Assembly: GCA_029858565.1 (NCBI GenBank)
Contig: JAOUEV010000023.1
Location: 1-48,367, forward strand
Direction of reading: 5' to 3'
DNA: 48,367 nucleotides
Source of the DNA: Nitrospirota bacterium
GTDB lineage: Bacteria; Nitrospirota; UBA9217
The notes below the pieces were generated by a model. The model had not been told where the DNA came from. It saw nothing but the letters and a program-made list of their open reading frames with translations, and made no database searches. The translations under genes and the position numbers were made by a program. Every line of letters begins with the position of its first letter. The stretch's first letter is position 1. Positions 1 to 48,367 of this stretch are shown piece by piece.

Positions 1-172
1 CGATCCCCCCGCCGGGACAGAGCTGGCTGCCTGCCGGCAGGAGCGTTGTGGTGGCTGCTGATGACGGGCCCAGTGTTGAGAGATCAGGCCCTTCAGCCCC
101 TTTCTTGCACCCCGCGCTCGGAACGAACGTGACCAACAGAACCGCGATCAAAAGCCCGGACCCTTTTCTCAT
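1..172 (-). CDS. Lipoprotein, N-terminal part only (runs off the window)
   Basis: This gene enters the window from the left edge and only its first 57 or so codons are visible. Residues 1-20 form a signal peptide with a Lys/Arg start, a Leu/Val-rich core and a lipobox-like PSAGC, so the Cys should be lipidated and the protein exported. After the Cys comes a Lys/Glu/Gly stretch, then a Thr/Ala-rich linker ending TTTLLPAGSQLCPGGGI. That tail resembles the repeat start of secreted DUF7151-type proteins, but too little is visible to assign it. The ATG at 172 is preferred because an AAGGGGGG tract lies about 6 nt upstream; the ATG at 178 is too close to it. The gene follows the toxin-antitoxin pair on the same strand. 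Confidence 0.6.
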   Translation of the reverse strand, partial: MRKGSGLLIAVLLVTFVPSAGCKKGAEGPDLSTLGPSSAATTTLLPAGSQLCPGGGI

Positions 173-325
173 TGCCATCCCCCCTTGAGATCAAGAAGTC
201 AGAATCAGGCAGTTTGCGATCAGCTGCCGAGGATCTTTGTTCACCACTGTATCCTGGTACGCCGGTGTCCTTGTCGCGGCCTTGTCGTCAAACCCACGAT
301 CAGAGGCAGTCCAGAATGCTTTCCC

Positions 326-652
326 CTATGCCGCCGCCTTATGCGCTTCCACCCGGAGCTTCACCCGCTCGTTCGCCTGCAGGATCTTGATGATCTCCAG
401 GATGTTGTCTGCCCGCGGATTTCCGCGCGGTCCGAGCATCCGGTGAACGCTCTTATCGGTCTTCTTGAGCTTCTTCGCCAGCTGCTGGAACGTGATGGTC
501 GCGTTGATATAGTCGCGGAGCATGGCCTTGCCCGCTTCAAGATCACCGGCAAGGAGTTCGTTGACCGCTTCGGTCAGCATCTCCCTCCTGAATGCCGGAT
601 CGCTCACCGCGCGGTCCATGATGGTCCTTCTGAATTTACGCGTGATCGCCAT
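326..652 (-). CDS. HTH antitoxin of a HigBA-like type II toxin-antitoxin pair
   Basis: A 108-residue DNA-binding protein. Residues about 45-95 form a helix-turn-helix of the XRE/HigA kind: TFQQLAKKLKKTDKSVHRML is followed by a GNP-type turn and an amphipathic helix, as in antitoxins paired with RelE/Gp49-type killers. The N-terminal half is a charged helical region likely to wrap the toxin. It starts 9 bp after the toxin stop codon and has a good ribosome site (GAGGA, 6 nt before ATG), so the two genes are co-transcribed with the toxin first, the order typical of higBA loci. The expected role is to bind the toxin and, as a complex, to repress the promoter at 1006-1034. The family assignment is from sequence pattern only. 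Confidence 0.85.
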   Translation of the reverse strand: MAITRKFRRTIMDRAVSDPAFRREMLTEAVNELLAGDLEAGKAMLRDYINATITFQQLAKKLKKTDKSVHRMLGPRGNPRADNILEIIKILQANERVKLRVEAHKAAA

Positions 653-661
653 AGTGCTTCC

Positions 662-994
662 TCATTTCTTTCCCGCTTTCGCCTGCTTATACTCTGCCCA
701 GAGCATCTGAGCTGTACGAATATCCCTTTGCTGGGTCTTCTTGGCCCCGCCTCCCAGCAGGATGACCAGCTCGTCACCCTCTTGTCCGAAGTAGATCCGG
801 TAGCCTGGTCCGAAATCGATCCTGTATTCCGACACCCCTTTGCCGACGGACTTGACGTTCGAGAAATTCCCCTGCTCCAGCCGGTACAGCGCTGCAGCCG
901 CCTTTGCAGCTGCCTGTGCGTCGAGCGCCGAGAACCACCCGGCAAAGGGCGAAGCACCCGCCTTTATGTATTCGATGACTCTTCGATCGGCCAT
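662..994 (-). CDS. RelE/HigB-like (Gp49 family) mRNA interferase toxin
   Basis: A 110-residue basic protein of the 'addiction module killer' type. Typical signatures are the central GVSEYRIDFGPGYRIYFG, giving the RelE-fold strands with the Arg and Tyr residues of this family, then LVILLGGGAKKTQQRDI, the usual C-terminal strand and helix. Members cleave mRNA, mostly on the ribosome, and act as growth inhibitors when the antitoxin is lost. The start at 994 has AAGGA about 7 nt upstream; another ATG lies at 999 in a different frame. It is the first gene of the pair, directly behind a palindrome-containing promoter. Length and key residues look intact, so the system appears functional. Confidence 0.87.
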   Translation of the reverse strand: MADRRVIEYIKAGASPFAGWFSALDAQAAAKAAAALYRLEQGNFSNVKSVGKGVSEYRIDFGPGYRIYFGQEGDELVILLGGGAKKTQQRDIRTAQMLWAEYKQAKAGKK

Positions 995-1005
995 CCATGG
1001 TCCTT

Positions 1006-1034
1006 ATGGTAACAGATATGTTACCAATAGTCAA
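1006..1034 (-). promoter_or_regulatory. Promoter and palindromic operator of the toxin-antitoxin operon
   Basis: On the minus strand TTGACT (1034-1029) and TACCAT (1011-1006) are separated by 17 bp. The perfect palindrome GGTAACA-N4-TGTTACC (1008-1025) covers the downstream half of the spacer and most of the -10 box. Binding of an antitoxin dimer there would block RNA polymerase, which fits conditional autorepression known for this family. The toxin start codon is 12 bp beyond the -10 box. Confidence 0.6.
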
Positions 1035-1087
1035 GAGGGGAATTCTCGCGGTTCCGATGATTCACGTTCCTGATCATTTCCAGCCAT

Positions 1088-1310
1088 CCTTCTTGCGTGC
1101 CCAAAGAAGGGTGGCGCCCATCCCTGGCAACAGGTGATCCCGGCAGACCGGGAGTGGGTCAGTCGCCGGGAGGTCGCTTTATCAGGAGCCTTCGGCTCAG
1201 GCTGTCGGTCCTCCTCAGAAGGGCACCCGGCGACCATTCTGGTCCGTCCTGCTCTGTCGTCCTCGGTACATTTCAGAAACTCGGGCTTCGCCCTCAGACA
1301 TCTGAAATGT
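1088..1310. repeat. Dense hairpin element (four nested or adjacent inverted repeats)
   Basis: Within 223 bp there are four strong inverted repeats: CCTTCTT/AAGAAGG (1088-1110, 9 nt loop), TCCCGG/CCGGGA (1138-1153), GTCGCCGGG/CCCGGCGAC (1162-1170 with 1226-1234) enclosing GAGCC-TTC-GGCTC (1186-1198), and ACATTTCAGA/TCTGAAATGT (1268-1310) enclosing GGGC-TTC-GCCC. Codon use in all frames looks non-coding. The last hairpin touches the stop codon of the small gene at 1311. This could be a structured RNA, an attenuating 3' region or a palindromic mobile repeat. I do not recognise a named riboswitch or RNA family. Confidence 0.5.
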
Positions 1311-1541
1311 TTAACCCTCGGACTCGGTCCCAGGCCGGGAATGTTCGCATGGGAAGACGGGAAGTTCACTCCCCGATACCGCCGGCTTTCGGGAGTCCTC
1401 ACCGACCATGGCTGCCAGTTCCTGGTACTTTCCGGCAAGCGAATACTCCCGCTCGATCACGCGCTGTATCTCGTCGCGCAGACGGCGGACCCGTGCCGAC
1501 CCTTCGTCGCTTCCCTGCGCGTTCCCGGCATCAAGCGTCAT
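1311..1541 (-). CDS. Small protein of unknown function, probably helical
   Basis: A possible 76-residue protein lying 65 bp downstream of the histidine kinase on the same strand. Residues about 15-50 (RVRRLRDEIQRVIEREYS and following) are charged and predicted to form a helix or coiled coil. The last 20 residues are Pro/Gly/Ser-rich and look unlike the rest, and the stop codon abuts the strong hairpin at 1268-1310. The gene may therefore have been shortened or extended by arrival of that element. There is no convincing ribosome site (GGGA is 13 nt from the ATG). I cannot assign a family. Whether it is expressed is uncertain. Confidence 0.35.
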   Translation of the reverse strand: MTLDAGNAQGSDEGSARVRRLRDEIQRVIEREYSLAGKYQELAAMVGEDSRKPAVSGSELPVFPCEHSRPGTESEG

Positions 1542-1605
1542 AGTTCGATGGTCCCTGCAATCTATTGCTGTTGATGTTCTGCCGCAGCCGCGCCGGCAGC
1601 AGGGC

Positions 1606-3063
1606 CTAGTAGTGGGTCTTCAGGTCATGCCAGGTAATGGGGAAGGGGATCTGCAGGCTCACCTCGGTGCCCTTTTCCAGGAGCGAGACCGCGACCACCC
1701 CTCCCACCTCCCGCGCCCGCTTCCGCATGATCGACTGGCCCCGTCCCTGGTTCTCGATGCCGTCGTACCCCACGCCGTTGTCCCGGACCGTCATGGTGAA
1801 TCCCTGTTCGCTCACCTGGAGCGCCACTGAAACAGATTCGGCCCTGGCGTGCTTGATCACGTTCGTCAGCGCCTCCTTGTAGATCTTGAAGACATTGACC
1901 CAGACCGTGCTGCTGGGCAGCTCCGAGACCTCCTGGAGCCGCGCGTCCACAACGAACCCGATGCGATGGGGATCGAGCAGGGTGCTTCCCATGTTCCGCA
2001 CATAGGCCGCCATCACCTGCCAGGTCATTTCCCTGGTGTCGATGCTCTGCATGAGGCTGCGGATCTCCAGGGCGCCCTCCTGGGAGAGTTGCGAGATCGT
2101 GCCGAGCTTCCTCCGGATATCCTCCAGGTCATCGGTGCGCTGCGCCATTTCAGCGAGGATGCGGATATTCGAGGTGATCCCTCCGACGCCGTCGTGGAGG
2201 TCCATGACGATCTTTTCCTTTTCCACCACATGCTGGCGCTCCCGCGCGATGCGGGTCTCGACCTCGGCATGGTAGGTGCGCAGACGGCTTCGCATGCGGT
2301 CAAAGGATTCGGCAAGATCGCAGATCTCGTCGGTGGTCCTGATGCTGATCGGCGTGTCGAACCGGCCCTCCGAGATATCCTGCGTCGCCCGCGTGAGCCG
2401 CTTGAGCGGCGCGGTGATCCTGCGGGTCATGAGCAGGGTCAGCGCCGTGCCGACCAGCACGATCAGGGACGCGAAGAACACCGTGGAGACCACCAGCTGG
2501 TTGACACGGCTGTTCAGCGAATCCAGCGTGAGGCCGAGCCGGATGTAGCCGATGACCGCCGGCGCAGCGTCCCTGCCGCCGTTCCTGAGGACCGCATCGG
2601 TCAGGGGACCGGAACTTTCGCTCATGATCGGATGGAGGATCTCGATATACCGCCGCTTGTTCAGCGGGTCCGCGAGGTCGCGCACCGGATCGCCGCGCAG
2701 GCTTCCCGCAGTCGGGACCAGGTGCCCCGCTCTCCCCGGCGCGATCCGAAAGTCCCGCGCCGCAAGCGGCTTGCGCTCCCTGTTCGACACGGACACGTAG
2801 GCGATGTCATCGTCCGCGGACAGGCTGTTCAGGACCGGCAGCAGCATCTTGCGGTCCTCGGTATAGACGCCGAGCTCGCAGTTCTTCCCGAGCGTCTCGG
2901 CAATGGTCCTGCCGTGGTTCAGGAGATCGTTGCGGTAGTGCTGGATCTCGAGGCCGACCAGGTAGAGGCAGATCCCGGCCGAGGTGACCAGGATCAGGCC
3001 CACGGTGAGGAGGTTGAATTTCGTTGACAGGAGATAGCGTTTTGGGAGCGAGCTTCCGGTCAT
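1606..3063 (-). CDS. Membrane sensor histidine kinase, HisKA_3 (NarX/LiaS/DegS) type
   Basis: About 485 residues. A first membrane helix (about residues 15-36) is followed by an extracytoplasmic sensor region of about 130 residues, a second helix near 190-212 and a HAMP linker containing APLKRLTRATQDISEGRF. The dimerisation helix carries VMDLHDGVGGITSNI; its DLHDGVG motif with the phosphoacceptor His defines HisKA_3 kinases, whose partners are NarL/FixJ regulators. The ATPase domain has the N box EALTNVIKHA and G1 box DNGVGYDG. No response regulator is adjacent, so the partner is elsewhere. The ATG at 3063 is chosen because the first helix then begins about 15 residues in; an in-frame GTG at 3102 would add 13 residues. 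Neither has a clear ribosome site. Confidence 0.85.
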   Translation of the reverse strand: MTGSSLPKRYLLSTKFNLLTVGLILVTSAGICLYLVGLEIQHYRNDLLNHGRTIAETLGKNCELGVYTEDRKMLLPVLNSLSADDDIAYVSVSNRERKPLAARDFRIAPGRAGHLVPTAGSLRGDPVRDLADPLNKRRYIEILHPIMSESSGPLTDAVLRNGGRDAAPAVIGYIRLGLTLDSLNSRVNQLVVSTVFFASLIVLVGTALTLLMTRRITAPLKRLTRATQDISEGRFDTPISIRTTDEICDLAESFDRMRSRLRTYHAEVETRIARERQHVVEKEKIVMDLHDGVGGITSNIRILAEMAQRTDDLEDIRRKLGTISQLSQEGALEIRSLMQSIDTREMTWQVMAAYVRNMGSTLLDPHRIGFVVDARLQEVSELPSSTVWVNVFKIYKEALTNVIKHARAESVSVALQVSEQGFTMTVRDNGVGYDGIENQGRGQSIMRKRAREVGGVVAVSLLEKGTEVSLQIPFPITWHDLKTHY

Positions 3064-3159
3064 GGATGTCTCGAGCGCAGGGAAGACGTACGAGCCGTGC
3101 ACTGCAGAACCATGCTTCGCCGGCCTCGCGAAATTCCGCCTGCGGTCCTCGTACTGTCC

Positions 3160-3477
3160 TCAGGGAACGCGGATCATCTTACGGGCGTTCCGCATCATGG
3201 CAATGAACTTTTTCATGGGGAACTTGATGGGCGCGACGCCCGGGGGCACGTCAAATCCCTCGAAAAAGGTGCCGTTCGCGAGGGTGTAGAACTCAAGGAT
3301 CTCCAGGGCCTCCTGGCCCTGGGCCGACCCGTAGGTCACTGCGCGGATCTCTCCGTCGCGGGTGTAGATCTTGAACAGGTCCTCGCTGGACTCCTTCGTG
3401 GTAATGAAATAGGCCCCGGTCTTCCGGGCGTCGAGCACTTCCTGGAGCACATCGGCTACAGCACGGTCTCGTGGCAT
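3160..3477 (-). CDS. Conserved-looking small protein, possibly PATAN/DUF4388-like
   Basis: A 105-residue soluble protein with no signal peptide. The middle reads as alternating strands (TGAYFITTKESSEDLFKIYT, then GEIRAVTYGS) followed by a helix and FFEGFDVPPG. A short 'express, inspect, aggregate' pattern of this kind occurs in PATAN/DUF4388 modules of signalling proteins, but the match is weak. It starts inside the 3' end of the preceding reading frame, overlapping it by 22 bp, and its ribosome site GGAGG lies 4 nt before the ATG within that frame. This suggests translational coupling. It ends 96 bp before the histidine kinase start, so it may belong to that signalling operon. Confidence 0.6.
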   Translation of the reverse strand: MPRDRAVADVLQEVLDARKTGAYFITTKESSEDLFKIYTRDGEIRAVTYGSAQGQEALEILEFYTLANGTFFEGFDVPPGVAPIKFPMKKFIAMMRNARKMIRVP

Positions 3478-3628
3478 ATCACCTCCGCGGTCTGCCCGGG
3501 GACCCGCTCATGGTATCCCCGTTCTTCATAGGGCTTCAGCTTTTCCAGCCACAGGGCCTCAAGTTCCTTCAGGTCCCCGCGGTCAAATCCCACAGCCTGT
3601 TGTCGATGTCTATGATGATGCGGTTCAT
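3456..3628 (-). pseudogene. Short gene with an apparent single-base frameshift
   Basis: From ATG at 3628 the frame reads MNRIIIDIDNRLWDLTAGT and stops at TGA (3569-3571). The other frame then reads convincingly as protein from near 3580 (DLKELEALWLEKLKPYEER and on) to the stop at 3456. Adding one G to the G4 run at 3575-3578 joins both parts into a 57-residue protein. The beginning resembles the DxDN motif of HAD-like phosphatases, but the product is far shorter than that family. Its 3' end contains the ribosome site of the next gene, which argues that this frame is translated. It is either a true frameshift, a recent pseudogene or a base-calling error in a homopolymer. A downstream-only start at GTG near 3593 is also possible. 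Confidence 0.5.
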
Positions 3629-3675
3629 CTGTAAGGTAAGGGTCCGTTCCGGGAAGGTTTGTTCTTGTGAAACCT

Positions 3676-3704
3676 AGGATAGTACAGACCGGGAAAAAAT
3701 ACAA
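3676..3704 (-). promoter_or_regulatory. Possible promoter for the small-gene/kinase operon
   Basis: TTGTAT (3704-3699) and TATCCT (3681-3676) are separated by 17 bp on the minus strand, about 48 bp upstream of the frameshifted gene. The match to consensus is only moderate (3/6 and 4/6). Confidence 0.3.
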
Positions 3705-3784
3705 GGGTGAATTGGCGGCGCCGGCCCATTCGCAGGATGCCGGCTAAGGACCCGCGCAAACAAGGAAAAGCGCGGTGAAGGCGA

Positions 3785-3810
3785 CGCGGCAGGCGCTCCG
3801 GCCTGCCGCG
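3785..3810 (-). terminator. Hairpin after the NapH-like gene, likely terminator
   Basis: A perfect 10-bp inverted repeat (CGCGGCAGGC/GCCTGCCGCG, 6 nt loop) lies 17 bp after the stop codon of the 4Fe-4S membrane protein gene. Only a weak T-rich stretch follows on the minus strand, so termination efficiency is uncertain. Confidence 0.5.
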
Positions 3811-3827
3811 CATTCGAGGAACAGCGC

Positions 3828-4994
3828 TTACGATCCCTGGGTGAACTTCCCCTGCGGCGGCAGATCGCGCTTGCCTTTGCTGAAGGAGACCGACCCTGTG
3901 GGGCAGACCTCCACGCAGGTGGCGCAGGAGAAGCAGTCCGGCGCTGTGCGGTCCTGCTTCAGGATCGCCTCCATGGCAGTGGACGGGCAGGCTTTGCTGC
4001 ACTTCTCGCAGGCGATGCAGGTAGTGTAATTCACGCGGACCTTGAAAACGCTCGCCTTTTCCGCGAGCCAGCCGATGAACCCGAAGGGACAGGCAGCATG
4101 ACACCAGGGCCGGTACACGAACAGGCTCGCGAAGACGATGACCGCGAGCACCGCGGCTCCCAGGGACGTGACCATCAGGGGATTGTAGATCTTGAAAGGA
4201 TTGACCGGGCTGATGATGTCCATGCTCCAGCCGAGCGCGAGCGCGGTGAACAGGGCGAACACCGCGGCCCGCAGGGTGTTGGTCACCGCAAAGGGGACCT
4301 TGCGCTGGGATATGACGCTCTTCCCGTCGCTGTCGCGGTTCAGGCGGAACAGCAGGTCCTGGAGCGTGCCGAACTGGCAGCCCCAGCCGCAGATGAGCTT
4401 GTTGGCCAGTACCGTGATCGCCAGGAACACCAGGAGCATGACCATGCGCGGCGGAAAGATGATCCCCTTGGCGCCCAACAGCGCGATAGTGTCGGTCAGG
4501 GTGTTCATGGGGCTCGGCTCGTTGCCCAGGACCACGCCAAAGACCGAGATGCTGGCAAGGTAGAGCCACTTCCGCCTGCTTGACGTGACCGCCCCTTTCC
4601 GCAGGAGCCGGAACGCGGCCGCCATCATCACGAGCCAGAGCCCGATCTTGACCGGGATCTTGACCCAGTTCTTGGTGCCGAACTCCTCTGACATGGCAAG
4701 GGTCTTTTTTGTCCGGGTGACGATCTCCTGCTCCGACAGGGGGAGATCGCTGATCTTCTTTCCGTAGTCCTTCAGCTCCTTGAAGCCCAGAGCTTTTTCG
4801 AGCATCTCCATGTTCAGCCCGTTCTCCCTGCCGAACTCGTTCACGGTCATGTCGTACCTGATGACGATCTCTTTCGGGGCCCGCGGCTTCTCCATCTTTC
4901 CACCCCAGTGCCTGGTAAAGAACATCGAGAGACCGATAACCGCGGCCACGAGCGCAACTGCCTTGAGAACAACTGCTGCTTTACTGCGATCCAT
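3828..4994 (-). CDS. NapH/YccM-like membrane protein with two [4Fe-4S] clusters
   Basis: About 388 residues. A membrane helix lies near the N-terminus, then an extracytoplasmic region of about 80 residues containing MTVNEFGRENGLNMEMLEKA, a module seen in front of some NapH-like proteins. Four or five membrane helices follow (about residues 115-320), with cytoplasmic motifs CGWGCQFG and CHAACPFG. The C-terminus has two ferredoxin motifs, CIACEKCSKACP and CFSCATCVEVCP. Such proteins carry electrons from quinol or ferredoxin to periplasmic or thiol-linked acceptors; the acceptor here is unknown. A strong GGGGGGGAAG ribosome site sits before twin ATG codons at 4997 and 4994; the second has better spacing. 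A terminator at 5053-5090 separates it from fmdB upstream. Confidence 0.88.
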   Translation of the reverse strand: MDRSKAAVVLKAVALVAAVIGLSMFFTRHWGGKMEKPRAPKEIVIRYDMTVNEFGRENGLNMEMLEKALGFKELKDYGKKISDLPLSEQEIVTRTKKTLAMSEEFGTKNWVKIPVKIGLWLVMMAAAFRLLRKGAVTSSRRKWLYLASISVFGVVLGNEPSPMNTLTDTIALLGAKGIIFPPRMVMLLVFLAITVLANKLICGWGCQFGTLQDLLFRLNRDSDGKSVISQRKVPFAVTNTLRAAVFALFTALALGWSMDIISPVNPFKIYNPLMVTSLGAAVLAVIVFASLFVYRPWCHAACPFGFIGWLAEKASVFKVRVNYTTCIACEKCSKACPSTAMEAILKQDRTAPDCFSCATCVEVCPTGSVSFSKGKRDLPPQGKFTQGS

Positions 4995-5052
4995 CATCAC
5001 TTCCCCCCCCCGGCTTAAATCCAAAACAACCGTTTCAACTCATTTCATGAAC

Positions 5053-5090
5053 AAAAAAAGAGCCTGAGAAGCTTCAAGACTTCCAGGCTC
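5053..5090 (-). terminator. Rho-independent terminator after the FmdB gene
   Basis: On the minus strand GAGCCTG and CAGGCTC (5084-5090 and 5060-5066) form a stem, extended inside by GAAG/CTTC, followed directly by seven T residues (5059-5053). It lies 44 bp after the FmdB stop codon, so the NapH-like gene downstream should have its own promoter or depend on read-through. Confidence 0.85.
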
Positions 5091-5133
5091 ATGTGTATCG
5101 TTGACCGCAGACCGCGGTCGGAATTCAGGACCC

Positions 5134-5322
5134 TCAGCCGCCGCCGGAGCCGATGCCGCAGACATTATGCTCCCCGCCCATGGACGAGAACTTGGACATC
5201 AGCTTCTTGGACCTTTTTTCACTGCAGTAGGGACAGACCGTGTCCTCTTCCTTGGTGTTCATGGACTGCAGCAGCACGAAATCCTTGCCGCAGGCCTCGC
5301 ACATATATTCGTAGAACGGCAT
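5134..5322 (-). CDS. FmdB-family zinc ribbon protein
   Basis: A 62-residue protein beginning MPFYEYMCEACGKDF, the hallmark of the FmdB/CxxC_CxxC_SSSS regulators. A CEAC knuckle at residues 8-11 and CPYC near 31-34 form a one-zinc ribbon. The Gly-rich tail (GIGSGGG) is also typical, as the family often ends in low-complexity Gly/Ser. FmdB was named from a formamidase/formate-dehydrogenase regulator, but most members have no proven function. The ribosome site GGAGG lies 8 nt before the ATG. A strong terminator closes the transcript after it. DUF2892, CBS and rhodanese neighbours suggest a stress or sulfur-related context. Confidence 0.88.
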   Translation of the reverse strand: MPFYEYMCEACGKDFVLLQSMNTKEEDTVCPYCSEKRSKKLMSKFSSMGGEHNVCGIGSGGG

Positions 5323-5401
5323 TTTACTACCTCCTTCCAGAATGCAAATCCCCCCGCGAGGCCCGGGCGTTCCGGGAATGACGGAGGGATCCTGTGGTCG
5401 A

Positions 5402-5626
5402 TCAGCAATTGCAGCGCTCGCGCGCGCCCAACCGATGAAGAATAATACTCATGGGGCAAAAACCTGTCAAGGCAAAAATCGTGAGCATCGCGCCCACCAG
5501 CCCGGTGAAGTAGAAGAATTTCACGCTTACCGCGAACCCCAGGACCACGCTTCCGAGCACGAAGATCCCGGCCAGCAGCCTGATGAACCGTTCCAGATAC
5601 CATGTTTTAGTGCTTGCGATGTACAT
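5402..5626 (-). CDS. DUF2892 (YgaP-type) inner-membrane protein
   Basis: A 74-residue membrane protein with two hydrophobic helices (about residues 15-34 and 38-56). The motif TGFCPMSIILHRLG near residues 54-67 is the conserved DUF2892 end, where Cys-Pro follows the second helix, and a Cys-rich tail RERCNC follows. In E. coli the same domain is the membrane part of the rhodanese YgaP; here it is free-standing, and a stand-alone rhodanese gene lies at 13057-13392. The start at 5626 has a GGAGGTTATT region before ATG. Heptamer repeats separate it from the upstream CBS gene. Confidence 0.85.
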   Translation of the reverse strand: MYIASTKTWYLERFIRLLAGIFVLGSVVLGFAVSVKFFYFTGLVGAMLTIFALTGFCPMSIILHRLGARERCNC

Positions 5627-5658
5627 GTGAATAACCTCCGGTTAATTAATTCGGAATT

Positions 5659-5734
5659 CGGATCGCGGATCGCGGATTTGCAAAGGTTCATCCTTTCGCG
5701 TTCATTCCGCAATCCGCAATCTGCAATCCGCAAT
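5659..5734. repeat. Heptamer-word inverted-arm repeat with central hairpin
   Basis: Left arm: CGGATCG, CGGATCG, CGGATTT (5659-5679). Right arm: CCGCAAT, CCGCAAT, CTGCAAT, CCGCAAT (5707-5734). Both have an exact 7-nt period and are roughly reverse complements. Between them is a perfect hairpin AAAGG-TTCAT-CCTTT (5682-5696). The right arm ends 2 bp from the CBS stop codon (5737-5739). Confidence 0.75.
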
Positions 5735-5736
5735 TG

Positions 5737-6165
5737 TTACAAACAGACGAACGGCGCTTTCCGTTCCTTGGACGCGAAGCGGGAATAATGAGGCGACGTG
5801 AAGATGTCCATGAGCATATGCCTGGTCACCACGCCCGCGTATTTTCCGTCCCTCGTGACCGTGACCATGGAACAGCAGCTCTGCATCAGGAGCCGCACCA
5901 GCTCGTCGGTCGACGCGGTGACGTCCGCTGTGACCGGCGCAGGCACCAGGACCTTTGACGCCGGAAGAACCGACAGGTCCAGGCCGTCGCGGATCGCTCC
6001 GAGGATCCCGTTCTCCGTCACCACGCCCAGCAGGTCGTTGCTGTCGTTCACCACCGGCATCGCGGCCAGGCCGCTGGAGATGATCCGCATCGCCGTCTCC
6101 TGCGCGGTCGTATCCGGTCCCACGCTGATCTTTTCCTTCATAATGTGCCACGCACTGATAGACAT
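5737..6165 (-). CDS. Two-CBS-domain protein
   Basis: A 142-residue protein that is essentially one Bateman module. CBS1 spans about residues 7-64 (IMKEKISVGPDTT, then AMPVVNDSNDLLGVVTENG) and CBS2 about 72-130 (ITADVTAS, then MVTVTRDGKYAGVVTRHML). CBS pairs bind adenine nucleotides or related ligands and act as energy or redox sensors. With no attached enzyme domain it probably works as a free regulatory subunit, partner unknown. The ribosome site GGAGG lies 6 nt before ATG. The last residues CL and the stop codon abut the heptamer repeat at 5659-5734. Confidence 0.85.
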   Translation of the reverse strand: MSISAWHIMKEKISVGPDTTAQETAMRIISSGLAAMPVVNDSNDLLGVVTENGILGAIRDGLDLSVLPASKVLVPAPVTADVTASTDELVRLLMQSCCSMVTVTRDGKYAGVVTRHMLMDIFTSPHYSRFASKERKAPFVCL

Positions 6166-6256
6166 TGAAACCTCCGGTAAAATTCATCTAGCATACGGCC
6201 GGTAGCAAGTTGCCGGGGAAATCAACCCCGCACTCCTGTCCCGGTCATGAACAACT

Positions 6257-6277
6257 CCGCACTTCGCACTCCGCACT
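6257..6277. repeat. Three-copy heptamer repeat after the crotonase stop codon
   Basis: CCGCACT, TCGCACT, CCGCACT with an exact 7-nt period (minus-strand word AGTGCGG). It begins 5 bp after the stop codon of the enoyl-CoA hydratase family gene. No inverted partner arm is visible. Confidence 0.65.
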
Positions 6278-6281
6278 CTTC

Positions 6282-7022
6282 TTACATCCGTTCCCACTGC
6301 TTTGTATCGGGATTGAACGCTTCGCTGAAAGCGGTCACTTCTTCCTTCAGCCCGACCTCGTATCCCTCGGTCAGTCCATAGTTCACCAGCATCTTGATGG
6401 ACCGGAGGGAGCTCAGGCTGTTGTTCGCGATGCGGCTTGCCAGGCGCTCCGCTTCCTGGTCCAGGGCGTCCGCGGGCACCACCTTGTTCACCAGCCCGAT
6501 CCGCAGGGCCTCCTCGGCATCCACGGTCCTGGCGGTGAAGAGCAGCTCCTTTGCGCGCCCCACGCCCACGGTCTTGTACAGGCGCTGGGACGAGCCGAAG
6601 ATCGGCGGCAGGCCGAGCCGCGCCTCGGGGAACGAGAAGACCGCGTCGGACGACGCGATCCTGATGTCCGCTGCCAGCGCCAGGCCCAGTCCCGCGCCGG
6701 TCGTCTCGCCCTTGACCGCGGCGATCACCGGGACCGGCAGGTTCTCGATGTGCTTCAGCAGGCTGTAGCCCATGTCAGCGAAATGGCCCGCCTCGGCCTT
6801 GGTCATTTTGATGAAGCTCGCGTAGTCGATCCCTGCCGAGAAGTTCCGTCCCTTTGCCGTGAACAGCACCACCCGGAGCTCGGGATTTTCCCCGTGCACC
6901 TCGCTCACGGTCTTGTTCAGCCCGGCAAGGACCTCGCGGTCAAGATAGTTCATGGGCTGATTGTCGATCACCACCGTGCTGATCATATCCTTGCACGACG
7001 TACTGATCACTGTGTTTTTCAT
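6282..7022 (-). CDS. Enoyl-CoA hydratase/isomerase (crotonase) family protein
   Basis: A 246-residue single-domain crotonase. The oxyanion-hole segments are visible: GRNFSAGIDYASF (about residues 57-69) and AAVKGETTGAGLGLALAAD (about 97-115). The position of the first catalytic Glu of classical hydratases (the E in GGGCELA) is Gly here, whereas the second Glu is kept in FPEARLGLPPIFG. Loss of the first Glu is known in isomerases and other crotonases, so hydration of enoyl-CoA should not be assumed. The substrate is a CoA thioester, not otherwise predictable. The start at 7022 is fixed by AAGGAG 7 nt upstream; longer in-frame starts would run through the palindrome at 7052-7094. Confidence 0.85.
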   Translation of the reverse strand: MKNTVISTSCKDMISTVVIDNQPMNYLDREVLAGLNKTVSEVHGENPELRVVLFTAKGRNFSAGIDYASFIKMTKAEAGHFADMGYSLLKHIENLPVPVIAAVKGETTGAGLGLALAADIRIASSDAVFSFPEARLGLPPIFGSSQRLYKTVGVGRAKELLFTARTVDAEEALRIGLVNKVVPADALDQEAERLASRIANNSLSSLRSIKMLVNYGLTEGYEVGLKEEVTAFSEAFNPDTKQWERM

Positions 7023-7051
7023 GATTGACTCCTTTACCATTCCACATCCCT

Positions 7052-7094
7052 CCTCACCTGCCCTCTGCCCAACAGGGAGAGGGCAGGGGTGAGG
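7052..7094. repeat. Imperfect palindrome between RND and crotonase genes
   Basis: CCTCACCTGCCCTCT (7052-7066) pairs with AGAGGGCAGGGGTGAGG (7078-7094) with a 2-nt bulge and an 11-nt loop. It looks like a dispersed palindromic intergenic repeat, and it could also fold as an RNA hairpin in the operon transcript. Confidence 0.6.
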
Positions 7095-7102
7095 GGTGTT
7101 CG

Positions 7103-7130
7103 TTCCGCATTCCGAATTCCCCATTCCGCA
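7103..7130. repeat. Four-copy heptamer repeat abutting the RND stop codon
   Basis: TTCCGCA, TTCCGAA, TTCCCCA, TTCCGCA with an exact 7-nt period. The next base, 7131, is the last base of the RND gene's TAA, so the repeat starts directly at the stop codon. Confidence 0.75.
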
Positions 7131-10100
7131 TTAGGCGGTTTCCCAGTTCTTCTTCTCCACCATATAGTAGAACAACGGGATCACCACCAGGGTGAGGGCT
7201 GTTGATGCCAGCATCCCGAAGATGAGCGCCAGGGCAAGGCCCGACCAGACCGGGTCGGTCACGATCACGGCGGAGCCCAGGATGGCGGCGGCCGCGGTCA
7301 GCACGATCGGCCGGGTCCTGATGGCGCCTGCCTCGATCAGCGCCTGGACGAGCGGCAGGCCCTCGTGCTTCTTGTCCAGGATGAACTCGAGCAGCACGAT
7401 CGAGTTCCTGACCACGATGCCCGCCAGGGCGATCACGCCGATCATCGAGGTCGCGCTGAAGTACACGCCGGTCATGGCGAATCCCGGCATGATGCCGATC
7501 ATCGAGAGCGGGATGGCGGCCATGATCACCACCGGGATGGTGAAGGACCGGAAGCGTCCCACCAGCAGCAGGTAGATGGTGATGAGCGCGACGCCCATGG
7601 CCGCCCCGAGATCGCGGAACACGTCGAGCGTCAGCTTCATCTCGCCGTCCCACTTGATCCGGTAGCCCTCGGGCAGGGGGTGCTTCCAGAGATATTTCAT
7701 CATGTCCATGACCGCGTAGACCTGGCTCCGGTCGCCCATTTCGGCGAACACATAGGTCACGGGTTCGAGGTTCTTGTGGTGGATCGCCTTGTCCGTTTCC
7801 GACGCAGCGGCCCTGACGAGCGACGACAGCGGCACCTGGTTCCCCTGGGGACCGGCAACGTACACCTTGTCCAGGTCCGCGAGGCCTGCCCGCTCTGACT
7901 TGGGCAGGCGCAGGAATATGGATACCGGGTTCTTGGCCGCCGGCGTGTGCAGGGTCGAAACGGCCATGCCGCTGATCGACATGCGCAGGGTCTGGACGAT
8001 CTGCTCGGTCGAGATGCCCGCGAGCGCGGCCTTTTCCTTGTCAACGGTGAGCTGGTACTTGTCCTGGTCCTGCTTCACCGAGTCGTCAATGTCCACGACC
8101 TGGTCGGTCCGCTCAAAGAGCTTCCTGATGTCGGCCGCGATCTCCCGCTGCTTCCCGTAGTCCGGTCCGTAGATCTCCGCCACCACCGTGGCGCGGACCG
8201 GCGGCCCCGGCGGGTCCTCGACCAGCTTGATGTTCGCGTTGTACGCGGCCGCGAGCTTGGCGATGTCCGGCCGCATCTTGAGCACCAGCTTCTCGCTCGA
8301 GAGCTTCCGTTCTTCTTTGTCGATCAGGTTCACCCGCACATCGGCGAAGTGGCTTGCCTCGCGGAACGCTCCGCCCCGCAGCAGGCCGTTGAAATCGATC
8401 ACCGAGCCGGTGCCCACATAGGTCTCATAGTCCTTCACTTCCGGGATGGCGGCGAGGTACGCGCCCACGGCCCGGGCCACCCGGTCGGTGCTCTCGAGCG
8501 CCGTGCCCACGGGCATGTCGATCGAGACCAGGAAGGTGTTCTTGTTCGCCTTGGGCAGCATGCGGAACTTCACCCACTGCACCAGCGGGAAGACCATGGT
8601 GACCAGGAACACGCCGACCACGATGGCCATGAAGATCTTCCTTTTCGGCGCGCTTTCGAGCAGCGGACCGAGGATCTTCTTGTATGCCTTGTAGAGCTTT
8701 GTCTCCTCCAGCGGGACCTGCTGGGCCCCGTGGTCCTCGGTCCTCATCAGGCGATAGCTCGCCCAGGGAGTCACGATGAAGGCCACGAAGAGCGACGTGA
8801 CCATCGCGACCGGCACGTTGAAGGGAATCGGCATCATGTAGGGCCCCATCATCCCGGTGACGAAGGCCATGGGAATGAAGGCCAGCACCACGGTCAGGGT
8901 CGCCAGGATCGTGGGCATGCCGATCTCGTTCACCGCCAGGATCGCGCCCTGGAGCCGCGAATGCTGCTGCAGCTTGTAATGGCGGTGGATGTTCTCGACC
9001 ACCACGATGGCGTCGTCCACCAGGAGCCCCAGCGAAAGGATCAGCGCGAACAGCGTGATCCGGTTGATCGTCTGGCCGGCGACCATGCCGACCGCAAGGG
9101 TGATGAAGAGCGTCAGCGGGATGGCGAGCGCCACGATGGCCGCCTCGCGCCAGCCCAGGGTGAAGTAGAGCAGCACGATCACCACGATGATCGAGACCAC
9201 CAGGTGGAACACCAGTTCGTTCACCGCGTCGTTCGCGGTCTTGCCGTCGTTCCGCGTCACGGTCAGATCGATCCCCGGCGGGACCTGGGTCTTCTTGAGG
9301 TCATCGAGCTTCGCCAGGATCGCTTCCGAGATCTTGACCGCGTTCAGCTTCTGGCGCTTTGCCAGGGCAATGGTCACCGCCGGCACCTCGGTTCCCCGAT
9401 TTATTGCCGTTGTCGCTTTTCCGTCGCTTCCTGTCGCTTTACTGTCCGCTTTATGCTGTTCCGCCTTTCCAAAGGCAATGCGCGTCAAGCGCGAGGTCTC
9501 CTCGAACCCGTCGATCACCTCGGCAACGTCGCCCAGGTAGACCGGCTTCCCGTTCGCCACGCCGACAACAGCGTTCTTCACGTCAGCCGCGGTCGCGAAG
9601 AACCCGCCGGTCTCGACGGACAGTTTCTTGTTCCCCTGCTCCAACTCGCCTGATGCCAGGTTCGCGTTCGATGCCGTGATCGCGCCCGCGATCTGGAGCG
9701 GCGACAGGCCGTAGCCCGCGATCCGCAGAGGATCGAGCACCACCCGCACCTGGCGGCTCCTGCCGCCGATGACCACGGTGTTGCCCACGCCCGGCACCTT
9801 CCGGAGCTCGTCAAGCACATGGTCCGCCACGATCCGGAGCTGGCCGTCGTCGTAGGCGCCGCCCGGAGCGGGCGAAAGCGTCACCGCCACGATCGGCACG
9901 TCATCGACGTCAATGGGCTTTACCAGGGGCTGGGACGCTCCCGCGGGAGCGAAGTCCATGTTCGACATGAGCTTGTCGTAAAGCTTCACCAGCGACCGCT
10001 CCTTGTCCTGGCCCACCAGGAACTTCACGGTCACCACGGACATCGAGTTCATCGAGACCGAGTACACGTCCTCCACGCCCGGGATCTCCCAGAGCTTGGA

Positions 10101-10319
10101 CTCCAGGCGCTTGGAAACCAGCTCCTCGACCTCCTGGGCGGAGGCGCCCGGCAGCATGACCATCACGTTCGCCGCGGGCACGACGATCTGGGGGTTCTCC
10201 TCGCGCGGGGTGAAGAGCAGCGCGAACAGCCCGAGCACCGCGGTCGCCGCCATGAGCAGCACCGTGAGCTGGGAGTTGATGAAGTATTGTGTTATCCTGC
10301 CGCTGATATTGAGTTTCAT
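7131..10319 (-). CDS. RND efflux transporter (AcrB/HAE1-like inner-membrane pump)
   Basis: A 1062-residue RND permease of normal length: N-terminal helix (about 12-36), a large periplasmic porter loop, helices 2-6, a hydrophilic cytoplasmic gap, helix 7, a second porter loop and helices 8-12. The proton-relay Asp pair in TM4 is present in LGLLVDDAIVVVENIHRH. Substrate-pocket divergence places it with the HAE1/hydrophobe-efflux group and not with the metal-pumping CusA group, though that is by pattern only. It is the last gene of the rhodanese-TolC-MFP-RND operon. An in-frame block of repeat DNA (9411-9454) encodes a Lys/Ser/Thr/Gly loop in the first periplasmic domain. An AAAGG ribosome site precedes the ATG. 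Confidence 0.93.
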   Translation of the reverse strand: MKLNISGRITQYFINSQLTVLLMAATAVLGLFALLFTPREENPQIVVPAANVMVMLPGASAQEVEELVSKRLESKLWEIPGVEDVYSVSMNSMSVVTVKFLVGQDKERSLVKLYDKLMSNMDFAPAGASQPLVKPIDVDDVPIVAVTLSPAPGGAYDDGQLRIVADHVLDELRKVPGVGNTVVIGGRSRQVRVVLDPLRIAGYGLSPLQIAGAITASNANLASGELEQGNKKLSVETGGFFATAADVKNAVVGVANGKPVYLGDVAEVIDGFEETSRLTRIAFGKAEQHKADSKATGSDGKATTAINRGTEVPAVTIALAKRQKLNAVKISEAILAKLDDLKKTQVPPGIDLTVTRNDGKTANDAVNELVFHLVVSIIVVIVLLYFTLGWREAAIVALAIPLTLFITLAVGMVAGQTINRITLFALILSLGLLVDDAIVVVENIHRHYKLQQHSRLQGAILAVNEIGMPTILATLTVVLAFIPMAFVTGMMGPYMMPIPFNVPVAMVTSLFVAFIVTPWASYRLMRTEDHGAQQVPLEETKLYKAYKKILGPLLESAPKRKIFMAIVVGVFLVTMVFPLVQWVKFRMLPKANKNTFLVSIDMPVGTALESTDRVARAVGAYLAAIPEVKDYETYVGTGSVIDFNGLLRGGAFREASHFADVRVNLIDKEERKLSSEKLVLKMRPDIAKLAAAYNANIKLVEDPPGPPVRATVVAEIYGPDYGKQREIAADIRKLFERTDQVVDIDDSVKQDQDKYQLTVDKEKAALAGISTEQIVQTLRMSISGMAVSTLHTPAAKNPVSIFLRLPKSERAGLADLDKVYVAGPQGNQVPLSSLVRAAASETDKAIHHKNLEPVTYVFAEMGDRSQVYAVMDMMKYLWKHPLPEGYRIKWDGEMKLTLDVFRDLGAAMGVALITIYLLLVGRFRSFTIPVVIMAAIPLSMIGIMPGFAMTGVYFSATSMIGVIALAGIVVRNSIVLLEFILDKKHEGLPLVQALIEAGAIRTRPIVLTAAAAILGSAVIVTDPVWSGLALALIFGMLASTALTLVVIPLFYYMVEKKNWETA
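9411..9454. repeat. Repeat-word block inside the RND coding sequence
   Basis: On the minus strand the block reads AAAGCGGACA, then GTAAAGCGACA, GGAAGCGACG and GAAAAGCGACA: the same 10-11 nt purine-rich word as the intergenic repeat at 11624-11683. It stays in frame and encodes roughly ADSKATGSDGKATTA in a variable loop. Confidence 0.6.
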
Positions 10320-10346
10320 GATTTCAACCTTTTTCTCGCGCCAAGC

Positions 10347-10417
10347 CGCAAAGACGCTAAGAAAGTCTTCACGTCGAGATCGTTTTTATCTTTACTTTGC
10401 GACTTTGCGTCTTTGCG
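10347..10417. repeat. Octamer-word inverted arms between RND and MFP genes
   Basis: Left arm CGCAAAGA, CGCTAAGA (10347-10362). Right arm ACTTTGCG, ACTTTGCG, TCTTTGCG (10394-10417), an exact 8-nt period and the reverse complement of the left word. The 31-nt centre has only a weak hairpin. Confidence 0.7.
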
Positions 10418-10504
10418 AGAGACAGTTCTTTTTTGTGTAAGTATTTCGATTTCGCCGGCCGCTTCACGGTCGGTCCTTGTCGGTTCCTGCCGGTCTTTCC
10501 CCGC

Positions 10505-10528
10505 GTCACCGTGTCACCGTGTCACCGT
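10505..10528. repeat. Three tandem octamers spanning the MFP stop codon
   Basis: GTCACCGT is repeated three times without change (10505-10528), followed by a decayed fourth copy. The TGA stop of the membrane fusion gene (10506-10508) lies inside the first copy, and the others encode its C-terminal GDTVTR. Copy-number change would alter the protein end. Confidence 0.75.
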
Positions 10529-11585
10529 GTCCGCTGTTGTCCGCAAGGACCACTTTCTTCCCTTCGATCCGTCCCAAATGCTTGTCGCTGATCACCCGGT
10601 CGCCCTTTTTCAGGCCCGTGGTCACTTCGATGTCATTGCCGTGCACCTCGCCGGTCTGGACCATCTGGAAAACCGCGCCGCCGTCTGGCCCGATCATATA
10701 TACGCCGGTGATTCCCGAGAGATTCACGATGGCGCTCTTCGGCACCACGATGGCTTCATGCTTGCCCGTGCGAAAAAAGGCCTTGCCGTACATGCCGGTG
10801 ATGAGGCCCGCCGTGGCCGGAACATCCACTTTTACAACAAAGGAGTGCGTCCGCACGTCCGAAGCCGGAACAACCTGCGAAACCGTTCCCTTCAGGTCCT
10901 TGCCCGGCATGGCGTCGATCTGAACCGTCACGGCCTGGCCCTGCCGGATATGCAGCACTTCCTGCTCCTTCACCGTCACTTCGAGCCGCAGGTTACGGTT
11001 GTCCTCAATTTTGATCAAGGGCTGGCCGGGCATCGCCATCTCGCCCAGATTGATCCGTTTCTCCACAATCTGGCCGGAGATAGGCGCTGTAATGTTGGTA
11101 TAGCTCTCCATTGCCTTTGCCGCCTTCAGTCCGGCTTCCGCGGTCTCCAGGCCGAGCGTGGCCTGGTCCATCTCCATCTGCGTGGAAGCCTTGGCATCAA
11201 AGAGGCTCTTGATCCGGTCATACTGGAGCTTGGCATTGTTGTAGGCCGCCCGGGCCTGAATCGTCTGGGCAGTGATCTCGCCGCTGTCGATCTTCATCAG
11301 GAGCTTTCCTTCGCTCACCTGATCCCCCTCGTGCACCGTCAGGCTGATCACTTTGCCCATGACCTTGCTCGAAAGCATGGAGCTGTTCCGGGAGCCGAGC
11401 GCACCCGAAGCAACTATCACGGAATCGATGACCTTCGGTTCCACGGTATACGCGGACACCTCAACCGGCGCCTCGGCTTTCTTGCCCTGCTCGGCGTGGC
11501 TTTCGGACCTGCTGAACAGAATCGTCCCGGCGCTGATGAATGCCACTGCTGCTATCGAAATGCCGTAGATAATTTTCTTATTCAT
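10506..11585 (-). CDS. RND membrane fusion (periplasmic adaptor) protein
   Basis: A 359-residue HlyD/AcrA-type adaptor. An N-terminal signal or anchor helix (about residues 5-23, without lipobox) is followed by the split lipoyl domain (GKVISLTVHEGDQVSEGKLL near 77-96, and ITAPISGQIVEKRINLGEM near 160-178) around an alpha-hairpin (about 98-155), then beta-barrel and membrane-proximal domains. It would link the RND pump at 7131-10319 to the TolC-like channel encoded just upstream. Its last codons and stop lie in a tandem octamer repeat. A GGAGATC ribosome site precedes the ATG at 11585. Confidence 0.92.
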   Translation of the reverse strand: MNKKIIYGISIAAVAFISAGTILFSRSESHAEQGKKAEAPVEVSAYTVEPKVIDSVIVASGALGSRNSSMLSSKVMGKVISLTVHEGDQVSEGKLLMKIDSGEITAQTIQARAAYNNAKLQYDRIKSLFDAKASTQMEMDQATLGLETAEAGLKAAKAMESYTNITAPISGQIVEKRINLGEMAMPGQPLIKIEDNRNLRLEVTVKEQEVLHIRQGQAVTVQIDAMPGKDLKGTVSQVVPASDVRTHSFVVKVDVPATAGLITGMYGKAFFRTGKHEAIVVPKSAIVNLSGITGVYMIGPDGGAVFQMVQTGEVHGNDIEVTTGLKKGDRVISDKHLGRIEGKKVVLADNSGHGDTVTR

Positions 11586-11623
11586 GGGTTGATCTCCTTG
11601 TTCTTTCCTTGACTCTTGCCGCT

Positions 11624-11683
11624 TGTCGGCCCTTGCCGGTTCTTTTCGATTTTTGTCGGTTCTCGTCGCTTCTTGTCCGCTTT
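11624..11683. repeat. Six-copy decamer-word repeat after the TolC-like gene
   Basis: TGTCGGCCCT, TGCCGGTTCT, TTTCGATTTT, TGTCGGTTCT, CGTCGCTTCT and TGTCCGCTTT follow one another with an exact 10-nt period. The array begins 1 bp from the TolC stop codon (11685-11687). A matching word lies inside the RND gene at 9411-9454. Confidence 0.75.
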
Positions 11684-11684
11684 A

Positions 11685-13052
11685 TCACAGGCTTCCCGTC
11701 GCCAGCTTCAGTTCCGCGTCAGCGACATTATTGTCGTACAATGCCTGGAGCGCTCCGGTCCGCGCCCGGATCAGGGCGCTTTCAGCGCCGAGCACATCCA
11801 CCAGGTTGGTCATGCCGACCTCGTACCGTTTCTGGACTATCCTGAGGCCTTCTGCTGCCTCCTGCACAGACGTTGTTGTTGCGCTGATCCGATCCAGCGA
11901 CGCCTCGTAGTTATAGTAGGCCTGCTTCACCTGGAGTTCGACGCCTGCCTTCATCTGTTCCTCCAGCGACCGCATCCGGCTTGCCGTGGCCGAGGCCTGG
12001 CGAACATTGGCCGTGGTCACCATGCCGTCGAAGAGGTTCCAGGAGAGCACCGCCATCACGGCCCAGCTCTTTGCATCGTCGCCCGCCAGCCGTTCGCTGT
12101 TCCAGTCCACCTGGCCCATGAGATTCAGGCTCGGTACGAAATCAGTCCACGCCTGGCTCACGCTCGCCTCGGCGTTTTTCCGGTTCAACTGGAGCGCCGC
12201 AAGATCAGGCCTGCTGCCTGCCGCGGATCCGACCGCCGCCGCCAGTTCCGGCCGCGCCTCCCGGGCCGAGAGCGTCCCGGTCACCTCGTACTCCCTGCTC
12301 TGCTCCACGCCCATGGCGTAGTTCAGATTGGCCAGGGCAAGCTTCACGCCGCTTTCCGCGCGGGTGACCATTTCCTGCACTTCAGCTTCCTGCACCCGCG
12401 CCCGCAGCAGGTCCGAGTAGAGGACCGCTCCGGCCAGGTACCGGGCCTCGGCGAGATTATGGTTCGCCAGGCTCGTTTCAAAGGACTGGACCGCGACCTT
12501 ATGGTATTCCCTGGCCAGCAGCACGCCGTAGTAAGCCTTGATCACGTTGAACGCTGTTTCCTGCTTCGTCCGGCTCCGGTCCTGCTCCGCCGCCTGCCTG
12601 GCAAGGCGCGCCTGCTTCAGGCCGATATACTCCTTGCCGCCGTTGAACACCGGCTGTACCGCGCTCAGCCGCGTATTGTAGTTCGAGGCCGGATCGGGGT
12701 TGTTCATCACCGCGGGCGCGAAGTCCGCCTGGCCCACGACCTCCTGGTTCAGCTTGGTGCCGAGCACCATGAGCGGGTTGTCCGATCTGCTCCAGGTCTC
12801 GGAGACCGTTACCTTGGGCAGGAACCCGGACCGGGACCTGAGCACGCCTGCTTCCGAAGCCTCCACCTGGGCATTCGCCGCCTTCAGGCCCGGGCTGTTC
12901 TTGAGCGCCCTTTCCACGGCCTGTTCCAGGGACAGCGGCTCGGCGGCGTAGACCGCGACGGTCACCGCAAGCAGCAAGAGCGCCATGAGGCCGGCCGCGG
13001 CTACCCATATCTTCATCTTCATGATGTTCATTGTTCTCAGTTGAGCTGCCAT
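11685..13052 (-). CDS. TolC/OprM-family outer-membrane efflux channel
   Basis: About 455 residues with a signal peptide (charged start MKMKIW, hydrophobic core, AVYAAEP cleavage region). Two outer-membrane efflux domains follow, each with long coiled-coil helices: LSLEQAVERALKNSPGLKAA at the start of the first, and the second after about residue 230 with RPDLAALQLNRKNAEASV. No lipobox Cys is visible, so it is more TolC-like than OprM-like. The ATG at 13052 lies 4 bp after the rhodanese stop with a weak TAGGA site; internal ATGs at 13028 and 13022 would also leave a complete signal peptide. It is the channel of the tripartite pump encoded downstream. Confidence 0.9.
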   Translation of the reverse strand: MAAQLRTMNIMKMKIWVAAAGLMALLLLAVTVAVYAAEPLSLEQAVERALKNSPGLKAANAQVEASEAGVLRSRSGFLPKVTVSETWSRSDNPLMVLGTKLNQEVVGQADFAPAVMNNPDPASNYNTRLSAVQPVFNGGKEYIGLKQARLARQAAEQDRSRTKQETAFNVIKAYYGVLLAREYHKVAVQSFETSLANHNLAEARYLAGAVLYSDLLRARVQEAEVQEMVTRAESGVKLALANLNYAMGVEQSREYEVTGTLSAREARPELAAAVGSAAGSRPDLAALQLNRKNAEASVSQAWTDFVPSLNLMGQVDWNSERLAGDDAKSWAVMAVLSWNLFDGMVTTANVRQASATASRMRSLEEQMKAGVELQVKQAYYNYEASLDRISATTTSVQEAAEGLRIVQKRYEVGMTNLVDVLGAESALIRARTGALQALYDNNVADAELKLATGSL

Positions 13053-13056
13053 GATC

Positions 13057-13392
13057 CTACGCCCTCGCATAGGCGCCGTTCCCGGCGCTGTTCCAGGCAA
13101 TGATGCCGCCTTCCAGGTTCTTCACCTGGTATCCCATTCTCGCAAGATAGGCTGCCGCGAAAGCGCTGCGGTTCCCGACGCGGCAGTAGACCACGATCTC
13201 CTTGTTCTGCGGAAGCTCGTCGGTCCGGAAGCTCAGCTCCTGCACGGGCAGGAGATAGGAATTCTCGATCGCCTCTGCATGGTGTTCCTGCGGCGTTCGC
13301 ACATCGAGAAGCAGAAAATCTTCGTTGTTCCTGATCTTTCCCTGCAGGTCCTGCGCGGTGATGTTCTTAATCCCATAAGTATTGAATAGCAT
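13057..13392 (-). CDS. Stand-alone rhodanese-domain protein
   Basis: A 111-residue single rhodanese domain. The active-site loop is CRVGNRSA (about residues 70-77), with catalytic Cys and the Arg/Ser expected for persulfide binding, preceded by FLLLDVRTPQEH and followed by GYQVKNLEGGIIAW, all standard rhodanese landmarks. It has no signal peptide, so it should transfer sulfane sulfur in the cytoplasm. AAGGAGG lies 6 nt before the ATG at 13392, which fixes the start although the frame is open for 59 more codons. It heads the RND efflux operon, with the TolC-like gene 4 bp away. That pairing suggests a link of pump expression to sulfur or thiol stress, which is inference. Confidence 0.92.
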   Translation of the reverse strand: MLFNTYGIKNITAQDLQGKIRNNEDFLLLDVRTPQEHHAEAIENSYLLPVQELSFRTDELPQNKEIVVYCRVGNRSAFAAAYLARMGYQVKNLEGGIIAWNSAGNGAYARA

Positions 13393-13421
13393 GTTCGCCT
13401 CCTTGTTCCGTTCATACAGGC

Positions 13422-13479
13422 CCGAACAATGGACACCGCCGGGGTTAGGGTTGGGGGAGTGGCGGCGCCCACTGTTCGG
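13422..13479 (-). promoter_or_regulatory. Structured leader hairpin of the rhodanese-RND operon
   Basis: CCGAACA (13422-13428) pairs with TGTTCGG (13473-13479), and CCGCC (13436-13440) with GGCGG (13461-13465). On the minus strand the 20-nt loop is C-rich with a CCCTAACCC core. It lies about 30 nt before the rhodanese start, inside the presumed 5' untranslated region. Confidence 0.45.
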
Positions 13480-13494
13480 TGCGCTGTCCTTTCT

Positions 13495-13522
13495 ATTACA
13501 ATCCCCGTGCCATTCCTGTCTT
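13495..13522 (-). promoter_or_regulatory. Possible promoter of the rhodanese-RND operon
   Basis: AAGACA (13522-13517) and TGTAAT (13500-13495) are separated by 16 bp on the minus strand, matching consensus at 4/6 and 5/6. It would give a leader of about 95 nt containing the hairpin at 13422-13479. Confidence 0.35.
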
Positions 13523-13591
13523 GCTCGTCTTATCAATGGGTTAGCTCGATCTTGAGGATTGCCTGACAAATAGCATGCGGAAAAAAATGTC

Positions 13592-13612
13592 GAGCCCCAA
13601 AAGGCTCTTTTT
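13592..13612. terminator. Terminator-like hairpin in the 13.4-13.8 kb gap
   Basis: GAGCC-N6-GGCTC is followed by T5 on the plus strand, and on the minus strand by ACA and T7. It sits between two divergent genes where no terminator is expected, so it may end a short leader or small RNA. The rest of this 380-bp gap holds the leader hairpin and promoters listed separately and no gene that I can see. Confidence 0.5.
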
Positions 13613-13711
13613 GCGGGAACAGCACTATTTCAGTGAAATTCGGTGGTTTTCCGGTTCGACAGTATTGTCGGTCCGCAATTCCTTATGCGGGCCTTTCGAC
13701 ATTCACGACCA

Positions 13712-13739
13712 TTGACAGGGCAGGCTCATGCATGATAAT
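13712..13739 (+). promoter_or_regulatory. Promoter of the TPR-protein gene
   Basis: TTGACA (13712-13717) and GATAAT (13734-13739) are separated by 16 bp, a 6/6 and 5/6 match. Transcription should begin about 27 nt before the ATG at 13773. Confidence 0.6.
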
Positions 13740-13772
13740 GTTAGTCATTCCAGAACCTTGCGAAGGGAGTTT

Positions 13773-14243
13773 ATGTCCATGAGAACAGCCTTGATCCTGA
13801 TGTCCCTGGTGATATTCAGTGCCATGCTGTCGCCTGCCCGTGCCGAAGAAGAGCTTTTCGACACCAAAGCCGCAGCAGCCTACCGGGAACAAGGGGTGAA
13901 CCTGCTCAAGCAGAAGAACTATGATGCGGCCATCGACGCTCTGGAGGACGCGGTCGCGTCAGCTCCTGACGCGGAATCCTATTATCTTCTTGGTTACGCC
14001 TACTATATAAAAGGGAAGAAGACAGGAGACGCCGAGAGCCGGATGAAGGCAGTTGAGAACTTCAACCAGGCCTATCAGATCAATCCGAACTTCTCTCCCA
14101 ACAAGTTCAAACCCGAGGACATCACCATGCCCGCGGCCGGCCAGACCGAGGAGCAGCCGCTTGGCGCGGCAGCGCCGGAGAAACAGGCGCCCCAGCCGGC
14201 ATCAGCAGCCACGACGACCGCGGAACAGCAGAAGCAGCAGTGA
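13773..14243 (+). CDS. Exported TPR-repeat protein with a low-complexity tail
   Basis: About 156 residues. A signal peptide (MSMRTALILM start, cleavage near SPARAEE) directs it to the periplasm. Residues about 33-105 form two TPR-like helix pairs: YREQGVNLLKQKNYDAAIDA, then YYLLGYAYYIKGKK and AVENFNQAYQINPNF. The last 45 residues are Pro/Ala/Gln-rich and probably disordered. Function is unknown; such proteins usually scaffold envelope assemblies. AGGGAG lies upstream, so either ATG 13773 or ATG 13779 could be used, the latter with the better 9-nt spacing. It is a single-gene unit behind its own promoter and converges on folA. Confidence 0.75.
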   Translation: MSMRTALILMSLVIFSAMLSPARAEEELFDTKAAAAYREQGVNLLKQKNYDAAIDALEDAVASAPDAESYYLLGYAYYIKGKKTGDAESRMKAVENFNQAYQINPNFSPNKFKPEDITMPAAGQTEEQPLGAAAPEKQAPQPASAATTTAEQQKQQ

Positions 14244-14295
14244 AGCAGGTCCCCTGCACCCTGCCGTCCATGGCAACGGCAATGGCTGTCAGCGT

Positions 14296-14793
14296 CTAGG
14301 GCAGTTTTTCAGTGATCCCTTTTGTCATACGCTCATAGCGCAGGAACTCCAGGGGGAAGGCGTCCTGGACCGATCGTTGCTCCACCAGCCTGAACTCCCC
14401 GGGAATCTCGGGAAAGAGCGCATCGCCCGCCAACTTCGCGTGAACCACGGTGAGATAGATGCGGTCGGCGATGGCGATGGTGTCGCGGAACAGCCTTGCC
14501 CCGCCCAGCACGAACACCTCTTCAGGACCTTCGCACAGGCCAAATGCCGTTGCCAGGTCCGGCGCCGCACGGCACCCTTCAGCGCAGCAGCCCCGCCGCG
14601 ATGTCACAACGATGTTCCTCCGCTCCGGCAGCGGCCTGCCGATGCTCTCATAGGTCCTCCTGCCCATGATCACCGTCCGGCCGAGCGTGAGCTCGCGAAA
14701 GCGTTTCATGTCCTGCGGCAGGTGCCAGGGAAGTCGGTTGCCCAGACCGATGATCCGGTTCTCGGTCATGGCCGCGATAAGAGATATGATCAT
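14296..14793 (-). CDS. folA: Dihydrofolate reductase
   Basis: A 165-residue DHFR of usual length. The N-terminus MIISLIAAMTENRIIG, then NRLPWHLPQDMKRFRELT with the Trp and substrate-binding Asp, GRTVIMGRRTYESIG for NADPH binding, and VFVLGGARLF as the second glycine turn are all diagnostic. It reduces dihydrofolate to tetrahydrofolate with NADPH in the cytoplasm. The start at 14793 gives the normal N-terminus; no ribosome site is evident, and the upstream DNA is an inverted-arm heptamer repeat (14804-14942). No thymidylate synthase gene is adjacent. A folate-dependent methyltransferase relative lies at 36537. Confidence 0.93.
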   Translation of the reverse strand: MIISLIAAMTENRIIGLGNRLPWHLPQDMKRFRELTLGRTVIMGRRTYESIGRPLPERRNIVVTSRRGCCAEGCRAAPDLATAFGLCEGPEEVFVLGGARLFRDTIAIADRIYLTVVHAKLAGDALFPEIPGEFRLVEQRSVQDAFPLEFLRYERMTKGITEKLP

Positions 14794-14803
14794 GGCTGGA
14801 ATA

Positions 14804-14942
14804 GTGACGAGCGACAAGAGACCAGCGACGAGAAAGATCTGAGCGTCTTTCGGTTTCTACCTGTCGCCATGATAGTAGAACCTGCACGTTATCTTTTGCT
14901 CAAACCTGGTCTCTAGTCTCTCGTCGCTCGTCTCTTGTCTCT
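14804..14942. repeat. Heptamer-word inverted arms between folA and the AlkD-like gene
   Basis: Left arm GTGACGA, GCGACAA, GAGACCA, GCGACGA (14804-14831). Right arm GGTCTCT, AGTCTCT, CGTCGCT, CGTCTCT, TGTCTCT (14908-14942), exact 7-nt period and complementary to the left word. The right arm contains the stop codon of the AlkD-like gene and encodes its last residues. The 76-bp centre holds nothing I recognise. Confidence 0.75.
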
Positions 14943-15635
14943 GTTCAAATACTTTTTCCGCTTCCTTTCCGGGAACCGCTCGATGGCGTAGCGCAGCGCG
15001 GTGCGCGGCATGGCGCGGTGATGCTTTCGCAGGAAACCTTCCAGCACAGCGACGTCCCGCTTACCCACCTCACGCAGCATCCAGCCCACTGCCTTGTGCA
15101 TCAGATCATGCTCGTCGGCAAGCAGCTTTTCCGAAAGCGCCAGCGTGTCAGCGAAATCGTTTTGCCTGATGAAATGGAAGGTCGCGATGATCGCGATCCG
15201 CCGCTCCCAGAGGCTCGTCGAACGCGCGAACCGGTACAGCAGCGCACGGGACCCGCCGTCCAGATGGGCCCCGACGATCTTGGACGCGCTCAGGTCCACC
15301 AGGTCCCAGTTGTTGATGTACCGCGTGTTCCGGAGATAGAGCGCGCAGACCTTGTTCCTCAGAGCGTCGCTGCCGCGCTCGTACTGGTCCACCAGGATCA
15401 GGAGCGCCAGCAGCCGGTCCTCGTGCCACGCCGACCGCAGGAGCTTCGCGACCTCGGCAAGGGGCGTGTCGCGGAATTCCTTCATCACCTTCCGGATGTC
15501 CGGCACCACCACGCCGAGAAAGCGGTCACCTTCTCCGTACTGGCCCGGTCCGGTCTTGAAGAACCGCTGCAGGATGACAGCCTTTTCCCCGGCGGCAAAA
15601 GCGCGAAGACGTTTCTGGATAACAGAAGAGGTCAT
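14913..15635 (-). CDS. AlkD-like DNA alkylation repair (HEAT-repeat) protein
   Basis: About 240 residues of repeated helices, the HEAT-like fold of AlkC/AlkD glycosylases. The central YINNWDLVDLSASKIVG carries the Trp-Asp pair near which alkylated bases are held, and RRIAIIATFHFIRQN and MHKAVGWMLREVGKRD are also typical of the family. It should excise N3- or N7-alkylpurines, or bind bulky adducts. The ATG at 15635 is the first plausible start; no ribosome site is visible. The C-terminal residues RDKRRATRD and the stop codon are encoded by the right arm of a heptamer repeat, so the natural C-terminus may have been replaced. That is unlikely to affect the catalytic core. Confidence 0.88.
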   Translation of the reverse strand: MTSSVIQKRLRAFAAGEKAVILQRFFKTGPGQYGEGDRFLGVVVPDIRKVMKEFRDTPLAEVAKLLRSAWHEDRLLALLILVDQYERGSDALRNKVCALYLRNTRYINNWDLVDLSASKIVGAHLDGGSRALLYRFARSTSLWERRIAIIATFHFIRQNDFADTLALSEKLLADEHDLMHKAVGWMLREVGKRDVAVLEGFLRKHHRAMPRTALRYAIERFPERKRKKYLNRDKRRATRD

Positions 15636-15730
15636 GGGCACAGTGTACCATGAAGAGGGCGGGAAAACCACGAGATGCGCGGAGGTTGCGCGGAGGTCGC
15701 AGCAGCAGCTGCCCGATCATCGCTGCGGTA

Positions 15731-18208
15731 TCAGCGGGGCAGCGAAGGCGCGGGAATATCCCGCACGATCCCCGCGGGATCATAGGGCAGCACAGTGATC
15801 TCCCGGTCCTTCACCACCAGCAGCAGGTTGTTCCTGGCAGCCAGATCGATGAGCACTTTGTTCCAGGCGCCGGTGGCCCTGAGCGTCAGTGCCCGGTCCA
15901 TGCCCGCGACCGCGTTGATCCTGTAGCCGTCCTGGAACGCCGGCGACGCCAGCCGCTTGATCACCTCTCCCAGTCTGCTTTTCGCGGCCTTGATAGCGAT
16001 GGTCTTCCCGTTCATGAGGGTCAGCGCCGGCGGCGGGAAGATACTTTCAGGATCCGCTCCGCGCTGGAGCAGCAGATTTGCCGCTTCCACGCTGCCCGCG
16101 GCACACGCTCTGCCCAGGGCGGTGCTCCCGTTCGCCGCCACGGCATTGACCGGCACGCCAAGGTCCAGGAGCGTCCGGGCCGCGGCCAGATGTCCATGCT
16201 GCACAGCCTCCATGAGCGGGGTCACGCCGTCAGGCAGCGCTGTCCGGAGACCGGCGCCTTTTTGCGCGAGCAGGGCGATGAGCTTCGCCTGGCCGCCCGC
16301 GGCCGCGGACCGCAGGGCGAAATCGCCGCTCCAGTCCAGGGCATTCGGATCAGCCCCACGGTCGATGAGCATCTCCGCGATCTCGGTCCTTCCCCGGGCG
16401 GCCGCCAGAAGCAGCGGCGTCCTCCCGGCCGCGTTCCTGCTGTTCACGTCCGCGCCCTTCTCCAGCAGGATGCGGATAATTGCCACATGCTCTTCCTTCA
16501 GGTTCGGCACGTCCACCGCCGCCTGGAGCGCGGTCGCGCCGGTCTCGGACGCCAGGGACAGGTGGTTCACCGCGGCGCCGCGCTCCACCAGCGACCGCAC
16601 GATCCTCTCCCGCCCCTGCCGTGCCGCGAGCATCAGCGCCGTGTTCCCCTTGGCGTCAGTCTGATCCAGCGCCTCTTTGCTCAGGTCCAGCAGCTTGGTA
16701 TACAGCCGGTCGTGGCCCAGCTCGCTGGCGATCATGAGAGCGGTCCGTCCCTGCCCGTTCACCGCCTCGGGATTCACGCCGGCCCTCAGGAACAGGTCCA
16801 CGGCATCCTCATTGTTCTTAGCCACTTCATCCAGGAACGCGGCATCGGTGAACTGCATGCCCTGCTGCACCACCTTTTTTGCGTAGTACCAGTGAAGAAG
16901 CTGCTCCTTGTAGACCAGCAGCGCTCCGGCCAGCAGCACCAGAAGGAGCGCCGCGGCGATCGCGCTGATGACCCAGGGATTCACCTCGGTAACGGCTGCG
17001 GTCTGCGGCTGTGACTGCGGCCTCTTCTCAGGCTTCTCTTTGGCCTTCTCAACAGCATCTGCCGCTTCCGGAGCAGCGGCAGATGGCTGAAGCTGTGGCT
17101 GTGACTGCGGCTGTATCTGTGGCTGCGGCTGCAATTGCGGCCTCTTCTCAGGCTTCTCTTCGGCCTTCTCAACAGCAGCCGCCGCTTCCGGGGCAGCGGC
17201 AGCCGGCTGCGAAGCAACGCTGACCGTGCTGAGCATGACCGACCCGGCGCTCTGCCCATCTGCCCGTTTTTTTACCCCCAGGTCCTCGTGCGCCTTTCGC
17301 TTCGCGCGGAGCACCTGCATGTCCAGAAAGGGCAGCGGCTCGAACTGCGCCAGATAACTGCCGGCACGGCTCTGCAGCACCAGTGCAGCCACATCGACCA
17401 GCACTCCGCAGACAAGACCGATCACGCCCCCCCACCCGGCGGATCCGAAGATCAGGCCGAAGAGCAGCCCTGCCGGCAGCAGGGCCGCTGGCGGCGCCCA
17501 CCAGAAGCGGAAGGCCCCGTCGATCGTTTCGAGCAGTTTCTTCTGCTTGAACGGCAGCCCCTCCGGCGTGTTCAGGAAGGCGGTCCATTCCGCAGCGTCG
17601 GCCTGCAGTGCCTGCAAGTGCTTCTTGATGTATTTGGCGACCTCGCCATGCCCTGATTCTTCGGCCAGTTGCAGCGCGGTCTTTTTCGAGACCGTGAGCG
17701 CGTTGACATCGACCCCCGAGTGCAGCAGGTACTCGACGATGTCGGTGCCGGCCTGATCAAATGCCGCCTTGTGCAGGGCCGTCCATTCGTCCGGGTCCTT
17801 CGCGTTCACATTCGCGCCGGCCTGGATCAGCGTTTCGGCAAGATCGCGCCGGCCGGCCGATGCGGCGATGAACAGAGGAGTACTTCCGTCTCGGGTCACG
17901 TTCGCGTTGACGCCTTCGGCGATGAGCTTCTTGACCGTTTCCAGGTCGCCAGCCTCGAGCGCTTCGCGGAACTGGGGCCATTTCTGCGCAGTGACCGAGG
18001 TCTGTCCGGGAATGTATTTTGACTTGGCTTTGGGCTGGGGTTGAGGCTTGGTCTTCGGCTTGATCTTGGGCTGTGCGCCGGGAGCGCCAGGAACATGGGC
18101 AGCAGGAGCAGGGGCGGCTACGGGATCTTCGGGAACGTCAAGGGTGATCGGGTCGTCCTGCCCGACCTTCGGCTCGATCTCAGGCTGGTCTTGCGTTTCG
18201 TTTTCCAT
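15731..18208 (-). CDS. Large membrane ankyrin-repeat protein with STN-like C-terminus
   Basis: About 825 residues. An acidic, Pro-rich N-terminus leads into a first ankyrin block of about four repeats (about residues 75-200, with DGSTPLFIAASAGRRDLAET). A hydrophobic hairpin follows (about 235-285), then two copies of a 40-residue Ala/Glu/Lys/Gln-Pro linker (about 330-410), a membrane helix (about 420-443), and a second block of eight or so ankyrin repeats (about 455-740). The last 70 residues (LTLRATGAWNKVLIDLAARN, then a short strand pair) resemble the STN domain of secretins and TonB receptors. Topology and partners are unknown. AAGGGGAG lies 6 nt before the ATG at 18208. The extreme C-terminus lies just beyond the AlkD-like gene's 5' flank. 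Confidence 0.85.
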   Translation of the reverse strand: MENETQDQPEIEPKVGQDDPITLDVPEDPVAAPAPAAHVPGAPGAQPKIKPKTKPQPQPKAKSKYIPGQTSVTAQKWPQFREALEAGDLETVKKLIAEGVNANVTRDGSTPLFIAASAGRRDLAETLIQAGANVNAKDPDEWTALHKAAFDQAGTDIVEYLLHSGVDVNALTVSKKTALQLAEESGHGEVAKYIKKHLQALQADAAEWTAFLNTPEGLPFKQKKLLETIDGAFRFWWAPPAALLPAGLLFGLIFGSAGWGGVIGLVCGVLVDVAALVLQSRAGSYLAQFEPLPFLDMQVLRAKRKAHEDLGVKKRADGQSAGSVMLSTVSVASQPAAAAPEAAAAVEKAEEKPEKRPQLQPQPQIQPQSQPQLQPSAAAPEAADAVEKAKEKPEKRPQSQPQTAAVTEVNPWVISAIAAALLLVLLAGALLVYKEQLLHWYYAKKVVQQGMQFTDAAFLDEVAKNNEDAVDLFLRAGVNPEAVNGQGRTALMIASELGHDRLYTKLLDLSKEALDQTDAKGNTALMLAARQGRERIVRSLVERGAAVNHLSLASETGATALQAAVDVPNLKEEHVAIIRILLEKGADVNSRNAAGRTPLLLAAARGRTEIAEMLIDRGADPNALDWSGDFALRSAAAGGQAKLIALLAQKGAGLRTALPDGVTPLMEAVQHGHLAAARTLLDLGVPVNAVAANGSTALGRACAAGSVEAANLLLQRGADPESIFPPPALTLMNGKTIAIKAAKSRLGEVIKRLASPAFQDGYRINAVAGMDRALTLRATGAWNKVLIDLAARNNLLLVVKDREITVLPYDPAGIVRDIPAPSLPR
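17019..17210. repeat. Direct repeat inside the ankyrin gene
   Basis: A segment of about 70 bp at 17019-17090 recurs at 17139-17210, exactly 120 bp (40 codons) away, with few mismatches. Between them the DNA is a 6-nt period array encoding Gln-Pro/Gln-Ser pairs. This is a recent in-frame linker duplication that could expand or contract. Confidence 0.75.
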
Positions 18209-18244
18209 GCAGGGCTCCCCTTGCATAGCCGGTGCGTACGCATA

Positions 18245-18273
18245 ACTATACCATGAACCGGGTACTGCTTCAA
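18245..18273 (-). promoter_or_regulatory. Promoter of the ankyrin-protein gene
   Basis: TTGAAG (18273-18268) and TATAGT (18250-18245) are separated by 17 bp on the minus strand, matching at 4/6 and 5/6. The leader would be about 30 nt and contain the ribosome site before 18208. Confidence 0.6.
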
Positions 18274-18349
18274 CCGCCACTATTGGGGCCGGGAACGATC
18301 AGCGGCTGCCCGGGATTATTCCAGTATTATCACCGCGGCATGCCGCCGC

Positions 18350-20029
18350 CTAACGTCTCCTCCGGTTCCTGATCACCAGAGCGACCAACATCACAACAGC
18401 GGAGCCGAGGCTCGCGAGCGGCAGGACCGGCCAGGATGGCAGGGGGGCCACGGTCCGGAGCCACCGCTCCAGGTCGCTGCCATTGCCCACGAAACCCGAA
18501 AAAAGGATCAGCGCCGCGATGATGAAGCCGTAGGCGATGTTCACCCCGGTCTCATCGCCGCCTCCCAGACCGCCGCTTACCGGCGCGGAGATGCGCACCG
18601 TGGGGTCATCGAAGAATTTGAGGGCCCTGGCGCCGTGCTTCAGGACCAATCGCTTCAGTTTCCCCAGCTCGTAGGGCCCGGCCTTGATCTGCTTCACCAG
18701 CTCGTCAAAGGTGAACGCGGCTGCGGTGTACTTGCGGACAAAGGACCGCAGGTGATCGACGATCCTGATCTCCGGGTCCAGGGACAAGCAGGTGCCCTCA
18801 AAGGTCGTGAGCGCCTTGGACACGAGCACGAAATCGTGGGGCACCGGGATGCCATAGGCCAGACTGGTGTTCAGAAAGCGCTCCAGCAGCTGGGTGAAAG
18901 GCACGCCGGCAACCTCGTAGATCGGCAGGTCCGAAAGGATCTCATTCATCTCGCGGCGGTAGCCCGCCAGGTCCGCGACGTCCTCCTCCCGGACGCCGCA
19001 GAGCTCGAAGAAGGACCCGAGGACCCGCGGCACGTTCCGCTCCGACATGCCGTAGACGATATCGAAGATCCACGACCGCATGTCCTCGGCCAGATAACCC
19101 ACGATGCCGAAGTCCAGGTAAGCGATAGTGTCATTGTCCAGGACCATGATGTTCCCGCCGTGGGGATCGCCGTGGAAGAACCCGTCGATGAATATCTGCT
19201 TCAGCATGGAGTCGGCGATAAGCCGCGCCACGGCCCTGCGGTCGATGTTCCGCTCGCCGGCCTGGAATATATTGACGCCCGGGATATGCTCCATCACGAG
19301 AATGCTCCGGGTCGTGTATTCCCGGTAGACCTTGGGGATGCGCACGCCCGGATAGTCACGGAAATTGAAAGCGAAGTGCAGGGAGTTTTTGCCTTCCTGG
19401 CGAAAGTAAAGCTCCCGGTCGGTCCAGCGCGTGAATTCCTGCACGAGCATGACCGGCCGGTTCTTTCTGATCCGCGGCACGAAACGCTCGATCAGGTGGG
19501 CGAAGCGCAGCATGATGAAGAGGTCCGCCGCCATGGCCTGACGAATGCCCGGCCGCTGGACCTTGACCGCGACCTCCTCCCCGGAGCGGAGCCGGGCGCG
19601 GTGCACCTGCGCCACCGACGCCGCCGCCGTGGCGGTCTCATCGAACTCGCTGAAGATCTCGCTCAGGTCCCGCTGCAGCTCCTGCCGCACCTCGCGCCGC
19701 ACCTGGTTGAAGGGAAAGGGCGGGACGCGGTCCTGCAGGGTCTTGAATGCCTCGCAGAACTCCGGCGGCACCAGGTCCGGCCGGATGCTCAGGAACTGGC
19801 CGAACTTCACGTACGTGGGCCCCAGTTTCTGGAGCGTTTCCCGCGCCAGCTCCGCCGGGCTCGCGCTGCGAACGTCAGGCGCCAGGTACTTGCTTACGGC
19901 CCGGCGGGGATGCTCCCGGGATCCGAACAGCAGCCTGGCCGGACCGTACGCGATAACCTGCCTGAGCAGGATGAGGCAGATGGCGATCAGACGCCGAATG
20001 CCCCGCAGATGAGTGAACAGTGAATCCAT
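18350..20029 (-). CDS. UbiB/ABC1/ADCK-family atypical kinase
   Basis: About 559 residues. Family motifs are in order: the KxGQ-type TYVKFGQFLSIRPDLVP (about 68-84), Ala-rich loop TAAASVAQVHRA replacing the glycine-rich loop, VAVKVQRP with the catalytic Lys, FFHGDPHGGNIMV as catalytic loop, and AYLDFGIVGYL as DFG motif. Two membrane helices end the protein (about 500-518 and 535-555), the usual UbiB topology. UbiB proteins are ATPases that support quinone or lipid synthesis or transport. Without other ubiquinone or menaquinone genes nearby, the substrate is open. The ATG at 20029 has GGGAG 10 nt upstream; a TTG at 20095 would add 22 residues. Confidence 0.92.
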   Translation of the reverse strand: MDSLFTHLRGIRRLIAICLILLRQVIAYGPARLLFGSREHPRRAVSKYLAPDVRSASPAELARETLQKLGPTYVKFGQFLSIRPDLVPPEFCEAFKTLQDRVPPFPFNQVRREVRQELQRDLSEIFSEFDETATAAASVAQVHRARLRSGEEVAVKVQRPGIRQAMAADLFIMLRFAHLIERFVPRIRKNRPVMLVQEFTRWTDRELYFRQEGKNSLHFAFNFRDYPGVRIPKVYREYTTRSILVMEHIPGVNIFQAGERNIDRRAVARLIADSMLKQIFIDGFFHGDPHGGNIMVLDNDTIAYLDFGIVGYLAEDMRSWIFDIVYGMSERNVPRVLGSFFELCGVREEDVADLAGYRREMNEILSDLPIYEVAGVPFTQLLERFLNTSLAYGIPVPHDFVLVSKALTTFEGTCLSLDPEIRIVDHLRSFVRKYTAAAFTFDELVKQIKAGPYELGKLKRLVLKHGARALKFFDDPTVRISAPVSGGLGGGDETGVNIAYGFIIAALILFSGFVGNGSDLERWLRTVAPLPSWPVLPLASLGSAVVMLVALVIRNRRRR

Positions 20030-20159
20030 GGCAGGCGGTCTCCCTGTTTCGCCGGTTCCGGGCGCGCGTCGCTGCGAAACCTTTCGCCGGAACAAGCTTT
20101 CGAAGGTAAAGATAGCATATTCCCGCGCCAGGAGGGGACCACCGCCTGCATAAAGAGCA

Positions 20160-20188
20160 TGGGCAGGAGACCCCGGCAGTTGTATAAT
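20160..20188 (+). promoter_or_regulatory. Promoter of the 46-residue membrane peptide gene
   Basis: TGGGCA (20160-20165) and a perfect TATAAT (20183-20188) are 17 bp apart. The leader would be about 55 nt. Confidence 0.5.
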
Positions 20189-20250
20189 TAAGCAAGACCG
20201 GGTCAGCTCGCGCTGTCCGTTGACACTACCTCTCCGGGAGGGACGCTGAT

Positions 20251-20391
20251 ATGAAGATATTCCTGATCATAGCTGCCGCAGCCGCAGCCGTCTACATCTA
20301 TGCCGCCATAGCCTTTTACTACGGGTTCAAGAACTGGTACCCCATGTGCGGCGGAAAGTCCGGCACCTGCGCTCCCCGGAAGCCATCATAG
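20251..20391 (+). CDS. 46-residue membrane peptide with a Cys pair
   Basis: A short gene with a strong GGGAGGGA ribosome site 7 nt before ATG and a TATAAT promoter upstream. The product starts MKIFLII and has one hydrophobic Ala/Ile/Tyr-rich helix (about residues 3-24), then YYGFKNWYPMCGGKSGTC and a basic tail APRKPS. Two Cys lie seven residues apart just after the helix and could bind a metal or form a disulfide. I recognise no family. It is oriented like the kinase-like gene downstream but separated from it by that gene's own promoter. Confidence 0.6.
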   Translation: MKIFLIIAAAAAAVYIYAAIAFYYGFKNWYPMCGGKSGTCAPRKPS

Positions 20392-20459
20392 GTTTCCGTG
20401 GACGGTTTATTGCAGATCTCCTGCCCGTCCGGGAAGCCGGGCTTCTGCCCATTCAATAA

Positions 20460-20488
20460 TTGACAATAGGTCATCTGTGACCTATATT
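20460..20488 (+). promoter_or_regulatory. Consensus promoter with palindromic operator in the spacer
   Basis: TTGACA (20460-20465) and TATATT (20483-20488) are exactly 17 bp apart. The spacer and the first bases of the -10 box form a perfect palindrome ATAGGTCA-TCTG-TGACCTAT (20466-20485). A dimeric repressor bound there would occlude the promoter. It drives the histidine-kinase-like gene at 20575 with a leader of about 80 nt. Confidence 0.75.
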
Positions 20489-20574
20489 GTTCGGCGGGCG
20501 CAGAAGGACAGCATGCCTGCGCCGTCCGGCATCCGCCAGCAGCCGCGTCCATCCACTATCAGGAAACGAGCGCT

Positions 20575-21516
20575 ATGCACGAAACTCCCCGATCCTCCAC
20601 CATCCTGCTGATCATCGGCGCGGTGGTCACCGCTGTAGCGGTGGCGCTGTTCCTGAACGCCCTCATGCTCAGGGATTTCCCGCAGGCCGGCCAGGACCTC
20701 CTGTCGGGCAGGTCGGTCGCGCGGTCAGCCGTTGCTTTCGCGCTGGTAACCGGCCTGGCGCTGATGCTGCTGTTCAAGCTTTTCCGGGCCCAGGGCTCCG
20801 GCACAGCCGCTCGCAAGCGCGACCGGACAGCGGAGAAAAAAGCGACTGTTGGTGAACATGCCGGAGAAGATGCGCCCGGCGAGATCATCTCCGACACGGC
20901 GGGAGAGCTCAGATCTTCCGTTGAAATGATCCAGGAGGAAATCGAGGAAATCCTGGAGGATGACGCGCCGGCCGACAAGGAGCACATGCAGTCGCTCTAC
21001 GAGGAAACCGACCGGCTCAGGAAGATCATCGACAGCATGGAGCAGCTGTCCCAGGCCCAGGCCATGGCCCGGGCGCTGAAAAAAGAGCCCGTGCAGGTCG
21101 AGCCGCTGCTCAGGAGCGTCATCGAGCGGACAAAGCTCGCGGTGACCGACAGGAACGTGACCTATTCCCTTGAGTGCGAGCCGGGGCTGATCCTGCAGGG
21201 CGATGAGGGATGCGTCAGCCGCATCATCGGCAACATCGCGGAGAACGCCGCGCGGTCCATCAAAGGCTCCGGGAACGTGACCCTGGCCGCCGCCCGCAAG
21301 GACGCCGGTGTGGTCTTCTCGGTCCGGGACACGGGGACCGGGATCAGGCGGTCCCATCTCTCGCATATCTATGAACGGTTCTTCCGCGGCACCGGTTCGG
21401 GCATCGGCATGGGGCTTTCGGTCGTGAAGGAGCTGGTGGATGCCTGCGGCGGCAGGATCGATGTAGAGACCGCTGTCAACAAGGGCACGACATTTACCGT
21501 GCAGCTGCCGGAGTGA
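20575..21516 (+). CDS. Histidine-kinase-like membrane protein lacking the phosphoacceptor His
   Basis: A 313-residue protein with two membrane helices (about 10-31 and 51-70) and only about 20 residues between them. The dimerisation region aligns with HisKA kinases, but the H box reads DTAGELRSSVEMI (108-120) where SHELRTPL is expected: Gly110 replaces the His and the Pro is also lost. The second helix (ETDRLRKIIDSMEQLSQ) is normal. The ATP-binding domain is intact: N box GNIAENAARS with Asn224, G1 RDTGTGI, F box YERFF and G2 GSGIGMGLSVVKE. It may bind ATP and act as a phosphatase, a heterodimer partner or a sensor without autophosphorylation. No response regulator is adjacent. It has an operator-containing promoter; the ribosome site (AGGAAACGAG) is modest. 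Confidence 0.8.
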   Translation: MHETPRSSTILLIIGAVVTAVAVALFLNALMLRDFPQAGQDLLSGRSVARSAVAFALVTGLALMLLFKLFRAQGSGTAARKRDRTAEKKATVGEHAGEDAPGEIISDTAGELRSSVEMIQEEIEEILEDDAPADKEHMQSLYEETDRLRKIIDSMEQLSQAQAMARALKKEPVQVEPLLRSVIERTKLAVTDRNVTYSLECEPGLILQGDEGCVSRIIGNIAENAARSIKGSGNVTLAAARKDAGVVFSVRDTGTGIRRSHLSHIYERFFRGTGSGIGMGLSVVKELVDACGGRIDVETAVNKGTTFTVQLPE

Positions 21517-21541
21517 ATAGTCATATCAACGATACGTTGTC

Positions 21542-21604
21542 AGCAGGAAGCGGTAAGCTGGAAGTTCGGTGACATCAAGCCTGCTTATCGTTTTCCAGCG
21601 TATA
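21542..21604. repeat. Heptamer-word repeat after the kinase-like gene
   Basis: AGCAGGA, AGCGGTA, AGCTGGA (21542-21562, exact 7-nt period) face a decayed inverted arm with GCTTATCG and CCAGC words (about 21583-21604). It begins 25 bp after the stop codon at 21516. Confidence 0.5.
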
Positions 21605-21628
21605 GCTGCATTACGCAAAGGGATATTG

Positions 21629-22990
21629 ATGAACACGGAATTGTACGAAAAAGTGCGCAGGAACCTCTTCGGCGGCCACAACCAGAACGCCTTTATGCAG
21701 CTCCTCACGGCCCGGGACGCGGTTCGCGGGCCGCTCCAGGGAACGCCCGAGGAGTTCTCCCAGATACTCTACGAACTTACCCGGGGCGAACTGAGCAGGC
21801 GGAACGAAACCCTGTCCTACGAGACCGTTGCCAAGGGAAAGAAGGACCTCCTGAAGTTCCGGGACGGCTCCCTGTTCCGGGTCGTCCGCGCAAAGGGCCA
21901 GCTCGGCGGGGTCCTGGTCGTTGTAACGCCCTATCTGCAGTCCATGGAAGACCTACTCGACACACGGGAGCAGCCGCTTGCGCGTTTGGTGGCCGACAGC
22001 CTTTCGATACGCGACGCTTTCCGCCGCGTTGCCGATGAATACCGGCGGGAAGAGATGCGCGAGGCGTCAGCCAGGGCAGGCGCCGAGATCAGGATGGCCC
22101 GCGAGAGCAAGCTCGAGAACATCGTTTCGACCATCGAAAACGCGAAAAGCGGGGAAACGGTCCTGGTCCGGGGCCAGCAGAACATTGATGCCCTTGTTGA
22201 TCTCGGTTTCGTTCCCAGCCTGGTGGACAATCCCGACAACTGGATCGATGCCGAGGATTCTCCGGGGCTGCGCTATCGCCATGCCCGGAGCGGCATCGAG
22301 CTCCTCCTGACGGGCCGCGAGCGGTTCCGGCCCATTGAGGAGCCGGCGCGGCTGGAGTTCCTCTTCCTGGTGCACCGGAGCGACAACGACCCCGCGGCCT
22401 TCGGGAATATGGCGCGAAAGTACCGGGCGTGCCGCAGGGACGGGACCGCCTACGGGATGAAGGATTTCCACAACGACCTGATCGCGCTGGTCAAGTATCC
22501 CGAGGAGCTCAAGGGAAGGACCGAGGAGGACCTGGGGCTCATGGCCGACGAGGTCGAGAATGTGATCGACCGGCGGCAGGAGCTGGACAAGGGCATCCTG
22601 CCCTACGAGGCGGTATTCAGCAAGAACACCGCCTTGATCATCGACCATGTGCGGAAGAACCGGATACCCTCCCGGGAGGTCCGGAAGGCGCTCGATTATT
22701 TCGAATATACCGGCATGATCACCCCGGAATACCGGGCCGAGCTGCATCAGCAGATCTCGGCCGCCACCGAGGACCCGATCTCCGCGGGCGAGAGCGCGGC
22801 GGATATGCTCTACGACCGGAGGGTCAAGGAGATCGTTGCCGACGTGCTGAAGAAGATCCCCAAGGAGCGGCTGACCTCTGCGACGATCACCCTGGCGCTG
22901 ACGCCCTATGTGAGCGAATTGGGGTTCGGCAGGCTCATCAAGATACGGGAGCGGATCCTTAAACTGAAGCAGATGGTGCATGAGCAGTAG
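21629..22990 (+). CDS. Unknown soluble protein, 453 residues
   Basis: No recognised domain. It has no signal peptide or membrane helix and is rich in Glu, Arg and Asp. An N-terminal helical part (about 1-60) contains GGHNQNAFMQLLTARDAV. A mixed region with a strand-rich segment FRVVRAKGQLGGVLVVVTPY follows (about 90-110), then a long charged helix (about 135-185) and a helical C-terminal half ending KIRERILKLKQMVHEQ. The start at 21629 is chosen over an upstream frame extension because AAAGGG lies 6 nt before it and the upstream DNA is repeat sequence. The S4-domain gene starts 11 bp after its stop, and smpB follows, which hints at a role near the ribosome or RNA, but this is only context. 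Confidence 0.7.
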   Translation: MNTELYEKVRRNLFGGHNQNAFMQLLTARDAVRGPLQGTPEEFSQILYELTRGELSRRNETLSYETVAKGKKDLLKFRDGSLFRVVRAKGQLGGVLVVVTPYLQSMEDLLDTREQPLARLVADSLSIRDAFRRVADEYRREEMREASARAGAEIRMARESKLENIVSTIENAKSGETVLVRGQQNIDALVDLGFVPSLVDNPDNWIDAEDSPGLRYRHARSGIELLLTGRERFRPIEEPARLEFLFLVHRSDNDPAAFGNMARKYRACRRDGTAYGMKDFHNDLIALVKYPEELKGRTEEDLGLMADEVENVIDRRQELDKGILPYEAVFSKNTALIIDHVRKNRIPSREVRKALDYFEYTGMITPEYRAELHQQISAATEDPISAGESAADMLYDRRVKEIVADVLKKIPKERLTSATITLALTPYVSELGFGRLIKIRERILKLKQMVHEQ

Positions 22991-23001
22991 GAAGGGACCG
23001 C

Positions 23002-23247
23002 ATGGACGAACAGGCCGGGGGCCGACTGGATACGAGCGCGATGGAGTTCAGGCTGGAAGGCAAAGAGTTTGTCGAGCTCAACGACCTGCTCAAGCTCTCC
23101 GGACTGTTCAACAGCGGCGGCATGGCCAAGACAGCGATCACCGAAGGCCTGGTCACGGTTGACGGAAGGGTGGAACTGCGCAGGCGATGCAAGGTCCGCG
23201 CAGGCCAGGTCGTGGGATACGGAGACCGCAGGATCAAGGTGAAGTGA
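23002..23247 (+). CDS. YbcJ-like S4-domain RNA-binding protein
   Basis: An 81-residue protein consisting of a short leader and one S4 domain. The diagnostic parts are FVELNDLLKLSGLFNSGGMAK, then GLVTVDGRVELRRRCKV and GQVVGYGDRRIKV, the typical YbcJ/RQC-P35-like arrangement. Such small S4 proteins bind structured RNA, often on the ribosome. AAGGGA lies 5 nt before the ATG at 23002. It is 11 bp downstream of the unknown 453-residue gene and 56 bp upstream of smpB, so it probably shares a transcript with the former. Confidence 0.88.
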   Translation: MDEQAGGRLDTSAMEFRLEGKEFVELNDLLKLSGLFNSGGMAKTAITEGLVTVDGRVELRRRCKVRAGQVVGYGDRRIKVK

Positions 23248-23267
23248 TCGGGACGGCCATTCCGTCC

Positions 23268-23296
23268 TTGCCTCGGCATCCCCGGCCGTGTATCAT
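23268..23296 (+). promoter_or_regulatory. Promoter immediately upstream of smpB (leaderless geometry)
   Basis: TTGCCT (23268-23273) and TATCAT (23291-23296) are 17 bp apart, and the -10 box ends 7 nt before the smpB ATG. No Shine-Dalgarno sequence is present. The predicted start is within about 0-3 nt of the ATG. Confidence 0.5.
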
Positions 23297-23303
23297 TCAT
23301 CCC

Positions 23304-23771
23304 ATGGCAGAGAAGAAGGAAGAGAGCGCCGTCGCGTCGAACCGCAAGGCCTTCCACGACTATTACGTGGAGGAGACCATCGAGGCGGGCATGTCGCTCC
23401 AGGGCACGGAGGTCAAGTCCCTGCGCTCGGGGCTCGCGAACCTCTCGGACAGCTACGTTCTCGTGAAGAACGAGGAAGCCTTCCTGCTTAACGCCACCAT
23501 CAGCCCCTATCCCCACGGCAACATCATGAACCATGAGCCGCTCCGGACGCGCAAGCTCCTGCTGCACAAGGAGGAGATCCGGAAGATCCTGGGCAAGATG
23601 ACCCAGAAGGGCTACACCCTGATCCCCCTCAAGATTTACTTCCTCCGCGGCAAGGCCAAGGTCCTGATCGGCCTCTGCCGGGGCAAGAAGGCCCATGACA
23701 AGCGTGACGTTATCAAGGAAAAGGAATCGAAGCGCGAAGTCGAACGCCTGGTCAAGGAACGGAACCGCTAG
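23304..23771 (+). CDS. smpB: SmpB, tmRNA-binding trans-translation protein
   Basis: A 155-residue SmpB of normal length. Hallmarks are VASNRKAFHDYYVEETIEAG, then GTEVKSLRSGLANLSDSYV (the OB-fold strands that bind the tmRNA elbow), and the basic C-terminal tail KAHDKRDVIKEKESKREVER that enters the empty mRNA channel. It delivers tmRNA to stalled ribosomes. The frame is open upstream, but the family N-terminus MAEKKEES begins at 23304. No ribosome site is seen; a -10-like box 7 nt before ATG suggests a leaderless transcript. No ssrA gene was found next to it. Confidence 0.95.
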   Translation: MAEKKEESAVASNRKAFHDYYVEETIEAGMSLQGTEVKSLRSGLANLSDSYVLVKNEEAFLLNATISPYPHGNIMNHEPLRTRKLLLHKEEIRKILGKMTQKGYTLIPLKIYFLRGKAKVLIGLCRGKKAHDKRDVIKEKESKREVERLVKERNR

Positions 23772-23791
23772 CATCGCCCGGTCGTTACCTG

Positions 23792-23820
23792 TTGTCAGCG
23801 AAACGGGCATTTGGTATAGT
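23792..23820 (+). promoter_or_regulatory. Promoter of the dsbB-dsbA pair
   Basis: TTGTCA (23792-23797) and TATAGT (23815-23820) are 17 bp apart (5/6 and 5/6). The leader to the DsbB ATG would be about 40 nt. Confidence 0.6.
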
Positions 23821-23866
23821 CCCCCAGGTGCCGTGGACGCTGCACCTGGGCAGGAGCTGGGGGAGC

Positions 23867-24316
23867 ATGACGAACAACAAGATCGGAACGGACCATGGCG
23901 CGAACAGGAACTGGACCATCCTGTTCCTCTGCTGGATCGTTGCGAGCGTCGCGACACTGGGGAGCCTGTTCTTCAGCGAGGTCATGGGATTCGCGCCCTG
24001 CGTGCTCTGCTGGTACCAGCGGATATGCATCTATCCTCTCGTGCTCATCTTCGGCGTCGGGCTTTTTTCCTTTGACGCGGGCGTGGTCAAGTATTCCCTG
24101 CCCCTGGCCATCACGGGCTGGTGCATCGCGCTGTACCATACCCTGCTCTACCAGGGCGTGATCCCGAAGAGCATCCAGCCCTGCAGCGAAGGCGTGCCCT
24201 GCACGGAAAAGTACATCGAGCTCCTCGGATTCCTGTCCATTCCCCTGCTGTCGTTCCTGGCGTTCACCGCCATCATCGCGCTGCTCTACTTGCTCCGAAG
24301 GAGGCTTGCCCCGTGA
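23867..24316 (+). CDS. DsbB-family disulfide oxidoreductase
   Basis: A 149-residue protein with four membrane helices. The first Cys pair is in the conserved PCVLCWYQRICIYPL (about residues 43-57), and the second in IQPCSEGVPCTEKYIE (about 100-115), the two redox loops of DsbB/BdbC. It reoxidises the DsbA-like partner and passes electrons to quinone. The ATG at 23867 follows GGGGGAG at 2-7 nt; an upstream in-frame ATG at 23792 would lie in the promoter. Its TGA overlaps the GTG of the next gene (GTGA), so the pair is translationally coupled. In length it is closer to the short BdbC form than to E. coli DsbB. Confidence 0.9.
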   Translation: MTNNKIGTDHGANRNWTILFLCWIVASVATLGSLFFSEVMGFAPCVLCWYQRICIYPLVLIFGVGLFSFDAGVVKYSLPLAITGWCIALYHTLLYQGVIPKSIQPCSEGVPCTEKYIELLGFLSIPLLSFLAFTAIIALLYLLRRRLAP

Positions 24317-24963
24317 AAAAGACCCACATTGTCGTGATCTCCGCCCTGCTGCTCCTCATGCTGTTCGTTCTCGGCAGCTTCCTGGTCAAGGGAAAACAGC
24401 AGGACAGCTTGAGCGCCCTCGCGCGAAAGAACGCCGAGGCGCTTGTGCGGGACCATTCGCAGACAGCCGGGAGCCCCGACGCGAAGGTCGTGATCGTGGA
24501 GTTCATGGACCCGGGCTGCGAGACCTGCCGCGCCTTCGATCCCTTCATCAAGCAGATGATGGCGGCCTATCCGGGCAAGATCAGGCTCGTCATCCGGTAC
24601 GCGCCCCTTCATCACGGAGCGGACTTTATGTGCGCGGTGCTGGAAGCGGCGAGAAAACAGGGAAAGTACTGGGAGACCCTGCAGCTTATGTATGACACCC
24701 AGCCGCAGTGGGCTGACCATCATAACCCCCAGCCCGACCGGATCTGGCAGTATCTGCCCCGCCTTGGACTGGACCTGAAGAAGCTCAAAAAGGACCTGGA
24801 CGATCCCGCGATCAGCCGGCTGATCGCGCAGGACATGGCCGATGCACGGGCACTGGACGTGCGGAAAACGCCGGGATTCTTTGTCAACGGGAAACCGCTG
24901 GTGAGATTCGGGTACGAGCAGCTGCAGGCGCTTATCGAAGGAGAATTGCGGGCGAACTATTAA
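24313..24963 (+). CDS. Membrane-anchored DsbA/BdbD-like thiol oxidoreductase
   Basis: A 216-residue protein with an N-terminal signal-anchor helix (about residues 4-23) and no lipobox. The thioredoxin-fold domain carries the active site DPGCETCRAF (about 68-77), the histidine-rich YAPLHHGADFM after it, and the cis-Pro loop TPGFFVNGKPL (about 192-202). It should introduce disulfides into exported proteins and be reoxidised by the DsbB encoded in front. The GTG start at 24313 overlaps the dsbB stop by 4 bp and has GGAGG about 10 nt upstream. The pair is close enough to be one unit. Confidence 0.9.
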   Translation: MKKTHIVVISALLLLMLFVLGSFLVKGKQQDSLSALARKNAEALVRDHSQTAGSPDAKVVIVEFMDPGCETCRAFDPFIKQMMAAYPGKIRLVIRYAPLHHGADFMCAVLEAARKQGKYWETLQLMYDTQPQWADHHNPQPDRIWQYLPRLGLDLKKLKKDLDDPAISRLIAQDMADARALDVRKTPGFFVNGKPLVRFGYEQLQALIEGELRANY

Positions 24964-25097
24964 CGATATTCTGGGGGCCGGTCCGCGGATCCCTGTCACC
25001 TCTCCCGTACCGTCGCCGGCTCGCTGACCTGCTGATATTCCCGTTGTGTCCGCTCCGGTCTTCCACTCCCTCGTATCTTACTCCTGCCCGACCCGGC

Positions 25098-26066
25098 TCA
25101 CCAGTCCCCGCAGTAGTCAAAGGCCTGCAGTTTCGTCAGCCGCTTCTGGAGCTCGCCCCGCTCCGACATCAGATAGAGGTTCGCAAGCGCTTCAGCGCCT
25201 TCCCAGTCGCAGTTGCTCGAGAAGACGATTCCGCTCCGGGACCAGACCGGAGACGAATCCGCACCCTGCGCCGGCGGCTGGAACAGGACCAATTCGCCGG
25301 TGTCCACGTTGATCTTGCGAAGATGGGGCTTTCCCGCGTCGCACCGGTAGATGAGCCAGGACCCGTCCGGCGACCAGGAGGGATTGGCGTGGGACGCGTC
25401 ATGGGTGGTCAGTTTCCGTTTGTTCCCGCCCGCCGGGTCCATGACCCAGATGTGCGATGACTCGGTGTCAGGAGGGAACTCGACAAAGGCGATCAGGTCC
25501 CCGCGGGGCGACCACATGGGGTTCAGGTGCTCCGAAGGGCCCTGTGTCAGCTGCGTGAATCCCGTGCCGTCCAGGGCGACCGCGTGCACCTGGGCCTTCC
25601 CGTTCCCGTCATTGCCGGAGAACACGAGCCTGCTGTCGTCGGACGACCAGTCAACGCTGCGGATGTTCAGATCGCCGGTCGTGATCTGGGCGGTCTTCCT
25701 GGTTGCCAGGTCCATGAAAAAGATGTTGTACAGGCCCTTGGGATGGTTCTTCGTGCTCACGAAAGCGATCATGCTGTGGTCCTTGTTGTACCGGGGCGCG
25801 GCGTTGTCCGTGTACTCCCCCTGTGGGCCGGGATTCATCGTGAGCCGCTCCTCGTTCTTCCCGTCCGGACCGATCATATAGATATCGTTGAACATTTCCT
25901 TGCCGTCACCGTTGAACCGGGTGAATACGATACGATCTTCTCCATGGAGAGACCTCTTTCTGACCGGGAATCTGAAAATGGACGACAGATTAACAAGGAA
26001 TGAAGGGAAAGTCAAACGGTAGAAACAGATGTGACATGGACGGCGCGGATCGGCCAACGAGATCAT
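25098..26066 (-). CDS. TolB-like PD40 beta-propeller protein with unclear start
   Basis: From about 25935 downward the frame encodes some 275 residues of WD40-like PD40 blades, recognisable as repeats of 'WSSDDSRLVFSG', 'WSPRGDLIAFVE' and 'WSPDGSWLIYRC' after short connecting strands. The propeller is probably complete (about six blades). The N-terminus is doubtful. The only in-frame ATG is at 26066 and gives a leader that is neither a clear signal peptide nor propeller. An ATG at 25946 has a good AGAGG site but is one frame off; inserting one base after it would join it to the propeller. Function is unknown; TolB-type propellers act as binding scaffolds, usually in the periplasm. Confidence 0.7.
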   Translation of the reverse strand: MISLADPRRPCHICFYRLTFPSFLVNLSSIFRFPVRKRSLHGEDRIVFTRFNGDGKEMFNDIYMIGPDGKNEERLTMNPGPQGEYTDNAAPRYNKDHSMIAFVSTKNHPKGLYNIFFMDLATRKTAQITTGDLNIRSVDWSSDDSRLVFSGNDGNGKAQVHAVALDGTGFTQLTQGPSEHLNPMWSPRGDLIAFVEFPPDTESSHIWVMDPAGGNKRKLTTHDASHANPSWSPDGSWLIYRCDAGKPHLRKINVDTGELVLFQPPAQGADSSPVWSRSGIVFSSNCDWEGAEALANLYLMSERGELQKRLTKLQAFDYCGDW

Positions 26067-26081
26067 CCCGTTGCCCGTTGC

Positions 26082-26954
26082 TCAGGAACCTTGCGCTGCT
26101 TTCTTCCGCTTTTCATCGTACATCTGCGCGTCGGCGTCGCGGATCAGCTCGTCGACCGACGCGGGGCGGTCGGGATCAAAGACCGACAGGCCCATGCTGA
26201 CCGAAAGACGATAGGTCCCGTCGCGCCGCTGGTTATGCTCATCCAGCCGCTTCCGCAGCCGCTTCTGCACGGCCTCCACGTTCTCCTCTGTCGCGTTCAC
26301 CAGGACCACGGCGAACTCGTCGCCGCCCATGCGCGCGATGATGTCCGAGTCGCGGAAGGTCTCGCGGAATATCTGGGCCGCGTCGGCCAACGCCCGGTCC
26401 CCGGCGAGATGACCCTGGGTGTCGTTGATGGTCTTGAGGTTGTCCAGATCGGCGTAGAGCAGCACCATGCGCTCGCCCGTGCGGCGGACCTGGCGGATCT
26501 GCTGCTGGGCAAAAGCAAAAAAACCCCGGCGGTTCGACAGGCCGGTAAGCTCGTCGGTGATCGACAGCTCCCGCAGATGCTCCTGCAGCTTGGCATGCTT
26601 GATCCTGACCACCAGCTCATGGATCGTGAAGGGTTTCTTGATGAAGTCCACAGCGCCGGCCCGCACTGCCTCATCGTAGGAGAACTCCTCCACAAAACCG
26701 GTCATGACAATGACCGTCAGCTCGGGCTGGATCTTCTTGGCCCTGCTCACCAGCTCCAGGCCCCGCATGCCCGGCATCACGATGTCGGTCAGGAGAATGT
26801 CGACGGACAGGCGCTGCAGGGATTCGATGGCGTCCTCGCCGCGGGTGTAGGCGTCGCAACTGTACCCTTCCATGACCAGCGATTGCCTGAGGATATCCAG
26901 GATCGAGACATCGTCATCAACGACCATGATGTTCGGTTTCGGGTTCATCGTCAT
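26082..26954 (-). CDS. Response regulator with GGDEF diguanylate cyclase output
   Basis: A 290-residue PleD/WspR-like protein. The receiver domain (about residues 8-122) has the acidic pair VVDDDV, the phosphorylation Asp in ILLTDIVMPGMRG, and the conserved Thr and Lys (MTGF, KKPF). The GGDEF domain (about 130-285) has DELTGLSNRRGFF, the intact active site MGGDEFAVVL, and an inhibitory site RDSD exactly five residues before GGDEF, so c-di-GMP feedback is expected. It should make c-di-GMP when phosphorylated. It ends 15 bp before the upstream boundary of the propeller gene, so the two could be co-transcribed. No kinase is adjacent. Confidence 0.93.
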   Translation of the reverse strand: MTMNPKPNIMVVDDDVSILDILRQSLVMEGYSCDAYTRGEDAIESLQRLSVDILLTDIVMPGMRGLELVSRAKKIQPELTVIVMTGFVEEFSYDEAVRAGAVDFIKKPFTIHELVVRIKHAKLQEHLRELSITDELTGLSNRRGFFAFAQQQIRQVRRTGERMVLLYADLDNLKTINDTQGHLAGDRALADAAQIFRETFRDSDIIARMGGDEFAVVLVNATEENVEAVQKRLRKRLDEHNQRRDGTYRLSVSMGLSVFDPDRPASVDELIRDADAQMYDEKRKKAAQGS

Positions 26955-26980
26955 GCGCTCCCCTCTCCTAGCCCGAAACC

Positions 26981-26989
26981 ATCATAGCA
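26981..26989 (-). promoter_or_regulatory. Extended -10 element for the GGDEF gene
   Basis: TGC-TATGAT on the minus strand fits an extended -10 box (TGnTATAAT, 5/6). No good -35 is present at 16-18 bp. The leader would be about 20 nt and contain the GGGAG ribosome site. Confidence 0.4.
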
Positions 26990-27082
26990 TAAGTTCACGG
27001 TCCGAGGGCAAGAAAAATTTGACGGGAAAAGGAGATGGAACAGACGCCGTTCGTGACGGCAGGGGCTGCCGTACCGGCTGTT

Positions 27083-28033
27083 TCAGCGGTCGCGGAGCGG
27101 GGTGCCGGTGCGGGCGACGATCTCGGCATCGCCGGTCGCCAGGGTCGCGAGCACGGTCTTGCGGAGCTTCCTCACTTCGCCCAGACGTCGCAGCGCCCCG
27201 AAAAAGGACGCGTAATAGGGAAGGTCGAGCCAGAGAAAACTGACCAGAAGGCGGAGCGCGGTGTGGATATAGTTCGCGGCCCGAAAGGACGGATCAGTGA
27301 GATTGATCCAGTGGAACAGAAAGCGGTTCCTGAAGTAGATCGTACGCTTGACGCGTTTTTTTGTCCTGCCGATGGTCGCGCTTGAAAAATGATGGACCGT
27401 TGATGCCGGCTCGTACAGGCTCTTCCACCCGCGCTTCCATCCGCGGTAGGACAGGTCCACATCCTCGAACAGATAGGGGCAGTAGATCTCGGCGTAGCCG
27501 CCCAGGTCGCGGAGCTTTGCCGCGTCATATGCCACGCAGGCGCCGACGGCGTAAAGGTTCTCGCGGACGCCCCCGCGGGCATCAAGGGGCGCGAAACCGC
27601 CGCGGATGAATCCCTTGCCGAAGCCGCCGGACACGATGCCCTGGTTCTTTCCGTCCCGCTCCGCCAGGATGTTGGGCGTCACGGCGAATACGCCGCTGTC
27701 GCTGAAGTGCGTGAGCAGGGGCGCCACGAAATCGGGCTCCGCTTTTACGTCGTTGTTGATGCAGAGGATAATGGGATAACGCGCTTCCGCGAATCCGCGG
27801 TTGCAGGTGCGCGAAAAACCCGCGTTCGCCTGGTTGACGATCAGCTTCACCGCCGGGAACTCCCGCATGATCACCTTGCAGCTTTCGTCCACGCTGCAGT
27901 CGTCGACAATGATGATCTCGTGCGGCCCGCCCCAGCGGTTCAAAGCATTGATGATCGAGGGAATGTTATCTTTAAGCAGCGTTGTCCCGTTGTAGTTCGG
28001 GATCACAACACTGATGCCGGCAGGTTCGGTCAT
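27083..28033 (-). CDS. Family 2 glycosyltransferase
   Basis: A 316-residue GT-A fold enzyme. It begins ISVVIPNYNGTTLL, has the nucleotide-binding IIIVDDCSVDES (about 40-51), the acceptor/metal region CINNDVKAEPDF in place of a strict DxD (about 90-101), and FEDVDLSYRGWKRGW (about 190-204), the ED(x)D-type motif of WbbL-like rhamnosyl or related transferases. A hydrophobic stretch near residues 255-280 may attach it to the membrane. It probably adds a sugar to an envelope or extracellular polysaccharide; donor and acceptor are unknown. There is no ribosome site; a TGTTATGAT element ends 8 nt before the ATG. Confidence 0.9.
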   Translation of the reverse strand: MTEPAGISVVIPNYNGTTLLKDNIPSIINALNRWGGPHEIIIVDDCSVDESCKVIMREFPAVKLIVNQANAGFSRTCNRGFAEARYPIILCINNDVKAEPDFVAPLLTHFSDSGVFAVTPNILAERDGKNQGIVSGGFGKGFIRGGFAPLDARGGVRENLYAVGACVAYDAAKLRDLGGYAEIYCPYLFEDVDLSYRGWKRGWKSLYEPASTVHHFSSATIGRTKKRVKRTIYFRNRFLFHWINLTDPSFRAANYIHTALRLLVSFLWLDLPYYASFFGALRRLGEVRKLRKTVLATLATGDAEIVARTGTPLRDR

Positions 28034-28041
28034 AGTGGCGC

Positions 28042-28050
28042 ATCATAACA
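28042..28050 (-). promoter_or_regulatory. Extended -10 element directly before the glycosyltransferase ATG
   Basis: TGT-TATGAT on the minus strand (5/6 with the TG extension) ends 8 nt before the ATG at 28033. This geometry predicts a leaderless or nearly leaderless mRNA. Confidence 0.4.
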
Positions 28051-28124
28051 TATTTATCATCGGAAGGACCATGGAAAAGGGCGGGAAAGCCTGAACAGGC
28101 GCATGGACCCCGGCACGTATTGGT

Positions 28125-28241
28125 TCACTCGTTGTCGGGCTTTCGGTACTTTTTCGAGAGCCAGTCGGATATCTGCAGAAGCCCGGCGATGATCGTGACG
28201 ACCAGAGCGAGCAGCGCGAGCAGTTCAAGGACGGCAGCCAT
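28125..28241 (-). CDS. 38-residue membrane peptide
   Basis: The frame encodes MAAVLELLALLALVVTIIAG, then LLQISDWLSKKYRKPDNE: one hydrophobic helix with a basic cytoplasmic tail, a plausible single-pass microprotein. No Shine-Dalgarno sequence is visible, but TACAAT (28256-28251) lies 9 nt before the ATG, the leaderless geometry also seen at neighbouring genes; its -35 is weak. It sits between the glycosyltransferase and the secreted small protein on the same strand. No family is recognised and expression is unproven. Confidence 0.4.
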   Translation of the reverse strand: MAAVLELLALLALVVTIIAGLLQISDWLSKKYRKPDNE

Positions 28242-28374
28242 GGTAATCACATTGTACCGGAACCGCGGGAAGAAGAAAAGCGTTTCTGCGGGAAGCCTGT
28301 CCGCTGGTCAGCTGCCGTGACGCAGGGGTGACGGGGGCCGCACAGGAAGTGCCTGCCCCGCCGCCCGGAACATG

Positions 28375-28686
28375 CTATTTCGACCGCACCCGCACGCTGA
28401 CCGCGCTGATGTCATCGATCCGCACCACGGCATCGTAGAATTCCTTGCCGCGAAGCTCTGCAAGTACCATCACGTTCTGGTGCACCGGGCCGACCTTGCC
28501 GGACAGTGTCGTTCCCGAGCGGAGCGTCAGGTCCACGGACGCTCCTGCGAGCGATCCAAGCACCTCTGCCATGGTGCTTCCCGGCCGGATCTCCAGTTTC
28601 TTGTCCTCGGCCCCGGCCGCTGTTGCCAGCGTGAACAGCACTGCAACGCACATCATCAGCACGATCGTTCTCATGGTCGTTCTCAT
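28375..28686 (-). CDS. Small secreted protein, possibly Sm-like fold
   Basis: A 103-residue protein with a signal peptide (MRTTMRTIVLMM, core, cleavage near TAAGAED). The mature part of about 78 residues is strand-rich: VDLTLRSGTTLSGKVGPVHQ, then MVLAELRGKEFYDAVVRIDD and AVSVRVR, a pattern like an LSM/Sm-type five-strand barrel. I cannot assign a family. GGGGAG lies 3 nt before the ATG at 28686; ATG 28674 is another option. It ends the short stretch between the OFA transporter and the 38-residue peptide, all on the minus strand. Confidence 0.65.
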   Translation of the reverse strand: MRTTMRTIVLMMCVAVLFTLATAAGAEDKKLEIRPGSTMAEVLGSLAGASVDLTLRSGTTLSGKVGPVHQNVMVLAELRGKEFYDAVVRIDDISAVSVRVRSK

Positions 28687-28717
28687 TCTCTCCCCTTTCG
28701 CCTGCGTGACATGAATA

Positions 28718-30172
28718 TCAAGCAGGGACCGCTCCTGCGAGCCTCATCTTGTGGTTCTTCTCGACGCCCCGCGACAGGAAAGTGAGCCCCGCGGCAAGAA
28801 CAAGTACCGCGGCCGCTGCCAGATAGGCGTCATCGTAGCTGCCGGTCCCCGATGTCTTCTTCGCGGCCTCGAACAGCTTCCCGGCAAGGAGCGGGAACAC
28901 GAAACCGCCGACGCCCCATGCCGTGAACACCAGTCCGTAATTGATGCCGAAGTTCTTCAGCCCGAAGTTGTCCTTGACCGCCGAGGGGAACACGGAAAGG
29001 CAGGCGCCGTAATTGAAGCCCAGCAGCATGGAAACAATGATAAATGCCGTCATGTCATGCAGGCCCGTTCGCAGCACCATCATCAGGACCGCCTGGAACA
29101 GGAAGATGATGAACATGGTCCAGATGCGGCCGATCCGGTCGGAGAGCATGCCCGCGATGATCCGGCCCGCGGCATTCCCGATGGCCAGCAGCGCCACAAG
29201 GATAAATCCCGCCTCGATCTTCCCGATCTTGGCTATGGTCGTGATGTTCCCGATGATCATGAGCCCGGCGCCCGAAGCGCAGGCGTACATGGTCCAGAGA
29301 AGATAGAAGAGCGGCGTCCTCAGGATCTCCAGGGGCCCCAGGTTCGACGCGGGAGCGTCGGCGGCCCGATGCCCGCCGGGAACAACATCGGGCGGCTGAT
29401 ACCCCGGCGGCGGGGCGACCAGGAACCGGGCCAGCGCCGTGACAATGATCATGAACCCGATGCCGAAATAGAACATGGTCCGGTGAATATTCCGTTCCTT
29501 CAGCGCCAGCAGCTGCGCCGCAGCGCCCTTCCGGGCGATGTCCTTTGCCTCCAGCTCCTGGGCGAAGTGGGTAATATCGGCGCCGCCGAACTCCGCCTGG
29601 GAGGTCGTCATGACCTTCCGGGCCGCGTCATAGTCCCTGTCAGCCAACTCCTTGGCCCGTGCCAGTTCCACGACCGCGGGTATCGGCTGACCGGTAAGCG
29701 TGAATCCCGAGAGATGGTTCGCGATCGGCGATATGTAGACCGAGGCAAGTCCGAACCCCGCCACCACGAGCCCCGCGATGAGGCCGGTCTTTCTGGCGGA
29801 GAACCATTTGACCGCCGGCGGCGTGGCCGACGCGTAGCCCAGACCGATGCCGGCTCCGGCGAACACGCCGAATCCGATCACGAACCAGAGCACGGTGTTC
29901 GCATAGGAGGCGATGATGCAGCCGATGCCCGTAAGGATCCCGCCTGCGGTGGCAACCCACCGCGGCCCGATCTTGTCCTGCAGCCTGCCGGCGGGAACCA
30001 TCACGAGAGCGAAGACGATGCAGGCGATGGAGTAGGGCAGCGCCTTGTCCGCGTCGGTCCACCCCCATTCAGCGGGGATCGCCTTCTTGATCACGCTCCA
30101 GGTGTAGAGCACGCCGAGGGCAAGATTGATCCCCATGCCCGCGAACGTCACGGTCCATCCCTTGTTCTTCAT
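28718..30172 (-). CDS. OFA-family (oxalate/formate antiporter-like) MFS transporter
   Basis: A 484-residue major facilitator with 12 membrane helices. The N-terminal GINLALGVLYTWSVIKKAIP is the signature of the OFA group, which includes OxlT. A loop of about 75 residues between helices 5/6 and 7 (about 165-240, charged and helical, with the repeated Ala/Glu/Lys of AQELEAKDIARKGAAAQ) is longer than in OxlT, as in the Nitrospirota/Desulfobacterota members. Substrates of the family are small carboxylates or unknown; no catabolic genes are adjacent. A GAGGAA site lies 5 nt before ATG. Heptamer-like repeat DNA lies upstream. Confidence 0.88.
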   Translation of the reverse strand: MKNKGWTVTFAGMGINLALGVLYTWSVIKKAIPAEWGWTDADKALPYSIACIVFALVMVPAGRLQDKIGPRWVATAGGILTGIGCIIASYANTVLWFVIGFGVFAGAGIGLGYASATPPAVKWFSARKTGLIAGLVVAGFGLASVYISPIANHLSGFTLTGQPIPAVVELARAKELADRDYDAARKVMTTSQAEFGGADITHFAQELEAKDIARKGAAAQLLALKERNIHRTMFYFGIGFMIIVTALARFLVAPPPGYQPPDVVPGGHRAADAPASNLGPLEILRTPLFYLLWTMYACASGAGLMIIGNITTIAKIGKIEAGFILVALLAIGNAAGRIIAGMLSDRIGRIWTMFIIFLFQAVLMMVLRTGLHDMTAFIIVSMLLGFNYGACLSVFPSAVKDNFGLKNFGINYGLVFTAWGVGGFVFPLLAGKLFEAAKKTSGTGSYDDAYLAAAAVLVLAAGLTFLSRGVEKNHKMRLAGAVPA

Positions 30173-30274
30173 GGCTGTTCCTCTTAGATCGCTTCAGATG
30201 GGTGCAAACAGTTCATAAAGGGAGGATAGCAAAGGGGGCGGGAAAAGTCCAATGACGGAACAGCTTAAAATAAC

Positions 30275-30368
30275 GATCCGCAGATCGCGCGGATTTTCAC
30301 AGATCATAGATCCAACTCGCCTGTTGGTTTATGAGGCAATCTGCGTCCATCTGCGCAATCTGCGGATC
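30275..30368. repeat. Word-repeat inverted arms with central hairpin
   Basis: Left arm GATCCGCAGATCGCGCGGATT and following (30275-30305); right arm GCAATCTGCG, TCCATCTGCG, CAATCTGCG, GATC (30334-30368), word period about 9-10. The arms are imperfect reverse complements. At the centre is a perfect CCAAC-TCGCCT-GTTGG hairpin (30312-30327). The rest of this gap holds nothing else I can support. Confidence 0.7.
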
Positions 30369-30407
30369 AGAGCTTTCTTTAATTATCCAGCGAATTGATT
30401 TGTTGAA

Positions 30408-31148
30408 TTACTTCTTCCCGTTCCCGCAGGCCGGGCATTCGGGGTCCTTCCGGATCTTGTACTTCTTGAAATCCGTGGTCGCCCCCTCCCAGACCAGGAG
30501 CTGGCCCTTCAGGTTCGAGCCCGTGCCTGCCAGATACTTGATCGCCTCCAGGGCCTGGAGCGAACCGATCACCGCGGGCGTGGCTCCGAGAACAGGAAAG
30601 ACCTCCTTGGGCGGCGCTTCCGGGAAAATGCACTGGAGGCACGGGGTCTCCGGGGACTGGACAAAGGAGAGCCTGCCGTCGGTGCCCCAGATGCTGCCGT
30701 AGACCAGCGGGATCTTCTTGCGGATCGCGCATTCGTTCAGCAGGAACCGCGTGGGGAAATTGTCCATGCAGTCCATGATCAGGTCCGCGTTCCCCACCAG
30801 CTCGTCCACGTTCTCGGCAACGATCTTGTCGGTGATCGCCGTGACGTTGATGTCGCCGTTCAGCCGTTCCAGCGTCATCTTTGCGGACACGGCCTTGTTC
30901 GTGCCGATCCGCGTGTGATCGTGCAGGATCTGGCGGTTCAGGTTCGACCAGTCGGGCGAATCGAAATCGCAGATCCTGATGTTCCCGATCCCCGCCACCG
31001 CGAGATAGATCGAGACCGGCGACCCCAGGCCGCCCGCTCCGGCGATGAAGACCGTCGAGTTCTTGATCTTCTTCTGGGTCGCCTCTCCCCAGCCTTCCAT
31101 CATCATCTGCCTGGTGTAACGCTTCTGTTCCTGTTCTGATAAGCTCAT
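30408..31148 (-). CDS. ThiF/MoeB/HesA-family adenylyltransferase (E1-like)
   Basis: A 246-residue E1-like enzyme. The nucleotide loop is FIAGAGGLGSPVSIYLAVAG (about 33-52), followed by NIRICDFDSPDWSNLNRQIL with the Asp and Arg used in adenylation. Two Cys pairs, CLQC and CPAC, form the structural zinc site. It activates the C-terminal Gly-Gly of a ThiS/MoaD-like sulfur carrier. Which one is unclear: no thiS, moaD or thiG gene is near and there is no C-terminal rhodanese domain. GGGGAGG lies 5 nt before the ATG at 31148, excluding the longer open frame. A word repeat separates it from DUF2156 upstream. Confidence 0.9.
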   Translation of the reverse strand: MSLSEQEQKRYTRQMMMEGWGEATQKKIKNSTVFIAGAGGLGSPVSIYLAVAGIGNIRICDFDSPDWSNLNRQILHDHTRIGTNKAVSAKMTLERLNGDINVTAITDKIVAENVDELVGNADLIMDCMDNFPTRFLLNECAIRKKIPLVYGSIWGTDGRLSFVQSPETPCLQCIFPEAPPKEVFPVLGATPAVIGSLQALEAIKYLAGTGSNLKGQLLVWEGATTDFKKYKIRKDPECPACGNGKK

Positions 31149-31203
31149 GCCATCCTCCCCTGGATGCATCAAAGTCAAACTGATTACAAACACTTCATTC
31201 TCG

Positions 31204-31288
31204 CACAAAGCCACGAAGAGCACGAAGAACTGCGCAGGATTCTTGAATCGAGAAGCACGCCTAACCTTCGTGATTTTGTGCCTTCGTG
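31204..31288. repeat. Octamer-word inverted arms with central hairpin
   Basis: Left arm CACAAAGC, CACGAAGA, GCACGAAGA (31204-31228). Right arm CCTTCGTG, ATTTTGTG, CCTTCGTG (31265-31288, exact 8-nt period). They are reverse complements. The centre is a perfect GATTC-TT-GAATC hairpin (31238-31249). It lies between the DUF2156 stop (31311) and ThiF start (31148). Confidence 0.75.
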
Positions 31289-31310
31289 AGAGACATGCCT
31301 TTGACGTTCG

Positions 31311-32165
31311 TCACTTCCTCAGGCTCACCCGCGCCTTTTTCACCATCCCGTCGGGCACGTACGATGACTTGAAGACCCGCAGGTTCTCCTTGTCCAGGTC
31401 CTGCTCCAGGTTCAGGTACTTGTACTTCGGCGGCAGGATCTTGGCGAAGTTGTTGAACAGGTACTGATATACACCCTTGAACCTGGTGCGCGCCTTGGCG
31501 AAATGGAGCACAAAAGTCTCGTCATTGATCTCCTCGCCGAGCACGAACCCGGCAGGCTCGCCCTCGGCGTAGTAGATCCCGCCGCACAGGATCAGCTCGT
31601 CATACAACTGCAGGGCTTCTTTGCAGGGACCGTAGTCGGTCGACGCGGGATCGACGCCCAGTTCGTCCCTCCACGCGTCCAGCACATACCGGGCGTCAGC
31701 CAGGCGGTCGCTGGTGAGCGGACGGGCCTCATGGGAGTAGGACTCAACGAACTGCTTCAGCAGGTTACGCTTCTTGTGCAGTTTCCGTCCGGCGTAGGAG
31801 CTCATCTTCTCCACCGTATAAAGGTAGTCGGCATCGCCGTCGAGGAACGTCGCTTCGAACCGGTCCTGCGGAAAGCTGGAAAGCCACGGTTCGGGGATCG
31901 GAAAGAGGAAATCCGCATCCTCAAGCTGGTCCTCGATGCAGGCCGTGCCCATGCGATCAACATGCTCCGTAAGCATCACATAGGTGCGGCCGTCATAGGT
32001 TTTGCCGCGCACGAATACATGGTCCCCGAGCACCACATCGTACTCGTGATTGTCACGAAAGAGGTAGAGGTTTGCAAAGCTGTATTCCGACAAAGGCTCG
32101 GAGATGTCCCGGAGCCGCTTGAACAGAAGATCCTTGTGCTGAAGTCCCAGGCGCTCGCGCTGCAT
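31311..32165 (-). CDS. DUF2156 protein (LPG-synthetase C-terminal-like acyltransferase)
   Basis: About 284 residues with a GNAT-like double domain, as in the soluble part of phosphatidylglycerol lysyltransferase (MprF) but without its membrane half. Typical parts are FANLYLFRDNHEYDV (about 32-46), YLYTVEKMSSYAGRKLHKKR with the GRK...KR motif (about 112-131) and the closing YLNLEQDLDKENLRVFKSSY (about 253-272). MprF-like enzymes move an aminoacyl group from tRNA to lipid; stand-alone members are of unknown substrate. The ATG at 32165 gives the family N-terminus and has no ribosome site; a TTGCCA/TATTAT promoter ends 7 nt before it. Confidence 0.82.
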   Translation of the reverse strand: MQRERLGLQHKDLLFKRLRDISEPLSEYSFANLYLFRDNHEYDVVLGDHVFVRGKTYDGRTYVMLTEHVDRMGTACIEDQLEDADFLFPIPEPWLSSFPQDRFEATFLDGDADYLYTVEKMSSYAGRKLHKKRNLLKQFVESYSHEARPLTSDRLADARYVLDAWRDELGVDPASTDYGPCKEALQLYDELILCGGIYYAEGEPAGFVLGEEINDETFVLHFAKARTRFKGVYQYLFNNFAKILPPKYKYLNLEQDLDKENLRVFKSSYVPDGMVKKARVSLRK

Positions 32166-32172
32166 AGAGTGA

Positions 32173-32201
32173 ATAATAGTGTGTTTTTCTGCTCTTGGCA
32201 A
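32173..32201 (-). promoter_or_regulatory. Promoter of DUF2156 (leaderless geometry)
   Basis: TTGCCA (32201-32196) and TATTAT (32178-32173) are 17 bp apart on the minus strand (5/6 and 5/6). The -10 box ends 7 nt before the ATG at 32165, and no Shine-Dalgarno sequence is present. Confidence 0.55.
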
Positions 32202-32232
32202 AGCTTTTTCTCACATCCCGGCCGGGCGGACC

Positions 32233-32261
32233 TTGAAACTTATGCTGAAATATGCTACAAG
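32233..32261 (+). promoter_or_regulatory. Promoter of the STAS-like gene, divergent from DUF2156
   Basis: TTGAAA (32233-32238) and TACAAG (32256-32261) are 17 bp apart. The start codon at 32293 is about 31 bp beyond, with a clear ribosome site. It lies back to back with the DUF2156 promoter. Confidence 0.45.
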
Positions 32262-32292
32262 AACCCTAACAGATCCGCACAGGGGGGGGACC

Positions 32293-32655
32293 ATGAGCCG
32301 CGTACAGTTCATCGAACATAAAGGCAAGAAGATCCTGCATATGAACTTTTCCCATTGCAAGCCCGACGAGGTCCTGTCCATCATCGACCAGGCAAAGCCG
32401 GTCATCGCGGCCCAGCCTCCCAAGTCCCTCTGCACCCTCACGGACGTCACCGAAACAGGCTTCAACACCAAAGTGTCCGACTCGATGAAAGAGTTCGTGA
32501 CCCACAACAAGCCCTTTATCGTTGCTTCGGCCGTGGTCGGCGTCACCGGGCTGAAGCAGATCATCTTCAACGCGGTCATGAAGTTCAGCGGCCGCGAACT
32601 CCATGCCTTCGATACCCTGGACAAGGCAAAAGACTGGCTCTCGGAACATTCGTAA
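32293..32655 (+). CDS. STAS/SpoIIAA-like small protein
   Basis: A 120-residue soluble alpha/beta protein. Strand HKGKKILHMNFSH is followed by a helix with CKPDEVLSIIDQAKPVIAAQ, strand SLCTLTDVTETGF, helix SDSMKEFVTHNKPFIVASAVVG and a C-terminal helix with DTLDKAKDWLSEH. This order resembles the SpoIIAA-like/STAS fold. No regulatory Ser position can be named with confidence. A GGGGGGGA ribosome site lies 2-9 nt before the ATG. It reads away from DUF2156 and towards the UspA gene, with 176 bp of pyrimidine-rich DNA between them. Function is unknown. Confidence 0.65.
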   Translation: MSRVQFIEHKGKKILHMNFSHCKPDEVLSIIDQAKPVIAAQPPKSLCTLTDVTETGFNTKVSDSMKEFVTHNKPFIVASAVVGVTGLKQIIFNAVMKFSGRELHAFDTLDKAKDWLSEHS

Positions 32656-32831
32656 AACGTTGTACTCTGCCGCTTTACAGCTTAGCGCTTATCACTGGTC
32701 TCATAGCCCTTGTTTATCTGGCACTGCCTTTTCTGATCCTTCTTTGCCTTTTAGCCCTTCTGTAGCTTTTATATTCCGCCTTTTCTTCACCATCCCTTTC
32801 CTTGCCTTTCCGCTTCTGCTATCCTTGAATC

Positions 32832-33668
32832 ATGTACCGGAAGATCCTGACCGCGGTGAACGAACATGTCAATTCCGAGGTCGCGGCGCGCTATGCCAAG
32901 CACCTCGCCCGGATCACCGGCGCGCGTCTGCTGATCTGCTCGGTGCGGGAACCGGGCCAGCCGGAGCGTTCTTTCGACCTTGCCCGCGAAGCTGCGAAGC
33001 GGATCCAGCACCGGGCGCGGGAACTGGACATCGAGGCCGAAACCATCTTCACCGGCGGACGACCCCTGCCGGCGATCAGCGCCGTGGTCCGGTCCGAAGG
33101 CGTGGACCTCGCGGTCGTCGCAACCCGCCGCAAGGACGTGCGCCGGCAGTTCAACGCGCGATCCCTCCGGTCCCGCAGCGTGCTTCTCCGGCTTCCCTGC
33201 GCGGTCGCGCTCGTCCATGTGGTGCACCTGGGCAGGACCCACCCCAGCGAGATCCTCGTCCCCCTCAAGGAACACATCAAGGACATCCCCTCCCGCGCTT
33301 TCTTCACCGCCATGACCGCGAAGGCCTTCGGCGCCAAGGTCCACCTGTTCCACGTAATGCGGCCGCTGCGGACGTTCTTCCAGGGTGAAGTGCACCTGCG
33401 GCCGCTGGAAGAGGAGGGGAAGCTCGCACCCGATCTCTCCCGCTTCATCAACCACCTTGACGGCTATCACGTGGAACATGAGCGGCACCTCGCGCCGGGC
33501 GTGGCAGGAAAGAGCATAACCATCGAAGCGGCATCCCGCCGCAGGGACCTGATCATCATGGGAGCCAGCGAACGCGGGATCATTGACTTCCTGCTGCGCG
33601 GAAATCCCATGGAGTACGTGCTCCGGGAGACCCCGTGCAACCTCATCATTCTGAAAACCAGGGATTAA
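32832..33668 (+). CDS. Tandem UspA-domain universal stress protein
   Basis: A 278-residue protein with two Usp domains. The first begins MYRKILTAVNEHVNSEVAAR and lacks a complete ATP-binding glycine motif. The second (about 140-278) begins GRTHPSEILVPLKEHIKD and ends with GASERGIIDFLLRGNPMEYVLRETPCNLIIL, the G-x2-G-x8/9-G type nucleotide site. Tandem Usp proteins are usually cytoplasmic energy or stress sensors. There is no ribosome site; a TATCCT box (32820-32825) ends 6 nt before the ATG. Repeat-rich DNA flanks both sides, and a cation ATPase gene follows in the same direction. Confidence 0.85.
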   Translation: MYRKILTAVNEHVNSEVAARYAKHLARITGARLLICSVREPGQPERSFDLAREAAKRIQHRARELDIEAETIFTGGRPLPAISAVVRSEGVDLAVVATRRKDVRRQFNARSLRSRSVLLRLPCAVALVHVVHLGRTHPSEILVPLKEHIKDIPSRAFFTAMTAKAFGAKVHLFHVMRPLRTFFQGEVHLRPLEEEGKLAPDLSRFINHLDGYHVEHERHLAPGVAGKSITIEAASRRRDLIIMGASERGIIDFLLRGNPMEYVLRETPCNLIILKTRD

Positions 33669-33791
33669 GAAGCTAAAGACGGGCTATGAGAACAACAAGG
33701 GCTAGATGAATCAGGGCTAGAGGGATAAGCCGGGAATCAGAGATGCGTTGCAACAGGATTTCTGATCGCGCCTCTCCTTGCTCCTTGCATC

Positions 33792-33819
33792 TTACCCCTT
33801 ACCTCTTACCCCTTACACC
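33792..33819. repeat. Four-copy heptamer repeat before the P-type ATPase
   Basis: TTACCCC, TTACCTC, TTACCCC, TTACACC with an exact 7-nt period, ending 14 bp before the ATPase ATG. The remaining spacer is pyrimidine-only, so the gene has no Shine-Dalgarno sequence. Two AGGGCTAGA words near 33701-33722 may be a decayed second array. Confidence 0.65.
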
Positions 33820-33833
33820 TTCTCTTTCTTTCT

Positions 33834-36494
33834 ATGAAGATCAACGAATTCACCCGCGAAGAGGTCTTCAACAACCTCGTTACTTCCCCCGCCGGTCTTG
33901 ACAGCGACGAGGCAAAACGGCGTCTGGCCGAGTTCGGGCCGAACGCCATCCGCCGAACGCACCGGCGGCCGCTCGCGCTGCGGTTCCTTGAACAGTTCAC
34001 CCACTTTCTCGCGCTGCTCCTCTGGCTTGCCGCGGGCCTTGCTTTCCTTTCCGAGTACCTGAACCCGGCCGAGGGCATGCTGACCCTCGGTCTCGCCATC
34101 ATCGGGGTCATCGTCATCAACGCGGTCTTCACCTTTGTACAGGAATACCGGGCCGAGAAGGCGCTCGAGGCCCTGAAACGCATGCTCCCCTTCCGCGTCA
34201 CGGCCCTGCGGAACAACAGCGAACTGCAGATACCGGCCGAGGAGGTGGTGCCGGGCGATGTGATCCGGCTGAGCGAAGGAGACAAGGTGCCGGCCGATAT
34301 CCGCCTGATCGAGGCAAGCGGCCTCCGGGTGAACAACTCCGCGCTTACCGGCGAGTCCGAGCCCGTGGGCCGCCGCACGGACCCCGTTCCCGGCGACCCG
34401 ATCAACAGCACCAACATCGCCTTTGCCGGCACCGCTGTCGTGAGCGGCAGCGGCACGGGCGTGGCCTACGCCACGGGAATGCGCTCCGAGTTCGGCAGGA
34501 TCGCCCAGCTCACCGGCTCGGTCTCTCCCGGGCTGTCACCGCTCCAGAAGGAGATCGCCCGGGTCACCCGCGTGGTTGCCGCCATCGCCGTGGTCATGGG
34601 TGTGGTGTTCTTTGCGGGCGGCCACTTCACCGGCAGGCCCTTCTGGCAGAACTTCCTTTTCGCCGTGGGGATCATCGTGGCCAATGTTCCCGAGGGACTG
34701 CTGCCCACGGTCACGCTCGCCCTGGCCATGGGCAGCCAGCGCATGGCGAAGCGGAACGCCCTGATCCGCACGCTCACCGCGGTCGAGACCCTCGGGTCGG
34801 TCACGGTCATCTGCACGGACAAGACCGGCACGCTCACCCAGAACCGCATGGCGGTCGCCAAGCTCTGGGTCGACGAAGAGCTGGTCGAGCCTTCGGCACC
34901 CGTGGGCTCCGAAACGCACCGCCTGCTCTTCACGGCCGCGGGGCTCTGCAACAACGCCCGGTTCGTCGATGGCGAGTACCGGGGCGATCCCACCGAGACC
35001 GCCCTGCTGCGCGCCAGCCGCGAAGCGCTTGGCGGGCTCGATGCGAAGCGTTTTTACGAGGTCCCCTTTGACGCGGAACGAAAGATGATGTCCACGATGA
35101 ACGCGCTGCAGCACGGCACGGTTGTCCTGGCCAAGGGCGCGCTCGAGCGCGTGCTGCCGCTCTGCACTTCCATCATGGACAACGGGCGCAGCGAACCGCT
35201 CTCCGCGGAGCGTCGGGATGACATCACCCACGCCTATCATGTGCTGATGGACATGGGACTGCGAGTGCTGGCCTTTGCATGCCGGCCGGTGACCGGCGAC
35301 GCGGCGGCTGACGCGGCTGCAGAGGATATCGAACACAACCTTGTCTTTCTCGGCCTCATGGGGCTCCAGGACCCGCCGCGGCCCGAGGTGCCTGCGGCAA
35401 TTGCCAAATGCCGGCAGGCCGGGGTCCGCATTGTCATGATCACCGGCGACGCGACCAGGACCGCCGTCGCCATTGCCAGGCAGATCGGCCTGGCAACTGA
35501 GCGTCCCGTGGCTATCGACGGCCAGACCTTCAGCCTGCTGAACGACCGGGAGCTGAAGCAGAAGCTCGGCGAGCGGGAACTGCTCTTCACGCGCATGACG
35601 CCCAAGCACAAGCTGCGCGTGGTCTCCATGCTGAAACAGCAGGGCGAGGTGGTTGCCGTGACCGGGGACGGGGTGAACGACGCGCCGGCGCTGAAACGCG
35701 CCGACATCGGCATCGCCATGGGACTGTCCGGCACGGACGTTGCCAAGGAGGCCGCGGACATGGTCCTGCTGGACGATAACTTCGCCACGATCGTGAACGC
35801 CATGGAAGAGGGGCGCACGGTCTACGAGAACATCAAGAAGTTCATCACCTATATTTTCGCGTCCAACATCCCGGAGATCGTGCCCTATCTCGCCTATATC
35901 ATCTTCCGCATTCCCCTGCCGCTCACGATCATGCAGATCCTGGCGGTGGACCTCGGCACGGACATGCTTCCCGCGCTCGCGCTCGGCTCCGAGCGCCCCA
36001 CGCCCGGCGTGATGCAGCAGCCGCCGAGGAAGCCGACGGACCGCCTGATCACCCTCGGCCTCATGGCGCGGGCCTATCTCTTCCTCGGACCCATCGAGGC
36101 GCTGGCATGCATGTTCGGCTTCTTCTGGGTGCTCCGGGGCGGCGGATGGGACTGGGGAAGGGACATCAGTTCGCTGGACCCGCTCTATCTTCAGGCCACG
36201 ACAGCCTGCCTCACCGCCATCATCGTGACGCAGATCGCGAACGTCTTCGCCTGCCGGTCCCTGCGCGAGTCGATATTCACCATCGGCATCACGAACAACA
36301 GGCTGGTCTTCCTGGGCATCAGCGTCGAGATCCTGCTCCAGCTCTTTATCGTGTACCACCCGGTGGGCAACGCGATCTTCTCCACCGCCCCACTTCCCGC
36401 CGGGACCTGGCTGGTGCTCGCGCCCTTTGCCGTGCTGCTGCTCGCGGCCGAGGAAACGCGGAAGTATCTGCTGCGAAGAACGAGCCCTGCTTGA
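33834..36494 (+). CDS. P2-type cation-transporting ATPase resembling the Na/K (P2C) group
   Basis: An 886-residue P-type ATPase of P2 length. It has a cation-transporter N-domain (MKINEFTREEVFNNLV start), actuator loop LTGESEPV, phosphorylation site ICTDKTGTLT with Asp329, and hinge TGDGVNDAPALKRADIGIAMG. TM4 reads VANVPEGLLPTVTLALAMG and TM6 AVDLGTDMLPALALGSERP; both match the Na+,K+- and H+,K+-ATPase pattern better than the SERCA-type AIPEGLP. Ten membrane helices are present. No beta subunit gene is seen, as expected in bacteria. The transported ion is unproven. The UspA gene lies upstream. No ribosome site is present; the start is chosen from the family N-terminus. Confidence 0.9.
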   Translation: MKINEFTREEVFNNLVTSPAGLDSDEAKRRLAEFGPNAIRRTHRRPLALRFLEQFTHFLALLLWLAAGLAFLSEYLNPAEGMLTLGLAIIGVIVINAVFTFVQEYRAEKALEALKRMLPFRVTALRNNSELQIPAEEVVPGDVIRLSEGDKVPADIRLIEASGLRVNNSALTGESEPVGRRTDPVPGDPINSTNIAFAGTAVVSGSGTGVAYATGMRSEFGRIAQLTGSVSPGLSPLQKEIARVTRVVAAIAVVMGVVFFAGGHFTGRPFWQNFLFAVGIIVANVPEGLLPTVTLALAMGSQRMAKRNALIRTLTAVETLGSVTVICTDKTGTLTQNRMAVAKLWVDEELVEPSAPVGSETHRLLFTAAGLCNNARFVDGEYRGDPTETALLRASREALGGLDAKRFYEVPFDAERKMMSTMNALQHGTVVLAKGALERVLPLCTSIMDNGRSEPLSAERRDDITHAYHVLMDMGLRVLAFACRPVTGDAAADAAAEDIEHNLVFLGLMGLQDPPRPEVPAAIAKCRQAGVRIVMITGDATRTAVAIARQIGLATERPVAIDGQTFSLLNDRELKQKLGERELLFTRMTPKHKLRVVSMLKQQGEVVAVTGDGVNDAPALKRADIGIAMGLSGTDVAKEAADMVLLDDNFATIVNAMEEGRTVYENIKKFITYIFASNIPEIVPYLAYIIFRIPLPLTIMQILAVDLGTDMLPALALGSERPTPGVMQQPPRKPTDRLITLGLMARAYLFLGPIEALACMFGFFWVLRGGGWDWGRDISSLDPLYLQATTACLTAIIVTQIANVFACRSLRESIFTIGITNNRLVFLGISVEILLQLFIVYHPVGNAIFSTAPLPAGTWLVLAPFAVLLLAAEETRKYLLRRTSPA

Positions 36495-36518
36495 TTCGAT
36501 GCTGAGGTGTGTTATAAT
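36491..36518 (+). promoter_or_regulatory. Promoter of the corrinoid methyltransferase-like gene
   Basis: TTGATT (36491-36496) and a perfect TATAAT (36513-36518) are 16 bp apart. The -35 box overlaps the stop codon of the ATPase gene. Start of transcription should be about 12 nt before the ATG. Confidence 0.55.
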
Positions 36519-36536
36519 CCGGGGAAGGGGGGTACC

Positions 36537-37319
36537 ATGCTGGTCATTGCCGACAACCTGAACGTGCGGAACGCGGTCTGGCGGGAAGCGCTCAAGAAGC
36601 AGGACCGTAAGGCGATCGAGACCCTGGCGCAAGAACTGACGGCTCTGGGCGCGGACATGATCAGCGTCCAGACGTCCTCCGACGGAAGCGGTGACGAGGA
36701 CGCACTCCCCTTTGCCGTGGAAGCGCTCCAGCACGACACCGCGCTGCCTCTCTGCCTGGACTCACGGAACCTCAAGGCGCTCAGGCGCGCGGTCTCCGTG
36801 ACCAAAGAGCCTCCGCTCATCAATTATCTTTCAGCTGACGAGAAGAAAAGCGATGACATCCTGAGGCTCGTGCGGGAATCGAAATCTTCCCTCGTGCTTC
36901 GCGCGTTAAAGGGAACGGTCCCGGTGACGCTCGAGGCACGGCTCCTGATCCTTGAGAACCTGCTGGAACAGGCGAATGCCGCGGACATTCCCAATGAACG
37001 GCTCTATGCCGACCCGTCGGTCGTCCACATCGGCGGCGGTTCGGGCCAGGAGCACCTTCAGCACGCCCACGAGTCCCTGAACGCGCTCCATTCCCTGATC
37101 GATCCGCCGATCAACACAACGGTCTGGGTCTCGAACGTCACCGCGGGCCTTCCTCAGAAGACCAGAAGTCTCGTGGCCTCGTCCTTCCTTACCTACCTTG
37201 CCGGCGCCGGACTTACGGCGGCTTTTCTCGATGTCCGCGACCGGGAGCTGATGAAAGCTGTCTATCTCATCCGGACCTTCCGAGACGAGACCGTGTTCAC
37301 GCCCGCTGATCTGGCGTGA
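36537..37319 (+). CDS. Pterin-binding methyltransferase related to AcsE (MeTr)
   Basis: A 260-residue TIM barrel of the pterin-binding family that includes the methyltetrahydrofolate:corrinoid iron-sulfur protein methyltransferase of the Wood-Ljungdahl pathway. It keeps LCLDSRN (pterin Asp), the Asn in PPLINYLSADE, YADPSVVHI and WVSNVTAGLP with the Asn that assists methyl transfer. It differs at two places: the N-terminal motif is ADNLNVR instead of GERINGM, and the ALDLNVG strand reads MISVQTS. The reaction may therefore use another pterin or serve another acceptor. GGGGGG lies 5 nt before the ATG. No CFeSP or carbon monoxide dehydrogenase gene is in the window. Confidence 0.75.
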   Translation: MLVIADNLNVRNAVWREALKKQDRKAIETLAQELTALGADMISVQTSSDGSGDEDALPFAVEALQHDTALPLCLDSRNLKALRRAVSVTKEPPLINYLSADEKKSDDILRLVRESKSSLVLRALKGTVPVTLEARLLILENLLEQANAADIPNERLYADPSVVHIGGGSGQEHLQHAHESLNALHSLIDPPINTTVWVSNVTAGLPQKTRSLVASSFLTYLAGAGLTAAFLDVRDRELMKAVYLIRTFRDETVFTPADLA

Positions 37320-37355
37320 GGGAATCTGTGGTGTCTTGATACAAATCCAACAGTA

Positions 37356-37384
37356 TTGACAAAAAGATCAAGCTAAGCAATAAT
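37356..37384 (+). promoter_or_regulatory. Promoter of the vsr-M-R island
   Basis: TTGACA (37356-37361) and AATAAT (37379-37384) are 17 bp apart (6/6 and 5/6), about 75 bp before the Vsr start. Confidence 0.6.
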
Positions 37385-37459
37385 GCGGTATGCACCAACG
37401 CACTTCTCGATGGACGAATCTCAGGGCAGAGCACCGCTAGTCCGCATCCGGAATTAGCT

Positions 37460-37882
37460 GTGGATACACTATCAAAATCGGAAAGAAGTAAAAGAATGTC
37501 CCTCATCAAAGGTAGGGACACAAAACCTGAGCTTATAGTTCGACGTTTAATATTTAGCTTAGGCTATCGTTACCGATTGCATCGGAGAGATTTACCTGGT
37601 AAACCAGATATAGCATTCCCATCCAAATCCAAAGCAATCTTCATACACGGATGCTTCTGGCATCGTCATCGCCGAGCAAGCTGCAAGTTAGCAAGACTGC
37701 CGAAATCAAAATTGGATTTTTGGCTCCCCAAATTGTCGAGCAACGAACTTCGAGACAAGACCAAACAAACGGCTTTACGCCGTCTCGGCTGGAAAGTACT
37801 GGTCATTTGGGAATGTGAATTGGCCAACGTGAATAAATTAATAAATAAAATAGTCGACTTTCTTAATCAGGAGAAAAAATGA
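37460..37882 (+). CDS. vsr: Vsr-type very-short-patch repair endonuclease
   Basis: A 140-residue Vsr. The family start SERSKRMSLIKGRDTKPE is followed by LPGKPDIAFPSK with the catalytic Asp, IHGCFWHRH with the two active-site His five residues apart, and LRRLGWKVLVIWECEL. It nicks 5' of the T in T:G mismatches that arise when 5-methylcytosine deaminates, here presumably at the partner methyltransferase's site. The GTG start at 37460 keeps the full family N-terminus; the ribosome site is weak. Its stop overlaps the methyltransferase start by 4 bp (ATGA). Codon use is AT-rich compared with the flanks, so this is an acquired island. Confidence 0.93.
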   Translation: MDTLSKSERSKRMSLIKGRDTKPELIVRRLIFSLGYRYRLHRRDLPGKPDIAFPSKSKAIFIHGCFWHRHRRASCKLARLPKSKLDFWLPKLSSNELRDKTKQTALRRLGWKVLVIWECELANVNKLINKIVDFLNQEKK

Positions 37883-39093
37883 GATCAGTGGAACTCTTCG
37901 CCGGTGCCGGCGGACTTGGCATGGGTATAAGTCTCGCTGGTTTTGAGCATGCTGCGGTCGTGGAATGGGACAAGTGGTCCTGCGACACGATTCGCGAAAA
38001 TCAAGCAAGAGGCTATCCCCTTGTGTCGGATTGGGCGCTTACGGAAACAGACGTAAGATCTTTTGACTTTTCACGAATTCCAGAGGGAATAGATTTGGTT
38101 GCTGGCGGTCCGCCATGTCAGCCCTTTTCGATGGGAGGAAAACACAAAGCATACTTTGACGATCGAGACATGTTTCCTACAACTATTGATGTTATTCGCA
38201 GATTAAGACCACGCGCATTCATTATTGAAAACGTAAAGGGCCTGACGCGGCCATCATTCGCCAATTATTATCAATATATCCTACTGCAATTGGAATTCCC
38301 CGAAGTCTCGAAACGCAAGAATGAAGATTGGCAGGATCATTATCGACGTTTGCAGTCCGAAAAAACTAGCGGTCGTCTTCATAACGGCGGTCATCTGGCC
38401 TACAACGTCGTCCCCACACTCGTTAACGCCGCAGACTATGGTATTCCCCAAAAACGAGAGCGTGTTTTCATTGTTGGCTTCCGCGATAATCAAGGCATAC
38501 AATGGAGCTTCCCAAGAGAAACGCACGGATTGGACGCGTTACTATTCGATCAGTGGGTAACGGGACACTACTGGGATAGACATGAAATATCAAAACGAAG
38601 GCGCGCTTCCCTCCCATTGGTTTACGAAAAACGTATCAAGCGACTGCGTGAAGTTGACGCTCCCAAGCTACAGCCTTGGCGAACCGTGCGCGATGCCTTA
38701 ATAGGGTTACCCAACCCCGAGAAAATATCTGAAACGGTCTATTTTAATCACCGTTTTCAATCAGGGGCTAAGTCATATCCTGGCCACACAGGCAGCCACC
38801 TGGACCTACCCGCGAAGACACTAAAAGCTGGCGATCATGGCGTGCCCGGCGGCGAAAATATGATGATTAAGGACAATGGCGAGTTCAGATACTTTACCGT
38901 TCGGGAGTCTGCACGCATTCAAACCTTCCCGGATGGATATGTATTCCATGGCACATGGACCGAATCGATGCGCCAACTCGGCAATGCTGTACCCGTTGCC
39001 TTAGCGCAAATCGTTGCGACCAGCGTGGTTGCGAAACTTGTCGAAAGTCAGACAGATATATTCCTCCAGCAATTTACAGGAGCATCCAATTGA
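37879..39093 (+). CDS. C5-cytosine DNA methyltransferase
   Basis: A 404-residue m5C methyltransferase with motifs in order: I VELFAGAGGLGMGI (about 4-17), IV VAGGPPCQPFS with catalytic Cys (about 73-83), VI FIIENVKGL, VIII QKRERVFIVGFRD, then the variable target-recognition region, IX and X RQLGNAVPVALA. It methylates cytosine within a short palindrome that is not predictable from motifs alone, although its neighbour suggests CCGCGG (Eco29kI-like). The ribosome site (GGAGAA) is in the end of vsr, and its TGA overlaps the TTG start of the endonuclease gene. The three genes therefore form a tight vsr-M-R operon. Confidence 0.93.
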   Translation: MRSVELFAGAGGLGMGISLAGFEHAAVVEWDKWSCDTIRENQARGYPLVSDWALTETDVRSFDFSRIPEGIDLVAGGPPCQPFSMGGKHKAYFDDRDMFPTTIDVIRRLRPRAFIIENVKGLTRPSFANYYQYILLQLEFPEVSKRKNEDWQDHYRRLQSEKTSGRLHNGGHLAYNVVPTLVNAADYGIPQKRERVFIVGFRDNQGIQWSFPRETHGLDALLFDQWVTGHYWDRHEISKRRRASLPLVYEKRIKRLREVDAPKLQPWRTVRDALIGLPNPEKISETVYFNHRFQSGAKSYPGHTGSHLDLPAKTLKAGDHGVPGGENMMIKDNGEFRYFTVRESARIQTFPDGYVFHGTWTESMRQLGNAVPVALAQIVATSVVAKLVESQTDIFLQQFTGASN

Positions 39094-39743
39094 GCTTGCA
39101 GAAACCATATAATCCCTTAGACAAGAAGAACCTTGGAGTATCTGTCGCGGAAGCGTTGCTGTCAAGGGATATCCTACCACTTAGCTCGCTTAAACCGTTT
39201 AATGGGGCGGGTGTTTATGTTATTTATTATACGGGTAATTTCGAGAGCTATCGCCTGATTTCGAAATTAAACAAACAGGGCAAGTTTCAAGCACCCATTT
39301 ATGTTGGCAAAGCCGTTCCGCCCGGCGCGCGGAAAGGTGGTTTCAACACCAGTGAGATGAAAACCAAGGCGCTGCATAATCGACTTATTGAGCACGCGGA
39401 AAGCATAAAGGTTGCCGATAATTTGAAAATTGAAGATTTTCATTGCCGTTTTTTGGTCGTTGATGATATTTGGATTCCACTAGGTGAATCACTGCTAATT
39501 GCAAAGTTTTCGCCGTTATGGAACAAGCTTATAGACGGCTTTGGAAACCACGATCCCGGCAAAGGAAGATATGAAGGGCTTTGTTCGCGTTGGGATGTCT
39601 TACATCCTGGCAGGAGTTGGGCCACCAAATGTCGCCAGCGTTCCGAGACAATCGTGCAAATAAAAAATGATATAGAAGAGTATTATCGAGCCCACCCGCT
39701 ACTTGCCAAAGGCATATTTCATCTACCTGTCGATGAAGAATAG
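39090..39743 (+). CDS. GIY-YIG type II restriction endonuclease (Eco29kI-like)
   Basis: A 217-residue nuclease. The active-site residues of Eco29kI-type GIY-YIG enzymes are all recognisable: Tyr in GVYVIYYTG (about 47-55), Tyr in PIYVGKA, Arg and His in NRLIEHAES (R-x3-H spacing), Glu in PLGESLLIA and Asn in SPLWN. It should cleave the same site that the neighbouring methyltransferase protects. The TTG start at 39090 overlaps the methyltransferase stop (TTGA) and has AGGAG about 8 nt upstream; a longer frame into the methyltransferase gene is a shadow. CCGCGG, the Eco29kI site, occurs in this window (for example 413-418 and 18333-18338), so it is not avoided here. Confidence 0.85.
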   Translation: MSLQKPYNPLDKKNLGVSVAEALLSRDILPLSSLKPFNGAGVYVIYYTGNFESYRLISKLNKQGKFQAPIYVGKAVPPGARKGGFNTSEMKTKALHNRLIEHAESIKVADNLKIEDFHCRFLVVDDIWIPLGESLLIAKFSPLWNKLIDGFGNHDPGKGRYEGLCSRWDVLHPGRSWATKCRQRSETIVQIKNDIEEYYRAHPLLAKGIFHLPVDEE

Positions 39744-39782
39744 CTGAACTCTTCTCTCCTCAACACGCACATCTTTCCTATC

Positions 39783-40298
39783 TTACCACCTCTCCTTATG
39801 CACCCGGCCGGGATCGAAGCGGTCCGCGTGGTCCGGTAATTTCAGCTCACCAGGATAGCCGATCGGAACGAGCGAAAGGGGAATGATGTGCTCCGGAAGG
39901 TTCAGCAGCTTCCGCATGCCTGCGACCCGGTCTTCCGTGGGATAGATCCCTGTCCAGACAGCTCCGAGGCCTTTGGCCGTTGCCGCGAGCAGCAGGTTCT
40001 CGGTTGCGGCAGAGCAGTCCTGCACCCAGTAACCCTTATGCTTTTCCTTGGTAGGATCTCCGCACACCAGGATCGCCACGGATGCGTGCTTCAGCATGGC
40101 CGAATAGGGATGGAACTTCGGGATCGCGTCGAGCAACTCCCGTTCGGTGATCACGATGAAATGCCAGGGCTGCTCATTGCCCGCCGACGGAGCCGCCATT
40201 GCAGCGCGCAGCAGTTCCGTGACCAGGGATCCGGGGACCGGTTTCGGCGTGTATACTCTGATGCTCCTGCGTGAAAAGATCGCTTCCATGGTATCCAT
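39783..40298 (-). CDS. FMN-dependent nitroreductase family protein
   Basis: A 171-residue one-domain flavoprotein. It opens with MEAIFSRRSIRVYTPKPVP, the FMN phosphate-binding RRSxR pattern, then AMAAPSAGNEQPWHFIVI and GLGAVWTGIYP. Family members reduce nitro compounds, quinones or metabolites with NAD(P)H as homodimers. The ATG at 40298 has GGGAGG 9-14 nt upstream and AGGAC close by; the ATG at 40289 is another option. It converges on the restriction endonuclease gene, 39 bp apart. Heptamer/octamer repeat DNA lies upstream. Confidence 0.9.
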   Translation of the reverse strand: MDTMEAIFSRRSIRVYTPKPVPGSLVTELLRAAMAAPSAGNEQPWHFIVITERELLDAIPKFHPYSAMLKHASVAILVCGDPTKEKHKGYWVQDCSAATENLLLAATAKGLGAVWTGIYPTEDRVAGMRKLLNLPEHIIPLSLVPIGYPGELKLPDHADRFDPGRVHKERW

Positions 40299-40349
40299 GT
40301 CCTCTGCCTCCCTTGCGCTGACCAACAGATCAGGACCAGGATCATTTCG

Positions 40350-40395
40350 ACAGGATTACAGGATAAGGGCTCTGCTGAATCCTGTTGTTCCTGTT
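40350..40395. repeat. ACAGGAT-word inverted arms after the epimerase stop
   Basis: Left arm ACAGGATT, ACAGGATA (40350-40365). Right arm TCCTGTTG, TTCCTGTT (40380-40395). The right arm begins 6 bp after the epimerase stop codon (40402-40404). The same word recurs at 42292-42524. Confidence 0.65.
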
Positions 40396-40401
40396 CTCCC
40401 G

Positions 40402-41385
40402 TCAAATATCCGTCTTTTTGTTGCCTGCATACCACTCCGTCATCTTGCGAACCGCGGCATCGAGGTCCGTCATCTGCGGCTCCCAGTCCAGCAGGGTCCG
40501 CGCCTTGTTGTTCCCGAAGTATATGTTCCGGCTGAGATAGTCGATGTAATGGCCCATGTCCGGCGCGAATCCGAGGAATCCGGCAAAGAGATCAACGAAC
40601 ACCGCGGGAACCCGGAACAGCAATGCCGGGAGCGGCAGGATCCGTACTGACCTGCCATAGGCACGGCCGATCGCGAACAGGAAGTCCTGCCAGGTGCGGT
40701 CCATGCCGTCGGTGATGTTGAAGGTCTCGTTCTTCACCTCCGCTTTCACCCCGGCGAGATACAATGCCCGGGCAAGATCGGTCACGTGGATGAACGGCGC
40801 GATGCTTCTGCCGCTGTTGAAAAAGGGAATGCCGATGGGACCGGCCTGTTTCACCAGCCTGAGCATCGAACCCAGGTACCGCGACCCCGGACCATAGACG
40901 ATCCCCGGCCGCAGGATCATGTGCTCGACCGGCGACGGTGCGGACCGGATGATCTCCTCCGCTGCCGCCTTGTACGCCGTGTACTGGTCATTGAGCTTGA
41001 ACGCCGGCCCGGTACGTTCGTCTGCCGGCGACGCGGAAGGGATGCCGGCGACGGTCAGGGAGCTCACGAACACGAACCGTCTGACGCCTGCGTTGCCCAG
41101 TCCAGCGACCATTTTCCGCACAAGCTCCGCATTCTGTTTCGCCCGCGCGTTGGTCGTGTTCTTGATCTCACCGATATGGAACACCACGTCCGCTCCGGTC
41201 ATGGCGTCCACCACGGTCTCGGGATGCCGCAGATCTCCCGGGAGCACCTTGACGCATTTGCCCTTCCAACGTCCCGGCATCTCTGCCTTGCGCGACAACA
41301 GCCTGACCTCGTGGCCGTTTTCGACCAGGAGGTCAACAAGATGACTGCCGATGAAACCCGTACCGCCGGTGACCAGGACCTTCAT
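40402..41385 (-). CDS. NAD-dependent epimerase/dehydratase (extended SDR)
   Basis: A 327-residue extended short-chain dehydrogenase. The Rossmann motif VTGGTGFIGSHLVD (about 5-18) precedes DLRHPETVVDAMTGADVVFH, catalytic VSSLTV and YTAYKAAAE with Tyr and Lys (YxxxK), and RPGIVYGPGSR. The sequence is closest to the 3-beta-HSD/hopanoid-associated and dihydroflavonol-like groups, not to UDP-galactose epimerase; the substrate is open. The ATG at 41385 has GGAGTG 5 nt upstream. It lies between the cytochrome b gene and the nitroreductase, all on the minus strand, with an ACAGGAT-word repeat directly after the stop. Confidence 0.9.
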   Translation of the reverse strand: MKVLVTGGTGFIGSHLVDLLVENGHEVRLLSRKAEMPGRWKGKCVKVLPGDLRHPETVVDAMTGADVVFHIGEIKNTTNARAKQNAELVRKMVAGLGNAGVRRFVFVSSLTVAGIPSASPADERTGPAFKLNDQYTAYKAAAEEIIRSAPSPVEHMILRPGIVYGPGSRYLGSMLRLVKQAGPIGIPFFNSGRSIAPFIHVTDLARALYLAGVKAEVKNETFNITDGMDRTWQDFLFAIGRAYGRSVRILPLPALLFRVPAVFVDLFAGFLGFAPDMGHYIDYLSRNIYFGNNKARTLLDWEPQMTDLDAAVRKMTEWYAGNKKTDI

Positions 41386-41606
41386 TTTTTCACTCCGCAG
41401 ATGTATGACATGGAAATCCCGGCAAAGATCCTCTTTCAGGATCAATGCGATGTTGGTAAATCAATTATAGCAGGAATGGGGGCAGGAAGGATTCGTCTGA
41501 ACTGTTGAATGCGAATTGAGGCAGCACCGCTTGCCTGTGCGCTTATGTTCTTCCCTGGTCTTGCTTACCGCTGTTTCATCTAGACCTTACCGCTTTACAC
41601 CTTTAT

Positions 41607-42251
41607 TTAGAGCTTTCCCGAAATGCCCGTGCGCTTGATCATGTGAAAATGCATCCACAGGAAAAGGCCGGCGCCGAGCGGCAGCCACAGGACATGGATG
41701 CTGTAGAACCGGAGCAGGGTGCGGCCGGTCACATCAGGCCCGCCCCGCAGAAGGTCCGCCAGGAACTGGCCGATGAGCGGTGCGGACCCGAGCATGTTCG
41801 TGCCGATGACCGTTGCCCAGTAGGCCTTCTGGTCCCAGGGCAGAAGATAACCGGTGAACCCGAAGGAAAGGGTCACCAGGAACAGGAACGATCCCGCGAC
41901 CCAGTGCAGTTCCCGCGGGTTCTTGTAGGACCCGGTGACAAAGACCCGCAGCATGTGCAGCAGGATCGTCACGACCATGAGATTGCCTGCCCAGTGATGC
42001 GCTCCCCGGAGCAGCGCGCCCAGGGGCACCTCGCGGTGCAGCTTCTGGATGCTCTTGTAGGCCTCGGCCTCGGTGGGTGAATAGTGCATGGACAGCAGCA
42101 GGCCGGTCAGGAGCAGGATGACGAAGAGCGTGAAGGTGATCCCGCCGAAGCAGTAGAAATAGTTGATCCACTCAGGCACCGGCTTGTCCAGCACGCGGCG
42201 GTGCCTGTTCGTGAAACCCAGGCGATCGTTGAGATAATCGAGAATTTGCAT
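41607..42251 (-). CDS. b6-type cytochrome b (four-helix N-terminal half)
   Basis: A 214-residue PetB-like cytochrome with four membrane helices. The heme ligands are in AHHWAGNLMVVTILLHMLRVF (two His 14 apart, helix B) and RFYSIHVLWLP with MHFHMIKR (helix D, b6-type spacing). A Cys in NYFYCFGGITF matches Cys35, which binds heme c(i) in b6f complexes. It ends like cytochrome b6 (RTGISGKL), so subunit IV is missing and is not in the window. It would form a quinol-oxidising complex with the Rieske protein at 42582-43034, which is transcribed first but separated by 330 bp of repeat DNA. A weak AGGCTGAC ribosome site precedes the ATG. Confidence 0.92.
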   Translation of the reverse strand: MQILDYLNDRLGFTNRHRRVLDKPVPEWINYFYCFGGITFTLFVILLLTGLLLSMHYSPTEAEAYKSIQKLHREVPLGALLRGAHHWAGNLMVVTILLHMLRVFVTGSYKNPRELHWVAGSFLFLVTLSFGFTGYLLPWDQKAYWATVIGTNMLGSAPLIGQFLADLLRGGPDVTGRTLLRFYSIHVLWLPLGAGLFLWMHFHMIKRTGISGKL

Positions 42252-42291
42252 GTCAGCCTAAATAAAAATGAACTACGATACGTGCTTTCTG

Positions 42292-42524
42292 ACAGGATAT
42301 CAGGATCAACAGGATTATAACAGCTTTTATCCGAGAAACGGCGGTTGGCCACTTGTGAACACAGGTAAATTCAGATAAAGCCGGACGAAACCCCAAGTAT
42401 AGAAATTTACCCTAAGGGTGATTCTCGAACTCAGCGTACGTTATTCAAGATCCGTGTCAATCCGTGAACATCCGTGGCAAATTGCGCGTTCTCGGCTTAT
42501 CCGTCGTTATCCTGCAATCCTGTC
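42292..42524. repeat. Nested word repeats in the 330-bp Rieske-cytochrome b gap
   Basis: Outer arms: ACAGGATA, TCAGGATC, AACAGGAT (42292-42315) and ATCCTGCA, ATCCTGTC (42509-42524), exact 8-nt period and inverted. In between is an independent array ATCCGTGTCA, ATCCGTGAAC, ATCCGTGGCA (42450-42479), exact 10-nt period. The rest of this 330-bp gap is non-coding in all frames and holds no gene that I can see. Confidence 0.75.
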
Positions 42525-42581
42525 AAAACTCTTTGCTTCTGCTGTGTCCGAACTGAGTAGCTTATTCTGCGATCAGCAATT

Positions 42582-43034
42582 TCAAACCTTCATTCCCACG
42601 AGCACAACCCCGTTCTCCACCTTCACCGGCAATTTCGTGAGCGGCGCCGGCGGCGGGCCCGCGATATTCCTTCCGTTCAGATCGTATTTCCCGCCATGGC
42701 AGGGACAGATGAACTCGCGTTTGTCCTTGTGATAGTTCACCAGGCAGCCCAGATGGCTGCAGACCGCGGAAAAGACCGTCAGCCCTTCCGGTGACGCGAC
42801 GATGAACACCCGCATCTTGCGCTCTTTGCCCCCGATGCGGTAATCCAGCTCGGTCTTCTTAACGCCACGGCGAGGAACCGCCTCCTCGGGAAGCAGGGGG
42901 AAGAACGAGAGCTCTTTCTCCTCCTTCCGGGATGGCGCAAGCGTCCTGAATATCGAGAGAAGAAAGAGGATGCCGAATCCCGCAAGGACGGCATACAAGG
43001 CCTTTTTGATGAACTCTCTGCGGCTGTTCTCCAT
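42582..43034 (-). CDS. Rieske [2Fe-2S] protein
   Basis: A 150-residue Rieske subunit. The N-terminus SRREFIKKALYAVLAGFGIL is a twin-arginine signal anchor. The cluster ligands are in CSHLGC (about residues 92-97) and CPCHGG (about 111-116), with the Tyr/Pro loop GPPPAPL after them. It receives electrons from quinol in a bc-type complex with the adjacent cytochrome b6. There is no ribosome site; TACTAT ends 8 nt before the ATG, preceded by TTGACA at 17 bp, so the mRNA is probably leaderless. The terminator of ppnP lies just upstream, making this the first gene of its unit. Confidence 0.93.
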   Translation of the reverse strand: MENSRREFIKKALYAVLAGFGILFLLSIFRTLAPSRKEEKELSFFPLLPEEAVPRRGVKKTELDYRIGGKERKMRVFIVASPEGLTVFSAVCSHLGCLVNYHKDKREFICPCHGGKYDLNGRNIAGPPPAPLTKLPVKVENGVVLVGMKV

Positions 43035-43042
43035 TGTTCACA

Positions 43043-43071
43043 ATAGTACGCCCGGCGCCATGGCATGTCAA
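43043..43071 (-). promoter_or_regulatory. Promoter of the Rieske gene (leaderless geometry)
   Basis: TTGACA (43071-43066) and TACTAT (43048-43043) are 17 bp apart on the minus strand. The -10 box ends 8 nt before the ATG at 43034. Confidence 0.6.
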
Positions 43072-43076
43072 TCCAA

Positions 43077-43112
43077 GGAAAAGAAAAGCCGCCGGATATT
43101 TATCCAGCGGCT
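43077..43112 (-). terminator. Rho-independent terminator of ppnP
   Basis: On the minus strand AGCCGC-TGGATA and TATCC-GGCGGCT (43112-43087) form a long stem with one mismatch, followed by TTTTCTTTTC (43086-43077). It lies 27 bp after the ppnP stop codon. Confidence 0.8.
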
Positions 43113-43139
43113 CTTGTTAAATGTTCTGCTTCGCCCTTC

Positions 43140-43454
43140 TTATTTCACAAAGGAACAGCAGTAATCAGACAGGGTCTTGACCTTCATGGTGAACTTGGAG
43201 TTGGCCGGCACGTCAAAGGACTGGCCGCCGGTGACCTTCTGCCACGACGTTGCGCCCGGCAGCATCACGTCCATGTCCCCGGACAGGATCTCCATGATCT
43301 CCTTGTCCCCGGTCGAGAACTCGTATTCGCCCGGCTGCATGATCCCCAGGGTTTTCTTGGTCCCGTCGGGGAACAGCACGGTCCTGCTCACCACCCCGCC
43401 GTTGAAATAGACATTCGCCTTTTTCACCACCGTCACGTTCTTGAATTCCGACAT
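43140..43454 (-). CDS. ppnP: Pyrimidine/purine nucleoside phosphorylase PpnP (DUF1255)
   Basis: A 104-residue small cupin. The family pattern runs [20 protein letters not shown], then [20 protein letters not shown] with conserved Glu residues, and [16 protein letters not shown], as in YaiE/PpnP. It phosphorolyses several nucleosides to base and ribose-1-phosphate in the cytoplasm. GAGGAG lies 7 nt before the ATG. It is closed by a strong terminator and preceded by the 15-mer repeat array behind ettA. Confidence 0.93.
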
Positions 43455-43510
43455 GGGTAACTCCTCGAAAAAAGGATTAATTAAAGGATCAGAGGATTAC
43501 CGACTCGCGC

Positions 43511-43615
43511 CTAATCCTGCGTCACCTGATCCCGCCGTATCTAATCCTGCAGTATCTAATCCTGCCGTATCTAATCCTGCCGTATCTAATCCTGCCGTAT
43601 CTAATCCTGCCTTAT
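43511..43615. repeat. Seven-copy 15-bp tandem repeat at the ettA stop codon
   Basis: The unit CTAATCCTGCCGTAT is repeated seven times with an exact 15-bp period; three copies are identical and the outer ones diverge. The TAA of ettA (43612-43614) lies in the last unit. On the minus strand the unit is GGATTAGATACGGCA, and any frame reads as a repeating pentapeptide. There are no unique spacers, so it is not a CRISPR. Confidence 0.9.
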
Positions 43616-45294
43616 CTTGTAAGGTGCCTATACTTGATCCGGTGCGGCTGGTCTGCCTCGGCGCCGAGCCGTTTCTTCCGGTCTTCCTCGTACTCCGTGA
43701 AGTTGCCGTCAAAGAACGCCACCTTGCTTTCGCCTTCAAAGGCGAGAATGTGCGTGGCAATACGGTCAAGGAACCACCGGTCGTGGGAGATCACCACGGC
43801 GCAGCCGGCGAAGTTCTCAAGACCTTCTTCCAGAGCGCGCATGGTGTTCACGTCGATGTCGTTCGTGGGCTCGTCCAGGAGCAGCACGTTCGCCTCTTCC
43901 TTCAGGATCCGCGCGAGGTGCACCCGGTTCCGTTCGCCGCCCGAGAGCACGCCCACCTTCTTCTGCTGGTCCGTGCCGCCGAAGTTGAACCGCGACACAT
44001 AGGCCCGGGAGTTCATCAGGAGCTTGCCGAGCTGGACCTGCTCCTGGCCGCCGGTGATCACTTCCCAGATGGTCTTGTTCGGATCGAGCACGTCGCGGCT
44101 CTGGTCCACGTAGGCGAGCTTCACCGTGTCGCCGATCCGGATCGTTCCCTTGTCCGGCTTGTCCTGTCCCGTGATCATGCGGAAGAGCGTGGTCTTGCCC
44201 GCGCCGTTCGGACCGATGACGCCCACGATGCCGCCGGGAGGCAGCATGAAGCTCATGCCCTCGACCAGGATGTTGTCGCCGAAGGCCTTGGTCACGTTGT
44301 CCGCCTCGATCACGATCTTGCCGAGCCGGGGACCCGGCGGAATGTAGATCTCCAGCTCCTTGCCGCGCGCCTCGGTCTGCTGCCGGAGCAGTTCTTCGTA
44401 GGAGCTGATGCGCGCCTTGGACTTGGCGTGCCGTCCTTTGGGGGACATCCTGATCCATTCGAGCTCGCGGGCCAGCGTCTTCTGGCGTTCGCTCTCGGCC
44501 TTTTCCTCCTGCTTCAGGCGGTTGCCCTTTTGCTCGAGCCAGGAGGAATAGTTCCCCTTCCAGGGGATGCCCTGGCCGCGATCAAGCTCCAGGATCCAGC
44601 CAGCCACGTTGTCCAGGAAGTAGCGGTCGTGGGTCACGGCGATCACCGTGCCCTCGTAGCGCTGGAGATGGTGCTCAAGCCAGGCAACGGACTCGGCGTC
44701 CAGGTGGTTCGTGGGTTCATCGAGCAGCAGGATATCGGGCGTCTGGAGCAGCAGGCGGCAGAGCGCCACGCGCCGCTTCTCGCCTCCCGAAAGGTTCTTG
44801 ACCGGCGTGTCGCCCGGCGGACAGCGCAGAGCGTCCATGGCCATCTCGAGCCTGCTGTCCAGTTCCCAGGCGTTCAGGTGGTCCAGCTTTTCCTGCACCT
44901 TGCCCTGGCGCTCGATGAGCTTGTTCATCTCGTCGTCGGACATGGGATTGGCAAAACTTTCATTGATCTTGTTGTACTCGGCCAGAAGGTCCACCGTCTC
45001 CTGCACGCCTTCTTCCACGCACTGACGCACGGTCTTCTCCGGATCAAGCTTCGGCTCCTGCTCCAGGAACCCCACAGTGTAGCCCGGGGACAGGACCGCC
45101 TCGCCCTGGAACTCCTTGTCAACACCCGCCATGATCCTGAGCAGGGAGCTCTTGCCCGAACCGTTCAGGCCCAGCACGCCGATCTTGGCGCCGTAGAAAT
45201 AGGACAGGTAGATGTCCTTCAGCACGGGCTTCTTGTCGTGGAGCTTGCCCACGCCGACCATGGAATAGATGATCTTGTTCGCTTCCGCTGCCAT
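43612..45294 (-). CDS. ettA: EttA, ABC-F translational throttle protein
   Basis: A 560-residue ABC-F protein of EttA length. Both ATPase cassettes are complete: Walker [10 protein letters not shown] and GPNGAGKTT, signatures LSGGEKRR and LSGGERNR, and Walker [13 protein letters not shown] and [12 protein letters not shown]. The short arm insertion after the first Walker A and the EttA linker [19 protein letters not shown] are present. EttA binds the ribosomal E site and gates the first steps of translation according to the ATP/ADP ratio. GGAGG lies 10 nt before the ATG. Its promoter has a palindrome over the -10 box. The stop codon lies in a 15-mer tandem array. Confidence 0.95.
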
Positions 45295-45311
45295 AAAGGG
45301 GAAACCTCCGA

Positions 45312-45357
45312 TACAAAGTTAGGCACCTTTGTACACTTCTCAAGAGCCGGGTGTCAA
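45312..45357 (-). promoter_or_regulatory. Promoter of ettA with a palindrome at the -10 box
   Basis: TTGACA (45357-45352) and TACAAA (45333-45328) are 18 bp apart on the minus strand. TACAAAG-N8-CTTTGTA (45312-45333) is an inverted repeat that includes the -10 box. It could be an operator or a hairpin at the 5' end of the mRNA. Confidence 0.5.
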
Positions 45358-45401
45358 GACCAAACTCGTGCGCTGCTGACAGGACCGGAGCGAGAAAACT
45401 G

Positions 45402-45431
45402 TTGTTCAGCCTGATCGGACTGTGCTATAGT
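45402..45431 (+). promoter_or_regulatory. Promoter of the D,D-carboxypeptidase gene
   Basis: TTGTTC (45402-45407) and TATAGT (45426-45431) are 18 bp apart. It diverges from the ettA promoter. Confidence 0.45.
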
Positions 45432-45465
45432 GGGCGGCAACGGACGGCCGCTGCATGCTGAATTC

Positions 45466-46341
45466 ATGATGAGCGAGGACGGATTGAAAAGACATTTTCT
45501 CTTTATTGGCGCAGCTTCCATTCTCACACTTGCCAGCCTGTCGGTTGCCGAAGCAGTTCCCCATAACCGGGTCCCCGCCAAGGCAGCCGTGGTCATGGAC
45601 GCCGGGGGAACGGTGCTCTTTTCCAAGTTCCCCAACGCCAAGCTCGCGCCGGCAAGCACGGTAAAGCTCGTGACCGCCATGGTGGTCCTCGACCGCCTGG
45701 CCCCGGAAACGAAGGTGACGATCAGCCAGAAGGCGAGCAGGGTGCGCACCATCCCCCCGCGGCTCTGCCCCGAGGAAGAGCTCACGGTCTCGGACCTGCT
45801 CCATCTGGCGCTCATGAAATCCATCAACTCCGCTGCCGTGGCCCTGGCCGAGGCAGCGGCAGGCACGGAAGACGAGTTCGCCGCGCTCATGAACATCAAG
45901 GCAAAGGAGATCGGCGCGAACACCACGCTCTTTGCCAACGCCTCGGGCCTGCCCAAAGGGAAGCAGTACACCACGGCGAACGACCTGGCGCTCATCATGA
46001 AGGCCGCCCTTGCCTATCCCCTCATCCGCGAGATCCTTGGCAGGAAGGAAGCGCTGATCAGAACGGCCGCGGGCCGTGACATCCTGGTGGACAGCTCGAA
46101 CGATCTCCTGTGGTACGATCAGAACATGATCGGCGGCAAGACCGGGTATACGGGAAATGCGCGGCACTGCTTTGTCTGCGCGATCAATACGGACCGAGGG
46201 CCGCTCATCACCGCGGTGCTCGGCGCACGTTCGCGGCGCGGTCTCTGGAAGAGCACGCTCATGCTGAACGAGATGGTCCTGAGGCCGGAGCTCGCTTTTC
46301 TGAAGGTCAGGTCCGGCCTTGCTCCTGCCGTTTCCCACTAG
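45466..46341 (+). CDS. D-alanyl-D-alanine carboxypeptidase (DacA/PBP5-like, S11)
   Basis: About 290 residues. A signal peptide (core IGAASILTLASLSVA, cleavage near AEA) precedes a serine peptidase domain with SxxK in PASTVKL (Ser nucleophile and Lys), SxN in MKSINSAA, and KTG in IGGKTGYTG. It trims the terminal D-Ala of peptidoglycan stem peptides in the periplasm. The C-terminal PBP5 beta domain and membrane anchor are absent, so it is a short form. Start is uncertain: ATG at 45466/45469 lack a ribosome site, whereas a TTG at 45484 (MKRHFLF) has GAGGA upstream. RluA-like gene follows 43 bp later. Confidence 0.9.
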   Translation: MMSEDGLKRHFLFIGAASILTLASLSVAEAVPHNRVPAKAAVVMDAGGTVLFSKFPNAKLAPASTVKLVTAMVVLDRLAPETKVTISQKASRVRTIPPRLCPEEELTVSDLLHLALMKSINSAAVALAEAAAGTEDEFAALMNIKAKEIGANTTLFANASGLPKGKQYTTANDLALIMKAALAYPLIREILGRKEALIRTAAGRDILVDSSNDLLWYDQNMIGGKTGYTGNARHCFVCAINTDRGPLITAVLGARSRRGLWKSTLMLNEMVLRPELAFLKVRSGLAPAVSH

Positions 46342-46384
46342 GCCGGCATCTTCACTTCACGCGGCCGCAGCAGGCAGACCACTC

Positions 46385-47323
46385 ATGACCTCGCCATCAT
46401 TACCCGGATCAGCAGCACCCTCCTTGAACAACGGCTATACCTACCGGGAACAGCTCGGACCGGCCGCGGACTCCCTCACGCTGCTGGACTATCTCGTCAG
46501 AAACTACCGCCACTCCACGGAGACCACATGGCTGGAACACATTGCCTCGGGCCGCGTGCTCATTGACGGCATGCCTGTTCCCGCGGACACGCTCCTGCGC
46601 CGGGGATCGGAACTGGTATGGAAACGGCCGCCCTGGATCGAACCTGCTGCGCCCAGGTCCTTTGCCGTGCTCTTTGAGGACGAGGACCTGCTTGCCGTGG
46701 CAAAACCCGCCGGCCTGCCCACGCTTCCCGGCGGCAATTTCCTGCAGGGAACGCTGCTCCATCTGGTGCGCGAGCGAGCGCCTGAAGCGTCTCCGCTCCA
46801 CCGGCTGGGGCGCTGGACATCGGGCCTCCTGTTGTTCGCAAAGAACCCTCGTGCCGGCGCCGGGCTGACCCGGCAATGGTCGGAAAAGAAGGTCGGCAAG
46901 CGCTATCGCGCCCTTGCCAGCGGACTGCCCGGACTGGATGCCTTTGCGATCGAGACGCCCATCGGCCCGGTCCCTCATCAGCTGCTCGGTTCGGTCCACG
47001 CGGCATCGGCAACCGGCAGGCCCTCGCTCTCCCGGGTGATCGTTCTTGAACAACGGGGCGATTGTTTTCTCTGCGACGTGCATATTGCCACGGGCCGGCC
47101 CCACCAGATCCGCATCCATCTTGCCTCCGCAGGCCACCCCCTGGTGGGCGATCCGCTCTATGGGCCGGGCGGCATTCCCCTGCAGGGCTCGGCCGCGCTG
47201 CCCGGGGACCCGGGGTATCTGCTCCATGCCGCCGAACTCCGCTTTCGCCATCCCACAACCGGCCGCGAAATGACCCTCCAGTCCGAACCGCCGATGGCTC
47301 TGCGTCCTTCAACGGGTAAATAA
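46385..47323 (+). CDS. RluA-family pseudouridine synthase-like protein without the catalytic Asp
   Basis: A 312-residue protein with an S4-like N-terminal region (about 25-85) and an RluA catalytic domain. Usual landmarks are LAVAKPAGLPTLPGG (about 103-117), LHRLGRWTSGLLLFAK (about 138-153), the RYRALASG strand, and TGRPHQIRIHLASAGHPLVG near 236-255. In active enzymes the second landmark reads HRLDxxTSG, and the Asp is the catalytic residue. Here it is Gly142. It may be an RNA-binding protein without isomerase activity, or use another acid residue. I recall similar HRLGRxTSG forms in some RluA-like proteins, but cannot check this. No ribosome site is seen at ATG 46385. Confidence 0.85.
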   Translation: MTSPSLPGSAAPSLNNGYTYREQLGPAADSLTLLDYLVRNYRHSTETTWLEHIASGRVLIDGMPVPADTLLRRGSELVWKRPPWIEPAAPRSFAVLFEDEDLLAVAKPAGLPTLPGGNFLQGTLLHLVRERAPEASPLHRLGRWTSGLLLFAKNPRAGAGLTRQWSEKKVGKRYRALASGLPGLDAFAIETPIGPVPHQLLGSVHAASATGRPSLSRVIVLEQRGDCFLCDVHIATGRPHQIRIHLASAGHPLVGDPLYGPGGIPLQGSAALPGDPGYLLHAAELRFRHPTTGREMTLQSEPPMALRPSTGK

Positions 47324-47338
47324 AAGCGAAACAGTTAT

Positions 47339-47443
47339 AACCACGGGCGGCTTCGCCGCACACTGATGACGTCAACACCGCATTCCTGTTTTCTTCGTTC
47401 CTGCCTTCATCCGTGTGTCCCGGCGCAGTCGGGACCCGTGGTT
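47339..47443. repeat. Long imperfect inverted repeat
   Basis: AACCACGGG (47339-47347) is inverted at 47435-47443, and CACACTGATGA near 47360-47370 pairs with TCATCCGTGTG near 47407-47417 (one mismatch). Inside the left arm is a small GCGGC-TTC-GCCGC hairpin. It lies between the RluA-like and S1-domain genes and could act as a terminator or be a MITE-like element. Confidence 0.55.
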
Positions 47444-47492
47444 CCATGCCTCGACGTTACCACGGCTTCTCGATCAAATCTGCCGCCAACCA

Positions 47493-47521
47493 TGGACAAA
47501 TCGCTCAAAATCGGGTATCTT
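47493..47521 (+). promoter_or_regulatory. Promoter of the S1-domain protein gene
   Basis: TGGACA (47493-47498) and TATCTT (47516-47521) are 17 bp apart. The leader would be about 65 nt and contains a CGCAGG-CGA-CCTGCG hairpin (47549-47563) about 30 nt before the ATG. Confidence 0.45.
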
Positions 47522-47548
47522 GCATGTCCGTGATTTATTATCAGCCAG

Positions 47549-47563
47549 CGCAGGCGACCTGCG
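47549..47563 (+). promoter_or_regulatory. Leader hairpin of the S1-domain gene
   Basis: A perfect 6-bp stem CGCAGG/CCTGCG with a CGA triloop, about 31 nt before the start codon. Leader hairpins of rpsA-type genes are often binding sites for the protein itself; here this is only a suggestion. Confidence 0.4.
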
Positions 47564-47594
47564 AATGGACTACATTGGTCAAGTGAGGATTACG

Positions 47595-48367
47595 ATGTCC
47601 GAAGAGCAGAAAGCAGTTGAGCCGGAGGAAGAGAATTTCGCCGAAATGCTCGAGAAGAGCATGCCCAAGCGCAGCAGGCTGGAACCCGGCCAGATGGTCG
47701 AGGCCAGGATCGTGAAGATATCCGGCGAGTGGGTCTTCCTCGACCTGGGCGGCAAGGGCGAAGGCTACCTGGACAAGAAGGAGGTCCTGGACGAGTCCGG
47801 CCAGCCGACGGTGAAGGAAGGCGAGATCCTCCGCGCCTATTTCCTTTCCTCCAAGAACAACGACATGGTGTTCACCACGCGCATCGGTTCCGGCCCCGCG
47901 GTCAAGAACCAGCTCGAAGACGCGTGGAAGAGCGGCGTGCCCGTGGAAGGCACCGTTGCCAAGGAGGTCAAGGGCGGGTTCGAGGTCAAGATCGGCGCGC
48001 TCCGGGCCTTTTGCCCCTTCTCGCTCATGGGGCTGCGCAGGACCGACGACAAGACCGCCTGCCTGAACCAGACCTACCGCTTCGTGATCGCCGAATACAA
48101 TGAGAACGGCAGGAACGTGGTGCTGTCCCGCCGTCCGATCCTGGAAGAGGAAGAACGGACCCGCAAGGCGGCCCTGCAGGAATCGCTCAAGGAAGGCATG
48201 CGGCTCAAGGGCAAGGTCACGTCGATCCAGAGCTTCGGCGCTTTTGTGCAGGCCGGAGGCATCGAGGGCCTGCTGCCCATATCAGAACTGTCCTACACCC
48301 GGATCGCGAAGGTCTCCGATGTTCTCTCGGTGGGGCAGGAGATCGAAGTGGTCCTCAAGCGGATGGA
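47595..48367 (+). CDS. S1-domain RNA-binding protein, N-terminal part (runs off the window)
   Basis: The first 257 residues are visible and the frame is open at the window edge. An acidic start (MSEEQKAVEPEEENFAEMLE) precedes three S1 domains: LEPGQMVEARIVKISGEWVF (about 33-100), VEGTVAKEVKGGFEVKIGAL (about 117-180), and RLKGKVTSIQSFGAFVQAGG (about 208-257, incomplete). The third has the canonical GxV-x-FGAFV pattern. This layout is that of bacterial S1-like proteins (RpsA homologues) seen as a second copy in some anaerobes, so it may act in mRNA binding at the ribosome. GAGGA lies 5 nt before the ATG. Confidence 0.88.
   Translation, partial: MSEEQKAVEPEEENFAEMLEKSMPKRSRLEPGQMVEARIVKISGEWVFLDLGGKGEGYLDKKEVLDESGQPTVKEGEILRAYFLSSKNNDMVFTTRIGSGPAVKNQLEDAWKSGVPVEGTVAKEVKGGFEVKIGALRAFCPFSLMGLRRTDDKTACLNQTYRFVIAEYNENGRNVVLSRRPILEEEERTRKAALQESLKEGMRLKGKVTSIQSFGAFVQAGGIEGLLPISELSYTRIAKVSDVLSVGQEIEVVLKRM

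Follow-up and report, generated by a model that had tools for sequence, protein, structure and literature searches.

Pseudo-histidine kinases are already a known kind of protein, exemplified by DivL, RetS, RocA and a truncated ChrS. DivL of Caulobacter carries tyrosine or, in one species, alanine at the phosphoacceptor site, binds DivK~P through an intact DHp and binds ATP weakly (PMC4211667). RetS of Pseudomonas, a kinase-like protein that is unable to autophosphorylate and acts on other proteins, has kept HExxT and lost its G boxes (PMC5992135). RocA of group A Streptococcus, a membrane pseudokinase without kinase output, combines six transmembrane helices and a dispensable histidine with a degenerate CA domain (PMC7028121), and the truncated ChrS, selected in the laboratory, has a damaged ATP domain (PMC9491836). 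In FasBC, labour is divided between two kinase-like proteins (PMC12675982).

The window, the whole stretch of 48,367 nucleotides analysed here, encodes a protein that resembles DivL in its replaced phosphoacceptor and DHp-CA fold, RetS in a kinase-like build that would not autophosphorylate and may act on other proteins, and RocA as a membrane pseudokinase probably lacking kinase output. It differs from DivL in the eroding DHp and complete ATP motifs of its family, from RetS in the reversed pattern of loss, and from RocA in having two transmembrane helices, Gly110 and a complete CA domain. Across the pseudokinases compared from the open literature (DivL, RetS and RocA), the ATP domain is weakened or lost and the dimerisation/phosphotransfer domain kept; the present family shows the reverse, and offers a natural experiment on what the catalytic domain of a histidine kinase is capable of when it has no histidine of its own.

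Protein anatomy and the phosphoacceptor site

The open reading frame at 20575-21516 (+ strand) specifies a pair of transmembrane helices followed by a disordered linker, then two DHp-like helices and a full HATPase_c domain, laid out as follows:

20575 to 21516, + strand: H-less, sensor-less histidine-kinase-like protein of 313 aa, ATG start
20590 to 20796, + strand: two transmembrane helices, residues 6-33 and 44-74 in the AlphaFold2 model, with a loop of ~10 residues
20800 to 20871, + strand: disordered linker, residues 76-99, pLDDT <50, rapidly evolving, HAMP absent
20875 to 20958, + strand: degenerate DHp helix 1, residues 101-128
20902 to 20904, + strand: GGA codon of Gly110, at the phosphoacceptor His position
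20977 to 21072, + strand: conserved DHp helix 2, residues 135-166, with R147, L158 and A161 family-invariant
21202 to 21513, + strand: HATPase_c (CA) domain with complete N, G1, F and G2 boxes

The protein has no periplasmic sensor domain, whereas its full-length relatives have both a sensor domain and HAMP. The CA domain matches PF02518 (HATPase_c, Pfam) over residues 210-312 (E 8.7e-23), while PF00512 (HisKA) stays below its curated cut-off, at 17.7 versus 26.9 bits, with an alignment that starts only at residue 112. The ATP motifs comprise N220/N224 (N box), D252-x-G254-x-G256 (G1), F269 (F box) and G276-x-G278-x-G280-L281 (G2). Among these, N224, D252, G254, G256, F269, G276, G278, G280 and L281 do not vary across the seven family members. 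The AlphaFold2 model has a mean pLDDT of 82.9, with a confident CA domain (pLDDT about 95) that resembles kinase structures with ADP or ATP bound, among them ZraS (9jfj) and YycG (4zki). A fold search places nucleotide-bound (ADP or ATP) cores of histidine kinases at the top, with DivL within the first ten, and by sequence no PDB entry matches better than DivL (4q20, E 3.8e-23). Motifs and model agree in suggesting that the protein would bind ATP or ADP.

The earlier note had described an H box with ELR retained, Gly in place of His and Ser in place of Pro, beside a full set of ATPase motifs. All of this is borne out: the window reads GELRSS against HELRTP, its S-D-T-A-G110-E-L-R-S-S aligning with S-N-x-A-H-E-L-R-T-P of the nearest H-bearing kinases. 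Seven family members were compared, one of which is cut by a contig end, leaving six that cover the site; His is found there in none of the six and in all 25 full-length relatives aligned. The nearest orthologue (in G009, 59% identical) also carries Gly, the G007 member is aligned with Gly, and the remaining members carry unrelated residues. A sequencing slip is ruled out because GGA lies at least two changes from CAC/CAT and the G009 orthologue, from an independent assembly, shares the Gly. The comparison of orthologues that the note had proposed at residue 110 thus returned no His, and no substitute His is conserved among them in the DHp region. H264 was rejected as an alternative: it is family-invariant but lies within the F-box region of the CA domain, outside the DHp. 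The ExxT/N motif that follows the phosphoacceptor position reads ELRS in the window and ELRM in the G009 orthologue, and is lost in the other members. Conserved loss of the phosphoacceptor is thus combined with histidine-kinase ancestry, as in pseudo-histidine kinases of the broad, DivL-like sense; to a signalling function without autophosphorylation, the purifying selection described below speaks only indirectly.

Single origin and uneven selection

Searched with a profile of the short proteins, seven of the order's 14 genomes contain the family. Over 396 genomes of the phylum, scores fall from 345 bits or more to 240 bits or less, the next matches being kinases of about 460 aa, and all examined ~460-aa kinases of this phylum-wide subfamily have His. 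In a tree built from helix 2 and the CA domain, all seven short proteins group together with 100/100 support, as a single clade inside the H-bearing subfamily. The pseudokinase family is confined to this bacterial order among the genomes searched, and has a single origin. Half of the order's genomes, including that of the same-genus G001 (94% complete), are without the gene, which is therefore dispensable.

Direct ancestry is traced to CpxA/PhoR-type HisKA-HATPase_c kinases of the phylum (L015, L017, L022 and others), which are 28-34% identical to the window protein over the aligned part. The two groups share the N-terminal segment, helix 2 and the CA domain; the CpxA/PhoR-type kinases in addition carry a sensor domain, HAMP, the His within HELRTP and mostly an adjacent PhoB-type regulator, none of which the window protein has. 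Since the N-termini are still alike (FLNALMLRDF in the window, FLRELMIRDF in the full-length proteins), the short protein is best read as a full-length kinase minus its sensor domain and HAMP, and the alignment suggests that these were removed from a full-length ancestor.

Purifying selection acts on helix 2 and the CA domain, with pairwise dN/dS of 0.07-0.32 (0.15-0.32 for CA), except for helix 2 in the most distant pair, L001 versus L018, at 0.64; helix 1 reaches 0.34 to 0.74 where computable, all these values being rough at such divergences, with dS often near saturation. Helix 1 and the barely alignable linker are much looser than helix 2 and CA in most pairs. In the close pair G008/G011, identity is 97% in helix 2 and 91% in CA, against 42% in helix 1 and 24% in the linker. 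The linker evolves almost freely, as does helix 1 outside the window's nearest relatives; the helix-1 region is modelled by AlphaFold2 at pLDDT 33-48 in the diverged G008 protein versus 84-88 in the window. Helix 1 is no less conserved than the CA domain between the window and G009 (71% and 67% identity), and the window's own sub-branch may therefore still use helix 1.

Genomic context and promoter

A cognate response regulator nearby is usual, though not obligatory, for HisKA-type kinases. Most full-length relatives examined adjoin a PhoB-type regulator, and several also adjoin small proteins that we take, from reading their sequences, to be CpxP/Spy-like. No receiver gene lies next to the window gene; the divergent upstream gene encodes an ABC1-domain protein. 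Neighbours common to the short genes of the carriers were not found, each genome being different, and gene neighbourhood was rejected as a route to the partner; the 454-aa protein encoded downstream does not vary in step with the short protein either. That downstream gene (21626-22990, + strand) has no Pfam match, and its relatives in other genomes of the order are 62-74% identical in four and 36% in one.

The genome carrying the window (G000) encodes some 58 HisKA proteins. It has neither a close full-length relative of the short protein (among the seven carriers, only G010 and G011 have such a relative) nor an orthologue of the regulator tested; a scan of its contigs found distant kinases only. 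With the parental kinase and its regulator both absent from G000, neither can be the partner there, and obligate pairing with this kinase is ruled out. One other protein of this genome, L006 (G000:C14:17556-18215), keeps intact HisKA and HATPase_c scores with Tyr at the phosphoacceptor (NIAYEVNNPL), a DivL-type substitution.

Upstream of the gene lie two overlapping features:

20460 to 20488, + strand: predicted sigma-70-like promoter, TTGACA-17-TATATT, 11 of 12 consensus matches
20466 to 20485: perfect palindrome ATAGGTCA-TCTG-TGACCTAT in the promoter spacer, a possible operator

The consensus promoter noted earlier stands as a prediction, and the perfect palindrome within it is real. Its proposed role as an operator is only suggestive, because the window has 22 perfect 8+8 palindromes (13 expected after shuffling) and this one was not found upstream of the four orthologues examined; chance could account for it. 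A conserved-operator reading was likewise dropped, since the other two exact G000 copies of AGGTCA-N4-TGACCT lie within genes and the four orthologues lack it upstream. The palindrome may be a local operator; it has no bearing on the function of the protein.

Proposed action in trans and its alternatives

The reading that we favour, with somewhat better than even confidence, is that of a lineage-restricted, membrane-anchored, ATP-binding pseudo-histidine kinase acting ATP-dependently in trans on another signalling protein. The anatomy, the loss of His, the single origin and the purifying selection on helix 2 and CA are directly supported; ATP binding and action in trans are what we infer. A CpxA/PhoR-type sensor kinase of the phylum would, in a single event of origin, have given rise to a protein that had shed its sensor on the periplasmic side, HAMP, the neighbouring response regulator and the phosphoacceptor His; DHp helix 1 would then have gone in part of the family, and the hairpin in the membrane, DHp helix 2 and a complete ATP-binding domain would have stayed. 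Autophosphorylation on a DHp histidine is impossible. The usual kinase and phosphatase outputs are unlikely, because there is no His, no ExxT motif and no regulator; as the parts preserved by selection are the hairpin in the membrane, helix 2 and the ATP domain, ATP-dependent action in trans is likely. The protein would bind ATP at the membrane, and its helix-2/CA unit would act on the other protein, the output being either a nucleotide-state-dependent change in partner activity or a CA domain lent to the partner's histidine. Among the three functions proposed earlier, an ATP-dependent signalling protein of another kind, in this in-trans version, fits best. The mechanistic alternatives overlap with the general statement, and the likelihoods given to them are not mutually exclusive.

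The alternative that survives best, which we rate as a minority possibility, is that the short protein and an ordinary histidine kinase heterodimerise by way of their DHp bundle, the former damping or steering the latter as RetS does GacS and RocA does CovS. The precedents of RetS (PMC5992135) and RocA (PMC7028121), the many HisKA proteins of G000, and a helix 1 that in the window and G009 is preserved like the CA domain and modelled as a helix are consistent with it. In other branches, however, helix 1 is lost or proline- and acid-rich, most carriers lack a close full-length relative, and the pattern is the opposite of that in RetS and RocA, where the DHp survives and the ATP site has been lost. 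The heterodimerising regulator of the earlier note may thus apply to the window's sub-branch; for the family as a whole, with its crumbled helix 1, and for the parental kinase as partner in G000, it does not hold.

Rather unlikely, in our estimate, is that the protein supplies the catalytic part of a split kinase and phosphorylates the His of a partner that has no CA domain of its own, as the FasB core serves FasC (PMC12675982). The intact CA domain beside the missing His agrees with such a role, and a PF00512/PF02518 search of G000 finds H-bearing HisKA proteins without HATPase_c at C62:59466, C2:2721 and C36:10878. FasB is comparable in that its DHp-CA part is sufficient without the membrane part and works with a second protein bearing the phosphorylated His; it differs in having candidate histidines and an adjacent partner gene, neither of which the window protein has. 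The CA-less genes never adjoin the short-protein gene, and with helix 1 lost it is doubtful that CA could dock on a DHp dimer in the usual way. CA-less proteins also occur in five of the seven non-carriers, and their co-occurrence with the short protein, tried as a route to the partner, is not significant (Fisher p 0.46 and 0.27, with almost no power at 7 of 14 carriers). As they do not track the short protein across the genomes, a split kinase remains speculation. Its specific form, in which unlinked genes supply a membrane-held CA domain that phosphorylates CA-less His-bearing sensors such as G000:C62:59466, is a shade less probable still.

The gene at G000:C62:59466-61394 (L094:467-2398) encodes a 643-aa sensor with an H-bearing HisKA (RHEVNNPL) that ends ~20 residues beyond it, with no HATPase_c; orthologues occur in 12 of the 14 genomes of the order, including all seven carriers, and the genes downstream in G000 are, as we read them, presumably SurA-like and SppA-like. 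L095 (G000:C2:2721-3338) joins a receiver to a HisKA in 206 aa; it has the His (HELRNS), lacks HATPase_c and has relatives in 9 of 14 genomes. L093 (G000:C36:10878-12002) is a membrane protein that combines a haem-type CxxCH motif with a His-bearing HisKA, again with no HATPase_c; relatives in the order exist for its sensor part alone.

A phosphatase-only or response-regulator-binding protein of the DivL type appears improbable, although DivL, with Tyr at the site and DivK~P as its ligand (PMC4211667), is the closest sequence in the PDB. The phosphatase-only function proposed earlier fails on the loss of the ExxT motif: HExxT has become GELRS in the window, with S at the ExxT position, and GELRM, with M, in the G009 orthologue, and is unrecognisable elsewhere. 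The regulator-docking helix 1 is unconserved in the family, the parental regulator is absent from G000, and the weak ATP binding of DivL stands against the ATP motifs, which here are the part that is kept.

A slowly decaying, functionless relic is very improbable: patchy presence and the losses of sensor, HAMP, His and regulator would suit one, but the frame is open and the ATP motifs are complete in all members across four genera, and these orthologues and the dN/dS of the CA domain uphold the earlier argument against decay, to which the promoter and operator, also invoked there, lend no support.

Elsewhere in the window, the genes at 37297-39743 have a low third-position GC (0.40-0.49, versus about 0.8 around them), and two of them appear to encode a Vsr-type endonuclease and a DNA cytosine methyltransferase; the segment is probably a recently acquired modification cassette. 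The gene at 15731-18280 (- strand) encodes an 849-aa protein with two ankyrin-repeat blocks flanking a membrane segment.
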